Both the position numbers and the translations under genes were made by a program. A model generated the notes under the pieces. The model saw only the letters and a program-made list of their open reading frames with translations. It was not told where the DNA came from and made no database searches. DNA of 64,000 bases from Hyphobacterium sp. CCMP332 (lineage in GTDB: Bacteria; Bacteroidota; Bacteroidia; Cytophagales; CCMP332), in contig CP058647.1 in the NCBI GenBank assembly GCA_014323545.1, forward strand, positions 3,140,001 to 3,204,000, in the 5' to 3' direction. Numbering within the stretch: position 1 is the stretch's first letter; each line of letters opens with the position of its first letter. This document shows positions 1-64,000 of this stretch, piece after piece.

Positions 1-462
1 AACATCCTTCATCTCTTTTAAATGATGCGCAATCGCCAGGGCTTTTCTTATTCTGCTGTCTGTGTTTTTGACCTTGTTCACAATATAGATCAGGGTACGC
101 TGCTTGCCCGGGGTCAATTGCTGAAAACGCTCCCAGGCCAATTCTTCCTGTCCCATTACTTCGATGAACTCTTCAGGCACATCCATTCCAAACTCTGAGC
201 GGTCTTTTTCAATTAATACTGAAATTTTACTTTCCTCTTCTATTTCCAGTTCTGATCGCACTTTTTTATTTAGTAATATATACCATCCATTTTTGGAAGG
301 CATGAGGGCAGCTCTTACTTTTTTTATGCCGTTAAGCGTGCAAATGACACGTCTGTTATCGCCTTCTATGTATTTTTTGGCTATCTCTTCGGGTACGATA
401 AAATGATGCCCCCAGAGATTGGTATTAAAGTTTTCTACCCTTGAATTGAATTGGTCTGTCAT
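1..462 (-). CDS. YdeI/OmpD-associated family protein (C-terminus cut by window edge)
   Basis: Reading leftwards from ATG at 462, 154 codons are open to the window edge, so the C-terminus is missing. The first ~90 residues fit a DUF1905-type beta-barrel domain (MTDQFNSRVENFNTNLWGHH, then GIKKVRAALMPSKNGWYILL). Residues ~95-154 (DVPEEF, AWERFQQLTPGKQRT, RKALAIAHHLKEMKDV) match the helical YdeI/OmpD-associated domain (PF13376 type). The family is often labelled bacteriocin-protection but has no firm biochemical role. The gene is divergent from the lipoprotein gene at 527, with 64 bases between the starts; an imperfect -7 box (TAAATTTT on the minus strand, 484-491) lies 21 bases upstream. Family call is by motif recognition. 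Confidence 0.75.
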   Translation of the reverse strand, partial: MTDQFNSRVENFNTNLWGHHFIVPEEIAKKYIEGDNRRVICTLNGIKKVRAALMPSKNGWYILLNKKVRSELEIEEESKISVLIEKDRSEFGMDVPEEFIEVMGQEELAWERFQQLTPGKQRTLIYIVNKVKNTDSRIRKALAIAHHLKEMKDV

Positions 463-526
463 TTTGAATTGCTAATAATGCTTAAAATTTAAATGAATAT
501 TTTTAGATTCACTTAAAAAAACAGCA

Positions 527-1606
527 ATGAAACGTACGTATTGGATCCAATTGATTGTCTTAGTCTTGATTATTTCTTCCTGTGGCAATAATGATGATGA
601 TTTATTTGATAACCTGAATAGCTTACCAGAAAGCAGCGAGGTTTTCTATTTGATCAATAATGATCGAGTTATGAAATGGACAACCGATGGGGAAGTATGG
701 ACGGATATCTACATCACTTTTAATGCAACGCAGAATACACCCAACAATGCTCAGTTTCAAACCGATGGCAAAAGAGTGTACGCCTATGCGGGAGGCACAC
801 TTTACGATGCCGAAAAGGGCGCTTATTACAATGTTCTGGGATTGGGAAATAACCCGGCCAATAAAGCAGACTTTGCACTGACCAATTTGGCTTCTCACAT
901 ATTGGATTATGTCACCGGCGAAATAAAAACGGTGCCTCACTCATTTGTTCAATTCAGTACCTTTCAATTGAGTTCTACCGGAGTTGACCTTACCAATGTT
1001 ACCGACTTTGTATCAACATTATCTATTGTTTTTGCCAATGTCAATGATGGCCGAATCATTTATTCTGATGATGATGGGGTAAGTTGGAAAGAAACCAATA
1101 CACAGGTTGGTGGACAGGACGTCAGTTTAGAAAAGGTTTGGGCCTATGGTGAAAAATTTTATGGCATAGCCAATGGACGAGTTCATCATTCCACCGATGC
1201 CATAAACTGGACGGAGTACAATGTGGACTATGATTTTATTGCTTCAGGTGGGGATACTACGGTCAATGCGATTGTTTCAAGTGTATTTGCAGAAAATGAT
1301 TATGTCAATTTCCGATTAGAGGAAAATGTAACTGTAGTCGGAGGTACAGCTTTTTCCAAAACTACATTGCTGGAATCGGAAAATGATGGGAATTCCTGGA
1401 CCGGAACTGAAATTGATATTAGTGGCCAAAGCAATGACATGATAATGAACATTTCCGGCATATATGTTACTGAAATTAACAGTGCGGAAAAGGGAGACCG
1501 ATCCTTGCATTATTCAAGTGATCTGGAAAACTGGAACCTGATAGAAGGCGAAAAAATGTATATGGAATATGTTTACCAGTTGTTCAAGGCTCAGACCGTA
1601 CGCTGA
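527..1606 (+). CDS. Lipoprotein with BNR/Asp-box-like beta-propeller repeats
   Basis: 359 residues. A short lipoprotein signal ends in IISSCGN, placing the lipidated Cys at residue 19, followed by an acidic NDDD stretch. The rest contains scattered Asp-box-like motifs: YSDDDGVSWKE, HHSTDAINWTE, SENDGNSWTG and HYSSDLENWN. These are typical of sialidase-type propellers and of Bacteroidota DUF6242-like lipoproteins. A surface or periplasmic binding protein is likely, but the ligand is unknown. No catalytic sialidase arginine triad could be assigned. The stop codon directly abuts the stop of the opposing SHOCT gene. The preceding -7-like box (TATTTTTA) is weak. Confidence 0.75.
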   Translation: MKRTYWIQLIVLVLIISSCGNNDDDLFDNLNSLPESSEVFYLINNDRVMKWTTDGEVWTDIYITFNATQNTPNNAQFQTDGKRVYAYAGGTLYDAEKGAYYNVLGLGNNPANKADFALTNLASHILDYVTGEIKTVPHSFVQFSTFQLSSTGVDLTNVTDFVSTLSIVFANVNDGRIIYSDDDGVSWKETNTQVGGQDVSLEKVWAYGEKFYGIANGRVHHSTDAINWTEYNVDYDFIASGGDTTVNAIVSSVFAENDYVNFRLEENVTVVGGTAFSKTTLLESENDGNSWTGTEIDISGQSNDMIMNISGIYVTEINSAEKGDRSLHYSSDLENWNLIEGEKMYMEYVYQLFKAQTVR

Positions 1607-1936
1607 TCAGGAAAGTAATTTATTTTTAGCTTTCTTATATTCATCATCATCGATGGCCCCATTGGCGTGAAGCGCATGGAGTTTTCCCAGTTCTTCGCTG
1701 ATACGCTCTCCCTGTGCTTCTTTTAGCTCTTTTATCTGTGCTTTTTCCAGGGCATCGGTTTGTCGGCTTTTTGATGATAACACAGCGATCAATCCGATCA
1801 GTGGACTAAGCAGTACGGATATCAGAATGGTTTTCCAAAAACCGATCAATCGGTTGTCTCCCAAAAGACCTAAAAGTGCGCTGGGTAATAGCCAACCTGC
1901 AATTATTGCAAATGTATACTCATTAAATATTTCCAC
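1607..1936 (-). CDS. Small membrane protein with C-terminal SHOCT domain
   Basis: 109 residues starting at GTG 1936; no in-frame ATG precedes the first membrane segment. Two hydrophobic segments (about residues 8-25 and 33-54) are followed by a charged helix rich in Glu/Lys/Ala. The last ~27 residues (LGKLHALHANGAIDDDEYKKAKNKLL) carry the SHOCT signature: hydrophobic helix, Gly-Ala-Ile, Asp-Glu-Tyr, Lys-Leu-Leu. SHOCT domains usually sit at the C-terminus of small membrane or regulatory proteins and are thought to mediate oligomerisation. The molecular role is unknown. It lies downstream of the cyclophilin gene on the same strand, 76 bases away. Confidence 0.7.
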   Translation of the reverse strand: MEIFNEYTFAIIAGWLLPSALLGLLGDNRLIGFWKTILISVLLSPLIGLIAVLSSKSRQTDALEKAQIKELKEAQGERISEELGKLHALHANGAIDDDEYKKAKNKLLS

Positions 1937-2012
1937 AGAGATAATATTTAATTAATCAGAATATACAATTCATATTTGATTGATCAATCGTTGGGATTTT
2001 AATCATTCAAGC

Positions 2013-3434
2013 TTAACGCTTAATTATTTTACCCCGCTTCGAATTTGAAGAACCGCTAATTGAATAAAAATAAATGCCATCTGCTTCCTTGCTAATGTCA
2101 ATGAGTTCAATCTCAGAAGATAATTCTTTTTCGAAAATCATTGCTCCGTTAATGTCATGAATTTTAATTATAGTATTGGAATTGGATTCTGATTTTACGG
2201 TGAAGATTCCCGAATTTGGATTGGGAAAGATCATTTCAAAATCCAGCAGACTTCCTTCCAGACTGCTGATAATATTGCTGGTTGTAAATTGACGTACTTC
2301 TGAAAAATCCCCTGGCACTCCATTTTTAATTGAACTAACACCCCAGTAATAGGTCGAATTGGCATTCAATGGTGCCGGAACAAAATCTGTTTTCCAGGTA
2401 ATTGTATCAACCACGTTAAAATTTGGAATTTCAAGCGTAGGGAGCGTGGAAATCACAAAATTGTATTGTGTAGCACCGGGTACACTGTACCATTCGAATA
2501 TCGGATTCATATATACGCTATTGGACATATCCAGAGGTTTTTTAAGTATTGGAGCTGCAATATATGTTGTAAAAGTTCTCGTTTCCGAGGCTTTCATCTT
2601 TCCACCATTATTGGTTAGAACTCTCCAATAATAAGTCACAAAACCCTGCTCCAGATTATCGAGGGGTTTTATACTTGTTTTGCTTTTTGAAACGTTTTCG
2701 AAATAGTCGATGCTGCTAAAATCAGATTGTTTTGAAAATTCAATTCTATAAAGTAAAAAGTCGTTTGAATTCACTGTGGTCCAGCTAAATGTTTCATCTC
2801 CAAATAAATCCACTGCGCTGTCCGCAGGTGCTGTCAAACTTGGCGCCATTGAAGGTGAGGTAGTGTCTTCACCTACGTAAGTAATGAACATATCGATTTT
2901 ATCGAGCGGCCTGTCATTGGCATCGGTTGGCGCCGCTTCCACAGAGTCCACCACATTCATTCCGCTAATAACTTTTCCATATAAGGTATAATTGCCATTG
3001 AGATTGCTGTTATTGGCAAGATTGACATAAAACTGTGAAGTAGCGCTGTTGGGATCGGTTGACCTTGCCGCACCGATGGTACTTCTGCTATGAGAAAGCG
3101 GGTTGAATTCTGCCGGAACGGTATTTTGCCATGGAGCTCCTTGTCCCCATGTGGAGGGAGGTCCTGATCTTGAATTCGGGTCGCCACCCTGGATTACAAA
3201 ATTTGGTACAACCCTGTGAAATGCGAGTGAATCATAAAAACCCTGTTGTGCAAGGGTATCGAAATTTTCACAATGCAGAGGTGCAATCGTTGGATACAAT
3301 TCCATTCTGTAAGTTCCAAAAGTATCGGGATATTGCCTTACCAGCACATCGTAAAGGGGTTTGCCATTAAATTGGGCTTTTACTGAAATTGGAAAGGTGC
3401 AAATGACTATGAAGAGAATAATTATATTTTTCAT
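2013..3434 (-). CDS. Secreted cyclophilin-type peptidyl-prolyl isomerase with Fn3-like domains and T9SS type A sorting domain
   Basis: 473 residues. Signal peptide ends near VKA-Q (residue 20). Residues ~25-190 are a cyclophilin domain: the core FHRVVPNFVIQGGDP keeps the catalytic Arg (R74), Phe79 and Gln82 equivalent to human CypA R55, F60 and Q63, and is followed by a GAARS..NSATSQFYVNL stretch. Residues ~200-390 hold two Ig/fibronectin-like units (FSWTTVNSNDFLLYRIEFSK; FEWYSVPGATQYNFVIS). Residues ~398-473 form a T9SS type A signal (MIFPNPNSGIFTV ... DGIYFYSI ... GKIIKR). It should isomerise X-Pro bonds outside the cell or on the surface. Bacteroidota cyclophilins are usually periplasmic single-domain proteins, so the fusion is notable. 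A -7-like box TAGATTTA on the minus strand lies at 3450-3457. Confidence 0.88.
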   Translation of the reverse strand: MKNIIILFIVICTFPISVKAQFNGKPLYDVLVRQYPDTFGTYRMELYPTIAPLHCENFDTLAQQGFYDSLAFHRVVPNFVIQGGDPNSRSGPPSTWGQGAPWQNTVPAEFNPLSHSRSTIGAARSTDPNSATSQFYVNLANNSNLNGNYTLYGKVISGMNVVDSVEAAPTDANDRPLDKIDMFITYVGEDTTSPSMAPSLTAPADSAVDLFGDETFSWTTVNSNDFLLYRIEFSKQSDFSSIDYFENVSKSKTSIKPLDNLEQGFVTYYWRVLTNNGGKMKASETRTFTTYIAAPILKKPLDMSNSVYMNPIFEWYSVPGATQYNFVISTLPTLEIPNFNVVDTITWKTDFVPAPLNANSTYYWGVSSIKNGVPGDFSEVRQFTTSNIISSLEGSLLDFEMIFPNPNSGIFTVKSESNSNTIIKIHDINGAMIFEKELSSEIELIDISKEADGIYFYSISGSSNSKRGKIIKR

Positions 3435-3561
3435 TCAATTGAATTTTATTAAATCTAGCAATTCTTTGATAGAAAAGAAATCCGCTATTGCCGAATTGGA
3501 GTCTTAAATTTCAGGATAAATTAGAATTGTAAATTGAACTCTAAATTTTATTACGAAAGGG

Positions 3562-5070
3562 TTAATATATGATCTCCTTTATAATGAGGATTTTTTCATC
3601 GTTTGAAAAATAGGAAGCATAATACTTATTTTTCATTTTCACTGTCCAGGCCGGTATAATCCCGCCTTCTTCTTCAATTATTTCTTTTTCTTCATCCATG
3701 TCTTTTTCGTATTCGAGTTTGTAAGTGTATGAGGCTTCATTATCTCTTACGACAAGTGTCAATTTATCATCCTCAGGAGGAAGAACATTCATGGTTGAAC
3801 TCAATGGAAATAAAGCTTCCTGTGTTTCTAAATTTACATTAAAATATTTACTCCATTTCAAAACATCATAGCCATCAAAAGCAAAAATGAGTGCAGGCCC
3901 TACCGAGACTTTTGAATTGTGTTCTTTCCAGGGCAATCTGGATACAAAATCAATTTCTCTGAAAATATGTCCTGAATGTTTTATATCCATATGTTCAAAC
4001 ACCAGCACCAGTTCCTTTTTATTAAAAATGTTGAAATGGGTAAGATTGTATTTATTCCAGACCAGATGTTTGATTTCTTTAGCTTTATGCAAGCTGTCCA
4101 CTTTGTGTAATAGTTCAATATTCAATGGTTGAAATTTCTCCCGGCTTATTCGGGTGTTTTCAAAATCGAATAAAGCGTAATATATGCCCAGAAAAAGTTC
4201 GGAAAATTCAAGTTTTGAGGCAATGAAAACCTTATTGTCATCGATAAAATTCAAAGTGAGATCGTCTTTGATATCACCCATATTGATAGAATCGGAGAGA
4301 ATATTTAGGAAATCAAAGCCGCTGCTCAAAACCGGGTATTTATAGACTTCAAGATCGCCTTCCAGGTTTGAATTAGCAACAAATACATCGCCCTGGTCAT
4401 TGACTTTTACCTCATAAATGAACATGCCATCTTCAAAATCTATATGTCCGCTGTCCAATTCCTGTACGTTCTGATCAAAAACCTTATAGTCTAATTTTAG
4501 TTGATTTTTGGAGTAGTCGTAGATATAGAAAAGATATTTGGATTCCCTGAGTGAAACACTCATGTTAAATCTGTATTCCAGATGAACTTCAACCTTTTCA
4601 TCCCTTCGCGCTGAAATTGCAATATTTTCATCTGCAATGACATCCGCCTTATTATCATTAAAGTGTTCCTCTTCCACAGACTTATTCCACAATTGTCTTT
4701 CTGAAATGAGTTTGCCAGTTTTCTCATCAATTCTTCTAAGGTATAGCGTGGCTCTATTTGGATCTGACTGTTTTACAGTGCTGAAAATATTCAATACACC
4801 TTCAAATAATTCATCTTGAATAACATATTCATTTTCTTTGAGCTTCAGCTCGTATTCCCATAGCAATTTGCCTTTTAAATTGTAACAATGTGACTTCCAT
4901 ACAGCACCTTCCTCGGGAAAAGTGACAATGATATTACCTCTTTCTGCAGTTACAGCATGAAAGCCGGTAGGCAAAGATTCGGGAGAAAATTTTTCTATGA
5001 CTATTTGTGCCTTTATTTCAAAGAATGAAACCAAAAACACAAGAAAAATACAAAGGCTGCGCTTATTCAT
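3562..5070 (-). CDS. Secreted protein of unknown function
   Basis: 502 residues. Signal peptide (residues 1-22, ending FFEIKAQ). The mature part is rich in beta strands and aromatic/charged alternation with no cysteine cluster, lipobox or sorting domain. Phrases such as KGKLLWEYELKLKENEY, DQGDVFVANSNLEGDLEVYKYP and IFAFDGYDVLKWSKYF look like blades of a degenerate beta-propeller of the kind found across this window, but no named family is recognised. An acidic linker (DMDEEKEIIEEEGG) precedes the last ~30 residues. It stands alone, divergent from the gene at 5346. Function unknown. Confidence 0.7.
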   Translation of the reverse strand: MNKRSLCIFLVFLVSFFEIKAQIVIEKFSPESLPTGFHAVTAERGNIIVTFPEEGAVWKSHCYNLKGKLLWEYELKLKENEYVIQDELFEGVLNIFSTVKQSDPNRATLYLRRIDEKTGKLISERQLWNKSVEEEHFNDNKADVIADENIAISARRDEKVEVHLEYRFNMSVSLRESKYLFYIYDYSKNQLKLDYKVFDQNVQELDSGHIDFEDGMFIYEVKVNDQGDVFVANSNLEGDLEVYKYPVLSSGFDFLNILSDSINMGDIKDDLTLNFIDDNKVFIASKLEFSELFLGIYYALFDFENTRISREKFQPLNIELLHKVDSLHKAKEIKHLVWNKYNLTHFNIFNKKELVLVFEHMDIKHSGHIFREIDFVSRLPWKEHNSKVSVGPALIFAFDGYDVLKWSKYFNVNLETQEALFPLSSTMNVLPPEDDKLTLVVRDNEASYTYKLEYEKDMDEEKEIIEEEGGIIPAWTVKMKNKYYASYFSNDEKILIIKEIIY

Positions 5071-5310
5071 TATTTGTTTTTGCGGTTATTTAATTGGCTC
5101 TTAGGAGAAGCTTCAATATACAAAAATCTCTTTATTTCTGAATTAAAGACTTTATTCAGGATGCTACATTTATTAATTATTCAGATTAATTATTTGAATT
5201 ATTGGAAATATTGAAAGCACGATCGATTTTAAATCTTCAAATAATACAATTTGTAATGACCGCTAAATTTTATATTCATTCATTATTAAATCTCAAAGTC
5301 TTGCCGATTA

Positions 5311-5341
5311 TTTTCGATTTTTATAAAATGCCTTAGGTTTG
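5311..5341 (+). promoter_or_regulatory. Promoter with -7 box four bases before the start codon
   Basis: A full Bacteroidota -7 match, TAGGTTTG, occupies 5334-5341, with TTTT in the -33 position (5311-5314) and a 19-base spacer. Only tcaa separates the -7 box from ATG 5346, so the transcript would start at or next to the start codon. Confidence 0.6.
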
Positions 5342-5345
5342 TCAA

Positions 5346-6032
5346 ATGCGAAAAGCACTTAAAATTTTTAGCGTTTGCTTAATTGCATTTTTAGCAATCA
5401 GTTTTGTAGCATTCCAAATAATGGACGAACCAATGCCAAAAGGAGAAGAGGGCATTGAGGCAGAAAAACTAGCGGATAGAATGCTAATGGCCTTAAACAA
5501 AAGAGCTTGGGATTCAGTGAAAGTGGTTTCTTGGTCCTATCCACCCGGACATCACTATACCTGGTTTAAAAAACTTGACAGTGTTATTGTAAATTGGGAA
5601 AACATAACGGTTTATTTGAACACAAAAGCAAAGAAGGGAAGGGTTCAAAGTAAAACAACAATTAGCTCAAAAGACACTTCTGAAATAATTCAAACAGCAT
5701 ATGAATACTTTATAAATGATTCCTTTTGGTTAGGAGCTCCGTTTAAAGTGAGGGATTCCGGAACTAAAAGAAAAGTGGTTAACTATGAAGGCAATAAAGC
5801 CCTGTTGGTCACTTATACTTCCGGAGGTGTAACACCAGGAGATACGTATTTATGGATTTTAGATGACAATTATCGGCCAAAATCATGGAAGTTTTGGGTG
5901 AGTATAATCCCGGTTGGTGGTGTCGAATTTACCTGGGATGACTGGAAAAGTATCAATGGGGCATTAATTAGTACATCGCACAAAGGCCCTCTTAATCTTA
6001 AAATAGAAGTTTCAGATTTAAAGGGTTCTTGA
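5346..6032 (+). CDS. Membrane-anchored or exported protein of unknown function, Rof-like gene partner
   Basis: 228 residues. An N-terminal hydrophobic segment (residues 8-24, FSVCLIAFLAISFVAF) is an uncleaved anchor or signal. The remaining ~200 residues are globular and Trp/Tyr rich (WSYPPGHHYTWF; DTYLWILDDNYRPKSWKFWV; VEFTWDDWKSINGALIST). The closing pattern, a strand, a 'D.NYRPKSW' turn and a 'W..WK.I.GA.IST' strand, resembles LolA-like folds that gauge a substrate, but this is a weak structural impression. It is followed after one base by the small Rof-like gene, so the two are probably co-transcribed. No recognised family. Confidence 0.7.
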   Translation: MRKALKIFSVCLIAFLAISFVAFQIMDEPMPKGEEGIEAEKLADRMLMALNKRAWDSVKVVSWSYPPGHHYTWFKKLDSVIVNWENITVYLNTKAKKGRVQSKTTISSKDTSEIIQTAYEYFINDSFWLGAPFKVRDSGTKRKVVNYEGNKALLVTYTSGGVTPGDTYLWILDDNYRPKSWKFWVSIIPVGGVEFTWDDWKSINGALISTSHKGPLNLKIEVSDLKGS

Positions 6033-6033
6033 T

Positions 6034-6261
6034 ATGCCATATATTCCTATAAATTGTTCGTTTCATGATATTTTGCTTGATAGAATTACCAGAAACAAAA
6101 TTTGCAGAATTCAGTACAAAATCAATGATGAAATAGAATTCTATGAGGGTCAACTTTATGATATCTATTCCAAATTGGGAGAAGAATATCTAATTGGCGA
6201 GAATGATTTTAAAATTCGTCTGGATAAAATAATGTTCCTCGATGATATTGAAAATAAGTAA
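6034..6261 (+). CDS. Rof-like (Rho-binding antiterminator family) small protein
   Basis: 75 residues. The pattern YIPINCSFHDILL at the N-terminus and IRLDKIMFL near the C-terminus match the hallmark ends of E. coli Rof (YaeO), where 'Y.PINC...D.LE' opens the small Sm-like barrel and 'RLDKI' closes it. Rof binds transcription terminator Rho and blocks RNA loading. Length (75 versus ~84) fits. The middle strand (FYEGQLYDIYSKLGEEYLIGEN) also aligns in spacing. The gene follows the anchored protein at 5346 with one intervening base. Assignment is from motif recall, not a search; an unrelated small barrel is possible. Confidence 0.6.
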   Translation: MPYIPINCSFHDILLDRITRNKICRIQYKINDEIEFYEGQLYDIYSKLGEEYLIGENDFKIRLDKIMFLDDIENK

Positions 6262-6288
6262 ATCCTTTTTCAGTATTTCTAATTCTCT

Positions 6289-7800
6289 TCAGTTCTCTTT
6301 ATTTATTTTTCTTGTGTATTTAATTAGTTCTTCGCCCGGAACGATGTAGGTGCGATTTTCCCAGTCTTTGGGAGAATGTGCCAATTCTTTTTTGAAGTTC
6401 ATAAACTTCGCTTGCTCCACTTTGTCAAAGTCTTCTTCGTTCAAAGTTTCATGTTCCAATACAAGCAATTCCCATTTACTTTGAACATTGAAGAGTAAAT
6501 CAACATCAAATTTTATCTGACTTAATTCCTTATCAATAAAAAAACGTTTTTCTTTTTTCAGAAACGAAAATTTCCGGTCAATAGCGGCCATTTCACTTTC
6601 TTCTGCCAATATGAATTTTAAATGGTAATGATCGGGTCCTTTATCAAAAATCACACGCCCTTTCCGCTTATTAATTGCATGCCCAAAGCCTAATATTTTT
6701 ATGTTTTCTGTGCTTTTACCTTTGGCATAGGCATAATCCATTTGGTGTATGCCAAAATCACTAGTGGAAATAAAAATTTCTCCTTCAAAGAGCCCTGTTC
6801 GCTTTGGTGAGAATTTAATCCGGTAAACAAGTTCTCCGTTGTAGAATTCAATATTTTCAAGCTTAAATCGATATTTCCCTTTCTTTTTTAGAAATTCGGT
6901 ATTTTCTCCTTCCAATGTAGAAAATTCTTTTATCAGCTTGCCTGTTTCGTATTTTATCGAAGCCGTTGGGATTTTAAAATTCAGACTGTCATCCTTGGAA
7001 TAGTCACTCTCATTGTTTTCGTCTTCCGAAGGATTAAATTTAAATCCGAAGATCCCTGTTTTGAATTTGTAATAGACATCTGGATTTTTAATTGCATTCT
7101 CAAAATCAGCAATTATTTCAGTCATTTGTTCCTCAATTTCTTTTAATAGAGCATCCTGATCACCCTCTTCCAATGATATTCCCTGAATGGGTTTTAGTTT
7201 GTATTTATAGTCAAAAGAATACAGATCAAAAATAGCATCGTTATAATCCGTAAAAACAGCAGGGATTTTATTAAAAATAGCATCAAATTTATCTTTGCTC
7301 ATCCCTTTGAAATTTGATTTTACAATCCGGGCTGTGTTTTGTTTGGAAAATGGCGTTTGAATAAAACTATGTACAAACAACCTTTGTCTTTGATTTATCT
7401 GCGGATGATTTTTTGAATAATTTTCAACTGCTCTTTCTATTATTTCTTCAACACTTAGATTTCTTGAATAAACCTTTACCTCGGAGAGATTAATATTTGC
7501 CGGTTTTAAATAAAATGAAGTTTGGGACAGCGCTTTTTCATAGGGCAATTTCAAGGTTTCATAACCCATATAGCTGATTAAAATGGTGTCATTTGATTGA
7601 ATGTGTTCGGCAGATAAAACAAAGCGTCCGTCCGAATTGCTGATGGTTCCTATCGATTTGCCTGAAACAGCAATACTTGCATAGGGCAAAACTTGATTAC
7701 TTTCAAGATCGACAACCAGCCCATTGATACTGAGCCCGGCAGCTTCGATGGCGCAAGTAAAAAGCAATAAGAACATGGCCGGGAACGCTTTTATATACAT
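6289..7800 (-). CDS. Secreted CarboxypepD_reg-like domain protein (DUF5686-like)
   Basis: 503 residues. Signal peptide to about residue 21 (AIEAAG). Residues ~24-110 are a CarboxypepD_reg-like (TonB-box-associated) beta-sandwich: INGLVVDLESNQVLPYASIAV, then SIGTISNSDGRFVLS, ISYMGYETLKL, SEVKVYSR. The remainder is strand- and Lys/Glu-rich with no further named domain, resembling the DUF5686 arrangement common in Bacteroidota, in which a regulatory domain precedes a long envelope domain. Likely outer-membrane or periplasmic; substrate unknown. It ends 28 bases from the Rof-like gene (convergent) with no clear terminator between them. Confidence 0.72.
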   Translation of the reverse strand: MYIKAFPAMFLLLFTCAIEAAGLSINGLVVDLESNQVLPYASIAVSGKSIGTISNSDGRFVLSAEHIQSNDTILISYMGYETLKLPYEKALSQTSFYLKPANINLSEVKVYSRNLSVEEIIERAVENYSKNHPQINQRQRLFVHSFIQTPFSKQNTARIVKSNFKGMSKDKFDAIFNKIPAVFTDYNDAIFDLYSFDYKYKLKPIQGISLEEGDQDALLKEIEEQMTEIIADFENAIKNPDVYYKFKTGIFGFKFNPSEDENNESDYSKDDSLNFKIPTASIKYETGKLIKEFSTLEGENTEFLKKKGKYRFKLENIEFYNGELVYRIKFSPKRTGLFEGEIFISTSDFGIHQMDYAYAKGKSTENIKILGFGHAINKRKGRVIFDKGPDHYHLKFILAEESEMAAIDRKFSFLKKEKRFFIDKELSQIKFDVDLLFNVQSKWELLVLEHETLNEEDFDKVEQAKFMNFKKELAHSPKDWENRTYIVPGEELIKYTRKINKEN

Positions 7801-7934
7801 TCAACACTTGTTTTGTAGTGTAAATACTTTCCAACGTTTATTTTAATTCAAAATTGGTAAAAAAACCATCAAGTATATTCGGCTTTAAAAAATAGGTATA
7901 TGGATTTTCTTATTTTTAAAGGAATTCAGCTAAA

Positions 7935-9005
7935 ATGAAAAAACTACAATGGACAAGAGCTTTAATAATAACATTTACCTGGGCACTATTGGGCATTTTT
8001 CAAACTTTTTACGATCATCTTTTTCTAAAAAGTCATTTTATAAGTGAATCTTCGGAGCAATATGAATTTGTTACTGTACTGATTTCTAATTTTCTATTCG
8101 GATTATTTGGTGGGTTTATTGGAGGAATGGTTCTCATTTTTGTTGACGAGAGATACAGAACCAGACCATACATCTATACAGTTAGTATAATTGTTTTCTT
8201 CTTTTTAGCAATTACCGGGACCATAACCGTCTTGTATTCTCTCGTCTTATCTTCGCTTGCTTTTCCACTCTTTTCAGAAGGCTGGATTAACAATTTTGAG
8301 CTATTGGTTTACACAAGTATGCATTTGAAGAACCTACTTTTCTGGGGTTCTACAGTAGCCATAACCTATTTCTTTTTGCAAATGAGTAATAAATTTGGCC
8401 CGGGTATATTATTCAAAATACTTATTGGCAAGTACAATATTCCCAAGACAGAAAACCGGATATTTATGTTTCTCGATTTAAAATCCTCAACCAGCATCGC
8501 GGAAAAATTGGGTAGTGAGAAATACCACGAATTTCTAAAAGATGTTTTTTCAGATATAACTGCTGCCATCATTAACTCCGGTGGAGAAATCTATCAGTAT
8601 GTCGGCGATGAAGTTGTAATTTCCTGGAAGGCCGGTGAAAAGTTAAAAAATAATGATTCAATTCGATGTTACTTCGAAATTCAAAATTCCATAGCGAAAC
8701 TGAGTTCAAAATACCTCGATAAATACTCACAAATTCCCGAATTTAAAGCAGGGGCCCATTATGGAGCAGTGGTTGCCGGGGAAATAGGCGTTATCAAAAG
8801 AGACATTACTTATTCGGGAGATACCTTAAATACATGTGCCAGAATTCAGGCCGAATGCAATAATCTAGACAGCAAGTTTTTAATCTCTAATGATTTATTT
8901 CAATTGATTAAGAACATCTCTAAAGAGTTTTCCTTCCTGACAAAAGGAGATATCATTTTACGTGGTAAAAAAGAACCATTAAACCTTTTGTCAGTTTCAA
9001 GTTAA
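7935..9005 (+). CDS. Membrane class III adenylate/guanylate cyclase
   Basis: 356 residues. Four hydrophobic segments in residues ~8-150 form a membrane region, followed by a class III cyclase homology domain (~174-350). Every catalytic position expected for an active enzyme is present: metal-binding Asp181 (FLDLKSST) and Asp225 (YVGDEVV), base-recognition Lys271 (FKAGAHYG) and Asp290 (KRDITYSGD), and the transition-state Asn299/Arg303 pair (LNTCAR). The Lys/Asp pair favours ATP over GTP, so cAMP is the predicted product. No HAMP or known sensor domain separates membrane and catalytic parts. It is a single gene; a -7-like TATTTTTA lies 16 bases upstream. Confidence 0.88.
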   Translation: MKKLQWTRALIITFTWALLGIFQTFYDHLFLKSHFISESSEQYEFVTVLISNFLFGLFGGFIGGMVLIFVDERYRTRPYIYTVSIIVFFFLAITGTITVLYSLVLSSLAFPLFSEGWINNFELLVYTSMHLKNLLFWGSTVAITYFFLQMSNKFGPGILFKILIGKYNIPKTENRIFMFLDLKSSTSIAEKLGSEKYHEFLKDVFSDITAAIINSGGEIYQYVGDEVVISWKAGEKLKNNDSIRCYFEIQNSIAKLSSKYLDKYSQIPEFKAGAHYGAVVAGEIGVIKRDITYSGDTLNTCARIQAECNNLDSKFLISNDLFQLIKNISKEFSFLTKGDIILRGKKEPLNLLSVSS

Positions 9006-9072
9006 ATAGCGCATAAACTTCCGGAATAGATTGTATAAATTTATAAAGATCAGATTGATTAAGTTTTCAAAA

Positions 9073-9108
9073 ACTTTAATACTTTAATCGAACTTTAATA
9101 ACTCTAAT
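9073..9108 (+). repeat. Four direct repeats ACTTTAAT upstream of SDR gene
   Basis: ACTTTAAT occurs at 9073-9080, 9081-9088 and 9092-9099, with ACTCTAAT at 9101-9108, giving a 10-11 base periodicity for the last copies. The array runs directly into a -7-like box TACCTTTC (9108-9115), so it lies where an activator or repressor would bind. Regulatory role is inferred. Confidence 0.4.
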
Positions 9109-9136
9109 ACCTTTCATTATAAAGTGATTTTAAATT

Positions 9137-9844
9137 ATGATCAAAGCATATATAACAGGAGGAAGTAAAGGAATAGGTTTTGGCATAGCAGAAGCTATTT
9201 TAAAAGAAGGAGGAAAGGTAGCTATCAGCTCCAGGTCTCAACAAAGTGCAGACGAAGCTGCACAACAATTAATTGAAAAAACCGGAAATGAAAATGTGCT
9301 CGCTTTCGAATGCGATGTTAGAGAACTGACCTCACAAAACGATACGGTAGATAAAATTATTCAAAAATGGGGAAGTATTGATTTGGTGGTGGCCAATGCG
9401 GGAATAGGCAAATTTGGTTCTATTGAGAATTTAACCCCGGAAGACTGGAAAGACACCCTGGATATCAACCTGACAGGCGTTTTTAATACAATCAAGTCTA
9501 CTCTCGAAAGCCTAAAAAAAAGCAAAGGCTATTTTATTACCATTTCCAGTTTGGCAGGAACAAATTTCTTTGCCGGAGGTGCAGCCTACAATGCCAGCAA
9601 ATTTGGTCTAACAGGTTTTACGCAAGCCGTAATGCTTGATTTGCGTCAGTACGGCATTCGTGTAAGCACGATTATGCCGGGTTCCGTAGCTACCTATTTT
9701 AACGATCATGTACCCAGTGATTCTGATTCCTGGAAAATCCAGATTGAAGATATCGGAGAAATGGTTGTAAATCTGGTCAAGCTAAATACGCGAACATTGC
9801 CGAGCAAAATAGAAGTAAGGCCAAGTATGCCTCCATCGAAATAA
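9137..9844 (+). CDS. Short-chain dehydrogenase/reductase (SDR) family oxidoreductase
   Basis: 235 residues, the usual size for a classical SDR. The Rossmann cofactor motif TGGSKGIG (residues 7-14), the VANAG strand motif, catalytic Ser in SSLAG and the YNASK active-site Tyr-Lys are all present, so an active NAD(P)H-dependent oxidoreductase is expected. Arg at the end of the second strand (AISSRS) favours NADP(H). The substrate cannot be told from sequence; related proteins are annotated as 3-oxoacyl-ACP reductase-like. Monocistronic, convergent with the DinB gene. Confidence 0.9.
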   Translation: MIKAYITGGSKGIGFGIAEAILKEGGKVAISSRSQQSADEAAQQLIEKTGNENVLAFECDVRELTSQNDTVDKIIQKWGSIDLVVANAGIGKFGSIENLTPEDWKDTLDINLTGVFNTIKSTLESLKKSKGYFITISSLAGTNFFAGGAAYNASKFGLTGFTQAVMLDLRQYGIRVSTIMPGSVATYFNDHVPSDSDSWKIQIEDIGEMVVNLVKLNTRTLPSKIEVRPSMPPSK

Positions 9845-9848
9845 TACT

Positions 9849-9875
9849 ATTCCTTTTAATGGCTTAAATAGGAAT
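9849..9875. terminator. Hairpin between convergent SDR and DinB genes
   Basis: ATTCCT-TTTAA, loop TGGC, TTAAA-(T)-AGGAAT: an 11-pair stem with one bulge, lying in the 36-base gap between two converging genes. There is no strong T-run on either side, so it is at best a weak bidirectional terminator. Confidence 0.4.
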
Positions 9876-9880
9876 GATAT

Positions 9881-10465
9881 CTATCTCATTTTGCCGTTAA
9901 AAAAACTGACTTTCTGAGTAATGGGATTGCCGGCCAATCTTCTAAAGCTTGCAATTTGGCCGCAATGCCAGATGCAATCTTCGATGGGCCCATTAATGTA
10001 TTTCCAAAACGGAATACTTTCTCCATTTTTACTCATTCGATTATAGCCTTCAAAATCCTCATCGCTGCTTGAAAACAGCTTATCCCTGATAAGTTTTAAA
10101 TTTTTAAGGGTCTCTGCTCTTTGCTTATCAGTGCTGGTTAAGTCCGAATCAAGCTGTGCTTTCAGGTTGACAACATTCAATAATGAATTGGACATCTCAT
10201 AAATATGTTGAATGGTTTCTCCAATTGAGCGTATATCTTCTGAAGGGCGATAGCTCATATCATTGACACTTAATCCCTCTGTAGCCCAGTAAAATCTGAA
10301 TCCCAGACCGTCAATCATTCTGGCGCTTATTTTGCCTGAATTGTATTGGCCTTCATATTCAGGGATTTCCTTAAAAAAGTTTAATTCCTTTTCAGACATA
10401 GTTTGAGCCCTTATTCCGATTGAAGCAGACATGATAAAAATGAAAACAAGTCGTAATAATTTCAT
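9881..10465 (-). CDS. Exported DinB-family protein
   Basis: 194 residues with an N-terminal signal (IFIMSASIGIRAQ, residues 9-21). The mature part is a DinB-like four-helix bundle: a first His in ETIQHIYEMSN and a closing WHCGQIASFRRLAG give the usual metal-binding histidines. DinB/YfiT-type proteins are often metal-dependent thiol-S-transferases, but most members are uncharacterised. Export to the periplasm is unusual for this fold. It is the second gene of a likely operon after the Tricorn protease, 15 bases downstream. Confidence 0.78.
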   Translation of the reverse strand: MKLLRLVFIFIMSASIGIRAQTMSEKELNFFKEIPEYEGQYNSGKISARMIDGLGFRFYWATEGLSVNDMSYRPSEDIRSIGETIQHIYEMSNSLLNVVNLKAQLDSDLTSTDKQRAETLKNLKLIRDKLFSSSDEDFEGYNRMSKNGESIPFWKYINGPIEDCIWHCGQIASFRRLAGNPITQKVSFFNGKMR

Positions 10466-10480
10466 TAGCAGAAATATAAT

Positions 10481-13400
10481 TTACCTTTTTTCATAAGTAG
10501 GGCGGGCGGGTTTTTTGAAATTGCTTTCAAGTTCCATCAGTCGCATAACTTCTTTAATTCCCGCTTCCAGTTGAACATCTTTGCCCTTTGCCAATTGTTC
10601 AAAGTCCTCGAGTACCTCGATATCAGGATCTACTCCATGCCCTTCCTTAAACCATTGGCCATCCGGATCATACATTCTAAAAGTAGGAGACGAAATAAAA
10701 CCGTTATCCACCAATGTAGGGGCTCCTGAGATTCCAATTAAACCACCCCATGTTCTGGTTCCGACCAAGGGACCGAGCTTTCTTTTTCTAAAATAATCGG
10801 GAAAAGCATCTCCGCCGGAGCCGCTAAAACCATTGATCAACATTACTTTTGGCCCGAAATTGCCGGCAGGAGGCCAGGACCAGTCTTCTCCATCTCTTAC
10901 TGCCCAGAAAGCCAATGGTTTTCTATCCAGTAATTCTATAAATCTATCGGGGATCTGACCACCACTATTGAAGCGCTCGTCTATAATCAGGCCTTCCTTA
11001 CCCATTTGCCCAAAATACTGTCGTACCAATTCGTTCTGTCCATCTATCCCCGTGCTACGCACATAGATATACCCAACTTTGCCATTACTGGCTTCATCAA
11101 CTCTTTTCCTACTTGCTTCAATCCATGCAAGATGTCTCAAGCGTGTTTCGGAATTCAAGGTAGTCACAAGTACTTTTTTGGAATTTTCCAGGCTTGGTTT
11201 TGAACTGATGGTCAGCTGTACAGTTTCATTGGCCATGCCCTGAAATGCGGCGTGAATTGATTTGGATATGTCGGGCTTCTGTCCATTAATCTCCAATATA
11301 TAATCACCTTCTTTGACTTTTACGCCGGGCTTAATTAAAGGCGAACGCACTTCAACATCCCAGGGTGCTCCATTAATGATTTTTTCAATTTTAAAGTAGC
11401 CGTTTTCCACACTAAAATCCGCACCCAGATAGCCACAATTTTTATTATCGCCTTCTTCAGTATCACCTCCGCCTACATAAGTATGCGATGCATTGAGTTC
11501 TGCAATTAAATCGCCAATAATAATATTGACATCGGCCCTGGAATTGGCTTCGTCGACCAGTTTTCCATATTTTTCTTTCATGGCATTCCAGTCAACGCCA
11601 TGCATATTGGGATCGTAAAAATAATCGCGTTCAATTCTCCAAACATCCATGAAAATTTGTTTCCACTCTGCTCGGGGATCAATTTCCATAACCATTTTTT
11701 GTATGGGAACTGTCTTCTCTATTTTTTGATCAGATGCAACTGAAATAACGGCGTAATTTTGATTTTGCCTTACCAAAATCTTTTTACCATCTGCAGAAAC
11801 TTCATATCCGTTGATATCAGAAATAATGGTTTTAACTTTTTCTTCCTCTATATCATAATAGTTAAGGGAGTTTTTTTCCTCTTTTGAGGACCCTGAATTT
11901 GGATAGCGCATAAATAGTAATTTTCCGTCAAGGGCTGTTAATCCGCCAACGTTTCCGGCTTCTATATCTAGCATTTCAACGCGATTTTCAAAATTGCTTA
12001 TGCTCACTTTTGTATCGGCATTGCTGCCTTCACTTTTATCTTTTTTGTCTTTTTTAGACTTCTTATCAGAATCCTCTTCTTCTTTTTCCAAACTAACTTC
12101 ATCGTTTTTAATGGCCAAAAGTGATTCAACAGATTCGTCCAAAGTGCCCACCGCAATACCTGTAGTATTTGGATAGATCCATGAATTGTCAAGGTCAGAA
12201 TAGAGCGGACTAAAACTTCTGTTGGTGCCAAAGAACAAATACTTTCCATCCTTACTGAAAACGGGATTAGAATCCGAATAAAACCCGGAAGTCAGTTGAG
12301 AAACCTTATTTGTTTCGGTATTGTAAAGAAAGATGGCCGAGGTGGCAGAGCTTTCAGCACTTTTAGTATAACAGAGCCATTTGCTATCCGGAGACCAGTC
12401 AAACCTGAAACTTCTCAATCCGCCTTCCAATAAATACTTTCCCTTGTCAAAACTTGTGATTTTACCCGAACTCACTTCCATCATATTTAAACGCATGGAT
12501 TGATCGACAAAAGCTATTTTTTTACTGTCCGGCGACCAGAAAATATTATATCTGAATCCCTCTTTGAATTGTGTAATTGTTTTTGTGTTGCCTTTAGCAG
12601 CTATGTCTTTGATCACAAGCTGGTATTCTCCCTTTTCATCGCTCCAGTATGCCAGTGATTTGCCGTCGGGCGACCAGGCCGGGTATCGTTCGGCAGATTT
12701 GGAACCAGAGCTTAAATTGGATACATAACCTTTTTCAGCCGGCAGATTAAAAAGATCACCTCTCGCTTCAATAACCACTCTTTGTCCATCCGGAGATAAA
12801 GAACTGCTGTGAATGAAGTTACTGACGGTTTTTTGTCTTGGAATTAATTCTTCACGGTCTGAAATTAGATTAATACTGACTTCTTCACTTTGTTTATTTT
12901 CCAGATTGAGAATAAACAATTTGCCGCCGGCTTCATATATAATTTGATTATCCCCGGCTTCCGGAAAAGTAATATCATAATCGCTGATTTTGGTTATTTG
13001 CTCATTCTTTTTGTTTTGTATATCATATTTCCAAATATTGTTTCTTTGTTCCGGGCCATTATCCGACATGTAATACACCGAATTTCCAATCCACATGGGC
13101 AATTCATCATTGGCATCATTTTGAGTAATATTTTGAGTTTCAAAAGTATTGAGGTCGAAGATATGAATGTCGGGTGCAGTACCGCCCCGGTATCTTTTCC
13201 AGTTTCTGTTGGCTCTTGAGCGATCGGTATAAGCGATTTTAGAAGCATCCGGCGATAAAGAAGCATAAGATCCATAGGGAACTGCTAATTTTTGAGGCGA
13301 TCCACCTTCTATGGAAATACTAAAAAATTGAGTAAAACGCTGCCTTCCGCTTTCCCTTGAAGAAGCAAAAATCAGACTTTTCCCATCGGGATTCCATGAA

Positions 13401-13732
13401 ACCACGCGATCATACATATCATGAAAGGTGAGTCTTTTGGGAATTCCTCCATTTGTAGGAATTAGATAAACATCATAATTGCCATCGTAATTGGCCGAAT
13501 ATGCAATGTATTGTCCATCGGGAGAAAAACGCGGGTAAAACTCGCGACCATCGGGTGAGCTTAAGCGATGCGCCAATCCACTCTTTTTGTCAGCAACCCA
13601 AATATCATCTCCATAGACAAAGGTTATTTTATCTCCGGAAACATCAGGGTGCTGCATTAAATTGGCACTTATTTGCGCTTTTGAATTATAGAAGAAAAAT
13701 AGAAGTATTGTTATTGAAAGGATATTTTTCAT
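10481..13732 (-). CDS. Exported Tricorn-type S41 protease with TolB-like propellers and PDZ domain
   Basis: 1083 residues, the usual length for bacterial Tricorn homologues. Signal peptide ends FFFYNSKAQ. Residues ~25-650 hold many PD40/TolB propeller repeats (FYPRFSPDGQYIAYSA; YPAWSPDGKSLAYWS; RFDWSPDSKWLCYTK) with a Lys/Asp/Ser low-complexity insert. Then comes the tricorn C1 region, a PDZ domain (~780-870) and an S41 core. The nucleophile region NGFSGSGGDAFPDYF (from residue 967) gives Ser970 or Ser972 as nucleophile, next to a GTRTWGG loop. It should degrade peptides in the periplasm. The DinB gene follows 15 bases downstream. Confidence 0.92.
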   Translation of the reverse strand: MKNILSITILLFFFYNSKAQISANLMQHPDVSGDKITFVYGDDIWVADKKSGLAHRLSSPDGREFYPRFSPDGQYIAYSANYDGNYDVYLIPTNGGIPKRLTFHDMYDRVVSWNPDGKSLIFASSRESGRQRFTQFFSISIEGGSPQKLAVPYGSYASLSPDASKIAYTDRSRANRNWKRYRGGTAPDIHIFDLNTFETQNITQNDANDELPMWIGNSVYYMSDNGPEQRNNIWKYDIQNKKNEQITKISDYDITFPEAGDNQIIYEAGGKLFILNLENKQSEEVSINLISDREELIPRQKTVSNFIHSSSLSPDGQRVVIEARGDLFNLPAEKGYVSNLSSGSKSAERYPAWSPDGKSLAYWSDEKGEYQLVIKDIAAKGNTKTITQFKEGFRYNIFWSPDSKKIAFVDQSMRLNMMEVSSGKITSFDKGKYLLEGGLRSFRFDWSPDSKWLCYTKSAESSATSAIFLYNTETNKVSQLTSGFYSDSNPVFSKDGKYLFFGTNRSFSPLYSDLDNSWIYPNTTGIAVGTLDESVESLLAIKNDEVSLEKEEEDSDKKSKKDKKDKSEGSNADTKVSISNFENRVEMLDIEAGNVGGLTALDGKLLFMRYPNSGSSKEEKNSLNYYDIEEEKVKTIISDINGYEVSADGKKILVRQNQNYAVISVASDQKIEKTVPIQKMVMEIDPRAEWKQIFMDVWRIERDYFYDPNMHGVDWNAMKEKYGKLVDEANSRADVNIIIGDLIAELNASHTYVGGGDTEEGDNKNCGYLGADFSVENGYFKIEKIINGAPWDVEVRSPLIKPGVKVKEGDYILEINGQKPDISKSIHAAFQGMANETVQLTISSKPSLENSKKVLVTTLNSETRLRHLAWIEASRKRVDEASNGKVGYIYVRSTGIDGQNELVRQYFGQMGKEGLIIDERFNSGGQIPDRFIELLDRKPLAFWAVRDGEDWSWPPAGNFGPKVMLINGFSGSGGDAFPDYFRKRKLGPLVGTRTWGGLIGISGAPTLVDNGFISSPTFRMYDPDGQWFKEGHGVDPDIEVLEDFEQLAKGKDVQLEAGIKEVMRLMELESNFKKPARPTYEKR

Positions 13733-13870
13733 GATTACTTTTTGTTAAAAATCACAAATCAAATATTGTGTTTTTCATTGATTTATATAAATGATGGAAA
13801 TATAATTCCATAAAAGGCAGATAATAAGGATAAGTATGATTCATCACGATCTTTAAAAAATCAAGGGGTG

Positions 13871-14476
13871 TTAATTGAATTGTCTTTTAAAGGTCAGATC
13901 AAACCAGGTACGCAATACTTTTACCTCATTTAATTGCCCGTTTGTATAATGGTAAACATTTGTCTTATCTTCAGTCAGATAAAGTTTATAGATGCCATTG
14001 CCCACTTTTTCAATGGGAACAAATTTGGAGTATCCCTCCGCATAGATCCTTTTCATTTCCGGTTTTGGTTCATTGAAGTAGAGAAGTGCCACGGATTGCA
14101 GGATACATTCTTTCATTTTTAGGGTATCATCCGGATGTTGAAATATCTGGTAGGAATCGCCTATTTTTTTGGTGTACTGAAAATCCTTGAGATTATCGTT
14201 CATTACACTTTTACTCGAACAATAAATAAGGGTGTCACGAAGGTATGTGGCATTGAATTGAGTACTGCGATTGTACTTTAAAATCACCCTGAATTCGACA
14301 TCTGCTTTAAAGGAATATTCGGTTTTAATTCCTTTTTGAATTCTGGAAACATTCATTAGCCCGATTTCATCATCTCCCCAAAAAATGCTGTATTTCTGGT
14401 TTTGGGCTGAAAGTAGATTTGATACTAATAGAATTATTAAAATAGATAAGGGTAAAATACGATTTTTTAGCATCAA
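13871..14476 (-). CDS. Secreted DUF6134-like protein
   Basis: 201 residues. Signal peptide (ILIILLVSNLLSAQ). The mature chain opens with YSIFWGDDEIGLMNVSRIQKG and runs through repeated beta strands (FKADVEFRVILKYNRSTQF; FQYTKKIGDSYQIF; NGIYKLYLTEDKTNVYHY), the pattern of the Bacteroidota DUF6134 family of ~200-residue secreted proteins. The proteins probably form a small barrel in the envelope; no biochemical role is known. Monocistronic by spacing, 138 bases from the Tricorn gene. Confidence 0.6.
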   Translation of the reverse strand: MMLKNRILPLSILIILLVSNLLSAQNQKYSIFWGDDEIGLMNVSRIQKGIKTEYSFKADVEFRVILKYNRSTQFNATYLRDTLIYCSSKSVMNDNLKDFQYTKKIGDSYQIFQHPDDTLKMKECILQSVALLYFNEPKPEMKRIYAEGYSKFVPIEKVGNGIYKLYLTEDKTNVYHYTNGQLNEVKVLRTWFDLTFKRQFN

Positions 14477-14651
14477 TTAATCGACGGAAATAATTTCGAA
14501 TATAGTCTTTAAACTCTCTTTCTAAAAGAATATTTAAATCTGAAGCAGAGTATTTATTATTTTCTTCATTAATTGTTTTCTACAAATAATAAATGAATGA
14601 GATAGAAGAGATGATTATTTTTAATTACATTTATATAAAAAACTATATATA

Positions 14652-15218
14652 ATGAAAACACTATACTTACTTTTAAGCCTTGCGCTCCTTTTTTCTGCCT
14701 GTAATCCACCTGAAGACAATTCAGCCAAAGAAGCCTTTGAAAGAAATTCACAAACAGTTTTGGCCTATCTAACCGACTGGCAAAGTGAAAGTCTTGATTA
14801 CGAAAAATATTTTGCTGAAAATGCATACTATCGGCCTACTGCAATTGGAACACCTGATTCGGTAAGTATTGAACAAATGAAAGAGGATGATAAAATGGGA
14901 TGGGCAACTTTTGATTTTCAAATGCCCGAAAACATCCAATTTCTTCCGGGAGTCAATGCAGAAACCAAAGAAATGGACGGATCGGTTCGTTATTATGGGG
15001 ATTGGACGATCACCTGGGCGGCATCCGAAGATATGGAAGGCGGCTCAGTAGTTGTAAAAGTCTATGACTCCTTTGATTTTGATGAAAACGGTAAAATCGT
15101 TTTTGTACAGACCTACGGCGACTGGGGCGGAATTGCAAAACACATGATGAAGAATGCTGAAGTTGAGGCAGAAGCACCGGATGATGAGTCCGAGGATTCG
15201 GAAGAAGAAATGGAATAA
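14652..15218 (+). CDS. Lipoprotein with NTF2/SnoaL-like fold
   Basis: 188 residues. Lipobox LFSACNPP puts the lipidated Cys at residue 17. The core (TVLAYLTDWQSESLDYEKYFAENAYYRPTAIG, then VRYYGDWTITWAAS, VKVYDSFDFDENGKIVFVQTYGDWGG) has the helix-then-curved-sheet layout of NTF2/SnoaL-like proteins, which bind small hydrophobic ligands or act as simple lyases. The last ~20 residues are almost all Asp/Glu (DDESEDSEEEME). Ligand unknown. A -7-like TACATTTA lies at 14626-14633. Confidence 0.68.
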   Translation: MKTLYLLLSLALLFSACNPPEDNSAKEAFERNSQTVLAYLTDWQSESLDYEKYFAENAYYRPTAIGTPDSVSIEQMKEDDKMGWATFDFQMPENIQFLPGVNAETKEMDGSVRYYGDWTITWAASEDMEGGSVVVKVYDSFDFDENGKIVFVQTYGDWGGIAKHMMKNAEVEAEAPDDESEDSEEEME

Positions 15219-15249
15219 TATATTTTTTAGTGAATGGAGAACTAATAAA

Positions 15250-16662
15250 TTATACTTTATAAGTTTTCCATTTGCCTTTTCTAAACATGTAAAAGGTAAA
15301 TAATCCTACGGATGATTCAGATATAAATACAGCCCAAAAGACACCGGATTGATTCCAGTTTAAATGTATGGCCAAAAAATAGGCCAGTGGAATTTGTATA
15401 ATCCAGAAGAAAATCAGATTTATCCATGTAGGTGTTTTGGTATCACCAGCACCGTTAAAGGCTTGCACACTTACCATCCACCAGCCGTAAATAAAAAATG
15501 AATAGGACATGATTTTAAGCCATTCAGCTCCGACATCAACCACATTTTGATCGGTCGTGAATATCCCGATCAGGTTCTTATTGAAAAAGAAGAACACAAC
15601 AGACACCAAAATCAGAAAAATCATATTGTACCAGCCAATTTTTAAAACAGAATTTTCAGCCCTGTCAGGGTCATTGGCACCGAGATTTTGACCGACCAGC
15701 GTGGCTGCGGCATTGGACAAGCCCCATGCCGGCATGATGGTAAACATCATTACCCGGATGGTGATAGTAGCACCGGCCACGGCTTCGCTACCAATATTTG
15801 CCAAAATTCTCATTAAAAATATCCAGGAGGTCATGGCAATGATCATTTGTCCAACGCCACCTAGCGAGGTTTTGATGATGTTCAGAAGAATTGCCACATT
15901 TAGTTTTAAATCTTTCGAAAGTACTCTAATGTGTTTACCACCTTTGGCTAATGCATAAACCTGCATCATTATACCAATAGACCTTCCAAGGGTACTGGCA
16001 ATGGCAGCTCCTTCGATGCCAAATGCGGGAATAGGTCCCAGACCAAATATCAGTATGGGATCGAGAATAATATTAAAGCCATTGGCTATCCACAAAACTT
16101 TCATGGCAATAGCCGCATCACCCGCACCCCTGAACACTGCATTTAAATTGAAAAGCAAAACAATGACTCCATTGGCTCCCAACATCCATTGTGTATAGCC
16201 CTGGTTTAAGGCGGCACTTTGTGCATCTGAACCCATGAGAATGAGTAATTGCTCACCGTAAAAAACACCTGCAATTGAAAAAGGTAATGAGACCAAAACC
16301 GATAAAACAATGGCCTGGAATGCCGTTAGCCCTGCTTCATCTTTCTTGCCTTCACCAACCCTTCTGGCTACAATAGCGGTTAAAGCCATGGAAAGGCCCA
16401 TAGCGATTGAATACAACAAATATAGATAGGTTTCTGTAAGTCCTACGGTAGCAATGGCATCAGGACCTAGCCGACCAACGAAGTAGATATCCACCACAGC
16501 GAAAGTGGATTCCATTACCAATTCAAGAATCATGGGCACAGCCAAAAGAAAGATCGCTCTATTAAGTCCGATCTTGGTATAATCGGCATCACTTCCTTTT
16601 AGGGATTCCAGAATTGCTTTCCAGATATTGGTTTTGGCAGCAGAAAATTTTGATTGAGCCAA
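15250..16662 (-). CDS. MATE-family multidrug/Na+ antiporter
   Basis: 470 residues with twelve hydrophobic segments. MATE hallmarks are visible: FLLAVPMILELVMESTFAVVDIYFVGRLGPDA in the first bundle, VRRVGEG-type loop (ARRVGEGKKDEA), and AAATLVGQNLGANDPDRAE opening the second bundle. It should extrude cationic or neutral compounds in exchange for Na+ or H+. The start is TTG at 16662; no ATG occurs before the first membrane helix, and the ~25-residue cytosolic leader fits the family. Substrate cannot be inferred. Convergent with the NTF2-like lipoprotein gene. Confidence 0.9.
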   Translation of the reverse strand: MAQSKFSAAKTNIWKAILESLKGSDADYTKIGLNRAIFLLAVPMILELVMESTFAVVDIYFVGRLGPDAIATVGLTETYLYLLYSIAMGLSMALTAIVARRVGEGKKDEAGLTAFQAIVLSVLVSLPFSIAGVFYGEQLLILMGSDAQSAALNQGYTQWMLGANGVIVLLFNLNAVFRGAGDAAIAMKVLWIANGFNIILDPILIFGLGPIPAFGIEGAAIASTLGRSIGIMMQVYALAKGGKHIRVLSKDLKLNVAILLNIIKTSLGGVGQMIIAMTSWIFLMRILANIGSEAVAGATITIRVMMFTIMPAWGLSNAAATLVGQNLGANDPDRAENSVLKIGWYNMIFLILVSVVFFFFNKNLIGIFTTDQNVVDVGAEWLKIMSYSFFIYGWWMVSVQAFNGAGDTKTPTWINLIFFWIIQIPLAYFLAIHLNWNQSGVFWAVFISESSVGLFTFYMFRKGKWKTYKV

Positions 16663-16856
16663 TTTAAATTATTAACAAAACTAAATATTCAATTATTTAT
16701 TAAAACTTTCACAGATTTTATATCAAATCCGCTCATTAATGGATTTGGAAACAGAATTTACAACAAGCAAATAAATCATTTTTTAGAGTAACATAAGTTA
16801 CCGAAACTCTCTATTTAAATATTCACTTTCACATAGTCAATTTAAAGAAAAAGAAA

Positions 16857-17519
16857 ATGGAAGGTACAGAATTAAATAATCAATATTTCATGCCAAGAAT
16901 TGGTGATTTGGCTCCCGATTTTGAGGCGATAACAACCAAGGGAAAAATTAAATTTTCTGATTTTGCAAAGGATAAATGGATTGTGATGTTTTCACATCCG
17001 GCAGATTTCACGCCTGTATGCACTACAGAAATGACGGGCTTTGCAGAAAGAAAGAATGAGTTTTCAGCACTTAATACCGAACTTATTGGATTAAGCATTG
17101 ATAGCATTCATGCGCATTTGGCCTGGGTGGACAATGTAAGAAAAAATACAGGTGTCTATTTTGATTTTCCAATTATTGCAGACCTCGACATGAAGGTTTC
17201 AAAATTGTATGGCATGTTACAAGCCAATGAAAGTGAAACTGCGGCTGTCAGGGCAGTATTTTTTATTGATCCTGCAAAAAAAGTAAGATTGATAATGTAC
17301 TATCCGCTTAATGTAGGTAGAAATATGGATGAGATTTTAAGAGCTTTGGAAGCATTGCAAATTTCAGACAAGCACAAAGTAGCCATTCCTCTTAATTGGA
17401 AAAAAGGGGATAAGGTAATTGTTCCGCCACCAAAAACACTCAGCGAAATGGAAGAAAGAAATGCTGATACAACATTAGAAAAAGTAGATTTCTACTTAGC
17501 TAAAAAGGCTTTAGCTTGA
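16857..17519 (+). CDS. 1-Cys peroxiredoxin (Prx6 type)
   Basis: 220 residues, the usual length for Prx6-type enzymes. The peroxidatic Cys55 sits in HPADFTPVCTTE with Pro53 and Thr52 of the PxxxTxxC motif. The extended C-terminal arm (LNWKKGDKVIVPP, then a helical tail) is diagnostic of Prx6/AhpC2. No resolving Cys is seen elsewhere, consistent with the 1-Cys mechanism. The enzyme reduces H2O2 and alkyl peroxides in the cytoplasm. Monocistronic and followed by a strong terminator. Confidence 0.93.
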   Translation: MEGTELNNQYFMPRIGDLAPDFEAITTKGKIKFSDFAKDKWIVMFSHPADFTPVCTTEMTGFAERKNEFSALNTELIGLSIDSIHAHLAWVDNVRKNTGVYFDFPIIADLDMKVSKLYGMLQANESETAAVRAVFFIDPAKKVRLIMYYPLNVGRNMDEILRALEALQISDKHKVAIPLNWKKGDKVIVPPPKTLSEMEERNADTTLEKVDFYLAKKALA

Positions 17520-17545
17520 TTTATATCGTTTAATTTAGTCGAGCA

Positions 17546-17571
17546 GGGGTGCAGAGATGCACCCCTTTTTT
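17546..17571 (+). terminator. Rho-independent terminator after peroxiredoxin gene
   Basis: Perfect 8-bp stem GGGGTGCA / TGCACCCC with loop GAGA, followed by six T (17566-17571), 26 bases after the peroxiredoxin stop. The clearest intrinsic terminator in the window. Confidence 0.9.
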
Positions 17572-17668
17572 GTTATACCTTACCAAATAGTTCTAATTTA
17601 TTATTAAACTGAAAAATCGATAATGAACAAGTGTATCTTCCAATGAATTAGGTCAGCTATGATGTCAC

Positions 17669-17680
17669 ATTTGTACAAAT
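17669..17680. promoter_or_regulatory. 12-bp palindrome upstream of the caspase operon
   Basis: ATTTGTACAAAT is a perfect 12-bp palindrome in the 294-base spacer between the peroxiredoxin terminator and the caspase operon, about 90 bases before the -33 box. It could be an operator; short palindromes also occur by chance in AT-rich DNA. Confidence 0.25.
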
Positions 17681-17768
17681 TCATTTTAATACAAAATCAC
17701 AAAAACACAGTAGAAATAACGCAGGAGAAGTATTCCCCCCGTTAATCTTTAAATAATTCAATCAGCTT

Positions 17769-17799
17769 TTTGAGATAATGCCTAAAACACATACATTTA
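17769..17799 (+). promoter_or_regulatory. Promoter of the four-gene caspase operon
   Basis: -33 TTTG at 17769-17772 and -7 TACATTTA at 17792-17799 (seven of eight consensus positions) with exactly 19 bases between, the optimal Bacteroidota spacing. Predicted start is about 17805, a few bases before the first possible start codon at 17814. Confidence 0.65.
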
Positions 17800-17813
17800 G
17801 ATAGAATTAAAAT

Positions 17814-18797
17814 TTGTGTGTGTTGGAAAAATACAGTTTTATTAAATGTCTGTTCTATCTAATCCCGGTTTCTTTTTTTCTGATTTCCTGTTCTTCAGAG
17901 GATATTGATGTCACTAAACTTCAACCGACAGAATTAGAAGTAACTGTCTTAAATGCCAATGGACAACCGGTACCCAATGCGGAAGTAAGATTGTATCGTT
18001 CACAAAGAGCATTTGAGCTTTTAGCACAGGATGTTGCAAGGGGTAAAACCAACGGTTCAGGCAAAATACTCTTTTCGGATTTACAACCAGTAAATTATTA
18101 CTTCTATGCTTTTTACAAAGATCAGGGAGCAGGCCTTGTTAGAAGTAATTACGGAAATTTCAATGCTACTTATTTCGATGATAAATCAAATATTTCGCTC
18201 TATGATTATTTGACTGAAAATGGTCTTACAAAGGTTTCAGTCTCAACACTTTTTACCAAACCCATCAATCCGACTGAAATAAGCTTTGATGAATTGAGAA
18301 TTATTTATTCAGGTGAAGAAATGGAATTTCCATCTAATGCCAATGATACCCTTGATATTGCTTTTGGATTTTTCGAAGGAGGCGTAAACAATATTTACGC
18401 GATAAGTACAAGCAACCCTACTAATGCCCTGGTTTCTTTTACAGATAATTCTTATTTCTTCTATCAGGAGTCTTCAGAGAACATACTCGGTGAACTCTAT
18501 TATTATAGTTTTGCAAATCCTGTATTTTTTGACCTCAATGCGCTTGCTCCGCCAAACAATAATGGAGGACTATCAACGACTTTAGATTTAATCCCTATAA
18601 CATATAATGAATTCACGGGAGAATTTGATTTTAATGATCAACTATGGGGATTGTATGTCAACCTTGATTTTTATTTAAGTGAGGTCATTATAAATGCGAG
18701 GGCCACAGGGGATTATCCCAACAGAATTGTTATTGATCCAGATGCATATTTAGGTAAAAATAATTATGCCCTGGATGTTATTTTAAGCTGGAACTAA
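17814..18797 (+). CDS. Lipoprotein with N-terminal Ig-like (carboxypeptidase-regulatory-like) domain; caspase operon gene 1
   Basis: 327 residues if it starts at TTG 17814; GTG 17820 and TTG 17823 are alternatives, and in-frame stops at 17802 and 17808 exclude any upstream ATG. Lipobox SFFLISCSSED gives a surface or periplasmic lipoprotein. Residues ~40-110 (ELEVTVLNANGQPVPNAEVRLYRS, then GKTNGSGKILFSDL) are a carboxypeptidase-regulatory/SpaA-like beta-sandwich, a common carbohydrate- or protein-binding scaffold. The remaining ~210 residues are unrecognised. First gene of a tight operon with spacers of 1, 4 and 1 bases, leading to an exported caspase. Confidence 0.75.
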   Translation: MCVLEKYSFIKCLFYLIPVSFFLISCSSEDIDVTKLQPTELEVTVLNANGQPVPNAEVRLYRSQRAFELLAQDVARGKTNGSGKILFSDLQPVNYYFYAFYKDQGAGLVRSNYGNFNATYFDDKSNISLYDYLTENGLTKVSVSTLFTKPINPTEISFDELRIIYSGEEMEFPSNANDTLDIAFGFFEGGVNNIYAISTSNPTNALVSFTDNSYFFYQESSENILGELYYYSFANPVFFDLNALAPPNNNGGLSTTLDLIPITYNEFTGEFDFNDQLWGLYVNLDFYLSEVIINARATGDYPNRIVIDPDAYLGKNNYALDVILSWN

Positions 18798-18798
18798 A

Positions 18799-19302
18799 AT
18801 GAAAAAATATTACTTTTTTGTACTCGTTTTACTGATTTCCATTATTTCCTGCTCCAGAGATGAGGTAGAACCATCTAACCTTACACTTTTGACTGATAAT
18901 GGTGTAAAATCCTGGCTAGTTGTAAAACTTGAAGAGGATGGAGTCGCCCAACCAAGTGATTGTTCAAGTGATGATATTTTCACATTTGAACTTTACAATG
19001 AAGAAACAGAAGCCACAAAATATACAATTGAAGATAATCTTGTTGCCTGTGTAATCATAGACGATTATATAGTTTCTGAGGGAACCTGGAGATTGAACAA
19101 TAAAGGCAACAGGATAACTCTGGTTCAAAGAGATAATTTTGTGATAATCGATGAAAACAATCAACAGGAAGAAGCTTCAGATTTTGTCAATCAGGTATTT
19201 GATATTGTAGAAATAAGCGAATCAAATCTCGTACTTCAGGCTACTGATGAATCCAATGAATTTGATCCGAAGGTAGTTACTTATACACTAAGAGAGTTTT
19301 AA
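18799..19302 (+). CDS. Lipocalin-like lipoprotein; caspase operon gene 2
   Basis: 167 residues. Lipobox LISIISCSRDE. The body follows the small Bacteroidota lipocalin-like pattern: SWLVVKLEEDG near the N-terminus, a Cys pair (DCSSDD and NLVACV), EGTWRLNNKGNRITLV in the middle, and a final strand (VVTYTLREF). Such domains are eight-stranded cups that bind small ligands or dampen receptors. One base separates it from gene 1 and four bases from the barrel gene, so it is co-translated with them. Ligand unknown. Confidence 0.72.
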   Translation: MKKYYFFVLVLLISIISCSRDEVEPSNLTLLTDNGVKSWLVVKLEEDGVAQPSDCSSDDIFTFELYNEETEATKYTIEDNLVACVIIDDYIVSEGTWRLNNKGNRITLVQRDNFVIIDENNQQEEASDFVNQVFDIVEISESNLVLQATDESNEFDPKVVTYTLREF

Positions 19303-19306
19303 GGTT

Positions 19307-20014
19307 ATGCAAAGGATATTAACAATAATTGTCATTTTATTATCAGTGTCTTCCATATCAAAAGCTCAATTTGAAAAGAAGCTGACTTTTGATTTTTCAC
19401 TTGGTTATGCCATACCAATGGGGGAAGACTTGAGAGAAGATCGCTTACCTTATTTCTACAGTAATATGAGCTCCGGGTTTGCTTTTGCCGCTGATTTTCA
19501 ATACAATCTCAATAAGAAATTGTCAATTGGAATGAGAGGAGAATATACTGACTTCTGGTCATGGTATGATCCCCGCTCAAGTCAGGTGGATGATAGCGAT
19601 GAATCATGGATAACTCTGATCAGTATAAATCCATATGCCCGATATAAAATTCTCGATAAGAAAATATCTCCTTTTGTTGTAGTATCAGCAGGAGCTACCA
19701 TATACAACGGTGAAAGATCACCCAGCAAAATTGTTATTAAAGATTTTTATGCTTCCAATCCTGAATCTTATCAAGCACCTATCAATGAAGTGACCATCAG
19801 AGAATCAGGACAATCCCTGAACACAAGGCTTGTTCCAAATACAATGGCAGGACTCGGTGTTCAAATGGATGTATCACAGTCCATTGGTATCTTTTTGCAG
19901 GCAAATTACAATCTGGTATTTACAAATCGGGATGAAGTGCTGAGACAGAACATGCAATATGTTCTTGTAACCGGTGGCGTTAATCTCAATTTTGTAAAAT
20001 CCAAAACTCTCTGA
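19307..20014 (+). CDS. Outer-membrane beta-barrel protein; caspase operon gene 3
   Basis: 235 residues. Signal peptide ends SISKAQ. Alternating hydrophobic strands typical of a small outer-membrane barrel are visible: LTFDFSLGYAIPMG, SGFAFAADFQYNLNKKLSIGMRGEYTDF, INPYARYKILDKKISPFVVVSAGATIY, TMAGLGVQMDVSQSIGIFLQANYNLVF, ending in YVLVTGGVNLNFVKS. This matches the PorT/OmpA-barrel-like 'outer membrane beta-barrel' class. It probably anchors or gates the exported caspase encoded one base downstream (inference from operon). Confidence 0.8.
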   Translation: MQRILTIIVILLSVSSISKAQFEKKLTFDFSLGYAIPMGEDLREDRLPYFYSNMSSGFAFAADFQYNLNKKLSIGMRGEYTDFWSWYDPRSSQVDDSDESWITLISINPYARYKILDKKISPFVVVSAGATIYNGERSPSKIVIKDFYASNPESYQAPINEVTIRESGQSLNTRLVPNTMAGLGVQMDVSQSIGIFLQANYNLVFTNRDEVLRQNMQYVLVTGGVNLNFVKSKTL

Positions 20015-20015
20015 T

Positions 20016-22112
20016 ATGTTAAAAAATCTTGTTTGGCTTGGATTAATTACATTGTGTAGTTCAGTCTTTGCACAAGAGCCTGCCTTAATCAAAAAAGTGG
20101 ACCCTGATAAACAAAGCATTCTGGCCATGGCGAGTTCTCCAGATGGTAAATGGCTCGTAACCGGAGGTGACGACAATCAGGTCATTTTTAGGGATTCTGA
20201 AAATGGATCCACTCTTTTTAAGCTAACAGGTCATAGCGACTGGGTTACAGCAGTTGAATTTTCATCATTTGATGACGATATGCTCAAAGTATTTGCATCC
20301 GGTTCCCGAGATGGACATGTTATTATTTATGATATCGAAAAGCGTATTATTATTTACCAGAACAATTCCTTCGAAAAGACGGTCAATGATATAGAAATTA
20401 TCAACTCCCTAAATTATTTGGTTGCTGTAAGTTCCGATGGTCAAATGAGTATTGTGGATTTAAATTCAAAGCAGGAAGTCAATAAAATAACAGTCTCTAG
20501 CTCACCGGTTTTGAGCGTTTGTGCAATTCCGGGAACAAATAATATTGCCACTTCCGATGCAGAAGGAAAAATAAGAATATGGGATGCTCTTTCGGGAAGT
20601 ATGGGACAGATCATAGATGCCCATGATAGTTATACGCGTTCAATTGATTTTATGAACAAGACTATAATTAGCGTGGGAGATGATAAATCAATAAAATTCT
20701 GGGATGCCGAAACGGGCAATTCAAAATCGAGCATTGAAAAAGTGCATAAAAAATGGATTCAACTTGTAGAAAGTGCCAATGATAATCAACATTATGCCAC
20801 AGGAGGACACGATGGAATGGTTCATTTTTGGGAACTTGGGAAATCTGAACCAATTTTTTCCTTAAAACAAAATGGCACATTTGTTACCGGTGTTTCTTTT
20901 TCATCTGATTTGAATAAGATATACACAGCAGGCTATGGAGGAGACATTCAATATTATGATATATCCTACCTCAATCTTGAACCCATTAAGAAGTACCAGG
21001 CCTCAGTTGCTTACTCAGCGAATAAACCCAGCACAGCAAATCTGTCAAATGAATCTGCAAAAAACGAAGTTGTTCTTGTTCAACCATATATTGAAAGAGG
21101 GAATACGTTTTATTGTTTGGAGGAAAAAATAGTAATCAAAGGTCAATTACTTTCAAAAAGCAGTATTCGGGAATTCAAGATCATTAATAAAACTACAAAT
21201 GAAGAAGATAGGCTTAGGGTTTCCGACAACCAAATCTTCGAACATGAGCTGCCAATTAGATTTAAGGATAATGAAATTAGTATTCGATTTACAACTATCG
21301 ATGGCGAGGTAGCAAATAAAACCATAATTGTACACAGGATATTTGATCAAAATAATCCCGATGATTTGGTTAAACTTACCAGAAATGGGAGAGATTATGC
21401 ATTGATAATTGCAACCAACAGTTATAATGCAATGAATGATTTGGTCAATCCCGTTTTTGATGCAACAACAATTGCGGCGGAATTAGAGAATAATTACAAT
21501 TTTAACGTTGAAAAAATTATAAATCCACCCCTGGATGAGATCAAGCTTAAGATTAAGGAGTATTCTAAGAAACTATACGCCGATGAAGACCAGCTTTTTA
21601 TATTTATTGCCGGACATGGTGAGTATGACGAACTGTTCAAAGAGGGCTATGTTGTTGCCTCCAATACAAAGGAAGGCGATGAAGCAAGAAGTACTTACCT
21701 TCCACATAGTACACTTCGTACTTATATAAACAATATTCCCTGCCGACATATTTTTTTAACCATGGATGTTTGTTTTGGAGGAACATTTGATCCATTTATT
21801 GCCAAAAGAGGCAATGAACCCTCAAAAGAGGAGCAGGTCAAAAAGATGCTATTCATCAAAAGAAAAATGAGTTATAAAACAAGAATCTATTTAACATCCG
21901 GTGGCAAGGAATACGTACCGGACGGCCGCCCCGGTCATCACTCTCCATTTGCAAGGCAATTTATAACAGCCTTGAGAACTTATGGAGGGAGCGACGGCAT
22001 ATTAACCTATCAGGATCTAATGAGCAGCGTAGAAATGGTAGAGCCCCAGCCAAGGGGAGGTGAGTTCGGTGATAATGAGCCGGGAAGTAATTTTCTGTTT
22101 ATTTATAAATAG
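20016..22112 (+). CDS. Exported WD40-repeat caspase-family (C14) peptidase; caspase operon gene 4
   Basis: 698 residues. Signal peptide (LGLITLCSSVFAQ). Residues ~25-320 hold about six or seven WD40-like blades (LTGHSDWVTAVEF, VIIYD, KIRIWDALSG, SIKFWDAETG, MVHFWELG, DIQYYDI). A linker of ~100 residues includes an Ig-like strand set. Residues ~458-690 are a caspase/metacaspase domain: YALIIATNSY, catalytic His534 in FIAGHGEYD and catalytic Cys586 in MDVCFGG. The TGT codon for Cys586 was confirmed at 21771-21773. Substrate specificity is unknown; Asp584 near the catalytic Cys resembles metacaspases. Most bacterial caspases are cytoplasmic, whereas this one is predicted to be exported. Confidence 0.9.
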   Translation: MLKNLVWLGLITLCSSVFAQEPALIKKVDPDKQSILAMASSPDGKWLVTGGDDNQVIFRDSENGSTLFKLTGHSDWVTAVEFSSFDDDMLKVFASGSRDGHVIIYDIEKRIIIYQNNSFEKTVNDIEIINSLNYLVAVSSDGQMSIVDLNSKQEVNKITVSSSPVLSVCAIPGTNNIATSDAEGKIRIWDALSGSMGQIIDAHDSYTRSIDFMNKTIISVGDDKSIKFWDAETGNSKSSIEKVHKKWIQLVESANDNQHYATGGHDGMVHFWELGKSEPIFSLKQNGTFVTGVSFSSDLNKIYTAGYGGDIQYYDISYLNLEPIKKYQASVAYSANKPSTANLSNESAKNEVVLVQPYIERGNTFYCLEEKIVIKGQLLSKSSIREFKIINKTTNEEDRLRVSDNQIFEHELPIRFKDNEISIRFTTIDGEVANKTIIVHRIFDQNNPDDLVKLTRNGRDYALIIATNSYNAMNDLVNPVFDATTIAAELENNYNFNVEKIINPPLDEIKLKIKEYSKKLYADEDQLFIFIAGHGEYDELFKEGYVVASNTKEGDEARSTYLPHSTLRTYINNIPCRHIFLTMDVCFGGTFDPFIAKRGNEPSKEEQVKKMLFIKRKMSYKTRIYLTSGGKEYVPDGRPGHHSPFARQFITALRTYGGSDGILTYQDLMSSVEMVEPQPRGGEFGDNEPGSNFLFIYK

Positions 22113-22170
22113 AGCAGTATCTCTTTATGATCTTGAATGAGAATTTTCGTTTATTAAAAATATCCCATTA

Positions 22171-22190
22171 CATTTAATTTATATTAAATG
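22171..22190. promoter_or_regulatory. Inverted repeat before ROK kinase gene
   Basis: CATTTAA-TTTATA-TTAAATG, 7-bp perfect arms around a 6-base centre, 14 bases before ATG 22205. Position suits an operator. No repressor gene is adjacent. Confidence 0.3.
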
Positions 22191-22204
22191 GCTTTGATTA
22201 TTTT

Positions 22205-22951
22205 ATGAATATTTTGGGAATCGATATAGGAGGAACAGGCATAAAAGGTGCAATTGTAGATACTAAAAAAGGGGAATTAAAGTCTGAGCGTTTTAGAATT
22301 GACACTCCAAAACCATCCACTCCCGATGCTGTGGCCGGGACGATTCTGAAAATTAAAAATCATTTTAGCTGGAATAATGACATAGGCTGTTGTTTTCCTT
22401 CGGTGGTGATAAATGGCAATGCAAAATTCAGCTCTAATCTTGACCCGAAATGGAAAGGAGTCCAGATTGATGCTTTATTTAGCAAAGCCTGTGATGGACT
22501 TGAATTCAATATAATTAATGATGCAGATGCCGCCGGTATAGCGGAAATGAACTTTGGTGTAGGAAAAGATAAAAAAGGGCTGGGATTGATGATCACCATT
22601 GGGACAGGGATTGGTAGTGGGATGTTTTACGATGGTCAGCTGATCCCAAATACAGAACTCGGCAGAATATTTGGACATGATGGCGATTTGTTTGAAAACT
22701 ACACGGCTGATTCCGCCAGAAAAAATGAAAACCTAGAATGGCATGAATGGGGCAAACGATTTAATAAATATTTAAACCACCTTGTTCGCATTTTTTCACC
22801 GGATTTTTTCATTCTCGGAGGAGGAGCAAGCAAAAAAATGGAGAAGTTTGAAAATGAGCTAAATGTGGATACACCAATTTATGTATCTAAGAATCTTAAC
22901 AATGCCGGTATCATTGGAGCAGCTTTCAATGTTATCGAGCCACATCACTGA
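22205..22951 (+). CDS. ROK-family kinase, polyphosphate-glucokinase-like
   Basis: 248 residues, shorter than ordinary ROK kinases (~300) and close to PPGK enzymes. Phosphate-binding DIGGTGIKGAIVDT at the N-terminus, catalytic Asp within INDADAAGIAE, the second phosphate loop MITIGTGIGSGMF and GGGASKKMEKF are present. The ROK zinc motif (CxCGxxGC) is absent, as in polyphosphate glucokinases. It should phosphorylate glucose with polyphosphate or ATP in the cytoplasm; choice of donor is inferred from family features. Polyphosphate kinase is encoded ~39 kb away. Monocistronic. Confidence 0.82.
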   Translation: MNILGIDIGGTGIKGAIVDTKKGELKSERFRIDTPKPSTPDAVAGTILKIKNHFSWNNDIGCCFPSVVINGNAKFSSNLDPKWKGVQIDALFSKACDGLEFNIINDADAAGIAEMNFGVGKDKKGLGLMITIGTGIGSGMFYDGQLIPNTELGRIFGHDGDLFENYTADSARKNENLEWHEWGKRFNKYLNHLVRIFSPDFFILGGGASKKMEKFENELNVDTPIYVSKNLNNAGIIGAAFNVIEPHH

Positions 22952-23119
22952 AATATAGATTTGATTAATTCAAACCGTATTAAATAGAAATTATAAGGGT
23001 TTGATTGGATTTTTGATGCTAATCAATGGAGGTCTTTAAAGCGATCGAATCTGACCAATATCATAGGAATTCTCAAAATTTTTCATGTCCTTCTTTTCTG
23101 AATATTAAAATGGAGAGTC

Positions 23120-24643
23120 ATGAAAAAATTAACAAAATCAGGAATACTGAGCATATTTCTGAGCCTTTTAATTATGGCCGTATTTCTTGCCTGCAAAGAT
23201 GAAAATGAATCACCGAATCCTTCGGTTAACTTACCCGATGCCACATTTGAATTGGTCAGTTGGGATCACATTAATCTAGAGGAAATAAATGACTACGAAG
23301 CACCGGCAAGTTTCAAAGTTACATTTGCTTCTTCTGTTGTTCAACAAATGGAAACCTGGGAAAAACTGGAAATCGACTTTGGAAATGGGTTAGATACTGT
23401 TTTGGATCCTTATGAAGGACAAAATCTCTATTTTGTTTCGACTTATTATAAAAAAGGAAGTTATACCGTTACTGCTAAAATCACTAATTCCAGTGGTACA
23501 GCTGAGTTTTCACAAACTGTGGATATCACACCTATGGTAAATCTGGAACAAAAATATATCGATGGTTTTTGGAGCATCATTGAGCAAAGTGTCAGCTCCG
23601 GGAATGGTGGATCGACAGTTCAAATTGAGCCTTATAGAGAGTTCTTTCATTTTGGAGGCGGCAGTTATGAAAGATGGAGTCTGAGCTGGGCCGAATACGA
23701 AAGCGGCAGTTTGGCGATTGATGCTAAGGAGATTGAACTTACACCCTCGATTGGTACCGGCGTAACTGTTATAGTTGATTCTTTTTATAGAATTGATAAT
23801 ATTCCTGTTTTGGCGGCCCGGACCTCCATGCTGGATGATGATATTGGCCTTGTGAATTACAATCTCGTTTTGCAACTCGACCAACGTTTTTATTTAGGAG
23901 GATATCCTCCGGTTAGTGTCATGGGTATATTTATGGATCATAAATGGAGTATTATTGAACAAGAGAGCTGGAAGTATGAATTCTCTGATCAAAGCCTTCA
24001 ATACAATAAAATTGTAGAAAATTGGTCAAAAGAAGTTATTCCCTATAATCATTTCACAATAGAACCACCTTCATATATCATTGATAATTGGAAAGAAGGT
24101 AATTTCGATGTCATGAATAATTACACTGGAAATAAATTGACAATGAATTTCATTAATAATGATGGTGATAGAGTCTTTCTTCTTTTTAAAGCTATGATGG
24201 ATATACACAATGAGTTATTCCTGTGGAGCACAACTTTTGTGGATGATGGCAACGAAACCTATCGATATGAAACCAGATCCAAACTCATAAAAAGTGATGG
24301 CAGTGAAGCTTTTATTGAAAGAGATTCCCTTGTTGGCTCATGGGAAATCACTGCTAAAACAGAAACTATAAACGGTATAGCCGTTGATCCGGGTAACTCT
24401 GAAAGTCCTTCTGTCGGTGATGTGCTGACTTTGAATGATGATGGTTCAGCCAATTTGGGTGGAGCAGGAGAGATGTGGTTTGTTTTGGATGAATGTAATT
24501 TCGTTTTGCTGCCTGATGGTGGTGACACCATATTAGTTCACTTAAATAGCTATGATAAAGCAAATTCGGAAATTGAAATTTTGACTATCACAAATGAAGT
24601 AGAAGATGATTATAAACTCATTTTTGAGATGTTTAAGTTATGA
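23120..24643 (+). CDS. Lipoprotein with PKD domain and lipocalin-like C-terminal domain
   Basis: 507 residues. Lipobox MAVFLACKDEN. Residues ~40-140 form a PKD-type Ig fold (ASFKVTFASS, KLEIDFGNGLDTVLD, YKKGSYTVTAKITNSSG), in which the usual W.FGDG is replaced by IDFGNG. Then come two strand-rich stretches, with the C-terminal ~110 residues (DSLVGSWEITAKTETINGIAV ... DVLTLNDDGSANLGGAGEMWF) following the Bacteroidota lipocalin-like pattern. A surface ligand-binding lipoprotein is likely. Monocistronic. Confidence 0.72.
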   Translation: MKKLTKSGILSIFLSLLIMAVFLACKDENESPNPSVNLPDATFELVSWDHINLEEINDYEAPASFKVTFASSVVQQMETWEKLEIDFGNGLDTVLDPYEGQNLYFVSTYYKKGSYTVTAKITNSSGTAEFSQTVDITPMVNLEQKYIDGFWSIIEQSVSSGNGGSTVQIEPYREFFHFGGGSYERWSLSWAEYESGSLAIDAKEIELTPSIGTGVTVIVDSFYRIDNIPVLAARTSMLDDDIGLVNYNLVLQLDQRFYLGGYPPVSVMGIFMDHKWSIIEQESWKYEFSDQSLQYNKIVENWSKEVIPYNHFTIEPPSYIIDNWKEGNFDVMNNYTGNKLTMNFINNDGDRVFLLFKAMMDIHNELFLWSTTFVDDGNETYRYETRSKLIKSDGSEAFIERDSLVGSWEITAKTETINGIAVDPGNSESPSVGDVLTLNDDGSANLGGAGEMWFVLDECNFVLLPDGGDTILVHLNSYDKANSEIEILTITNEVEDDYKLIFEMFKL

Positions 24644-24670
24644 TAGGTTGTTTTAAATAATAATTTTTTC

Positions 24671-24750
24671 CTTCAGACTTATTCTCAGAAATTCTGATTG
24701 ACTAAATCAATAATGACCTTCCGAATCTCTGCCGGATGAATCATGGGGTG
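24671..24750 (+). repeat. Dispersed repeat R, copy 1
   Basis: About 80 bases nearly matching 25650-25729 (copy 2): both contain TCAGACT-ATT-TC, ATTCT-ATTGAC and the conserved end CGAATCTCTGYCGGATGAAT. It lies 27 bases after a stop codon. With copy 2 it brackets the gene at 24905-25642 as direct repeats. The rest of the 24644-24904 spacer holds the promoter described next. Confidence 0.7.
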
Positions 24751-24892
24751 TTGATATCTTAGAATGAAGAATATATAGCGGCTTAAGGTGCACACTTTAT
24801 CATTTTATCCCAATTTAATTCCACTCTGGTTTCACTGCTTTGTCACTAAACTACTTATACTTCCAGCCTTGTAGCTTATATTCTGAAAACGG

Positions 24893-24900
24893 TATATTTA
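24893..24900 (+). promoter_or_regulatory. -7 box four bases before the start codon
   Basis: TATATTTA (seven of eight -7 positions), then atct and ATG 24905. Upstream -33 candidate is CTTG at 24868-24871, with a longer than usual spacer. Predicts a leaderless mRNA. Confidence 0.45.
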
Positions 24901-24904
24901 ATCT

Positions 24905-25642
24905 ATGAAGTTTAAAGCGTGGATAATAAACCTCAAAGCACCAAGATTAATAATCGAAGCGGTTCTAATATTCGGATCTGTTTATTTTGCTTTGATTCTT
25001 GAGGCAGATAGAAGTAGGGATTTCGAGAGAGAAATTCTGATTGGAAAACTTGAAAAACTGGAAAGAGAGATCAGGTACGATTCATTAAAATATTCAGATA
25101 TGCTTTCTGATGGTAAAGAAAATGGAATTATCCTTCAGCCTGATATTGATCGGGATTCAATTTCGGCAAGACTATTAAAGTTAAAGCCTCTTCATTGGTC
25201 TGATACTTTGGTCAGTTTATACAAGAATGATCTGCCATATTCGATGTGGACAGAATCCTGGATGAAAGAAAGCCTTACTTTTAATTCAATTCTGGAAAAC
25301 CATGATTACCTAATTCTAAATGAGGGCACATATTCAGAACTTGAATTTTACTTTAGATATCGAAATGCCTTAAATGAAGACAATAATCAAGATGTAAAAA
25401 TCTTCTATGCATTAGAGGGGTATTTAGAGGATAAATTTCCCAGACCTGAATTTCGCTCTGTTACGGAATGGAAAGAAATAGTGAAAACTACTTTTTTTCA
25501 GAATTGTATTATGGCCAGATTAGAGATAAAAAGGGACAAGCGGTCCTTGTCAACTTACCTTTTGTCAACCCTTGAGTCCAAAAAGGCAATAATTAAAAAT
25601 GAAATTGAAGCTCAGAAAGATGCAATGGAAGGAATTTTTTGA
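24905..25642 (+). CDS. Single-pass membrane protein, DUF6090-like
   Basis: 245 residues. One N-terminal membrane segment (IIEAVLIFGSVYFALILEA, ~16-34) is followed by a charged helix (DRSRDFEREILIGKLEKLEREIRYD). This is the layout of Bacteroidota DUF6090-like proteins, where a TM helix joins a long coiled helix and a C-terminal helical domain. The final ~40 residues are again helical and Lys-rich. Role unknown. It is bracketed by direct repeats R1 and R2, which end eight bases after its stop codon; the gene could have duplicated or moved as a unit. Confidence 0.62.
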   Translation: MKFKAWIINLKAPRLIIEAVLIFGSVYFALILEADRSRDFEREILIGKLEKLEREIRYDSLKYSDMLSDGKENGIILQPDIDRDSISARLLKLKPLHWSDTLVSLYKNDLPYSMWTESWMKESLTFNSILENHDYLILNEGTYSELEFYFRYRNALNEDNNQDVKIFYALEGYLEDKFPRPEFRSVTEWKEIVKTTFFQNCIMARLEIKRDKRSLSTYLLSTLESKKAIIKNEIEAQKDAMEGIF

Positions 25643-25649
25643 ATAATTA

Positions 25650-25729
25650 CCGTCAGACTAATTTTCTAAATTTCTAATTGACAATAAAAATAAATCCTCC
25701 GAATCTCTGTCGGATGAATCAGAAGGTTA
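25650..25729 (+). repeat. Dispersed repeat R, copy 2
   Basis: Direct repeat of 24671-24750, starting eight bases after the stop of the gene at 24905. The end CCGAATCTCTGTCGGATGAA differs from copy 1 at one base in twenty. It runs to within six bases of the arsenite-exporter stop codon. Confidence 0.7.
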
Positions 25730-25735
25730 GCAAAG

Positions 25736-26755
25736 TTAAAATGCCCATTTTTTGGCGATATATACCAGTGAAAGCATAATAGGTACCTCGATAAGTACGC
25801 CCACGACGGTTGCAAGCGCCGCTCCGGATTCCAATCCGAATAATGCAATTGCAACTGCAACAGCTAGTTCAAAAAAATTACTCGCTCCAATCATAGAAGC
25901 GGGAGCACATACTCTGTAATTCAGTTTCAAATACTTGCCCACAAACCAGCTCAGAAAGAAAATGAAATAAGTCTGTATTGAAAGTGGAATAGCAATCATT
26001 AAAATATGCTGAGGTTGGTTCAATATTTGTGAACCCTGAAATGCAAATAGAAGAATAAGTGTAGCAAGTAAGGCAGAAATAGAAAAAGGCTTCAATAATG
26101 GAAGCAGGCGGCCTTCAAGCCATTTCTGTCCCCTGGACTTTATGGCCCATCGATGGACCAGGTATCCAATTACCAGTGGAAAAAGAACAAAGGCGATAAC
26201 GGAGGTAATGAGTACATCATAAGGCACCCTAAAATCTGTAATACCCAGGAGTAATTGTACAATAGGCACAAAAGCAACAAGAAGAATGAGATCATTTACG
26301 GATACCTGAACGAGTGTGTAATTCGGGTCACCATTGCTCAAATAAGACCAGACAAAGACCATAGCCGTGCATGGGGCAGCTCCGAGGAGAATCGCACCTG
26401 CAATATATTCATCGGCCAGCGAGGGATCTATCCAGGCTGAATAGAGTTTGTCAAAAAATACCCAGGCAAACAGAGCCATGGTGAAAGGTTTTATGAGCCA
26501 ATTAACTACAATTGTCAAACCAAGACCTTTTATGTTTTGATTAAAGTTCCTTAGAGATGAGAAGTCCACCTGAACCATCATAGGGAAGATCATAAACCAA
26601 ATCAAAATGGCTACGGGAATATTGACATTTGAAATCTCGATGTTTGCAATTTGCTGCATCTCAGTCTCAAAAAATTGCCCGACCATGACCCCAACTCCGA
26701 TGCACAGAATTACCCAAACGCTAAGATATTTTTCGAAAAACCCTATACCTTTCAT
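25736..26755 (-). CDS. ACR3-family arsenite efflux transporter
   Basis: 339 residues with about ten hydrophobic segments. ACR3 hallmarks are clear: LLGAAPCTAMVFVWS with the conserved transport Cys129, and ASNFFELAVAVAIALFG with Glu296, positions equivalent to the essential Cys and Glu of studied ACR3 proteins. It should export As(OH)3 using the proton gradient across the inner membrane. Unusually there is no arsR, arsC or arsM beside it. A palindrome suited to an ArsR-type regulator lies upstream (26778-26793). The DUF2461 gene upstream on the same strand is 200 bases away. Confidence 0.9.
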   Translation of the reverse strand: MKGIGFFEKYLSVWVILCIGVGVMVGQFFETEMQQIANIEISNVNIPVAILIWFMIFPMMVQVDFSSLRNFNQNIKGLGLTIVVNWLIKPFTMALFAWVFFDKLYSAWIDPSLADEYIAGAILLGAAPCTAMVFVWSYLSNGDPNYTLVQVSVNDLILLVAFVPIVQLLLGITDFRVPYDVLITSVIAFVLFPLVIGYLVHRWAIKSRGQKWLEGRLLPLLKPFSISALLATLILLFAFQGSQILNQPQHILMIAIPLSIQTYFIFFLSWFVGKYLKLNYRVCAPASMIGASNFFELAVAVAIALFGLESGAALATVVGVLIEVPIMLSLVYIAKKWAF

Positions 26756-26777
26756 TTTCTTTTAGAAATTAATAATT

Positions 26778-26793
26778 ATCGTAATAATACGAT
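26778..26793. promoter_or_regulatory. Candidate ArsR-type operator before the arsenite exporter
   Basis: ATCGTA-ATAA-TACGAT: perfect 6-bp arms, 4-base centre, 22 bases upstream of the exporter ATG. Weaker pairing continues outward. ArsR/SmtB repressors bind such AT-rich inverted repeats; the regulator gene is not in the window, so this is inference. Confidence 0.45.
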
Positions 26794-26955
26794 TAATATA
26801 TATTAAATCAAGCCAAAGGGCTGGAGCTTATTATATTTAAAAATGCCGTTCATATGAGATTTTTAATTTTGGAAAAGAAAATATAGTTTCCTTCTACTCC
26901 ATGTTATAAAATTTGATAGTAAATAACATTAGAATTATCTCCGCTACGGACTCAT

Positions 26956-27621
26956 TTATATTATTGCTTCTCCATCCAGATTGGAAGTGAGTATTGTACT
27001 CATATAATCAAAAAAGGGCCTCATTTGAGCAAAACCATTTACAACTTTTTGACCAAATTCTGAAGAAAGCACCTCTGCATCCGAAAAAGTCATTGTAAGA
27101 AGTAATGATCTGTATTTGAGCAAGTCGATAGCCGGATCGTCTTTGGAAAATCCTCGGGGTGCGCTTTTTACCTTTTCACCGGATAAGCCGCCAAAATAAT
27201 CAGTAATCTGCTTTGATTTCAATATGTTTCTGAGTTCTGAAGGGTCTTGTTGTATTTGCTTTCTGATATGCAGAATATCGGCAGGGGATGGCCCAAAAAA
27301 ACCGCCTGCAATAGCGGATTCTCCTTTTTTTATTTTCAAATAATAGCCACCCCTGAGCTTAGCTGTTGCTCTTTTAAAATTGACACTTCTGTGAATATGA
27401 TAAGGGGTTTTATCATTGGAGAAACGAACATCCCTGTAAATTCTAAACACTTTGGTGGACTCTGTTTCGATATTATCGATTAGCGATAAACCTTCCTGAA
27501 TTTCAAAAACCAAATCCTTGAATTCCTTTTCTGCTTCCTGAAATTTTGATTTGTTTTCATTAAACCATTCCCGGTTGTTGTTGGCTTTAAGTGCTTTTAG
27601 AAATTGAATGGTTTTTTTCAT
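26956..27621 (-). CDS. DUF2461 family protein
   Basis: 221 residues, typical length. Diagnostic features of DUF2461 (TIGR02453): LKANNNREWFNENKSKF at the N-terminus, KVFRIYRDVRFSNDKTPYHIH in the middle, GGYYLKIKKGESAIAGGFFGP, and the KSAPRGFSKDDPAIDLLKYRSLLL tail motif. The family is widespread and cytosolic with no established activity. The start codon is ATG 27621; upstream lies the repeat-bearing spacer. Confidence 0.9.
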   Translation of the reverse strand: MKKTIQFLKALKANNNREWFNENKSKFQEAEKEFKDLVFEIQEGLSLIDNIETESTKVFRIYRDVRFSNDKTPYHIHRSVNFKRATAKLRGGYYLKIKKGESAIAGGFFGPSPADILHIRKQIQQDPSELRNILKSKQITDYFGGLSGEKVKSAPRGFSKDDPAIDLLKYRSLLLTMTFSDAEVLSSEFGQKVVNGFAQMRPFFDYMSTILTSNLDGEAII

Positions 27622-27687
27622 CTGAAATAATTTGAAGGTCTAATTTAATCACATTTATGCATCATCCAGTTTTCTATAGGAAACTAT

Positions 27688-27747
27688 TAATTGTCAATTT
27701 GAAATCTCTTGTACCTCCAAGTCTCCTACGGATGACTCAGAGGGAGA
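27688..27747 (+). repeat. Dispersed repeat R, copy 3 (diverged)
   Basis: TAATTGTCAATTTGAAATC...CTCCAAGTCTCCTACGGATGACTCAGAGGG aligns with copy 2 (TAATTGACAATAAAAATAAATCCTCCGAATCTCTGTCGGATGAATCAGAAGG). The core CTCC-A-TCTC--CGGATGA-TCAGA-GG is shared. More diverged than copies 1 and 2. Confidence 0.5.
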
Positions 27748-27785
27748 GTAATTTAAAATCTCTTGTAAATCCTCGTTACCCCGAA

Positions 27786-27886
27786 TGTCCGCGGGACTCA
27801 TTTGGAGGATTCCAATTGAACGCTACGCTAAATTTATCGGCCGTTAAGCGGACGAGTTCTAGTGGGGGGTAGTCTTCACTTCTCAA
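27786..27886 (+). repeat. GGACGAGT-family repeat, copy 1
   Basis: GATTCCAATTGAACGCTACGCTAAA (27809-27833) followed by GCGGACGAGTTCTAGTGGGG (from 27849). Shares the ordered blocks ATTCC-TA-GGAAC, ACGCTAAA, GGACGAGT and a G-run with copies at 29462-29530, 29583-29650 and 29950-30015. Confidence 0.5.
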
Positions 27887-28088
27887 CTGTCCCCGGGCTC
27901 TACATCCACCACATCTCAGTAGGGAACAGGAAATAGACCGAGAAGGTGTTGATCGAATAAGATCTTGCCACACATTCTAGTTCCTGATTTTGGCAAAGTA
28001 GTATTAAAACGTAGCAGCATATGTTGTCTTGAGGTTCTTATCTAAAGCAGCAATTGAGGATAGAAAATGTGGAAATTTATTCCTATTG

Positions 28089-29366
28089 TCAGTTGCCCTC
28101 TGAGTTGGTCTTTAATACGAAAATCCCTCGTACCGCCAACCCATTATTGTCAGATCCCGTGACGATAAAGCCTCCATCGGGGCATAGCTTGATATCTGTT
28201 GGAGCTAATCTATTAAACCTGTCTTTTCCATGGATCCTTTTCCAGAGCTCTTGGCCGCTTGAATCAAACTTTTTTATTGAGATATAGGAAAAGCCTCCTG
28301 ATTGATCAGATTCGGCATAAGCCAGAACAAATCCTCCATCCATGGTTTGAACAACCTCAAATGAAAGACCTGGACTTATCTCGTCTTCATTAACGGGGAC
28401 ACGCCACTCTTCATCTCCATTAGAATTGGTTTTAATCAAGAGAAGTAACGCGGTATTTATTCCATTTGAGGTCACATCACCTCTTTGCTGAAGAATGATG
28501 TATCCACCATCGGAGGTAGACTCTACGAAAAGGCCAATATTGGTAGCGGAAATTTTGTCGTCCTGTTTGTACCTTCTGTTCCATTGCTCAACTCCGCCCC
28601 CATCAATTTTATAAACAACGGTTACTGGATCTTCAGCATTGGTTCCTGAGGATCCTGATATTGAGCCATGAAAAAGATAGCCTCCATCCTGGGTTTGGGA
28701 AATATGAGAGTAATGTCCTCCAGTCACTCCAAATTTAAAATTATCTACTTCCTTATACTGCTTGATTCCTGAAATCTGTCCATCACTTCCTGTTACAACT
28801 ACCTGGATACAACTTTGACAGTTTCCTGAAAGAACGAAACCACCGCTAGAGGTTTCTTCAAGAGAATATGCTTGGTCATCAAAATCATTTGTACTGCTCC
28901 AGTAATTCCAATTCCATAATTCATTTCCATCTTTATCGACCTTTGCCAGAAGGAAATTGTAATAATTTGTATTCTCCTTATAACTTCCGGCCATGGCAAA
29001 TCCACCATCATTTGTTTCAACCACATCTTGAAACTCCTGGTTGCCAACACTTCCAACAAAATTGTAGGTTTTGGTCCATTCCTGCTCTAAAGAGGGTTTT
29101 AGTTTTATCAACAGACCATCATTACCGATCCTTTGTTCATCAAGTGTCTTTCCAGCAATAATATACCCTCCACTGCTGACAGGGTATACCCCATGAGCAT
29201 CTGAAGCATTTCCGACGCTAAAAAACTTCAATCCAGAAGCTGATCCTCCATTATTTGGTCCTGGATTGTCTTCACTCTCACTGCAGGAGGTAAAAATGGA
29301 AAATGCAATTAACAGTAGGAAGGGGAAACATAATACCCATTGGTTTTTAAAGCTGCGAAGTTTCAT
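28089..29366 (-). CDS. Lipoprotein beta-propeller with repeated 'DGGF' blades
   Basis: 425 residues. Lipobox FSIFTSCSESEDN. Seven or so blade motifs recur: SSGGYIIAGKT, NDGGFAMAGSY, SSGGFVLSGN, QDGGYLFHGS, SDGGYIILQQ, MDGGFVLAYA, DGGFIVTGSD, each followed by a strand such as LLAKVDKDGNELW or LLIKTNSNGDEEW. This is the T9SS-associated/'delta-60'-like secreted propeller pattern common in Bacteroidota. One disulfide candidate (CQSC, near residue 175). Likely surface adhesion or sensing; ligand unknown. It sits alone between two repeat-rich spacers. Confidence 0.78.
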   Translation of the reverse strand: MKLRSFKNQWVLCFPFLLLIAFSIFTSCSESEDNPGPNNGGSASGLKFFSVGNASDAHGVYPVSSGGYIIAGKTLDEQRIGNDGLLIKLKPSLEQEWTKTYNFVGSVGNQEFQDVVETNDGGFAMAGSYKENTNYYNFLLAKVDKDGNELWNWNYWSSTNDFDDQAYSLEETSSGGFVLSGNCQSCIQVVVTGSDGQISGIKQYKEVDNFKFGVTGGHYSHISQTQDGGYLFHGSISGSSGTNAEDPVTVVYKIDGGGVEQWNRRYKQDDKISATNIGLFVESTSDGGYIILQQRGDVTSNGINTALLLLIKTNSNGDEEWRVPVNEDEISPGLSFEVVQTMDGGFVLAYAESDQSGGFSYISIKKFDSSGQELWKRIHGKDRFNRLAPTDIKLCPDGGFIVTGSDNNGLAVRGIFVLKTNSEGN

Positions 29367-29461
29367 AGGGATGAATATAAAAAAGGAAATTCAATCTCTC
29401 AAATTCATTCGGAAAGGAAATGAGAGTTGAATACAGCTATACCATCCACTCTGGACAATCA

Positions 29462-29530
29462 ACGCTAACTCCCCACTCGTCCGTGTTTGTCCCATAGGGA
29501 TCGCTTTGCGGTAACGCGGATGGCAAGAAA
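29462..29530 (-). repeat. GGACGAGT-family repeat, copy 2 (inverted)
   Basis: On the minus strand: GTTACCGCAAAGCGATCCCT ATGGGACAAACACGGACGAG TGGGGAGTTAGCG. Same block order as the other copies: ACCGCAAAGCGATCC, TATGGGACA, GGACGAGT, GGGGAGT. Confidence 0.55.
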
Positions 29531-29582
29531 ACTGATCATTTATTCAACATTGCATTTTAAACTCAAATTATGAAAATCCTTA

Positions 29583-29650
29583 TTATCCCGAAGGGATTCC
29601 TATGGAACACCACGCTAAACGAGGACTTACAGGGGGGTATTGCCTTCTTG
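29583..29650 (+). repeat. GGACGAGT-family repeat, copy 3
   Basis: TTATCCCGAAGGGATTCCTA TGGAACACCACGCTAAACGA GGACTTACAGGGGGGTATTG. Shares CCCGAAGGGATTCC-TATGGAAC and ACGCTAAACGAGGACT with copy 1; the GGACGAGT core is altered to GAGGACTT. Confidence 0.5.
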
Positions 29651-29734
29651 TAATCTTTTGCCATTCAAATAAGTATTTTCTTCCATTAAAGTTAGCTCAT
29701 TTCTCAGGACCAGTGGAAAGCTGGCATTGAGTAG

Positions 29735-29842
29735 ATTCCAAGAACTCCTTACACTCGTCTTGGAATGACGAATTCTGTGGAAACGTTCTCCCTGCTTTCG
29801 CTGTAGCTTCAGCAGGCAGGCGTACTGTTTACTGTTTACTCC
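29735..29842 (+). repeat. Palindromic dispersed repeat P, copy 1
   Basis: Opens with the hairpin ATTCCAAGA...TCTTGGAAT followed by GACGAAT, then CTCCCTGCTTTCGCTGTAGC TTCAGCAGGCAGGCGTACTG TTTACTGTTTACT. About three quarters of bases match the copy at 36002-36108 in the same orientation. The GTCATTCC-type hairpin resembles palindromic intergenic repeats common in many bacteria. Confidence 0.75.
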
Positions 29843-29949
29843 CTCCCTACCGGCAGGCAGGTTTATTTCCCAATACTCTCCTTCGCTGAAGCTTTGGTGA
29901 GTCTGGAAAGTTTCACTTTCCGATACAGAACTTTGAAAATATGCACTGA

Positions 29950-30015
29950 AGTAGACTCCCACACTCGTCCTCCTCCACCTGTACCTTATGGATGCGTTCG
30001 GCATCGCTAGGTTAA
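29950..30015 (-). repeat. GGACGAGT-family repeat, copy 4 (inverted)
   Basis: On the minus strand: GATGCCGAACGCATCCATAA GGTACAGGTGGAGGAGGACG AGTGTGGGAGTCT. Aligns with copy 2 through CCG-AA-GCATCC-TAAGGTACA and GGACGAGTGTGGGAGT. Confidence 0.5.
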
Positions 30016-30073
30016 GTGTAGTTGACTGTAGTCCTTGTTAAGATACAAGGCTTGTTGACTAAAATGCTGGGAA

Positions 30074-32326
30074 TTATTCTTTTGATAATCGGAAAATGAA
30101 GTAGTTACCAAAATATAGTGAGGACTTCACTAAGAAGGAAGCATATAAAGTGTTAAAATCCGAATCGCTATTTGCAGGATCAAACTTTCTATATTGACCA
30201 GAATTAAAATCATAAACCTCAACCAAAGATGAGTGTTTTTCAAATGATAATTCTATTGGGATTTTGGTTGGATTTAGCCAATAGTTGAATTGTTTAATTC
30301 TGTATTTGAGAATATTATCCGCCTCTGTTGTTGCAAACCATCCTAAATAATTTGTCCGCATATTATAAACAGATATTCGCTTACTCTGACTGTAACCAGG
30401 AATATTGGTGAAAACGGTTTCCTTGTAATCACCAACTAATAAAAGGCCACCTTGAACTGGGAGGATATTTTCGTAAACCAGTCGATAGGAATCCATGTAT
30501 GGATTAACACTACCTACAATAATATAGGACTTGAATTCATTATAGGTCGTTCCATTTCTCTTGGCATTTCCCAAAAAAATTGTTTTGGCAAAATTATTAC
30601 TGTTTGTTTTCGCTTCATATGCATATTCGTTATCGCTGATATAGAGGTTTGTTGAAAAAAGGAACTCATTGTTGAAAACCATCTCATGAAAACCATAATT
30701 CGCAAAAACTCCTTTTTGCTTCTTGATTTTAAGTCCGTTCAGATTGACAAACCTAGACCTGAAATAATCCGAATAATTTAGGCTCATAGCATCTTTTGAG
30801 TTAGTGGCCATCATGATAAAACGACCCTTATTAATGATAATGAGTCTTTGAGTATTACGTAATGACTTGTCTGAACCGACTATGTATGCATGTCCGGTCA
30901 GCATTTTATTCACCTTCAACTTGTCGGTTGCCAAGAGATTTTTTTTGGTATTCATCTTATCCAGTTCGAGCTTAATGCTTGAATCACTTGACAGGTCATA
31001 AACGAACCTGCCTTCTTTTTTGACATTCACAAAAAGATAATTTTGATTATTCAATATCTGCTGAAGCTCCGAATACAGAGATTCATAGTCGTATGCAACC
31101 AGAACAGCATGGTTGAGATTGTATCCTTTGCCATAGCAGTTTTGACAGTCATTTTTTGTAAAGAGATCTTCAATTCTTGATCTGTTATCAAAAGAATATT
31201 TCGAAACGGTAATTGATTTTGGTTGAAGGTCAGTATAGATATCGATATCTCTTCCTACAAAGTCTTCCGGTTCAACCTGTAAATTAGAATTCTGATCAGC
31301 CCAAACCACATTATCTGGGGTATTTGCTTTTATCTGAATAGGAAGGACGAAAACATTGCTGACCTGATTATTATAGGCAAGTTCAATGGCTCTGGAAACC
31401 TTCAGTTCACCATTGGCAAACCTATTATTGATTAGGGCGCTCTTGATATCCAGGTATTCTTTGCTATGTGTTTGTTTGTATGCATTTATTAGCATGTTTC
31501 TTTCTTCAATTCTTTGAGCCCCTGCATCCAACTGCATCTGCAGGTTATTTGCGAATTGCTTTGCATAAGCTTTTCTTTCTGCGCTGATGCTGCTAAATTT
31601 ATTTACAAGTGTTGTAAGCTCATTAAACCCCTCAGAAATCTTTTGATTGTATTCATCTCGATAATTTGGTTGACTTTGAACCTGGCCTCGTTCCAGGAGT
31701 TCACGTTCTCTTTCCTGCTCTTGTGTTTTGTCTGAGATTTGTTCAGAAAATGATTTCTCTTTTGAATGAGCATACTCTTTGAGTCGCCCTGCTAATACAG
31801 ATGCCGTACCACCTTCGAGACTTGTGATTTCCGAACCCGTTAAAACACTGTATCTTACCCAATCTTCGTATTTTTGATTGATCTCTTCTTTTGTGTAATT
31901 CTTTGGATCAATGCCAAAGTCGAACCATATTTGATTCCATCCAGTATGTGGATTAAGACCTACCATTGATCCCTTTGAATGCTCACTCTTATCATAAGAT
32001 TCATTACCCCAATTGGAAACTTTAAATCTAATGAGGGGTGCAAAACCGGTCGATTCATATGGAATTTTGGTGTCACCGTAAGTCCCGGTAGTATATGTTT
32101 TTCCATCAACCACTATCGAAGTCATTTGTATTTGTTTCCAACGGGCTTTCATAATAAAGAAATAACCACTACCGGGCTTATCTCTTGAGAACTCATATTC
32201 AAGAATCCCGGTAACAGAGACCTTATAACCATCTGCAGTGCCTGAATAGTTAATTACTTCTTCTTGAATTTGTGCCTGACTAGATAGAGATGTCAGCAAT
32301 AGTGTGAGTGATAGTAAATTTTTCAT
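30074..32326 (-). CDS. Large exported partner protein of the second caspase module
   Basis: 750 residues from ATG 32326, chosen because it directly opens a signal peptide (MKNLLSLTLLLTSLSSQAQ); an upstream in-frame ATG at 32389 would overlap the caspase gene and bury the signal. The N-terminal ~150 residues are strand-rich (YKVSVTGILEYEFSRDK ... GLNPHTGWNQIWFDFGID). Residues ~185-310 are helical and charged, probably coiled coil (QEQERERELLERGQVQ; AERKAYAKQFANNLQMQ). Residues 394-401 form one CxxCxGxG motif (CQNCYGKG). The last ~300 residues are strand-rich. No family recognised. It starts 46 bases after the caspase gene stop and is surely co-transcribed. Confidence 0.75.
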   Translation of the reverse strand: MKNLLSLTLLLTSLSSQAQIQEEVINYSGTADGYKVSVTGILEYEFSRDKPGSGYFFIMKARWKQIQMTSIVVDGKTYTTGTYGDTKIPYESTGFAPLIRFKVSNWGNESYDKSEHSKGSMVGLNPHTGWNQIWFDFGIDPKNYTKEEINQKYEDWVRYSVLTGSEITSLEGGTASVLAGRLKEYAHSKEKSFSEQISDKTQEQERERELLERGQVQSQPNYRDEYNQKISEGFNELTTLVNKFSSISAERKAYAKQFANNLQMQLDAGAQRIEERNMLINAYKQTHSKEYLDIKSALINNRFANGELKVSRAIELAYNNQVSNVFVLPIQIKANTPDNVVWADQNSNLQVEPEDFVGRDIDIYTDLQPKSITVSKYSFDNRSRIEDLFTKNDCQNCYGKGYNLNHAVLVAYDYESLYSELQQILNNQNYLFVNVKKEGRFVYDLSSDSSIKLELDKMNTKKNLLATDKLKVNKMLTGHAYIVGSDKSLRNTQRLIIINKGRFIMMATNSKDAMSLNYSDYFRSRFVNLNGLKIKKQKGVFANYGFHEMVFNNEFLFSTNLYISDNEYAYEAKTNSNNFAKTIFLGNAKRNGTTYNEFKSYIIVGSVNPYMDSYRLVYENILPVQGGLLLVGDYKETVFTNIPGYSQSKRISVYNMRTNYLGWFATTEADNILKYRIKQFNYWLNPTKIPIELSFEKHSSLVEVYDFNSGQYRKFDPANSDSDFNTLYASFLVKSSLYFGNYFIFRLSKE

Positions 32327-32372
32327 ATTCTGGATGTTGTGATTTAAAGTTTCTGTGGGATTACGTAAAGCA

Positions 32373-35300
32373 CTAAATGGCTTCAGCAATAAGATTTTTC
32401 AGTGCTTTAATGATTTCTACTTTATCAGGGTGAGTCAGATCGATATTCGAAATAACAGAACCGTTTTTAAGTAGATTGGCTTGTAATGTAATTTGACCGT
32501 TTTTATCGCTGTATACACCACGGATAGAATATGCATTAGTAAACCTTGCTACATCCACAAAAATGATACTTTCATCATTTGCTTGTATATCTCTTAACTG
32601 CTGGTTGAGTTCCTCTGAAAGATCAAGATTGTCATCAAATGTTTGTTGGTTTTGAAATATAGATCGAATAAAAATTGGCTTTGGACTGGGAAGTTGAATT
32701 TTTTCCCGATCTATTGACTCCAGCATGCCCAAGTCGAAAGATTCACCTCCATATGGTATTCGGATTTCCGGTTTTTGAATTCCACCAATTTCTCTGGCCA
32801 AATCTGGTACCTTATCGGCAGCAAATTGAAATAGGCTTAATACGTCTACATACCTATTATCCCTGAGAGAACCACCTTTCATACCAAACAATAGGCTATA
32901 TGTAAGCAATCCCTGACCGTAAATACTCGCTTCATAACTGACCGCATCAGCTGCGGAACCTGAGAGTATATACATTCCTGTTCGATCCTTCATTCTTTCC
33001 AATGCCCTGAGTTCAGTTGCTTGCTTTGAAGAGCGTTTACCCATAAGGTCTTCAGCAAACTGACCTGAATGACATGCATCGAAAATGAGGACTTGTTTTA
33101 ATGCCGGGATTGATTTTACCCATTCTGTTATTTCATCACTCGAAATCGCTACGTTTTCTCTGACAATAGGGTCGCTAATGTTTCCGCTCGATGCTGATGT
33201 GGTTATATAGTAAAAATCAGCAGACCCTCCTTCATAATTCGTTCCGTGTCCGGCGAAGTAAAGTAAAAGAAGATCCTGCGGCTTTGCAGTTAATGAAACC
33301 TTTCTGAATGCTTCTCCAATATTCTGCTTACTTGGTTTCAGATCACCAGCGGTGCTTAATAATTGGATAAATGTATTTTCAGCACCTAGATAAGATTCGG
33401 AAGCCAGTTTCAGAACTTCAGAAAATGCTTCGGCATCCTTATCTGGATAAGAAAGGTCTAAACTGGTGCCTTTGTAATCCGAGGTACCAACTATAATTGC
33501 ATATAGTTTTGGACTAGGCGATTCCTCTGTGCGACTGTTTATATAATAGACTTTACTGGCAGGACTAATGAGATGCTCATCTGAATTATAAGCCTGTACT
33601 TCAATAAGGTTAACACCTTCTTTCAAATAGGGATGATCTTTAATGTCATATTGAATTTCAAACTCTTCGGAAGTCTCTCTTGCATTTGCTAATCCACGTG
33701 CATCGCTGGTTGTTTCTTTTCCGTTTACCTTGATGATCACTGGTCCTATGCCTCCACCTTGATTTCTTATTGATATACCAAGTTTATGATCATTTTTGTT
33801 AGGGGCCTTCAGATCGATTTTTGGATATATTTTAATTTGATTTAGGGACGTCTTAATGTCAACCTTTTGACCCTGGAACATCCGCTGAGCAAAGCCAGGT
33901 TGATAGAATCTGTCTTTGAGCTGGTCAAACCCAATAGTGAGGGTTCCTTTTCTGAAATAGAATTGATTATTCTCAAACCCACTACCATCAAATACCCCGG
34001 TCTCATTATGGATAATCCAGTCATCAATGTCTGCCGTGAGAGTGAGAAAATAATTCAATTCCGGACTAGTATTGGATTTTTTGATTTTATAGATATCGGT
34101 AATGCCCGACTTGTATGTCACAAACAGATATTGCCCTTTAGCAGCTGTAAGAATTTCAAGTGATGATACATCTCCTTTCAGGGCTTTGCTTAACTTGAAT
34201 GTGTTCATCTCTTTGATTCCCTTATTTGGATCAATTTGAAAAGAATAAAAGCCTTTATCTTTTAATACAATTCCTCCGAATTTTTGCCAATTATTGAAGA
34301 GTGCAAAGCATTGATTCCCTGTTGAAAGATTATTTTTCTGTATGAACTTTAAATCAAAATTATCTTCGAAGTCTCCATATCTTACCAGCATCATCACACC
34401 GCCGTATATGGCTAAAATCAAACCATTTGTATCTAATGAAGCTAGTTGATAATTGCTGTTACGTTCATAGGCACTTGTTTCAATATCATAGTATTCATCA
34501 TAGCCATTTAATCGGATGTTTGTCTTTCCATTTATCAAGTCCGGCAGCTCCCATGTGCTTCCAAGAAGGGTGTCTTTTATGATCCCATTCTCATAAACAT
34601 GCCAGTTGTGGAAATAGTTACTGAAAACTGTATTGCCTTCGCGCCGTTCTTTTTCAAAATAATTCTCATCCGATATATAGAGCGTTGCATCGTTATAGGG
34701 GAAAGAGAGATCGCCTATCTTATAATCTCCTGTAATTTCGGAAGACTTAAATATTGGGATTTCTGAAGGACTGAATGATTGATAAGCCAACCTCCCATTT
34801 AATTGTAGAATCCTGATAAAAGTGCTGTCGGTGCAACTGGTTTTCACCAAAGGAAGTGAACCTGCAAGCTTTTTATTTAAAAGTTTATCAACCTGCCTTT
34901 CTTCATCTAAAACATAGATCTGGATTGAATCTTTGGAAATCAGAAGCCTTTTGCCTTCAAAATCATTGTCTATCAGGTCCACATAATCAGTTCGATAAAC
35001 TTTGCTTTCCGGAGAATAGTCAGGAAAATTTGCCTGAATATATTCCCGGACTTCTCCACTTTCACCCTCTACAATGATTTTAATGTCTTTTTTGCCTGTT
35101 TCTAGCATTATATCACCATAGCTTGTGAATATTATCAGTTTATTCTCAAAATAATGGATGCTATCAATTGGTCCATATAATTCCACAGGCAATACATTCT
35201 TGTTTTCAAAATCATAGACTTCATTCTCATCCAATATCATTATTTGTTCACCCAGAAAAAAACAATTGTAAACCGGTTCACCAAAAGTTTCTTTTTTCAA

Positions 35301-35933
35301 ATTGGAGTTTACTGATATGCCCTCTGAACTTATTTTAAAGTGAATTATATCGATACTTCCGTATCCATATCGAAACGGCATATCGTTAATCCGCTTTCTT
35401 ACATGCCGCGGACCATCGACTGTATAATAATCATCGTTGAAATCATATATCGGCCGTTCTCCACCCAGGAATAGGTATAAGTGGTTTTGTGTAAAATGTA
35501 GATTAATAGGGTCAAGAAATTGAGGTAAGTTTTTGATTTCGTTTCTGAAATTGAAGCTGGAAATGATTTGTCCCGAAACAATATCCCAGATCATTATTTT
35601 ATCCTCATCGATGGAATATAGTTTATTACCCTTCAAGCCTGCAATTATCTGGCGTTCCAAATCTTTTTTTCCTTCAGAATTTAATAGCGGATGCTTATAG
35701 CTGTTAATGAATCGAAAAGTCTGACTTTCCCTTAGGACAATCAATCCGGAACGATCAACAGAAAGTATATGCTTACCGTCTTCAGAAAATCTGTAATGGT
35801 TTACAGGAGCTTCATGTTCCACCGGAATCACAAGCTCTAAATCCTGCGCCCGAGATTGGCCATGTAAAAGAAAAAAGAGATTTAGAAGAGAAGCCCCAAG
35901 AAGATTGAAATTGTACATTAATCTATTTTTCAT
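32373..35933 (-). CDS. Exported caspase-family (C14) peptidase with N-terminal propeller
   Basis: 1186 residues. A long signal peptide or anchor (NLLGASLLNLFFLLHGQSRAQ) ends near residue 30. Residues ~35-660 are propeller-like (APVNHYRFSEDGKHILSVD; KIMIWDIVSGQIISSF). Residues ~710-805 form an Ig-like segment (IIKVNGKETTSDARG; NLIEVQAYNSDE). The caspase domain (~808-1075) has YAIIVGTSDYKG, catalytic His896 (YFAGHGTNYEG) and Cys954 (FDACHSGQF; TGT codon confirmed on the minus strand at 33072-33074), plus a SGSAADAVSYE strand. The last ~110 residues are a separate small domain. Its promoter box is at 35957-35964. Exported caspases with propellers are poorly studied. Confidence 0.9.
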   Translation of the reverse strand: MKNRLMYNFNLLGASLLNLFFLLHGQSRAQDLELVIPVEHEAPVNHYRFSEDGKHILSVDRSGLIVLRESQTFRFINSYKHPLLNSEGKKDLERQIIAGLKGNKLYSIDEDKIMIWDIVSGQIISSFNFRNEIKNLPQFLDPINLHFTQNHLYLFLGGERPIYDFNDDYYTVDGPRHVRKRINDMPFRYGYGSIDIIHFKISSEGISVNSNLKKETFGEPVYNCFFLGEQIMILDENEVYDFENKNVLPVELYGPIDSIHYFENKLIIFTSYGDIMLETGKKDIKIIVEGESGEVREYIQANFPDYSPESKVYRTDYVDLIDNDFEGKRLLISKDSIQIYVLDEERQVDKLLNKKLAGSLPLVKTSCTDSTFIRILQLNGRLAYQSFSPSEIPIFKSSEITGDYKIGDLSFPYNDATLYISDENYFEKERREGNTVFSNYFHNWHVYENGIIKDTLLGSTWELPDLINGKTNIRLNGYDEYYDIETSAYERNSNYQLASLDTNGLILAIYGGVMMLVRYGDFEDNFDLKFIQKNNLSTGNQCFALFNNWQKFGGIVLKDKGFYSFQIDPNKGIKEMNTFKLSKALKGDVSSLEILTAAKGQYLFVTYKSGITDIYKIKKSNTSPELNYFLTLTADIDDWIIHNETGVFDGSGFENNQFYFRKGTLTIGFDQLKDRFYQPGFAQRMFQGQKVDIKTSLNQIKIYPKIDLKAPNKNDHKLGISIRNQGGGIGPVIIKVNGKETTSDARGLANARETSEEFEIQYDIKDHPYLKEGVNLIEVQAYNSDEHLISPASKVYYINSRTEESPSPKLYAIIVGTSDYKGTSLDLSYPDKDAEAFSEVLKLASESYLGAENTFIQLLSTAGDLKPSKQNIGEAFRKVSLTAKPQDLLLLYFAGHGTNYEGGSADFYYITTSASSGNISDPIVRENVAISSDEITEWVKSIPALKQVLIFDACHSGQFAEDLMGKRSSKQATELRALERMKDRTGMYILSGSAADAVSYEASIYGQGLLTYSLLFGMKGGSLRDNRYVDVLSLFQFAADKVPDLAREIGGIQKPEIRIPYGGESFDLGMLESIDREKIQLPSPKPIFIRSIFQNQQTFDDNLDLSEELNQQLRDIQANDESIIFVDVARFTNAYSIRGVYSDKNGQITLQANLLKNGSVISNIDLTHPDKVEIIKALKNLIAEAI

Positions 35934-35956
35934 AATATGATATACTCATTCTCGCT

Positions 35957-35964
35957 CAAATTTA
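35957..35964 (-). promoter_or_regulatory. -7 box for the second caspase module
   Basis: TAAATTTG on the minus strand, a full match to TAnnTTTG, 23 bases upstream of ATG 35933. The -33 region is weak, suggesting a modest or regulated promoter. Confidence 0.5.
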
Positions 35965-36001
35965 ATCATTCTAAGCAGTCCGAATTTTAGTTGAGGTTAC
36001 A

Positions 36002-36108
36002 ATTCCAAGAATTCCCTTCGCTCATTTTGGAATGACGAATCAGATGGGAGGCACTCCCTGCTTTCGCTATAGCTTCAGCAGACAAACGTGCTGTTAACTG
36101 TTTATTCT
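36002..36108 (+). repeat. Palindromic dispersed repeat P, copy 2
   Basis: ATTCCAAGA...TTTTGGAATGACGAAT then CTCCCTGCTTTCGCTATAGC TTCAGCAG...CTGTTAACTGTTTATTC, aligned end to end with 29735-29842. It ends exactly at the mnmE stop codon, so it may serve as that gene's 3' end. With copy 1 it brackets the caspase module. Confidence 0.75.
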
Positions 36109-37479
36109 TTATTTTCCGATACAGAATTTCGAGAAGATGTTCTCGAGCAAATCATCGGTCGTGATCTCCCCCGTGATTTCCCCTAAATGGTGAAGAGCAT
36201 AACGGATGTCTTGAGCTATGAGGTCGGTGGCGACTTGCGAACTGAGAGATTCTAAAACTTCATCCAGTGATTTTTGGCATTTTAATAAGCTTTCATAATG
36301 TCTAGCATTGGTTATCGTGCTGGTGTCACCACTCAGGCCTTCAAGTGCTGCCTTCGTTAATAGGTCGGTGAATAATTTTAAATTTTCCTGTCCTTTGGCT
36401 GAAATAAAAAGGATGTCTTCTTCTTTCCCGGTCCAACCGGAATGCAAACCCAAATCCGATTTATTGCCAATGGGGAAGAGGGCTTCGCAATGTGAATGAA
36501 GGGGTTTTAATTCTTTTTCGAGTTCCCCGGGCCCGGTTTCCATTGCATCAAAAAGATAAATGCCGATTTTGGCCTTTTCCAATTGTTCAATGCTTCGCTT
36601 TACACCGGCGGCTTCAATGATATCCTGCGTGTCGCGCAATCCTGCTGTATCAATCAATCTGAATTTGATGCCATCCAATACAAAATGGTCTTCGATATAA
36701 TCCCTTGTGGTACCGGCGATTTCGGTGACTATGGCTTTCTCTTCTTTCAAAAGCGCATTCATCAAAGTTGATTTCCCGGCATTGGGCTTTCCAACAATGG
36801 CCACCGGAATTCCCTCCTTTAATACACTTCCGAATTTGAATGACTGAATCAATTCTGTAACGACCATTCTAATATTTTCTACCAGTGCTTTGAGTTTTTC
36901 ACGGTCGGCAAATTCAACATCTTCTTCCGAGAAATCCAGCTCCAGTTCTATTAAAGAAGCAAAATGAATGAGTTCCTCTCTGAGCTTTTTGATTTCCTGA
37001 GAAAAGCCTCCACGCATTTGATTGATGGCATTTTTATGCTCGGCTTCCGATTCTGAGGCAATCAAATCTGCAACTGCTTCTGCTTGTGCCAGATCAAATC
37101 GACCATTTAAAAATGCTCTTTGCGTGAATTCTCCTGCTTTGGCAAAACGAGCCCCATTTTCAATTAAAAGTCTTATGACACGGTCTACAATATAAGGCGA
37201 GCCATGGGTGGAAATTTCAGCAATATCTTCCATGGTGTAGGAGCGGGGCGCTTTAAAAACAGAAACCAAAACCTCATCGATTTCCTCAGCGCCATCCATT
37301 ATTCTGCCATAATAAATACGGTGCGATTTGGCTTTCTCCAGGTCTTTGCCTTGAAAAATTCTATTGAGAATGCGAAAGGAATCCTTTCCACTGAGCCTTA
37401 TAAGCGCAATAGCCCCGACACCTTTTGGGCTTGCCGGGGCTACAATACAATCTTTTTGTTCGGGTATATTGGAACTCAA
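36109..37479 (-). CDS. mnmE: tRNA uridine-5-carboxymethylaminomethyl(34) synthesis GTPase MnmE
   Basis: 456 residues, standard length. N-terminal folate-binding domain (DCIVAPASPKGVGAIALIRLSG), then the G domain inserted in helices with P-loop GKPNAGKST, G2/G3 region (GTTRDYIED, DTAGLRDT) and NKSD, and the terminal CIGK motif with the catalytic Cys. With MnmG it modifies wobble U34 of several tRNAs. The start is TTG 37479, immediately after the thioredoxin TAA with no spacer, so translation is coupled. The start matches the family's N-terminal length. Confidence 0.97.
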   Translation of the reverse strand: MSSNIPEQKDCIVAPASPKGVGAIALIRLSGKDSFRILNRIFQGKDLEKAKSHRIYYGRIMDGAEEIDEVLVSVFKAPRSYTMEDIAEISTHGSPYIVDRVIRLLIENGARFAKAGEFTQRAFLNGRFDLAQAEAVADLIASESEAEHKNAINQMRGGFSQEIKKLREELIHFASLIELELDFSEEDVEFADREKLKALVENIRMVVTELIQSFKFGSVLKEGIPVAIVGKPNAGKSTLMNALLKEEKAIVTEIAGTTRDYIEDHFVLDGIKFRLIDTAGLRDTQDIIEAAGVKRSIEQLEKAKIGIYLFDAMETGPGELEKELKPLHSHCEALFPIGNKSDLGLHSGWTGKEEDILFISAKGQENLKLFTDLLTKAALEGLSGDTSTITNARHYESLLKCQKSLDEVLESLSSQVATDLIAQDIRYALHHLGEITGEITTDDLLENIFSKFCIGK

Positions 37480-37986
37480 TTAATTGGCGCTTTGATATTG
37501 TTTTTGGAATTCCGGCCAGGCCGTCGTCTGGTGATGATTGCCTCCGAAATAGGCCAGAATCATTTCAAGACTTTCCGCTTTTTGATAACCGGGCACTGCC
37601 TGAATGACAGAAAGGTCTTCATTTAGGTAAACGGTAGTAGGATAACCGGTGGCTTTATACGATCGCGCCAATTGCCGATAGGTCATTTCCTTGCCATTCT
37701 GTACAAATTTCTCATCGCTTTCAGCATCGAGCTTTACGGCGTAATAATCTTCCTTGAGAATATTGATGACTTTTTCATTCTGAAAAGTGGTCTGGTCCAT
37801 TCTTTTACACCATCCACACCAATCGGTGTAAACATCGACAAAAACTTTTTTTGGTTCCTTTTTTGAAGCTTCCAAAACTTGCTCATAGCTCATCCATTTT
37901 ATGCCTGATTTTGGATTCGGACTGCTTACAAAGGCGCTCTGTGCAATCCATAAAAGTGGGATTATTAGCAGTAATGACTTTTTCAT
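37480..37986 (-). CDS. Periplasmic thioredoxin-like protein (CGWC)
   Basis: 168 residues. Signal peptide (LLLIIPLLWIAQSAFV). The thioredoxin domain has DVYTDWCGWCKRMDQTTF with the CGWC redox pair and the cis-Pro strand TGYPTTVYL. The insertion after the second strand (KLDAESDEKFVQNGKEMTYRQLARSY) is typical of DUF255/thioredoxin_7 family proteins. It should reduce or oxidise disulfides in the periplasm. It heads a two-gene operon with mnmE. Confidence 0.9.
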   Translation of the reverse strand: MKKSLLLIIPLLWIAQSAFVSSPNPKSGIKWMSYEQVLEASKKEPKKVFVDVYTDWCGWCKRMDQTTFQNEKVINILKEDYYAVKLDAESDEKFVQNGKEMTYRQLARSYKATGYPTTVYLNEDLSVIQAVPGYQKAESLEMILAYFGGNHHQTTAWPEFQKQYQSAN

Positions 37987-38055
37987 GATCTGTTTTTTTG
38001 CAAAGTACGTATATCCTTTAACGAAAATTGTCGCTTTTGTTGCGAAATTACTCTA

Positions 38056-38955
38056 TTAATTGGCTTTCTGACTCAAAAGTTCCTTTTCTAAATAATTGCT
38101 ATTCTTCACATTGCTTTTTCTCACAATGAGGTGAATTATGAATACCAATATGAATTGTATTCCGAGAACGCTGGAAATGGCTCCCGCTATTGAACCGTCT
38201 ATCCAATAGGCCAGATAATAGCCCAAAACGGATGCACTTAGTCCAAAGACTGCTGCAAGGAGCAGCATTTGTTTTAATTGTCTGGAAATCAAATAAGCAC
38301 TGGCTGCAGGGGCCACAATAAATGCCACAACCAATATCGCACCCACTGACTCGAAGGAAGCTACTGTTGTAAAGGAGACAAGACTCATTAAAACATAATG
38401 CCAGACCCAGGAGGACATGCCGATGGCAAATGCATATTCGGTATCAAATGTTGTGAGGTAAAATTCCTTGTAAAAAATGCCTATGACCAGAATATTGATC
38501 ATTAAGACAATAAACATCAGCCAAAATGTATGCGGGCCTATATCATAACCAAGAAGTGTATATGTCTTTTCCAGGGGAACATAGGCAATTTCCCCATAAA
38601 GCACACATTCCTGATCCAGATCAACCTGCCCAGCCAAGGCAGAGACGAGAATTACGCCAAGCGCAAACAACCAGGTAAAGGTTACGCCAATGGAAGCATC
38701 ACTTTGCACTCCGGCTTTTTTGTGAAAAAATTCTATCAGGAAAGTGGTAAAAACGCCGATTATTCCTGCTCCCAAAAGCATTATGCTATTATCTCTGCTC
38801 CCGTAAATAAGAAAGGCAATGACTATTCCGGGTAAAACGGCATGAGAAATGGCATCGCCAAGCATGGCCATTTTCCGAAGTATCAGCCAAACGCCCAAAA
38901 AGCTACAGCTCAATGCTACGAGGGATGCGGTCGCTATGATCCAAAAACTATCCAT
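38056..38955 (-). CDS. Metal ABC transporter permease (ZnuB/MntB type), second of pair
   Basis: 299 residues with eight or nine hydrophobic segments. ABC-3 family marks: GDAISHAVLPGIVIAF near the N-terminus and FESVGAILVVAFIVAPAASAYLI in the last third. It transports Zn, Mn or Fe with a paired permease, ATPase and binding protein. It overlaps the upstream permease by one base (TGATG), so the two are co-translated. A Bacteroidota-style four-gene operon would be expected, but no ATPase or solute-binding gene lies next to it. Confidence 0.9.
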   Translation of the reverse strand: MDSFWIIATASLVALSCSFLGVWLILRKMAMLGDAISHAVLPGIVIAFLIYGSRDNSIMLLGAGIIGVFTTFLIEFFHKKAGVQSDASIGVTFTWLFALGVILVSALAGQVDLDQECVLYGEIAYVPLEKTYTLLGYDIGPHTFWLMFIVLMINILVIGIFYKEFYLTTFDTEYAFAIGMSSWVWHYVLMSLVSFTTVASFESVGAILVVAFIVAPAASAYLISRQLKQMLLLAAVFGLSASVLGYYLAYWIDGSIAGAISSVLGIQFILVFIIHLIVRKSNVKNSNYLEKELLSQKAN

Positions 38956-40244
38956 CAGTTGGTATAAGGGATTTTACTTTGATGAGGATCCAATTCCGGA
39001 AAACCCAGTTTGTTCATAATACTTTTTTCCAATTCTAGCGTAATGACATGCTCAATGGTTTCCGCATCTTCATGTACATGATCGGGAGCAATTTTCAGGT
39101 ATTCTGTCAAATACAATTCCCAAAGCCGATGCAGGCGGACTACTCTTTGACCTTTACTTAATCCAATTTTGGTTAGATACCAGTGCCCGTTTCTGAAAAC
39201 CAAAAATCCTTGATTTTTTAATCTGGAAAGCCCTTTAATTAGCACAGCTTTTTTCCATGGGCGGCGCCTATTCAAATCCTCAATACTTCTTCCCTTCTGT
39301 GCCTCAGCTCCGGATTCACCAAGGAGATAAAAAGTTTTCAATATGTTTTCTTCAAGAATTTTTAACTGATTCTGCCGTTTTCGCCACCATTTGTTGATGA
39401 TGCCTTTGCCGGGGGCAATAAAAAAAGACAGCATAGCAATAAGGGAAATAACCACAACAATCCATGGCCCCGTAGGCATGGCAGGTGCCATAAAAGAAAT
39501 TACAGCTCCTGCAAAACTGGAAAGAGAAGCAAATACGGCTGCCAGAATCAACATATAAAAAAGCCTGTCGGTCCAAAATTTAGCCGCCGCAGCAGGTGTG
39601 ATTAACATGGCTGCCATCAGGACTACACCTATGGCCTGAATTCCCGCTACAATGGCGAGCACAGTTAAGGTGCTTAATATAAATTCCATCAATTTAAGAG
39701 GCAAGCCTATGGTTCTGGCGTATTGCCGGTCAAAAGTCATGAGTTTAAATTCTTTATAAAATATAAAGACTGTAATCACAAGCAGAATGGATAGCGCCGA
39801 AAAAGTGATGAGGTCTTTGCCGATGAGAGAGGCGGCATTGCCAAATAAAAAGTTGTTGAGCCCCGATTGATTGGGATTGCCCGAATGCTGAATAGCCACC
39901 AGAAGCATAATGCCAAATCCAAAAAAGACAGAAAGCACGAGTCCAATGGCCGTATCTTCTTTTATGCGCGAATTATTGGTTATAAAATCAATGGATAGTA
40001 TTGAAATCCATCCGGAGATAAAAGCACCGATAATAATCCATAGTGGATCTTTATTACCCGAAATTATAAAGGCCAGACAGATCCCAGGCAAAACTGAATG
40101 CGCCACAGCATCGCCGATTAGGGATTTTTTTTTCAGAAAGGTAAAAGTGCCCACCAATGCTGAAGATATGCTCAAGAGCACCGTTCCGGCTGTCACCAAC
40201 CAGAAATTTGGGTTGTCGAGAATAAAAGATGGGAGTCCATCCAT
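38955..40244 (-). CDS. Metal ABC transporter permease fused to DtxR/MntR-like regulatory domain
   Basis: 429 residues. Residues ~1-275 are an ABC-3 permease (GDAVAHSVLPGICLAF; AIGVVLMAAMLITPAAAAKFW). Residues ~300-429 are a DtxR-type metalloregulator: a winged-helix portion (KKAVLIKGLSRLKNQGFLVF) and the metal-binding helix pair (LHRLWELYLTEYL; DHVHEDAETIEHV; GFPELDPHQSKIP). Where DtxR has Cys102 this protein has Glu, as in MntR, which favours Mn(II) sensing (inference). Such permease-regulator fusions recur in Bacteroidota. Start ATG 40244 lies four bases from a -7 box that overlaps a perfect palindrome. Confidence 0.88.
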   Translation of the reverse strand: MDGLPSFILDNPNFWLVTAGTVLLSISSALVGTFTFLKKKSLIGDAVAHSVLPGICLAFIISGNKDPLWIIIGAFISGWISILSIDFITNNSRIKEDTAIGLVLSVFFGFGIMLLVAIQHSGNPNQSGLNNFLFGNAASLIGKDLITFSALSILLVITVFIFYKEFKLMTFDRQYARTIGLPLKLMEFILSTLTVLAIVAGIQAIGVVLMAAMLITPAAAAKFWTDRLFYMLILAAVFASLSSFAGAVISFMAPAMPTGPWIVVVISLIAMLSFFIAPGKGIINKWWRKRQNQLKILEENILKTFYLLGESGAEAQKGRSIEDLNRRRPWKKAVLIKGLSRLKNQGFLVFRNGHWYLTKIGLSKGQRVVRLHRLWELYLTEYLKIAPDHVHEDAETIEHVITLELEKSIMNKLGFPELDPHQSKIPYTN

Positions 40245-40248
40245 GCTG

Positions 40249-40280
40249 CAAATTTAGATTAATCTAAATTTAAATTCAAA
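40249..40280 (-). promoter_or_regulatory. Leaderless promoter overlapped by a perfect DtxR/MntR-type operator
   Basis: -33 TTTG (40280-40277) and -7 TAAATTTG (40256-40249) on the minus strand with a 20-base spacer. The perfect 22-bp palindrome AAATTTAGATTAATCTAAATTT (40250-40271) overlaps the -7 box and spacer, so bound repressor would block transcription. The shape TTTAGNTTAANCTAAA is that of DtxR/MntR boxes. The -7 box is four bases from ATG 40244. Confidence 0.7.
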
Positions 40281-40287
40281 TAAGTAT

Positions 40288-40320
40288 AAAAAAATCCCGA
40301 GCTAAAATTCAACTCGGGAT
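40288..40320 (-). terminator. Rho-independent terminator for the small secreted gene
   Basis: Minus-strand transcript: perfect 8-bp stem ATCCCGAG/CTCGGGAT (40294-40301, 40313-40320), 11-base loop, followed by a run of seven U (40288-40294 as A on the plus strand). It separates the gene at 40348-40713 from the metal permeases. Confidence 0.85.
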
Positions 40321-40347
40321 TAAACCATGATGTACTGTGATGAACCA

Positions 40348-40713
40348 TTAGTTGAGTACAAAATAGAAATTGTCGCGAATGGCTACTTTGCCATCTGCTA
40401 TTACTGTTGTCTCCATTATTTTGTCATTGCAATACACGGAGATATAGTATTCTCCCACTCGTGTTTCTGAAAGATCATAAGTTTTGCTTGCAAATCCATT
40501 AGCACCGGAGAGTTTATCTGAAAAAACAATATCCCCATCTTTATTCGTGATTTCCACTTTCATCTGATCAGAATTGCAGACTTCCGCTTTTACACTGATA
40601 AGATCTTCGGTTAACTGTTGAATAATGGCCTGACTGGCTTTTGTTTCAGCCAATGTAATACTTCCTGTAAGTGCCAGTAAAAAGATGATTAAGTTTAATT
40701 TGATCGCTTTCAT
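40348..40713 (-). CDS. Small secreted protein of unknown function
   Basis: 121 residues. Signal peptide (LIIFLLALTGSITLA). The mature chain is a compact Ig-like strand set (MKVEITNKDGDIVFSDKL, KTYDLSETRVGEYYISVYC), resembling DUF3244-like or Por-secretion-like sandwich domains but with no sorting signal. Two Cys (AEVCNSD, VYCNDK) could form a disulfide. Single gene with its own promoter box and terminator. Function unknown. Confidence 0.7.
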   Translation of the reverse strand: MKAIKLNLIIFLLALTGSITLAETKASQAIIQQLTEDLISVKAEVCNSDQMKVEITNKDGDIVFSDKLSGANGFASKTYDLSETRVGEYYISVYCNDKIMETTVIADGKVAIRDNFYFVLN

Positions 40714-40736
40714 GATTTTATTGTTTAATGTTGATT

Positions 40737-40744
40737 CAAAAGTA
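40737..40744 (-). promoter_or_regulatory. -7 box for the small secreted gene
   Basis: TACTTTTG on the minus strand, full TAnnTTTG match, 23 bases upstream of ATG 40713. No -33 at the right distance; TTTG at 40769-40772 is four bases too far. Confidence 0.45.
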
Positions 40745-41008
40745 GAACCGCGCCATATAATAAAGAATCAAATAAGGGTGGACCCAATTATTGGGAATGT
40801 GAAATGCAATTAGTCTAGGGTGAAATGTTGGTGAATTATTTAAAGACAGATGATTTCCATTAAATTCTGTCTCAAAACACAAATCTATCTGTGCAAGGTT
40901 GGTCTATCCCCTCACTTTCTTGCACTTGATACGGGATTTGAGGTCTTACTAATTCATGCGATCCCACAATAAATGCGGGAATAATAGTCGTATTATTGAG
41001 ATTGTGTT
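40745..41008. other. Spacer without a gene
   Basis: 264 bases between two promoters. It contains one perfect 7-bp inverted repeat, AGACAGA/TCTGTCT (40844-40850, 40866-40872), and a 4-bp GGGA/TCCC pair near 40972. No open frame with coding character and no clear structured RNA. Confidence 0.4.
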
Positions 41009-41016
41009 TAGATTTG
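41009..41016 (+). promoter_or_regulatory. tRNA promoter -7 box
   Basis: TAGATTTG, full match to TAnnTTTG, 14 bases before the tRNA. A start near 41022 would leave a ~9-base leader, normal for a tRNA precursor. Confidence 0.55.
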
Positions 41017-41030
41017 CAACCCATTCTTTC

Positions 41031-41114
41031 GCGCACGTGGTGGAATTGGTAGACACGCTAGCTTGAGGGGCTAGTGGGAGCAATCTCGTGGAGGTTCGAG
41101 TCCTCTCGTGCGCA
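41031..41114 (+). tRNA. tRNA-Leu (anticodon GAG)
   Basis: 84 bases without encoded CCA. Acceptor stem GCGCACG/CGTGCGC pairs fully; anticodon stem CTAGC/GCTAG with loop TTGAGGG gives GAG, read as Leu (CUY codons). The long variable arm (GGGAGCAATCTCG) is that of a class II tRNA. T-arm GGAGG-TTCGAGT-CCTCT has one wobble pair. Discriminator base is A. Confidence 0.95.
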
Positions 41115-41172
41115 CTTCATTAATTACGAGTTATAAATTAAGAATTACGAATTCAGGGATTGTCACAGTTTT

Positions 41173-41541
41173 TTAATTTTGAATATTTAAACTGGCCTTT
41201 AAAGTTTTTTGGATGCTACCTAGTATTTTTAATACTTCCTCAATTCTTATTAATAGATTTTCAGCACCCTTTGCATTAAGATATTCCGAAACCAATAATA
41301 ATCTAATCCAATATTTGGTTTCTCTCGCTTCCTTGTAAGAAATTGAAATCTTATTTAAAAAGTCTTTTTTTGATTGCGCACCGACAGATTCTTCAACATT
41401 GGCACCAACTGAAGTACCACACCTTAGAAGTTGTTTGCTTAATACATATTCTTTCTTGGATTCTGATAAAAATTTATAAGCTTTTATTATTTCAATAGCT
41501 AATTCAAAGCTTTTATCTAAAATTAAATTATTGCCTTTCAT
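41173..41541 (-). CDS. Four-helix-bundle protein (23S rRNA IVS-type family)
   Basis: 122 residues, typical length. The family pattern is present: LDKSFELAIEIIKAYKFL at the N-terminus, LLRCGTSVGANVEESVGAQSKKDF in the centre, KEARETKYWIRLLL after it. The family was first noticed in intervening sequences of 23S rRNA genes and is scattered across Bacteroidota genomes, often near short repeats; its function is not known. It lies 58 bases from tRNA-Leu, convergent, and a heptamer repeat array lies upstream (41627-41668). Confidence 0.9.
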   Translation of the reverse strand: MKGNNLILDKSFELAIEIIKAYKFLSESKKEYVLSKQLLRCGTSVGANVEESVGAQSKKDFLNKISISYKEARETKYWIRLLLVSEYLNAKGAENLLIRIEEVLKILGSIQKTLKASLNIQN

Positions 41542-41626
41542 CTTTCTAATTTAAATTTTAGAAATGAACCTTAAATTGCTTTTGTGTGAATTTAATTAAA
41601 TCGGTTGTAGAAATATATTTTTATTT

Positions 41627-41668
41627 CGTAAGCCGTAATTCGTAATCCGTAATCCGTAATCCGTAATC
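41627..41668 (+). repeat. Six tandem heptamers CGTAATC-type
   Basis: CGTAAGC, CGTAATT, then four perfect CGTAATC units end to end (41641-41668), stopping six bases from the TonB receptor stop codon. Related ATTACGAATT stretches in the opposite orientation lie on the far side of the four-helix-bundle gene (41117-41156), so the gene is bordered by inverted versions of the same short motif. Confidence 0.75.
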
Positions 41669-41673
41669 TTATC

Positions 41674-44094
41674 TTAAAAGCTGACAGCGAGTGATCCAAT
41701 AAAATTCCTCCCCGCTGCGGCAATACCGGAAGAGTAGGGGCGATAACGTTGATCTGTTATATTTTCTATACCGAATCTTATGGTAGTATGATCGCTGACA
41801 TGATAGCCGGTTTTTAAATTTAAAGTAAACCAGGATGGTGAAAATGGTCTTCCCAGGGCATCTTTTGTATATAGGTTTTCTTTAGCTCTTTCTGTTACAG
41901 CCAGGTCATTGTAAACAATTTCCCCATTGTAAATTAATGAAACGAGGGCCTCAAATTTTGCGCGCTTTAAATTGATTTGTGCCGCCCCAAATTCCGGTGC
42001 AACATGTCTCATACTGGAAGTACTTCCATCATCCAGTTCTTCCCTGCCTTTTTGCCAATTGTATTTTAGCTCTAGCGTCAGCCATGAGGTAAAATTAATA
42101 TCCATTCCAATCTGAAATCCATATACATAGGCAGAAGCAGCATTTTGAATGGACTGAACTCTGCTCAATTCACCCTGAAAAAGCAAGCTGTCCTGTCCGT
42201 TAAACACATAATCCCTTCTTACCATCGCATTTTCCAAAAGCGTATAAAAAGCATTGGCTTTAAAGAAGAATGCGTCTTCAAAGTATTTTCTGAATCCAAT
42301 ATCTGCGCTATAGGCGTACTCAGATTTCAAGTCCGGGTTGGGCACCAATACCGCTCCGGGTTCGGAATCAAAGACCTTAGCGATATCATCGATATTCGGG
42401 GCGCGAAATCCCGAACTTAAGTTGAGTGTAAGAATCAGGTCTTCTTCAAGTTTATAGTTCAAACCCGCACTTCCCGTAATTGCAGAAGTATTGAGATTTA
42501 TAGTTCTAACCGGAACCAGAAAATTGGCAGAGTCAAAATCAGCATTCAACACAATTTGATTAAATCGCAATCCTCCGTGTAAAATAAGATTGTCCATAAT
42601 TTCAGATTTTACGCTGAGGTAGGCACCGGCCGACAACCAATTAGAACCATCCGTATACCTTGTGCTATTTGTAATGCTGCTGCTGTCATTTGGGTCCTTT
42701 CGATAGATTGAAGCTTCGGAAGTAATCGAATTGTAAAGCATTTCGAGGCCATAGAAAAATTCATTATTCGCATCGGCTTGTTTTTTGAAATCCAGGTTGG
42801 CCGAATAGGCATTGACTGCTTCTGCATTTACGGTACCAATTCCCGAGCGAAACCTTCTTGTTTCACGACTCTCTTCAAAACGCTGAAAAGCCAATATGGC
42901 TCTAAAATCATCGTAAAAGGTGGTTTTTTTATTGAAATTGGCAGTCAGGCTATGAAGCATCCAATTTTGCGGGCCATAATCCCAACGGGCATAAACCAGC
43001 GTATCGTTTTCATCTCTTTGCGTGAGACGGTCATAACGCGGTATATCACTTGTTCCGGAATATTGGAAGGCATAGGTTAAATCCATTTTTTCATTTGGCT
43101 TAAATCCAAATTTTTGCATGAGATTGTATTGGCTATAGCCCGTTCCAAACTGTATTTCCGGATTGTTATTTTCTATAATTCGATCTTCGGCAAAACTTTC
43201 CTGTATATAGTCATTTCTCAAATAAAAATCGGGACCTCTTGAGCCCATTTCAAGATCTCCAAACCTTGAAAAGCTAAAACTCGTAGCTGAAGCAAAGGTT
43301 TTACTTCCCATCCTGAAGTCCAGATGTGCTGTGTTTTCATTGGATGCGGAAGAATAGCGAATAAGGCTGTTGGCATCTTTAAACGCGGACGTATCCTTAG
43401 AATAGAGAGGCTGAATGGTATGAAAATTCATGACCCCGCCTATGGCATCGCTGCCAAAAAGTGTAGAACCGGGCCCAAAAATAACTTCGGCTTGTGAAAT
43501 GTTAAAAGGATCAATATTGATGATGTTTTGAAGATTACCACTTCTGAAAATGGCATTGTTCATTCTGATACCATCAACGGCAATTAAAACCCTGTTGGCA
43601 GCAAAACCCCTTATCATTGGGCTTCCGCCACCCTGTTGACTTTTTTGTATATAAACCTCCCCGGATAAGCCTACAATATCAGCACTGGTTTGAGGGTTTT
43701 GAATGGCAATTTTTCGCTGTGGAATACCTGTGACCTTCATCGAAACATCGCTTGCATTTTCCTGCCATCGCGATGCAGAAACGACTATTTCCTCCAAAGC
43801 TAAATGCTTTGCCTTCATTTCAATTTTAAAATCTAAAGAATCCAGACTGTCATAGGATAAATGCAAATCCTTATAGCCCACAAAATGTATAATTATACTG
43901 TCGGCACCCGTAATAGAGGAAATATCCACTCTGCCTTTTGCATCGGAATAGCCAATAAACTCGAATTGAGGAGCGATTACGCTTACATATTCCAGGGCCT
44001 GTTTGTCAAAAGCGTCTCTGATTTTAAGCGTTTGAGCAAATGACTCAAATGCATATACAGTAGTAAATATAAATAAGAGTATTCTGTATTTCAT
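41674..44094 (-). CDS. TonB-dependent outer-membrane receptor
   Basis: 806 residues. Signal peptide ends FESFAQ. Residues ~22-105 are a CarboxypepD_reg-like N-terminal extension, then a TonB-box-like EEIVVSAS and a plug domain (VYIQKSQQGGGSPMIRGFAA; RVLIAVDGIRMNN; VEVIFGPGSTLFGSDAIGG, read as QAEVIFGPGS). The barrel ends in the aromatic-terminated strand FIGSLAVSF. The plug wording is that of hemoglobin/heme or colicin I-type receptors, but the substrate is not certain. No associated heme transport genes sit nearby. Confidence 0.9.
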   Translation of the reverse strand: MKYRILLFIFTTVYAFESFAQTLKIRDAFDKQALEYVSVIAPQFEFIGYSDAKGRVDISSITGADSIIIHFVGYKDLHLSYDSLDSLDFKIEMKAKHLALEEIVVSASRWQENASDVSMKVTGIPQRKIAIQNPQTSADIVGLSGEVYIQKSQQGGGSPMIRGFAANRVLIAVDGIRMNNAIFRSGNLQNIINIDPFNISQAEVIFGPGSTLFGSDAIGGVMNFHTIQPLYSKDTSAFKDANSLIRYSSASNENTAHLDFRMGSKTFASATSFSFSRFGDLEMGSRGPDFYLRNDYIQESFAEDRIIENNNPEIQFGTGYSQYNLMQKFGFKPNEKMDLTYAFQYSGTSDIPRYDRLTQRDENDTLVYARWDYGPQNWMLHSLTANFNKKTTFYDDFRAILAFQRFEESRETRRFRSGIGTVNAEAVNAYSANLDFKKQADANNEFFYGLEMLYNSITSEASIYRKDPNDSSSITNSTRYTDGSNWLSAGAYLSVKSEIMDNLILHGGLRFNQIVLNADFDSANFLVPVRTINLNTSAITGSAGLNYKLEEDLILTLNLSSGFRAPNIDDIAKVFDSEPGAVLVPNPDLKSEYAYSADIGFRKYFEDAFFFKANAFYTLLENAMVRRDYVFNGQDSLLFQGELSRVQSIQNAASAYVYGFQIGMDINFTSWLTLELKYNWQKGREELDDGSTSSMRHVAPEFGAAQINLKRAKFEALVSLIYNGEIVYNDLAVTERAKENLYTKDALGRPFSPSWFTLNLKTGYHVSDHTTIRFGIENITDQRYRPYSSGIAAAGRNFIGSLAVSF

Positions 44095-44182
44095 AGATAC
44101 AGCATTTGCTATAGGAAAGAATATTTATTTCTGAGTAAATTTAGACACCATCAAAGATAGACAGCATTTTAATTAAAGCGAA

Positions 44183-44190
44183 TAGATTTA
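44183..44190 (+). promoter_or_regulatory. -7 box four bases before the start codon
   Basis: TAGATTTA (seven of eight positions), then aata and ATG 44195. No matching -33 element is seen. Predicts leaderless mRNA for the ATP-grasp/DinB pair. Confidence 0.45.
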
Positions 44191-44194
44191 AATA

Positions 44195-45109
44195 ATGAAT
44201 AATCCTGCTGGTTCCAAGAAGAATATTTATTTACTTACAGAAGAACGATACCTTAAACCTAAGGTGATAAATAACTACACAAATAATATTATACAGGAAG
44301 ATGAAATACTGATTAAGGCCCTTCAATATCATGGGATTAGTGCTGAAAGACGCATTTGGTCTGAAACTAAAACTGACTGGCAAAAAGCAAATTATTTAAT
44401 GTTCAGAACCACCTGGGATTATTTCGAACGCTTTAATGAATTTCAAAATTGGTTAAACCAGATAGAAAATACTGTTCCGACTATAAACAGTATTAAAACA
44501 GTTAAATGGAACCTTGATAAAAAGTATCTTCTTGAACTGTCAAAAAAGGGAGTGAGAATTTCGGAAAGTGAACTTTTAAATGTTGGGGCGAAAGTAAATT
44601 TGAGGACTTTACTAAAAGAAAAAAAATGGGAAAAGGCAATTATCAAGCCATGTGTTTCGGGAGCTGCTCGCGAAACATATGTAGTAAATAATCAAAACAG
44701 TGATCAACTGTCTTCTCATGTTTCAGAGCTTTTAAAAAATGAAGCTTTTCTGTTTCAGAAATTTGAAGAAAGGGTCTTGACAAAAGGAGAGGTTTCTTTA
44801 ATGTATTTTGGAGGGAAGTTTACACATGCAATATTAAAAATGGCCAAAGCAGGAGATTTTCGGGTACAGGATGACTTCGGTGGATCTTTGCATGAGTACA
44901 CAGCAAATAAAAATGAAATCAACTTTGGAGAAAATGTGCTTTCGGTATTAGATGTAATTCCGGATTACGCACGAGTGGACATTTTATGGAATGAAGAAAA
45001 TGACCCTGTATTATCGGAATTGGAATTGATAGAACCAGAATTGTGGTTTAGATTTAATCCCGATTCGGCAATGGTATTTGCAAGGCTATTAAAAAATAAA
45101 TATTTCTGA
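44195..45109 (+). CDS. ATP-grasp domain protein (RimK/glutathione-synthetase-like)
   Basis: 304 residues. The chain follows the ATP-grasp plan: N-terminal domain ~1-105, then SIKTVKWNLDKKYLLELSKKG, a nucleotide-binding strand AIIKPCVSGAARETYVV, the large loop, and metal-site residues near the end (ARVDILW, LSELELIEPELWF). It probably joins an amine and a carboxylate using ATP. Close relatives are annotated as hypothetical ATP-grasp or cycloserine-DcsG-like proteins. One base separates it from the DinB-like gene, so the pair may act together. Confidence 0.82.
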   Translation: MNNPAGSKKNIYLLTEERYLKPKVINNYTNNIIQEDEILIKALQYHGISAERRIWSETKTDWQKANYLMFRTTWDYFERFNEFQNWLNQIENTVPTINSIKTVKWNLDKKYLLELSKKGVRISESELLNVGAKVNLRTLLKEKKWEKAIIKPCVSGAARETYVVNNQNSDQLSSHVSELLKNEAFLFQKFEERVLTKGEVSLMYFGGKFTHAILKMAKAGDFRVQDDFGGSLHEYTANKNEINFGENVLSVLDVIPDYARVDILWNEENDPVLSELELIEPELWFRFNPDSAMVFARLLKNKYF

Positions 45110-45110
45110 A

Positions 45111-45572
45111 ATGATATTTGATTACCGGTTTTACATTATAAAGCAAACGAGAGAGAATTTCGAGAAACTGATTCGTTCCCTGTCAAATGAAGAATTGAAC
45201 AAGATTCCCGAGGGCTTTAGCAATAATATAATCTGGAATTTTGGGCATGCCATCGCGACCCAACAATTGCTGACTTATGGTTTATCATCTTTGCCATTAA
45301 TTGTTGATGAGGAATATCTAAATGAATTTAGAAAAGGAAGCCGTCCGGTTAAAACCTACAATGAAGAGAACGTGAAATCCATTTTGGAAATTTCAAAAAT
45401 CACATTAGAATCAGTAGAAAGGGATTTTAAGGAAGATCGCTTTATGTATTTCAAGAATTATATAACGAGTTATGGAGTAGAACTCAAAAGTGTCGATGAT
45501 GCCTTGAGTTTTCTTCCTGTTCACGAAGGGCTTCATCTGGGTTATGCCATGGCAATCCGAAAATCCCTATAA
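45111..45572 (+). CDS. DinB-family protein
   Basis: 153 residues, typical length, no signal peptide, so cytoplasmic. First-helix features (YRFYIIKQTRENFEKLIRSL), a central histidine (WNFGHAIATQQLL) and the terminal HEGLHLGYAMAIRK supply the metal-binding histidines of the DinB four-helix bundle. Activity unknown; some relatives are thiol transferases. Probably co-translated with the ATP-grasp gene (one base between). This is the second DinB protein in the window; the other (9881) is exported. Confidence 0.85.
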   Translation: MIFDYRFYIIKQTRENFEKLIRSLSNEELNKIPEGFSNNIIWNFGHAIATQQLLTYGLSSLPLIVDEEYLNEFRKGSRPVKTYNEENVKSILEISKITLESVERDFKEDRFMYFKNYITSYGVELKSVDDALSFLPVHEGLHLGYAMAIRKSL

Positions 45573-45591
45573 AAAATCGCCTACTCTTTGT

Positions 45592-45599
45592 TAATTTTG
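45592..45599 (+). promoter_or_regulatory. -7 box four bases before a GTG start
   Basis: TAATTTTG, full TAnnTTTG, then cgag and GTG 45604. It supports GTG as the real start and predicts a leaderless mRNA. Confidence 0.5.
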
Positions 45600-45603
45600 C
45601 GAG

Positions 45604-47811
45604 GTGAGAAAATTGCTATTTAGCCTCTTTTTATTATCCATTTTTGATTCTTATGGGCAGGTCAATCTCAATGATAGTCTCATTATTCATTATCCTTTTA
45701 ATGGAAATGCAATTGATATAAGTGGTAATAATTTGAATGGCACCAATATTGGCGTAGTTCCAACCGTTGATCGATTTGGAAATGCTAATTCCGCAATGCA
45801 ATTCAATGGATCAAATGCATATATTTCGGTAGGCGATATTATTGACATTCCCACTGAAACTGCAATATCAATAACCGGATGGTTTAAGCCGGAGACTGTG
45901 ATTCCTTCAATAAATAGATATGCGGGGGTGAGTTTTGGGAAAAAAACTACCGGAGAATTGGCACTTCGATACACTTCTGAGTCATTAAAAAATTTCAATG
46001 CTGTTCTGGCAGATGGCAGTAATATAAGTTCTTCCGGCAATAATACAGGTGCATCTACCACTTTTAATCAGTACGACCAATGGGTTTATATTTCAGCTAC
46101 TTTTCAAAATGGCCAGGTTAGAATATATGAAAATGGCGAGTTTAAAAATGCCAACAGTGGGAATAACGGAATTGGTGGCTCACTTCAATCGATTCCAATA
46201 AATGCAGTTTTGCGAATTGGTCAGGCTTTTAATACCAATGACGCAATAAGATATTATCATGGTGCTATGGATGATTTGAGAATATACAATCGCAGGTTAA
46301 ATGATTGTGAGATCAAGCTTTTGTACGATCCAAATTATGATCTTAGTTCATTTTCAGAATCATCCCTTTGCTTAAACGAAAGTATATTACTTCAAAAGCC
46401 AGGATATAATTCCTACAAATGGTATTCACAAGATACTTTGTTGTCAACTTCTTCGACCTTTATTTTTAATCATGAAAAACAAAGCCCCATTGTATTAAAA
46501 GGAACAGATAAATATGGCTGCCTTCATTTGGATACATTTAAAATTAATATTGGAGGCCGTGAAAGTGAGTTTTTCTATCTGGGAAAATGTAAAGAAGATT
46601 CATTTCTCTTGATTCAGCCAGATACACTTACCAATGTTAATTGGTATAAAAATGGAACTCTTTTTGCTTCAAACACCGATTCCTTGATTTTAACAGATAC
46701 TGTATCTACCCTAATTGTTTTGGAAGGATTGGATGGTTTAGGTTGTTTAATTCGTGATACATTTGTTATTTCTTCACTTAATCCAAAGAGTGAAATTGAC
46801 GATTATGAAAAATTGATTTGCCACAGTACAAAAGATTCTAGGTTTTATAATATTGTTGGTAATGGATTCAGTCGATTTAATTGGTCAATTACAGGAGGAG
46901 AAATCATAGAAAATGATGGACTTAGTGTAGTAATAAATTGGGAAGATATTGATCAGGCAAGTCTAAAAGTGGTAGAGATAAGTCCCAATGGTTGCATAAG
47001 TGATACACTGGAATTTGAATTTGAAAAAGATATAACATCTATAAGTTTTGATCTTATAACTTTTTCTGAAGATTTTGCCTCACTAGAAATGAAGGGAAGT
47101 TCTGATTTCAATGAAGAGTTAAAAAATATACACTTACTGAATTCTAAATTCGATACTTCATCTTTTTTTGATACAAAATCTTTTGAGTTTTTAACAGACA
47201 CTGCATTAGTTAAAGTAGAGGAGTCATTTCAATTTAATTTACTGGACAAGTGTGAAAATAGTATAAGTTCCGATAGTGTTAAGCCTATTCTCATTTCATT
47301 GGAAATTGATGATGAAAATAATCTAATCGAATTGAGTTGGGAAAATTTATCCATTTGGGAAAATAATGAAATTAGTAATGAGGTTTATGAGCTTAATTCG
47401 AATTTAGATGAAGATTTAATTGCAAGAATTGGATATGACAACAATATATCTGTTTTATTCTCAAAAAAGGATTTCAAAAGATGTTTTTATATTGAATCCA
47501 GAAATACCTCATTTGATTTAATAAGCAGGTCAAATATTAAATGCATTGAATTAGAAGGAGAATTATTCATTCCAAATATCATCACGCCTAATGGAGATGC
47601 TTATAACGATTGCCTGGTAATACCCAATCTGGATTATTTTACTTCTAATAAATTCATCATATACAATCGATATGGAATTGAGGTTTACAGATCTTTAAAT
47701 TATAAGAATGAATGGTGCGCTGAAAATCTTCCTTCTGGTCAATATTTTTACCACCTTATATTAAACAACTACATGCTTAATTACAAAGGGTTTATTGAAG
47801 TTTTAAAGTGA
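45604..47811 (+). CDS. Secreted LamG-domain protein with T9SS type B (gliding-motility-type) sorting domain
   Basis: 735 residues from GTG 45604. Signal peptide ends FDSYGQ. Residues ~30-220 are a LamG/concanavalin-like lectin domain (LIIHYPFNGNAIDISGNNLNG; AISITGWFKPET; LRIYNRRLNDCEI). A Cys-rich middle includes Ig-like segments (SYKWYSQDTLLSTSSTF; NVNWYKNGTLFASNTDS). The last ~85 residues are the type B signal: FIPNIITPNGDAYNDCLVIP, FIIYNRYGIEVYRS, LPSGQYFYHLIL. Such proteins are exported by T9SS and often help surface adhesion or motility. Monocistronic. Confidence 0.9.
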   Translation: MRKLLFSLFLLSIFDSYGQVNLNDSLIIHYPFNGNAIDISGNNLNGTNIGVVPTVDRFGNANSAMQFNGSNAYISVGDIIDIPTETAISITGWFKPETVIPSINRYAGVSFGKKTTGELALRYTSESLKNFNAVLADGSNISSSGNNTGASTTFNQYDQWVYISATFQNGQVRIYENGEFKNANSGNNGIGGSLQSIPINAVLRIGQAFNTNDAIRYYHGAMDDLRIYNRRLNDCEIKLLYDPNYDLSSFSESSLCLNESILLQKPGYNSYKWYSQDTLLSTSSTFIFNHEKQSPIVLKGTDKYGCLHLDTFKINIGGRESEFFYLGKCKEDSFLLIQPDTLTNVNWYKNGTLFASNTDSLILTDTVSTLIVLEGLDGLGCLIRDTFVISSLNPKSEIDDYEKLICHSTKDSRFYNIVGNGFSRFNWSITGGEIIENDGLSVVINWEDIDQASLKVVEISPNGCISDTLEFEFEKDITSISFDLITFSEDFASLEMKGSSDFNEELKNIHLLNSKFDTSSFFDTKSFEFLTDTALVKVEESFQFNLLDKCENSISSDSVKPILISLEIDDENNLIELSWENLSIWENNEISNEVYELNSNLDEDLIARIGYDNNISVLFSKKDFKRCFYIESRNTSFDLISRSNIKCIELEGELFIPNIITPNGDAYNDCLVIPNLDYFTSNKFIIYNRYGIEVYRSLNYKNEWCAENLPSGQYFYHLILNNYMLNYKGFIEVLK

Positions 47812-47893
47812 AAAGATCTGGTTTAAACTGTATGATTCCATTTGTTATTCTCAATATGGAAGAGCTAATTTGTAGCTTCTAAACTATGATGTC

Positions 47894-50800
47894 ATGTTGA
47901 AAAGACCTTTCTTATCGATTTTCCTTGTACTATGTATAATTGGATTCGCATTTGCACAGAAAAAAAAGAGCAGCGAAGAAAAACCCAAATACGATGCTTC
48001 AGTATTCAGCGGTTTAAAACTCAGAAGCATAGGGCCGGCTTTGACTTCGGGTAGAATTTCAGACATTGCTGTTAATCCCAATGATTACTCTGAATATTAT
48101 CTGGCCATTGCTTCAGGCGGTGTTTGGAAAACGAGTAATTCAGGTACTACATTCGATCCAATCTTCGATGCTCAGGGTTCGTATTCAATTGGATGCGTCA
48201 CCATAGCACCGAGTAATTCCAATGTAATATGGGTAGGAAGTGGTGAAAACAATAACCAGCGTTCAGTCGCCTATGGCGATGGTGTATATAAATCCACCGA
48301 TGGGGGGAAATCATGGAAAAATATGGGTTTGAAAAATTCCGAACATATCGGCATGATCACAATTCATCCAGAATATGAAAATATAGTATATGTGGCTGCT
48401 TATGGACCATTGTGGAGTCCTGGAGGTGACAGGGGAATTTATAAAAGTACAGATGGCGGTGAAAATTGGGAGAAAATTCTCGCTGTTTCTGAGCATACCG
48501 GATTTAATGAAATTCACATGGACCCCAGAGATCCACAGCTTTTATATGCAACTGCGCATCAACGAAGACGGCACGTTTGGACTTATATCGACGGTGGCCC
48601 TGAAACGGCGATTTATAAAAGCACAGATGGAGGAGACAATTGGAAAAAACTAGAAAATGGCATCCCAAATAATGACCTGGGTAGAATAGGTATGGACATT
48701 TCACCTGCTAATCCAGACGTTGTTTATGCAATTATCAAAGCCACAGAAAATGGAGGTTTTTATAAAAGCACCGACAGGGGAGAAAGTTGGTCTAAAATGT
48801 CGGACTGGCAAACCAGTGGGAATTACTATCAGGAAATCGTATGTGATCCCAATGATGTTGATTTGGTTTATTCATTGGATACCTGGTTGCATCATACCGA
48901 AGACGGGGGTAAAACTTTTCAAAGAACAGGCGAAAAAAGCAAACATGTTGATAATCATTGTATATGGATTAATCCCAACGATACAGATCATTGGCGTGTC
49001 GGTTGTGACGGCGGTCTTTATGAAACCTGGAATGCAGCCGGTGACTGGCATTATAAACCAAATCTTCCGATTACACAGTTTTACAAAGTGGCTGTAGATA
49101 ACTCAGAACCGTTTTATTATGTCTATGGAGGAACACAGGATAACAATACCCAAGGCGGGCCTTCACGAACGACCAATATTCACGGAATCAGAAATTCAGA
49201 TTGGTTTATAACCAATGGTGGCGACGGTTTTGAACCTCAAATCGACCCTGAAAACCCAAATATCGTATATGGACAGGCCCAATATGGAAGTTTGAACCGT
49301 TTCGACCGTTCCAGTGGTGAAACGACTTATATCAAACCACAACCCGGTAAAGATGAAGATGCCTATCGATGGAACTGGGATGCACCTTTATTAATCAGTC
49401 CACATAACAATAAACGCTTGTATTTTGGTGCCAACGTCTTATTCAGAAGTGATGATAGGGGAGACAACTGGAAAGTCATAAGTCCTGATCTTACACGAGA
49501 ATTGGATCGCAACAAGCTCAAGGTAATGGGAAGAGTATGGGGCGTGGACGCTGTAATGAAGAATAAATCGACTTCAATTTACGGCAACCTTGTGGCTCTG
49601 GATGAATCGCCTTTGAAAGAGGGATTGCTTTACGTTGGTAGTGATGATGGATTGATTCACATCAGTCAGGATGGGGGCAATAATTGGACAAAAGTAGAAA
49701 CTTTTCCGGGAGTACCTGCAAGAACCTATGTCAATATGTTAATTGCCTCATCACACAATGAAAATGTAGTTTATGCGGCTTTCAATAATCACAAAAATGG
49801 AGACTTTAAACCATATCTGTTAAAAAGTTCAGATAAAGGGAAATCCTGGAGATCGATCGCAGGCAATTTGCCTGAAAGGGGTTCGGTTTATGCCATCGCT
49901 GAAGACCATGTCAACAAGGATCTCTTATTTGCCGGTACAGAATTCGGTTTGTTTTTTACCAACGACGGGGGAGCCAACTGGACTCAATTAAAAAGTGGAT
50001 TGCCAACCATAGCCATTCGCGACATAGCAATTCAGAAAAGAGAGAATGATCTTGCATTGGCAAGTTTTGGGAGAAGCTTTTACATTTTGGACGATTATAC
50101 ACCATTGAGAACAGTCAGCAGCGAATTGCTCAACAAAGAGGCTCATATTTTTCCGATTAAAGAAGCACTGCTTTACGAAGAAAGCAATCCAATGGGAGGA
50201 AGAGGAAAATCTTCTCAAGGTGAATCCTTGTTTACCGCCGATAACCCGCCCTTTGGAGCCATATTCACTTATTATTTAAAGGATAAAACGCAAACCATAG
50301 AAGAAAAACGAAAAGAAAAAGAAAAAGAGATCAAGAAAAATAACGGGGATGTTTATTACCCCGATCTTGAGGATTTGCGGAAAGAAGACAGGGAAGAAAA
50401 GCCCTATTTATTATTTGTGATTCGCGATATGGATGGTAATCCGGTTCGAAAACTAGAGCAAAGTCCTTCTAAAGGCATCAACAGGCTGGCATGGAATTTA
50501 AGATATGCTCCTACAGAACCGATAAAGCTCAGCAGTCCCGAACCGGGCCGTTACAGCTATCCCGCTGAAGGACAATATGTATTACCCGGAAAATATACGG
50601 TTGAAATACATCAGAGTATAAACGGTAATATCACAAAAATTCATGATGCAGTCGAGTTTTCTATAAAGCCTTTAAACAATCAAACTTTATTGGCTAAAGA
50701 CCGAAGTGCTGTTCTGGCATTCCAAAACGATGTGGCTGAATTTAGCCGATCTGTTGATGGAAGCAACAAGCTTTTGGATGAAAGTGAAAACCGTCTCAAG

Positions 50801-51178
50801 TACATCAAAAAAGCGATTCAGGTTTACCACAGTACGCCGGTAGAATGGATGCCAGAAGTAAAATCAATTGAAGACAAATTATACGATGTAAACCTTGCTT
50901 TAAATGGTGACAGGACACTTTCAAGCAGAGAGTTTGAAACAAAACCCGGAATCAATGGGAGAGTCGGTTTTGCTTATTATAATACCTGGTACAATACCAC
51001 AGAACCAACGGGCACTGCTAGAGAGCAATTAAAGATTGCAAAAGAGCTTTACCCTCCGGTAAAAGCTAAATTGGATGAAGCTGTTAAGGCAATTAAGGAT
51101 CTCGAAAATAAGATGGATGAAAAGAAAGTGCCTTATACACCGGGAAGAGATGAAAACTGGAAAGAGGAAATGAGGTAA
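47894..51178 (+). CDS. Large secreted VPS10/sortilin-like BNR propeller protein
   Basis: 1094 residues. Signal peptide (LVLCIIGFAFAQ), then a Lys/Glu linker. Nine Asp-box motifs were counted across the first ~720 residues, including YKSTDGGKSW, YKSTDGGENW, YKSTDGGDNW, YKSTDRGESW, HTEDGGKTF, FRSDDRGDNW, ISQDGGNNW, KSSDKGKSW and TNDGGANW. This predicts tandem propellers as in the Bacteroidota/Acidobacteria 'glycosyl hydrolase' or VPS10-like class, usually without proven activity. Residues ~780-1094 are helical and Lys/Glu-rich with a short Ig-like stretch. Followed by a low-complexity repeat and a terminator. Confidence 0.9.
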   Translation: MLKRPFLSIFLVLCIIGFAFAQKKKSSEEKPKYDASVFSGLKLRSIGPALTSGRISDIAVNPNDYSEYYLAIASGGVWKTSNSGTTFDPIFDAQGSYSIGCVTIAPSNSNVIWVGSGENNNQRSVAYGDGVYKSTDGGKSWKNMGLKNSEHIGMITIHPEYENIVYVAAYGPLWSPGGDRGIYKSTDGGENWEKILAVSEHTGFNEIHMDPRDPQLLYATAHQRRRHVWTYIDGGPETAIYKSTDGGDNWKKLENGIPNNDLGRIGMDISPANPDVVYAIIKATENGGFYKSTDRGESWSKMSDWQTSGNYYQEIVCDPNDVDLVYSLDTWLHHTEDGGKTFQRTGEKSKHVDNHCIWINPNDTDHWRVGCDGGLYETWNAAGDWHYKPNLPITQFYKVAVDNSEPFYYVYGGTQDNNTQGGPSRTTNIHGIRNSDWFITNGGDGFEPQIDPENPNIVYGQAQYGSLNRFDRSSGETTYIKPQPGKDEDAYRWNWDAPLLISPHNNKRLYFGANVLFRSDDRGDNWKVISPDLTRELDRNKLKVMGRVWGVDAVMKNKSTSIYGNLVALDESPLKEGLLYVGSDDGLIHISQDGGNNWTKVETFPGVPARTYVNMLIASSHNENVVYAAFNNHKNGDFKPYLLKSSDKGKSWRSIAGNLPERGSVYAIAEDHVNKDLLFAGTEFGLFFTNDGGANWTQLKSGLPTIAIRDIAIQKRENDLALASFGRSFYILDDYTPLRTVSSELLNKEAHIFPIKEALLYEESNPMGGRGKSSQGESLFTADNPPFGAIFTYYLKDKTQTIEEKRKEKEKEIKKNNGDVYYPDLEDLRKEDREEKPYLLFVIRDMDGNPVRKLEQSPSKGINRLAWNLRYAPTEPIKLSSPEPGRYSYPAEGQYVLPGKYTVEIHQSINGNITKIHDAVEFSIKPLNNQTLLAKDRSAVLAFQNDVAEFSRSVDGSNKLLDESENRLKYIKKAIQVYHSTPVEWMPEVKSIEDKLYDVNLALNGDRTLSSREFETKPGINGRVGFAYYNTWYNTTEPTGTAREQLKIAKELYPPVKAKLDEAVKAIKDLENKMDEKKVPYTPGRDENWKEEMR

Positions 51179-51179
51179 C

Positions 51180-51241
51180 AGATGATAGATAAGAGATGTA
51201 AGATGAGAGAAGTCAGATGTCAGATGAGAGTTAAGAGATGA
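51180..51241 (+). repeat. Low-complexity AGATGAGAG-type purine repeat
   Basis: Degenerate tandem of AGATG(T)(A)AGATGAGAG units (GATAAGAGATGTAAGATGAG AGAAGTCAGATGTCAGATGA). Strongly purine-biased on one strand, located right after a stop codon and before the terminator. No coding role. Confidence 0.6.
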
Positions 51242-51251
51242 ATTAAATTGG

Positions 51252-51278
51252 AGCCTGTGCTAATGTGCAGGCTTTTTT
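51252..51278 (+). terminator. Rho-independent terminator after the VPS10-like gene
   Basis: AGCCTGTGC-TAAT-GTGCAGGCT stem (two internal G-T wobbles) followed by six T (51273-51278). The opposing MBL gene stop is at 51287, so the two genes converge at this hairpin. Confidence 0.8.
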
Positions 51279-51286
51279 ATTTGATA

Positions 51287-52417
51287 TTATTCTATTTCTG
51301 TCCACCATTGTCTAAAGGTTTGAGAAGAATCATTAAGTTTTACTATTTCACCAATGATCGGTGTGATCAATTGAAAACCATAGTCCTTATTGTATTCAGA
51401 CACTTTAACTAATGGCTCATCCCATGAATGATTGGCCAACACAAATTTTGAAGAATGCACGGGAAACAGTCTTTTCGAATTTAAATCCTCGGTAGCCATT
51501 AATACCTCATGGGGTAAATTGTGAATGTATTTCCAGGCCGAATCGTATTGACCATTTTCAATTATTGCGACATCAATAGGACCGAATTTTTCACCTATCT
51601 CTTTATAGTGCTTATCATAGCCGCTATCACCCCCGATATAGATTTTTAAAGAAGGTGTTTTTAATACGTAGGACATCCATAGAGATTTATTTCTGCTTAA
51701 TCCTCTGCCGGAAAAATGCCTTGCTGGTGTTGTATAAATGTCAGTACTGTCATTCAGTTTTATATGTTCATTCCAGTCTTTCTCAATAATCTTTCCAAGA
51801 TCAAAACCCCAATGTTCCAAATGCGCCCCAACCCCTAATCCGCATATTACTTTTTGGGCTTTGTCCTTTAAATTTTTGAGCGTTTTGTAATCCACATGAT
51901 CGTAATGGTCGTGGGAGATGATCAAATAATCAATTTGAGGTAAATCATCAACGGTATATATGTCAGTGCCATCAAATGAGCTTGCAGAACCAGGTATGGG
52001 CGAGGCATTGCCACTAAATACCGGATCAACCAAATACTTTATGCCATCTATTTGCATGAAATAGGATGAGTGGCCAAACCAAATAAGAACATTCGATTCT
52101 AAAGGCAGTCGCTTGAGGTCGGTTTTAATTGATGGGATTTTCTGCTTTGGTTTTTTTCGATTAGATCCCTTAAAGAGGAATTCATAAGTCACTGAAGCAT
52201 AATTATGGCCCTCCGCTAAATCGGGTGTTGGGCTTAAATTTTGAAATGAACCATTTTTATAATTCGGGGAATTTTTAATGATGTTCAATCGCTCACCGCT
52301 TGGTAGTTTGCCAAAAGTGTCTTTCTTCATGTAGAAAAACGCAATCACTACAATAAGCAAAATCAAAAAAATCAATGTTAACATAAGCCATTTAAATAGT
52401 TTAAAAATTGATTGCAT
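51287..52417 (-). CDS. Membrane-anchored MBL-fold hydrolase (NAPE-PLD-like)
   Basis: 376 residues. An N-terminal membrane anchor (LMLTLIFLILLIVVIAFFYM) is followed by a metallo-beta-lactamase domain: IWFGHSSYFMQIDGIKYLVDPVF, the metal site HDHYDH, then TPARHFSGRG and YIGGDSGYDKHYKEIG, PVHSSKF. This order is that of UlaG/NAPE-PLD-type phosphodiesterases. An enzyme acting on a lipid or phosphodiester outside the cytoplasm is likely; substrate unknown. It stands 60 bases from the CIA30 gene on the same strand. Confidence 0.86.
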   Translation of the reverse strand: MQSIFKLFKWLMLTLIFLILLIVVIAFFYMKKDTFGKLPSGERLNIIKNSPNYKNGSFQNLSPTPDLAEGHNYASVTYEFLFKGSNRKKPKQKIPSIKTDLKRLPLESNVLIWFGHSSYFMQIDGIKYLVDPVFSGNASPIPGSASSFDGTDIYTVDDLPQIDYLIISHDHYDHVDYKTLKNLKDKAQKVICGLGVGAHLEHWGFDLGKIIEKDWNEHIKLNDSTDIYTTPARHFSGRGLSRNKSLWMSYVLKTPSLKIYIGGDSGYDKHYKEIGEKFGPIDVAIIENGQYDSAWKYIHNLPHEVLMATEDLNSKRLFPVHSSKFVLANHSWDEPLVKVSEYNKDYGFQLITPIIGEIVKLNDSSQTFRQWWTEIE

Positions 52418-52476
52418 TTATTTCAGTAGAATTATTAAATAAATAAGTAATGCTTAAAATTAAGTCTAAACACCTG

Positions 52477-52980
52477 TTATTCTATCCAGATTTTATCAAT
52501 AAGAATTTCAAAATCCTGCTCTTTGGCATTGGCAATTAGTATTGAGATCTCTTCTAAATTGTCAGCTTCATAATTGGGAAGATCCGGTTTTCTACCCCGA
52601 TAAGTAGGTTCCATACTGTTAAGCCGGATTTTTATGGTTTCCCATTTGGAACTAGTTTTAAATTCGCTTTTATAGGAATGTTCTTCATTGCTACTTCGCT
52701 TTAAACGAAACTGGAATTTGCTTCCATCGCCTTTACATAAAATCTTTACGAATTTCTTTCCCTCTATGCTAAGTGGATCAAAGCGATAGCGCACGGAAGC
52801 AAAACCCCCATTGTTTTCAAGTGAAACATGTCCTGAAAACCTGGCATGTCCATCTTCAGTCAATTCTATCTGACTCCTGGATTGCCCACCCATGACCACA
52901 TCGTTGACGATGTTCCATTTACTAAGGTCTGTATTTAAATTAAAATCAATGATCAGAATAAGAATAGTTAAAGCCTGCAT
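52477..52980 (-). CDS. CIA30-family protein
   Basis: 167 residues. The chain follows the CIA30 (NADH:ubiquinone oxidoreductase assembly factor) pattern: WNIVNDVVMGGQSRSQIEL, GHVSLENNGGFASVRYRFD, FQFRLKRSSNEEHSYKSEF, WETIKIRLNSMEPTYRGR, ILIANAKEQDFEILIDKIWIE. The fold is a beta-sandwich related to carbohydrate-binding modules. Bacterial members often act in the envelope, and this one has a short signal-like leader (MQALTILILIID). No complex I gene lies nearby, so the original assembly role is doubtful here. Confidence 0.85.
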   Translation of the reverse strand: MQALTILILIIDFNLNTDLSKWNIVNDVVMGGQSRSQIELTEDGHARFSGHVSLENNGGFASVRYRFDPLSIEGKKFVKILCKGDGSKFQFRLKRSSNEEHSYKSEFKTSSKWETIKIRLNSMEPTYRGRKPDLPNYEADNLEEISILIANAKEQDFEILIDKIWIE

Positions 52981-53021
52981 TAGCGATTAACAGAAATTTA
53001 AATGCTTCGTTTGAAAATTGA

Positions 53022-53969
53022 CTATTGCAAGAGAGATTTGGCCTTTCCATAGATGTCCGTAGAATCCAGATTATATTTTTTCATCAACTCTGCTGGTTTC
53101 CCGGATTCACCAAATGAATCCTGTACGGCAACCATATCCATTTTACAAGGAAATTTTCTGGAAAGGAGAGAAGCTATACTTTCTCCCAGTCCTCCGTTTT
53201 GCTGATGTTCTTCCGCTGTTAGTACAAGATTGGTTTTCTTAGCTGAATTAAGAATAATTTCCTCATCCAATGGTTTGATGGTATGAATATTTATCAATTC
53301 TACTGAAAAGCCCTCGGATTCAAGTTTTTCGGCAGCTTGAATGGAATCCCAAACCAAATGTCCTGTTGCAATAATCGTTAAATCTTTCCCTTCATTGAGT
53401 AGAATACCCTTACCAATTTTAAAATCGGCATTTTCAGGCGTGAAGTTGGCAACTTTTGGTCTTCCAAAACGCAAATAAACTGGCCCATGATGATCTGCAA
53501 TTGCAATAGTAGCCAGTTTTGTTTGGTTATAATCGCATGGATTAATTACGGTCATGTTTGGAAGCATTTTCATCATTCCCAAATCTTCGAGCATTTGATG
53601 GGTGGCCCCGTCTTCACCAAGGGTCAGGCCGGCATGCGAAGCACAGATTTTTACATTTTTATCGGAATAGGCAACGGACTGTCTAATCTGATCATACACT
53701 CTTCCTGTTGAAAAATTAGCGAATGTTCCGGTAAAAGGAATTTTGCCTCCAATGGCCAAACCCGCCGCCATGCCAATCATATTGGCTTCAGAAATACCGG
53801 CCTGAAAAAAACGATCCGGATGATTTGCCTGAAATTCATTCATTTTTAATGAACCGGTAAGGTCCGCGCATAAGGCGACAATGTCTTTATTAGTTTTACC
53901 CAATTCGGTCAACCCCGCTCCGAAGCCGGAACGCGTGTCCTTATCGCCTGTTGAAACATATTTTTTCAT
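53022..53969 (-). CDS. Transketolase C-terminal half (split transketolase, subunit 2)
   Basis: 315 residues from ATG 53969; a TTG three bases upstream is an artefact of frame extension and ATG overlaps the vWA stop (TGATG). The Pyr domain (TRSGFGAGLTELGKTNKDIVALCADLTGS; FQAGISEANMIGMAAGLAIGG; GLTLGEDGATHQMLEDLG) and the C-terminal transketolase domain are present. It pairs with subunit 1 (55333-56196) to transfer two-carbon ketol units using thiamine diphosphate. Split enzymes occur widely; the halves are usually adjacent, whereas a vWA gene separates them here. Confidence 0.93.
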   Translation of the reverse strand: MKKYVSTGDKDTRSGFGAGLTELGKTNKDIVALCADLTGSLKMNEFQANHPDRFFQAGISEANMIGMAAGLAIGGKIPFTGTFANFSTGRVYDQIRQSVAYSDKNVKICASHAGLTLGEDGATHQMLEDLGMMKMLPNMTVINPCDYNQTKLATIAIADHHGPVYLRFGRPKVANFTPENADFKIGKGILLNEGKDLTIIATGHLVWDSIQAAEKLESEGFSVELINIHTIKPLDEEIILNSAKKTNLVLTAEEHQQNGGLGESIASLLSRKFPCKMDMVAVQDSFGESGKPAELMKKYNLDSTDIYGKAKSLLQ

Positions 53970-55333
53970 CAATATAATCTGATTTGTGTGGCACCCTGAG
54001 GTGTGATTTTAAAGGTTTTTGTAACTGAAAATTTCTGACTGATTGCATTTTCAGGTCTGAAGACCAATTTGTAAACACCCGGTTGCAAATTATAACTTCC
54101 CTGGCGATCAATATCCATGACCCATTCTTCGCTGCCATCGCGGCTCATTTCATAAATGGCGCCAAAGCCCTTACCTCCGTCAATGATCGTAAGAATTCCC
54201 GGTGCTGCAATATTTAAAGTCTTGATTTTTTTATTTTGAATGGACACATTACTGAATTTCACATGAGGCGTTGTCAGTACTTCCACATCGTACTTTCCGA
54301 TTAAATACCGTTCTTCTTTTTTTACATCTTGAATATTCAATATTTCTGAACTCCCTGCTTTCTTGACGAGAGCCTTCAGATTTTTATAGGCATTGAAACC
54401 TTTAAAATTTATTTTAAGATTTCCGGTTGGTGCCTTAACCTGAATGATATTCTCTTTTCCGCCGATAATATTTATATCTTTTTTAATAACGGGTGGGATG
54501 GTTTCAATTCTAAGGTCATAGCTCAAAACAGGATCAATGTCTATGGCTTCCGCCTGACCATTCTTTAAAAGATGAACGAATTGCTTGGTAGGAGTTTGAA
54601 TGAAATTATTAATAAAGCTTACGGGCAAATTAGTTTCCGTAGGTCGATTGGATTGATCCAGAATTTCCACCTTGACAGAAGTAGGTAAAATGCTTTGATC
54701 TATGGCTGTATGTAGTATTTTTTTGAATTTGTCGGGATCCTGCGCATTTAAAAATTTACCCAGACAGGCAAAATCCTTGGTATAGTCTTCGGCAATGCCT
54801 ATTCCAATTATAAATGGTTTTAGAAATATATTTTTTCTCTGCAGCATCAGTGAGATAGCACAAGGATCGCCTTCACAGGATTCAATACCGTCTGTTATAA
54901 TGATGATAATATTTCTCGAGTTGGGGTCATTTGGAAAATCATTTCCGCATTGCTCAAGAGAAAATGCCAGCGGAGTCGTGCCTTTTGGTTTTACCCTTAT
55001 CAATTTTTCTTTGATTGTTTTTGAATTATCGGCAGCAAAAGGTGCTTCAAGTCTTGTATCTCTGCAATTTTGCTCGGCTTTGGGGTATTGATGGCCATAC
55101 ACTCTCAAGGCGGTTTCCAATCTTGGTTTGCCATCGAGTTCTGTAACCATTTCGCCTAAAACCCTTTTGGCAATATCGATGCGATATTCGCCCTGCCATC
55201 TGGCGAGCATTGAACCCGAGGCATCCAGTAAAAATAGTATTCTGGTAGTTTTAGGAGGCTCTTCTTGTATTCTTTGTCCGAAATTATCGGTAAAAGCAAA
55301 AAATATTACCAGAAGAAAAGCTATAAGCCTCAT
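53969..55333 (-). CDS. Exported von Willebrand factor A protein inserted between transketolase halves
   Basis: 454 residues. Signal peptide (FLLVIFFAFTDNFGQ). The vWA domain has a complete MIDAS start: Asp37-x-Ser39-x-Ser41 in LLDASGSM, with KGTTPLAFSLEQ and IIIITDGIESCEG completing the metal site. Cys in DPCAISL and DFACLGK may form a disulfide. The second half (~230-454) is Ig-like with carboxypeptidase-regulatory-type strands, resembling a periplasmic effector arm. The start overlaps the subunit 1 stop by one base (TAATG), and its stop overlaps the subunit 2 ATG by one base, so three genes are translationally coupled. Confidence 0.88.
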   Translation of the reverse strand: MRLIAFLLVIFFAFTDNFGQRIQEEPPKTTRILFLLDASGSMLARWQGEYRIDIAKRVLGEMVTELDGKPRLETALRVYGHQYPKAEQNCRDTRLEAPFAADNSKTIKEKLIRVKPKGTTPLAFSLEQCGNDFPNDPNSRNIIIIITDGIESCEGDPCAISLMLQRKNIFLKPFIIGIGIAEDYTKDFACLGKFLNAQDPDKFKKILHTAIDQSILPTSVKVEILDQSNRPTETNLPVSFINNFIQTPTKQFVHLLKNGQAEAIDIDPVLSYDLRIETIPPVIKKDINIIGGKENIIQVKAPTGNLKINFKGFNAYKNLKALVKKAGSSEILNIQDVKKEERYLIGKYDVEVLTTPHVKFSNVSIQNKKIKTLNIAAPGILTIIDGGKGFGAIYEMSRDGSEEWVMDIDRQGSYNLQPGVYKLVFRPENAISQKFSVTKTFKITPQGATQIRLY

Positions 55334-56196
55334 TAATAATCGCCTAAGGTCTCATTTAATTGTGATAGAGCAATGTCCATTTGTTTATCATTTGGTGCGA
55401 CGCCGTGCCATTTATGAGTTCCCATCATAAAATCAACGCCCTGGCCCATTTCTGTTTTCATCATAACCACCACAGGTTTTCCTTTTCCGGATAAATCCTG
55501 AGCTTTTTTAATACCATTCAGTAATTCTTCGATATCGTTACCATTACAAGTGATTACTTCCCAGGCAAAGGATTTGTATTTTTCATCCAGATCGGTCAGC
55601 CCCATTATATCATTGACATCCCCATCGATCTGACGGTTGTTCCAGTCTATAAAGGCGATAAGATTATCCAGTTTATTATGGGCCGCAAACATAACAGCTT
55701 CCCATATTTGGCCTTCCTGCTGTTCCCCATCTCCCATTAGGGTATAAACATAGTGTTTATCTCCATTCAGCTTTTTTGAAAGCGCGGCTCCAACGGAAAC
55801 CGACAATCCCTGACCCAGAGAACCCGAAGCAATTCTGATGCCCGGCAAACCTTCTTCAGTAGCAGGATGACCCTGCAATCGGGAATTGATTTTTCGAAAT
55901 GTAGCTAACTCACTTTTTGAGAAATAAGCTGTACAATGAGCCATTGTGCTGTACCAGACCGGTGAAATATGTCCATTGGATAAAAAGAACATGTCTTCTC
56001 CTTTGCCATCCATATTGAATGACTCTTTGTTATAATTCATCACAGAACTGTACATAACCGCAAAAAAATCAGCACAGCCAAGTGATCCACCCGGATGACC
56101 CGATTGTGCGCCATGCGTCATTCTTATTATGTCTCTTCTAATTTGGGAAGCAAGGTCCTGTATTTGAGTAATTTCTTCTTTGCTCTTTGGGTTCAT
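55333..56196 (-). CDS. Transketolase N-terminal half (split transketolase, subunit 1)
   Basis: 287 residues. The thiamine-diphosphate-binding half: HGAQSGHPGGSLGCADFFAV, the GDGEQQEGQIWEA metal/TPP loop with the NNRQIDG follow-up, and TEMGQGVDFM. Cytoplasmic. Its ATG is four bases from a -7 box, predicting a leaderless mRNA for the three-gene operon. It overlaps the vWA start by one base. Confidence 0.94.
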   Translation of the reverse strand: MNPKSKEEITQIQDLASQIRRDIIRMTHGAQSGHPGGSLGCADFFAVMYSSVMNYNKESFNMDGKGEDMFFLSNGHISPVWYSTMAHCTAYFSKSELATFRKINSRLQGHPATEEGLPGIRIASGSLGQGLSVSVGAALSKKLNGDKHYVYTLMGDGEQQEGQIWEAVMFAAHNKLDNLIAFIDWNNRQIDGDVNDIMGLTDLDEKYKSFAWEVITCNGNDIEELLNGIKKAQDLSGKGKPVVVMMKTEMGQGVDFMMGTHKWHGVAPNDKQMDIALSQLNETLGDY

Positions 56197-56200
56197 CGAA

Positions 56201-56208
56201 CAAAGCTA
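56201..56208 (-). promoter_or_regulatory. -7 box of the transketolase-vWA operon
   Basis: TAGCTTTG on the minus strand, full TAnnTTTG, then ttcg and ATG 56196, a four-base gap. Confidence 0.55.
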
Positions 56209-56301
56209 AAAAAATATAGTTTCCATGATTTTATAAATACAAGTTTAATTTCGAATCATTTGTCTGCGATCTAATATTGAAATGGGAGAATTTAATCAAT
56301 T

Positions 56302-58089
56302 CTATCTAATTAGTAGTTTCTTGGCTATTGTGACTTCGGAATCGAATAAAATTTTCGCAATGTAGAGTCCGGGATTTATTTGTAGGTTCATACTTTTGAT
56401 TTTTCCCTGATCCATTTTTTGATGATATTTTATTTGACCATTTAAGTCATGAATGGTGATCTCAACTATCTTGTTACTATTCGAATTTTTAAAATAAACC
56501 TTTCCATTGGAAGGGTTTGGGTAAAGACTGAAATTTTGATCTATTACAACTTGATTAATCGAACTAATTATATCGCTGTATTTTGCAATATATGTTCGAC
56601 CTAATGATGGATCTAATATTTGAGGGTTACCTCCAATAAAGTTGAAATTGATATTGTCATTGAATAATCCGGCAATCCAGAGATCAGAGTTATGTATTTT
56701 TACTGAGGTCCCGATTTCTCTTTCTAAAGGAGAACCTATTTTGTGAACCCAATCTAAATTGCCTCGCGCTGTGTATTTTACGATGTAGGCATCCCCTTGT
56801 GAATTACTGTAAAAAGGGACTGAATTAATACCGGGGTCAAAGTCGAGGGAATCAGAATAAATAACCCCTGTTGAGTATATACTACCCTGATGATCAATAT
56901 CAATATCATATGGCTTGTCATAACCAGATCCTCCATATGTGTTAACCCATATTAGCTCTCCATTTGGAGTATATTTTGAAATATAAACATCTTCTTGTCC
57001 TTCGCTGATGTGTATTGCAGAATCCGGTCCTGGGTCAAAATCTGTTTCACCGTAAAAAACCCCTGAAGCAATAATATTGTCTTCATCATCAATATTTACC
57101 GCATGATTATCTGCTATTGTTCCCCAACCACTTTGCGGAAGAGTTCCATTATTTACTGACCAAATAAAATTCCCAATCGAATCCAGCTTAATTAAAAAAG
57201 CATTGTACTGTCCTCTTGCAAAGAGATAATTTACGCCCGGACCGGGATCGGTATCAATTGAATCTTCAAAAAATCCTCCAATCACAATATTATTGTCATT
57301 GTCAATAGCAATCCTATCATCCAAGTGATCCATTAAGCCCAAAGTTCTCATACCAAGAGGAAACTTTTTAAACCAAACAAAATCACCATTATTGTCTAGT
57401 TTCAGCAGGAAAAAATTCCCTGAACCGGTTGATAAATTTATTCCATTACCTGGATCAAAGTCAATTGTTCCACTAAAGGAACCATATATAATAGAACCAT
57501 TATCCCGAGTATTTTTTAAAGAGTATATCTGAAAATAAGTATGGGGGGCATTATTTCCTATTTCTGCATTATAGATCAAATTACCATTTTGATCAAATTT
57601 TAATAACTGCAGGAAATCCCCACACTGACCTGTGCATATATTACTAATTGAATCAATTCCGGCACTATGTTCCACAATACATAACACAGTATCGACTGGA
57701 TCAGAAATAAATGGCCAATCGCTAATTACTGAGGCTACAAATAGATTCGAGGAATCGTCAATAGACATGTGGAATTCTCTTGTGACATTGAATCTTACTG
57801 AATATTTAAATTCACCTGAATTATCAAAACTAGTGACAAAGCCAATGACTGTGGGGGTTTTAAATGTATTTGTATCACCCAGATATATTGATGCACCCGG
57901 ATCAAGATCTGCAATCCGACTTGTGAAACCAGAAATGAAAATTAAAGAGTCATTGGATTCAATAGAGTTGATTCTGGCAGATGAATTGGGATTATTACTG
58001 CTTCCAATTTGGCCTATCCATTCTAGATTTTGAGAAAATGAAGGGAGCTGAGAAAAAAAAAGGATGAAAAAAATGACAAATTTCTCCAT
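56302..58089 (-). CDS. Secreted propeller protein with T9SS type A sorting domain
   Basis: 595 residues. Signal peptide ends LPSFSQ. Repeats of ~60-75 residues each carry a DFDPG-like motif (LDPGASIYLG, IDFDPGNGINLS, IDTDPGPGVNYLF, TDFDPGPDSAIH, LDFDPGINSVPF), plus LLKLDNNGDFVW and YISKYTPNGELIW strands, giving an SBBP-type propeller. The last ~75 residues (FSLYPNPSNGKVYFKNSN ... PGLYIAKILFDS ... IAKKLLIR) form the type A sorting signal. Function unknown; probably surface displayed. Start is four bases from a -7 box. Confidence 0.87.
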   Translation of the reverse strand: MEKFVIFFILFFSQLPSFSQNLEWIGQIGSSNNPNSSARINSIESNDSLIFISGFTSRIADLDPGASIYLGDTNTFKTPTVIGFVTSFDNSGEFKYSVRFNVTREFHMSIDDSSNLFVASVISDWPFISDPVDTVLCIVEHSAGIDSISNICTGQCGDFLQLLKFDQNGNLIYNAEIGNNAPHTYFQIYSLKNTRDNGSIIYGSFSGTIDFDPGNGINLSTGSGNFFLLKLDNNGDFVWFKKFPLGMRTLGLMDHLDDRIAIDNDNNIVIGGFFEDSIDTDPGPGVNYLFARGQYNAFLIKLDSIGNFIWSVNNGTLPQSGWGTIADNHAVNIDDEDNIIASGVFYGETDFDPGPDSAIHISEGQEDVYISKYTPNGELIWVNTYGGSGYDKPYDIDIDHQGSIYSTGVIYSDSLDFDPGINSVPFYSNSQGDAYIVKYTARGNLDWVHKIGSPLEREIGTSVKIHNSDLWIAGLFNDNINFNFIGGNPQILDPSLGRTYIAKYSDIISSINQVVIDQNFSLYPNPSNGKVYFKNSNSNKIVEITIHDLNGQIKYHQKMDQGKIKSMNLQINPGLYIAKILFDSEVTIAKKLLIR

Positions 58090-58093
58090 CCTT

Positions 58094-58101
58094 CAAAAAT
58101 A
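58094..58101 (-). promoter_or_regulatory. -7 box four bases before the start codon
   Basis: TATTTTTG on the minus strand, full TAnnTTTG, then aagg and ATG 58089. A TTTT in the -33 position (58121-58124) gives a 19-base spacer. Confidence 0.55.
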
Positions 58102-58113
58102 GCTTTATAAGAC

Positions 58114-58563
58114 TTATTTTAAAATCTGAGCCGTATGATCTTTAGTTTTTACTTTCTCGATAATATCCTCAATCACACCATTTTCATCAATTACAAATGT
58201 TGAGCGCTGCGTTCCCATGTATTTTCTTCCATACATCGATTTTTCAACCCATGTGCCAAACTGTTCATGAATTGTTTTGTCCTCATCGGCGATGAGAGGA
58301 AAGGGGAGGTCGTATTTGTCTATAAATTTTAGATGTGATTTAGGGCTGTCTGAACTTATTCCGATGATCTGATAGCCTTTGGATTGGAAATCGTCATTGT
58401 GATCTCTCAAATTACAGGATTCAGCGGTGCATCCAGGCGTATTATCTTTTGGATAAAAGTAAAGTACTACTTTTTTGCCTTTGAAATCGCTTAATTTTAT
58501 TGGATCACCATTCTGATCTATTCCTTCAAACTGAGGTGCCTTGTCACCGATTGATACTTTCAT
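58114..58563 (-). CDS. bcp: Thioredoxin-dependent thiol peroxidase (Bcp/PrxQ)
   Basis: 149 residues, standard length. The peroxidatic Cys lies in DNTPGCTAESCNLRD with a resolving Cys five residues later (the CxxxxC atypical 2-Cys PrxQ pattern). YFYPKDNTPG and QRSTFVIDENG are family marks. It reduces H2O2 and organic peroxides with thioredoxin. Small spacer (49 bases) to the M23 gene upstream. Confidence 0.95.
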   Translation of the reverse strand: MKVSIGDKAPQFEGIDQNGDPIKLSDFKGKKVVLYFYPKDNTPGCTAESCNLRDHNDDFQSKGYQIIGISSDSPKSHLKFIDKYDLPFPLIADEDKTIHEQFGTWVEKSMYGRKYMGTQRSTFVIDENGVIEDIIEKVKTKDHTAQILK

Positions 58564-58612
58564 AAATTACTGTGTTTAAATTTTAACAATGGATCGATTT
58601 AGAAGTTTTGAA

Positions 58613-60511
58613 TTACAATTTCAAATTTAATGACTTTACATTTCCGGCATTATCTTCGATAATTATTTGGCAATCACCTCTTAAATATGTCGTATTTTCT
58701 CTTCTTTTCGATGTAAGCAAATTTCTTTTAGCATCGTATTCCATAAGAATCCATTCTCCGTTTACATTAACATTATAGGATTTAATTCCCGACAAATTAT
58801 CTCTGATTCTCAATTTCATTTCAGATCCTGTATTGTATATTAATCGAACATAAGGTGCAAGTGTGTCTTGAGCCAATACATAATCACCAAAGTTCCTGGT
58901 GCTAAAAGATATTTTATTGCCGTTCCAATTGTTACTTACGAATGACATTCCTCTGTGTAGTTTGCGGTAAACCTGATAAACGTTTATGTATTTAGGATTA
59001 TTTATTTGCCATTCTACTTTCATATAACTCGACAAAGGTACATTGGCATAATGCAGTGAAAGGCTGGAATCTGAAATTTCATGTTCTAAAAAAAGTGTAT
59101 CGTGAATGCCCTTGTCATCAAAAGTAATTTTAATTGGGTCAAAGTAGTATTCGGTTTTCTTCTTAGGAAGTATCATATATTTATAGGGGAGAAAATATGT
59201 GGAATCTGCCGCTTGAATGGAATCGGGAATTCCCCGGCTTAAATCGTACTTGTAAATATTTGAATTTTGTGTGTAGGAAATGGGCGTCAAACTTGTTTTT
59301 TTGTAGAATCCATATACTTCAAGCGTTTTATTAAAATCAACATTGCTCAGCTCCATTCTCAATTCATTGCCCTGCAAATCGTAACTGAATTCCGGTTTTG
59401 CGATAAGATTTCTTTGCTCTTTCTCAAGCTTCATTTTCTCTCCTTTAATACTAAATTCCAAGAGCGATACATTTTCATAACTGTCTTTTACAAATACCTG
59501 AATTTCGTGTTTCTCACCGTCGGAAATATTGATTGCACCGCGGTCAGCTTTGTAATCGTAAAAAGGCAGGTCATTTCCCGGACTTACATAACATTTATGA
59601 TACCAATCGCCCCTTTCATATACATCATTATAATCTACATGAAGATTTATTTGCCTGGTAATTAAAATAGGGTAGTGCTTAATTTTCTGTTCAAAATATC
59701 TTACACCATCCACCCAAACCTGTACTTCCTGAATGCCGTATTTATTATATGTGCCATTCATTCGGTCATAAGCTTTAATTTCCAAACCTATTTTTCCATA
59801 AGCTTTAATGTTCTGATTCACAACATATCTGTTATTCAGATATCCCAATCGGTAGTATTGTTTTGAAAACTTTCCATCAACGCTGGAAATGGCATTTAAA
59901 GGTTTTAATGCGATTCGATAAATTCTGGGAGCCTGTTTATCATAGATTTCTTCAAAACCGAAGTCAAGCGGGTTATAAACGTTGTCATTCAAATCGCGAA
60001 TTTCAAAATGCAAATGCGGTCCTCCTGAAGAACCCGTATTGCCTGAAAATGCAAAGACTTCCCCCTCTTCAATTTTGAGCAGCCCCTCTGTAGGAAAGAG
60101 TTCAATATCAAATTTCTTGGCTTTGTATTGTTCATTGGTAACAAAGCGTTCGATTTCCTCTGAAAAATGATCCAAATGACCGTAGTGAGTTACAAAACCA
60201 TTGGGGTGTGTGATCGCAATACGTTTTCCATAACCGGCAGGGTCAACCGAGATTCTCGAAATATAACCTTCAGCCGCAGCGTATACCGGTAATCCAATTT
60301 CCCCATAGGTCTTAATGTCCAATCCACCGTGAAAGTGATTGTTCCTCAACTCACCCATAGAACCGGACAAAAAATTCCGCTCGCCCGGTCGTATAGGAAA
60401 GGTGAAATAACCTTTCTCAATAGGCAAAAGGGTAATTGAACTAAGTATTAATAATGCTAAGAGTGCTAGAATGCTATTTAACTTCAAAATCAAGCATTTT
60501 TTCATTTTCAA
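58613..60511 (-). CDS. M23-family (LytM-type) endopeptidase with long C-terminal region
   Basis: 632 residues. Signal or anchor LALLALLILSSITLLP. The peptidase domain (~40-180) has HFHGGLDIKTYGEIGLPV (metal His and Asp) and GPHLHFEIRD (HxH), so an active zinc peptidoglycan endopeptidase is expected. Residues ~190-632 are strand-rich with Ig-like segments and two disulfide candidates; no domain name fits. It overlaps the FAH gene by 38 bases (or 32 if it starts at the third-residue ATG), showing tight coupling. Possibly acts at the outer membrane face (inference). Confidence 0.88.
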   Translation of the reverse strand: MKMKKCLILKLNSILALLALLILSSITLLPIEKGYFTFPIRPGERNFLSGSMGELRNNHFHGGLDIKTYGEIGLPVYAAAEGYISRISVDPAGYGKRIAITHPNGFVTHYGHLDHFSEEIERFVTNEQYKAKKFDIELFPTEGLLKIEEGEVFAFSGNTGSSGGPHLHFEIRDLNDNVYNPLDFGFEEIYDKQAPRIYRIALKPLNAISSVDGKFSKQYYRLGYLNNRYVVNQNIKAYGKIGLEIKAYDRMNGTYNKYGIQEVQVWVDGVRYFEQKIKHYPILITRQINLHVDYNDVYERGDWYHKCYVSPGNDLPFYDYKADRGAINISDGEKHEIQVFVKDSYENVSLLEFSIKGEKMKLEKEQRNLIAKPEFSYDLQGNELRMELSNVDFNKTLEVYGFYKKTSLTPISYTQNSNIYKYDLSRGIPDSIQAADSTYFLPYKYMILPKKKTEYYFDPIKITFDDKGIHDTLFLEHEISDSSLSLHYANVPLSSYMKVEWQINNPKYINVYQVYRKLHRGMSFVSNNWNGNKISFSTRNFGDYVLAQDTLAPYVRLIYNTGSEMKLRIRDNLSGIKSYNVNVNGEWILMEYDAKRNLLTSKRRENTTYLRGDCQIIIEDNAGNVKSLNLKL

Positions 60512-61085
60512 GAAAAGCTTCCAACCGATCTCCTATTTTAACAGGACCAACTCCCGCGGGTGTTCCGGTAAATATTATATCTCCTTTTTTTAAAGTCATG
60601 AATTGTGAAACATAGGACAAAATGTATTCAAATGAGTAAATCATTAGTGAAGTATTTCCCTTTTGTTTCTGATCCCCATTAACCTTTAGATTGAAATTTA
60701 AGTTCTTAATATTTTGAAACTTCGACTTTGATACAAATGCAGAAATTGGTGCGGAACCGTTAAAACCTTTGGCTAATGCCCAGGGCAGCCCTTTTTCCTT
60801 GGCTTTGGATTGCAAATCCCGGGCCGTAAAATCAATGCCTATACCTATTTCATCAAAATAATCACCGGCAAATTCCTCCTTGATGTATTTTCCTTCCTTA
60901 CTTATTTTTAACAGAATTTCAACTTCATGATGAATATCCTTGCTGTATTCAGGATAATAGAATGGTTCATTGTTTCTTAAAATCGCTGTATCCGGTTTGG
61001 TAAATACTACAGGTTCTGAGGGAGTTTCATTATTGAGTTCTTCAATATGAGCAACATAATTTCTTCCAATTGCAATTATTTTCAT
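60474..61085 (-). CDS. Fumarylacetoacetate-hydrolase-family (acylpyruvase-like) enzyme
   Basis: 203 residues, typical of small FAH-family hydrolases. Metal ligands are in HHEVEILL and the later IGIGIDFTARDLQ segment; PWALAKGFNGSAPIS and DIIFTGTPAGVGPV are diagnostic. Members cleave C-C bonds of acylpyruvates or oxaloacetate. Cytoplasmic. Its 3' end overlaps the start of the M23 peptidase gene. A -7 box TAATTTTG on the minus strand lies at 61116-61123. Confidence 0.9.
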   Translation of the reverse strand: MKIIAIGRNYVAHIEELNNETPSEPVVFTKPDTAILRNNEPFYYPEYSKDIHHEVEILLKISKEGKYIKEEFAGDYFDEIGIGIDFTARDLQSKAKEKGLPWALAKGFNGSAPISAFVSKSKFQNIKNLNFNLKVNGDQKQKGNTSLMIYSFEYILSYVSQFMTLKKGDIIFTGTPAGVGPVKIGDRLEAFLENEKMLDFEVK

Positions 61086-61115
61086 TAGATATCAGGAATT
61101 TTAAGAATCTTTATG

Positions 61116-61123
61116 CAAAATTA
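61116..61123 (-). promoter_or_regulatory. -7 box for the FAH-M23 operon
   Basis: TAATTTTG on the minus strand, full TAnnTTTG, 30 bases before ATG 61085. It overlaps the upstream region of the divergent lipoprotein gene at 61138. Confidence 0.45.
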
Positions 61124-61137
61124 GGAGATACAAAGCA

Positions 61138-61482
61138 ATGTCAAGAATACATTTTATATTTCTTCTGCTATTATTTATTACGGCATGCAAAAAATTGGAT
61201 TCAGAACAGATATTTCTGAAAAACTCATGTGAAGAATGTAAGAAAACTGTTGAAGATTATTTGCTCTCCTTAAACGGAGTTTATTATGCCAATTTCGATC
61301 ATGAAAACGAAGTGCTTGTCTTTCACTTTGATCAGGAACGATCAAAACGCGAGGCTGAAATTTGGCTCACCGAAAATGGTTTTATGCAATCCAAAGACAC
61401 AAGCTATAATTATTATCCGGATTGCTGTCCTGTGATAGATACTCTAAGCAAAAATGAAGAAAAGGGTAATACCACTCCATAA
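61138..61482 (+). CDS. Lipoprotein with heavy-metal-associated-like (HMA) domain
   Basis: 114 residues. Lipobox LLFITACKKLD. The mature part follows the HMA ferredoxin-like plan: a strand, CxxC loop (NSCEECKKTVEDYLLSLNGV), a strand with EVLVFHFD and a second helix (RSKREAEIWLTENGF). The CEEC pair fits a Cu/Zn-type metal site; a further CC pair sits near the end (PDCCPVID). HMA domains in outer lipoproteins are unusual. Its last 29 bases overlap the ppk1 start, so the genes are coupled. Confidence 0.75.
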   Translation: MSRIHFIFLLLLFITACKKLDSEQIFLKNSCEECKKTVEDYLLSLNGVYYANFDHENEVLVFHFDQERSKREAEIWLTENGFMQSKDTSYNYYPDCCPVIDTLSKNEEKGNTTP

Positions 61483-63553
61483 CAGAGATATCAGTTGGTT
61501 GTCTTTTAATTATCGTGTGCTTTTAGAAGCAAAACGGCCCGAAGTACCCCTTTATGAAAAAATTAAATTTCTGGCCATTTTTTCAAGCAATCTGGATGAG
61601 TTTTTTCGAGTGCGATTTGCCAATCTTAAAAGCCTGTACAAGCTAAAAAAGAAGAAGAAATCAGTAGATTTTGATGGACTCAATAAGCAATTGCTCGAAG
61701 ATATTCTCAATATCGTCAATAAACAACAGGCGGAGTTTGGGGAAATCTATTCGAAAATTGTAATTCCGGAATTAAAAAAGAAAAAAATACATATCTGGGC
61801 AGATGAGGGCTTATCCGACCTCAACCAAAGCTCTCTGAATCATTACTTTAAGTCAAAGGTTTTGGCTTTTATCCAACCCACGGAAATTGATCCAAAAGAA
61901 AAAAATGGGATTTTTCTAAAAAACAGGGTCTTGTATTTTACCATACGCTTAGAAAGTAAAACTGAAACGGCGCAGGAGCGAATAGTCATCGTTAACATAC
62001 CTTCCGACGATTTACCTCGATTTGTTGAACTGGCTACCGGAGATGATTCGTATTTGTATATTTTTCTCGATGATATGGTCCGGCTAAGTCTGCCTTTTCT
62101 TTTCCCTGATGATAAGATTAAAGGTGTTTGGTCCATCAAATTGAATCGCGATGCCGAGCTTTATATCGATGATGAATTTTCAGGTGATCTGGTTCAAAAA
62201 ATTTCAAAAAATTTAAATCAGCGAAACATAGGGGCGCCATCAAGATTCTTATACGATTTATCCATGCCGGAGGATGTTTTAAGAATACTTCGCAAATCTC
62301 TGGGATTGTCCAAGGATGAATTGGTTGCAGGTGGACGGTATCACAATTTCTATGATTTTTTTGATTTCCCCAATCCGCTTAAGCCCAAATTAGAATACGA
62401 AAAATGGAATGCTCTTATCAACCAGAAATTGGAAAAAGCAGATTCTATTTTGGATGCCATTGAAAGGGAAGATCATTTATTACATTTTCCCTATGAAAGC
62501 TATGATTATGTATTAAGATTATTCAATGAAGCTGCCAATGACCCCAAAGTCAGGGAAATCCGCACAACCATTTATCGAATTGCTTCCAATTCTTTAATCG
62601 CCAATGCTCTTATTTCTGCATGTAAAAACGGTAAGAAGGTGATTGTTTTTATGGAACTCAAAGCGCGATTTGATGAAGAAAATAATATTAAATGGGCCTC
62701 TGAAATGGAAAAAGCCGGTGTAAAAATTATTTACAGCATGCCGGGATTAAAAGTCCATGCAAAGGTAGCCTTGTTCATTAGAGATTCAGAAAAATCTTCG
62801 GGTCGTATAGCCTTTTTTGGAACTGGAAATTTTAATGAAAAAACAGCGGGACTCTATGCTGATCACGGTTTATTGACTGCAAATGAGGGCATGTGTTCCG
62901 AGCTTGAACAATTACTAAAATACCTCCACAAGAAAAAAAAGAATCCAAAACCCGCAAAGTTGCTTATCTCTCAATTTAATATGCAGCCGAAATTTATAGA
63001 GTTGATAGACAGGGAAATGGAACATGCCAGAAATAATTTTTCTGCACATATTATCATTAAATTGAATAATCTTGAGGACCCAATTATGATCGAAAAGCTT
63101 TACGATGCCAGTAGAGCAGGGGTAAAGATTGATTTAATAGTACGAGGTATTTGCAGGCTTGTTCCAAATAGAAAAGGTATCAGTGAAAATATTCGGGTGA
63201 TTAGAATCGTTGACCGCTATTTGGAACACGCTCGAATTTTCTGGTTCAAGAACAAAGGAAAAGCGGAGATCTTCATGGGTTCTGCCGATTGGATGAAAAG
63301 AAATCTTTATTTCCGAATTGAAGTAATTTTCCCAATACTTAATAAAGAACATAAAAAAGAAATTGAGAAAAACCTTGAAATTCAACTAAGTGACAACTTT
63401 AAAGCCGTGGTACTGGATGAGCATCAAAATAATGTATTCCAGGATAAACCGGAAAGAATAAAAACAGCCCAGAAAGGATTTTATACCTGGTTAAAAGGCA
63501 GAAATGCAAGAAATAGAAAGAAGCTTAGTGATAGACAGGAAAAAACATCATAG
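61454..63553 (+). CDS. ppk1: Polyphosphate kinase 1
   Basis: 699 residues, standard length. N-terminal motif NRDISWLSFNYRVLLEA, the catalytic LKVHAKVALF with phosphohistidine His435 (same number as in E. coli; CAT codon at 62756-62758), FFGTGNFNEKTAGLYAD, and the second active-site region YLEHARIFWF / MGSADWMKRNL. It polymerises phosphate from ATP. Start is ATG 61454, overlapping the HMA lipoprotein by 29 bases. The last 29 bases overlap the convergent DUF5706 gene. Confidence 0.96.
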   Translation: MKKRVIPLHNRDISWLSFNYRVLLEAKRPEVPLYEKIKFLAIFSSNLDEFFRVRFANLKSLYKLKKKKKSVDFDGLNKQLLEDILNIVNKQQAEFGEIYSKIVIPELKKKKIHIWADEGLSDLNQSSLNHYFKSKVLAFIQPTEIDPKEKNGIFLKNRVLYFTIRLESKTETAQERIVIVNIPSDDLPRFVELATGDDSYLYIFLDDMVRLSLPFLFPDDKIKGVWSIKLNRDAELYIDDEFSGDLVQKISKNLNQRNIGAPSRFLYDLSMPEDVLRILRKSLGLSKDELVAGGRYHNFYDFFDFPNPLKPKLEYEKWNALINQKLEKADSILDAIEREDHLLHFPYESYDYVLRLFNEAANDPKVREIRTTIYRIASNSLIANALISACKNGKKVIVFMELKARFDEENNIKWASEMEKAGVKIIYSMPGLKVHAKVALFIRDSEKSSGRIAFFGTGNFNEKTAGLYADHGLLTANEGMCSELEQLLKYLHKKKKNPKPAKLLISQFNMQPKFIELIDREMEHARNNFSAHIIIKLNNLEDPIMIEKLYDASRAGVKIDLIVRGICRLVPNRKGISENIRVIRIVDRYLEHARIFWFKNKGKAEIFMGSADWMKRNLYFRIEVIFPILNKEHKKEIEKNLEIQLSDNFKAVVLDEHQNNVFQDKPERIKTAQKGFYTWLKGRNARNRKKLSDRQEKTS

Positions 63554-64000
63554 CTGCGCCATAGGCCAAAACGGAAATCACCAGGCCATACATGAAAATG
63601 TTATAAGCGGTGCGCAGTAATTTGTACTTTCTGCCCAGTACTTTTCCCAGAAAAAATATATCCTTGGCCATACTCCCGTATAAGAGATCCGAATTCAACA
63701 TCAATTGATTGATCCCCCATTCGTATTCTTTCAAGCTTGAATTGAAGAAATTCCCAAAAAATAACAGATTGGTTCGTTTCTGTAATATATCATCTCGGGT
63801 AAATGTACCTTTAGTAATATTTGGACGTGTTGCAAGAACTGCAAAAACAATGGTCAGCAAGGAAACGGTGACCAATAGAATAGTAGGAATAATAAGATTA
63901 GGGTAGTCTTCAAACTTCCTTATCATTACCGACATAAGAATTGAGATAATAATCGCATTAATTGAGATCATTATGTTGGCTTTATTATCGGCAATAGCAC
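63525..64000 (-). CDS. Pycsar-effector-type (DUF5706) membrane protein, N-terminus beyond the window
   Basis: The reading frame stays open past the right edge: codons upstream of the apparent ATG at 63971 read AIADNKANI, so the N-terminal part is outside. 157 residues are visible. The hallmark DNKANIMISINAIIISI sequence, an R-x-N/T loop (RPNITKGTFTRDDI, QKRTNLLFFGNF), YEWGINQL and KYKLLRTAYNIFMYG match Bacteroidota Pycsar effector (DUF5706) proteins. Three membrane segments are visible. Family members fuse this to an HD phosphohydrolase or act as cyclic-nucleotide-gated effectors. It overlaps ppk1 convergently by 29 bases. Confidence 0.88.
   Translation of the reverse strand, partial: AIADNKANIMISINAIIISILMSVMIRKFEDYPNLIIPTILLVTVSLLTIVFAVLATRPNITKGTFTRDDILQKRTNLLFFGNFFNSSLKEYEWGINQLMLNSDLLYGSMAKDIFFLGKVLGRKYKLLRTAYNIFMYGLVISVLAYGAAMMFFPVYH

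Follow-up and report, generated by a model that had tools for sequence, protein, structure and literature searches.

We have identified, in Hyphobacterium sp. CCMP332, a four-gene operon encoding two lipoproteins, a small outer-membrane beta barrel and an exported WD40-caspase. The lipoprotein-barrel-exported caspase operon is apparently a real, undescribed envelope system, and its unit is co-inherited between genomes. The window operon is a mosaic, as judged by its sequence phylogenies, in which two caspase-domain clades are wired to one barrel clade. The products are hypothesized, with about even confidence, to form an envelope sensor-protease module in which lipoproteins and barrel form a complex that senses the condition of the envelope or surface, and a WD40 propeller couples this complex to a periplasmic protease.

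Background

In nearly all work on them, bacterial caspase homologues have been treated as cytoplasmic proteases of cell death or defence. WD40 metacaspases, metacaspases suspected to be exported and OmpA proteins in metacaspase operons have nevertheless been known since a 2012 survey (PMC3501461). The prokaryotic metacaspases and orthocaspases described there belong to the same Peptidase C14 family as the caspase reported here and share its intact His/Cys dyad; WD40 is their commonest accessory domain, and N-terminal membrane or signal segments were reported. The present case differs in being an all-exported operon with conserved outer-membrane partners, and no lipoprotein-lipoprotein-barrel-caspase unit is described in that survey. 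No description of this gene set was found in the open full-text literature, a scope outside which most subscription papers fall.

Results

Operon layout

Four same-strand open reading frames, w1 to w4, span positions 17823-22112 of the window, by which we mean the whole stretch of 64,000 nucleotides that was analysed (Table 1). The ORF coordinates give intergenic gaps of 1, 4 and 1 bases and thus bear out the original prediction of four packed genes. Its claim that every product carries an export signal or lipobox was likewise confirmed, with lipoboxes in w1 and w2 and type I-like signals in w3 (ending ...KAQ) and w4 (ending ...VFAQ). The promoter had been called near-optimal, a description that did not hold up as well: the consensus fits, yet the pattern occurs three times in the window against 4.7 occurrences expected by chance, so it is weak evidence for a promoter or an operon. 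The gene 3' of w4 encodes a polyphosphate-glucose phosphotransferase (NF045942, over cut-off).

Table 1. Features of the w1-w4 operon, in window positions or, for the parts of w4, in residues
Feature	Position	Strand	Remarks
Terminator-like hairpin	17545-17566		closes upstream peroxiredoxin gene
Putative Bacteroidota promoter, TTTG-N19-TACATTTA	17769..17799	+	direct consensus match
w1, lipoprotein	17823..18797	+	TTG starts at 17814 and 17823; lipobox LISC-SSED
w2, small lipoprotein	18799..19302	+	lipobox IISC-SRDE
w3, signal peptide and small outer-membrane beta barrel	19307..20014	+	weak PagL/OMP_b-brl matches; family profile A3
w4, signal peptide, WD40, Ig-like linker and metacaspase-like domain	20016..22112	+	
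w4 signal peptide	residues 1-20		
w4 WD40 propeller	residues about 21-330		
w4 Ig-like linker	residues about 345-450		
w4 metacaspase-like domain	residues 457-698		

The exported caspase

Both recognizable domains of w4 score well above their cut-offs, at 97 bits for WD40 (PF00400, cut-off 27) and 56 bits for the caspase domain (PF00656, Peptidase C14, cut-off 21.4). The complete His534/Cys586 pair predicted to follow the WD40 blades is intact and invariant in an alignment of 13 sequences, with the two residues in GHG and DxCxxG contexts. An acidic pair, Asp482/Asp584, is invariant in 12 relatives and aligns with Asp95 and Asp211 of Trypanosoma brucei MCA2, which form the S1 pocket of that enzyme (PMC4357240). 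From the placement of the two acids at these S1 positions, cleavage after Arg or Lys is predicted, and this is probably the specificity of w4. When a profile of the 12 relatives was searched against the PDB, metacaspases were matched best (9e-9), followed by MALT1, and not animal caspases; the family profile was required, as the single w4 caspase domain gave no PDB match. The C-terminus of w4 is the caspase fold itself, and a type IX secretion system (T9SS) sorting tail is absent.

This group departs from the premise that bacterial caspases lie mostly in the cytoplasm, and PMC3501461 had already suspected exported ones. Four caspases were found in the organism's own complete genome, all with N-terminal export signals; the PF00656 family search missed w4 and a second one, at locus L052, and a profile search recovered all four. 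Among the caspases examined, 29 of 29 begin with a signal-like hydrophobic segment, as scored by a hydrophobicity check and not by a trained signal-peptide predictor. A single-protein scan of named organisms matched only one distant alphaproteobacterial caspase.

The lipoproteins

The prediction that w1 and w2 are lipoproteins stands on their lipoboxes, whereas the Ig-like and lipocalin-like labels correspond to sub-threshold matches only (w1 to Ig/CarboxypepD_reg at 21.8 bits, cut-off 32.3; w2 to Lipocalin_4 at 18.6 bits, cut-off 22.4). The family alignment (A4) suggests an N-terminal transthyretin/CarboxypepD_reg-like beta sandwich in w1, and residues W39, C55, D59 and C84 are conserved in the w2 family in a lipocalin-like, sub-threshold pattern. 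AlphaFold models of both proteins were poor (mean pLDDT 42 for w1 and 46 for w2), the sole confidently folded part being residues 36-100 of w1, a plausible beta sandwich. The two lipoproteins are divergent, at 15-24% identity, and their folds are uncertain. The residues that follow the lipobox cysteine, C-S-R-D-E in w2 and C-S-S-E-D in w1, resemble the surface-export signal of Bacteroidota lipoproteins, for example C-X-K-(D/E)2 or S then acids (PMC5080379), although the motif is not kept in homologues.

The barrel family

The w3 family ends in F-x-K-S-K-(S/T)-(L/F), and its profile finds the Opa60 barrel among PDB entries (1e-6). With the profile at E<=1e-8, the order (390 genomes) yielded 30 loci, whereas a phylum-wide sample of 395 genomes was matched in the organism's own genome only. 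Within these samples the barrel family is confined to one order. Half of the barrels (15/30) are free-standing and the other half form the N-terminal part of long proteins, and beyond the barrel all seven long proteins that were scored have CarboxypepD_reg/SdrD_B-type repeats, an OmpA or SPOR domain, or both. A Pfam scan found neither OmpA nor SPOR in w1-w4, although barrel relatives carry them. Within the flanks examined, a caspase adjoins 8 of 15 free-standing barrels and none of the 15 fused ones (Fisher p 0.002, uncorrected for relatedness). This distribution suggests that a single lipoprotein-barrel core can have either of two outputs, the caspase or a peptidoglycan-binding anchor.

Co-inheritance

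An exported WD40-caspase adjoins the barrel at 8 of the 30 loci, in five families. Besides the window these are L051 in genome G031, which has the exact w1-w2-w3-w4 order with gaps of 37, 9 and 15; L088 (G119) and L089 (G067), with w2-barrel-caspase; L105 (G144), L033 (G017) and L090 (G091), with a w1-type lipoprotein-barrel-caspase, the caspase of L090 being cut by a contig end; and L034 (G017), which has the same neighbourhood with the caspase inverted nearby. The original idea, which was to fail if the genes were not co-inherited elsewhere, thus survives that check, but fewer than four genes make up the invariant set: the exact order recurs once, and the remaining loci have one lipoprotein, the barrel and the caspase. 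Among barrel loci, w2 homologues occur only at L051, L088 and L089, and w1-type lipoproteins adjoin barrels at at least 14 loci, with the w1 family located ahead of many of the barrels. Either type can take the place of the other, and some loci have lipoprotein and barrel with no caspase; in its wider form the core consists of the barrel and an adjacent w1-type lipoprotein. Distribution is sparse, with one genome per family outside family f20. The probability of seven or more such adjacencies arising by chance is below 1e-12, a rough estimate that assumes about 3500 genes and one to three such caspases per genome, and on this recurrence chance adjacency was rejected.

Mosaic origin

The trees of barrels and of caspase domains give conflicting groupings. 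By its barrel the window clusters with L051, L088 and L089 (99/97), which are the same loci that carry w2; by its caspase domain it clusters with L033, L034 and L105 (100/100). In AU tests the barrel data rejected the caspase-congruent grouping (p=0.001), and the caspase-domain data rejected the barrel-congruent grouping (p about 1e-77). The WD40 tree rejected neither partner set (AU p 0.26 and 0.13). The conflict indicates that either the caspase domain or all of w4 has been swapped, with the outer-membrane partners left in place.

A second caspase module

Locus L052 of the same genome holds a further WD40-caspase, preceded by a TPR-PD40-OmpA protein and followed by an exported A6-family protein of ~280 residues and a CHASE2 inner-membrane protein. 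The caspase-A6-CHASE2 arrangement recurs at L152 and L154, and of 20 further loci examined 14 have A6 beside CHASE2, usually with no caspase. A PDB search with A6 gave no match. At L088 an A6 gene, a fourth envelope gene, directly follows lipoprotein-barrel-caspase before the contig ends, and this locus joins the two modules within one operon.

Discussion

The envelope sensor-protease module, whose location, complex, signal direction and specificity are those we infer, would work as follows. The lipoproteins w1 and w2 would sit on the outer membrane, w2 probably on its outer face given the SRDE after its cysteine, and would pair with the w3 barrel. This pair would receive a surface or envelope signal, which may be damage, a ligand or a surface polymer. 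On the periplasmic side of the lipoprotein-barrel complex, the WD40 propeller of w4, a periplasmic protein in this model, would dock and hold or release the C-terminal metacaspase-like protease, which, once released, would cut envelope proteins after Arg or Lys. A wider and more tentative extension, which we consider unlikely, is a modular family of trans-envelope signalling systems. Here OmpA or SPOR fusions would wire one outer-membrane lipoprotein-barrel sensor to peptidoglycan, or its output would be a periplasmic caspase, and A6 would provide a further link to an inner-membrane CHASE2 receptor. With caspase domains swapped between operons, the result would be a proteolytic cascade from the surface to the inner membrane.

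The genes next door leave room for another function. At four of the eight barrel-caspase loci (L090, L105, L033 and L034) a large secreted protein is encoded nearby, so that a role in surface assembly fits as well as sensing. The lipoprotein-barrel pair might then anchor or present T9SS cargo while the periplasmic caspase processes the cargo or its partners, in the assembly or maturation of a surface structure; w4 would then be a protease of maturation and not a sensor of stress. At L090 and L034, the two of these four loci that were scored, the gene beside the w1-like lipoprotein has a T9SS type A sorting domain above cut-off. Type A tails also occur in neighbours of the caspase-free barrels L107, L101 and L095, T9SS use in the organism's own genome is heavy (116 matches), and the barrels fused to CarboxypepD_reg repeats plus OmpA or SPOR recall PorE/PG1058 (PMC5053529). 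However, the window operon, L051 and L089 have no gene for T9SS cargo beside them, w4 itself lacks a sorting tail, and T9SS cargo cleavage is performed by PorU, which belongs to a different family. We regard surface assembly as possible but distinctly less probable than the sensor-protease module.

Patchy, sparse distribution and exchange of caspase domains between distinct operons are typical of conflict systems, and caspases are known in bacterial defence in general. Both would suit an envelope-acting self-destruction or anti-phage device in which a phage or toxin that binds the barrel or lipoproteins triggers the caspase and the cell dies. We think this improbable: the neighbours are housekeeping genes (peroxiredoxin and polyphosphate-glucose phosphotransferase), PADLOC and PHROGs give no match for the lipoproteins or the barrel and only generic WD40 and caspase models for w4, and many related lipoprotein-barrel pairs come with no effector. 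The slightest chance of all is given to the view that the genes are unrelated neighbours and the caspase acts alone. Domains closely related to the caspase part of w4 (L035-L043, about 40-60% identity) do occur outside such operons with other N-terminal domains, as that view would have it, but the short-gap recurrence in five families, at the probability estimated above, argues strongly against it.

Several known systems resemble parts of the operon. Rcs (RcsF lipoprotein, outer-membrane barrel and IgaA) provides a works-like analogy, in which a surface lipoprotein and a barrel report the envelope state to a periplasmic or inner-membrane regulator (PMC4942254, PMC9907809); the output of Rcs is a phosphorelay, whereas that of the window operon would be a protease, and no RcsF or IgaA homologue was among the Pfam/NCBIfam matches of w1-w4. 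PorE/PG1058 of the T9SS combines a propeller, a CarboxypepD_reg fold and a peptidoglycan-binding domain at the outer membrane, the same domain set that is spread over the barrel gene family, but PorE is a single protein that has TPR and OmpA domains and lacks a protease, and w1-w4 lack OmpA. Gingipain/PorU (Peptidase C25) and other secreted clan CD proteases likewise place a caspase fold outside the cytoplasm of Bacteroidota; in contrast to w4, which has neither a C25 match nor such a tail, they are located at the surface by T9SS tails. EACC1/CATRA and other caspase conflict systems also join a caspase to sensor repeats, but those are intracellular, and w4 scores 50 bits against the EACC1-type caspase model NF047832, below its cut-off of 140. 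A known anti-phage system was rejected as an identity for the operon, as PADLOC returned only generic caspase (21 bits) and WD40-type matches for w4 and none for w1-w3.

A recurrent operon that pairs a periplasmic caspase with outer-membrane partners would offer a specific example in which regulated proteolysis of the caspase type in the envelope can be tested. The apparent swap between caspase and peptidoglycan-binding outputs may in turn provide a route to learning the role of the sensor half.

Additional exported caspases

A second exported caspase, with an overlapping gene, lies on the minus strand of the window. It is 1186 residues long, begins with a signal peptide and ends in a Peptidase C14 domain (67.8 bits); the 771-residue product of the gene that follows had no matches in Pfam. 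The same genome encodes a similar WD40-caspase (locus L053) and another exported-caspase operon (locus L052, at about 542719-548508 of the genome). One member of that operon belongs to the unnamed, exported A6 family (roughly 280 residues), which was present in 55 of the 390 genomes of the order. A6 is often adjoined by a CHASE2 protein (loci L152-L155, L157, L158, L160-L163, L165, L167, L169 and L170), and only some of the A6-CHASE2 loci within L152-L170 hold a caspase. In the exported caspase of locus L050, the C-terminal half resembles, by eye, a formylglycine-generating-enzyme (FGE-sulfatase) domain, an architecture on record since the 2012 metacaspase survey (PMC3501461).

Coordinates of exported caspases, barrel fusions and T9SS-tailed proteins
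Feature	Locus	Position
Second exported caspase and overlapping gene	Window	30074-35933, minus
WD40-caspase, 1194 aa	L053	8730-12314
Operon: TPR-PD40-OmpA protein, WD40-caspase, A6 (about 280 aa, exported), CHASE2 membrane protein	L052	2720-8509
Exported caspase, FGE-sulfatase-like half	L050	6844-8664
Barrel fusion protein	L092	6804-10037
Barrel fusion protein	L094	4571-7093
Barrel fusion protein	L096	6384-8828
Barrel fusion protein	L101	5957-7879
Barrel fusion protein	L102	6478-10659
Barrel fusion protein	L104	4894-7263
Large protein, T9SS type A sorting domain	L090	3249-6122
Large protein, T9SS type A sorting domain	L034	9491-11818
Large protein, T9SS type A sorting domain	L107	8221-12705
Large protein, T9SS type A sorting domain	L101	233-4912
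Large protein, T9SS type A sorting domain	L095	2776-5388

Neighbours and fusions of the small barrels

At five loci, large proteins with a T9SS type A sorting domain directly adjoin the lipoprotein-barrel pair. At six, a small barrel continues into long CarboxypepD_reg/SdrD_B repeats, and the fusion protein ends in an OmpA or SPOR domain; in most cases its gene lies downstream of one for a w1-type lipoprotein. These fusions apparently serve as linkers from the outer membrane to peptidoglycan.
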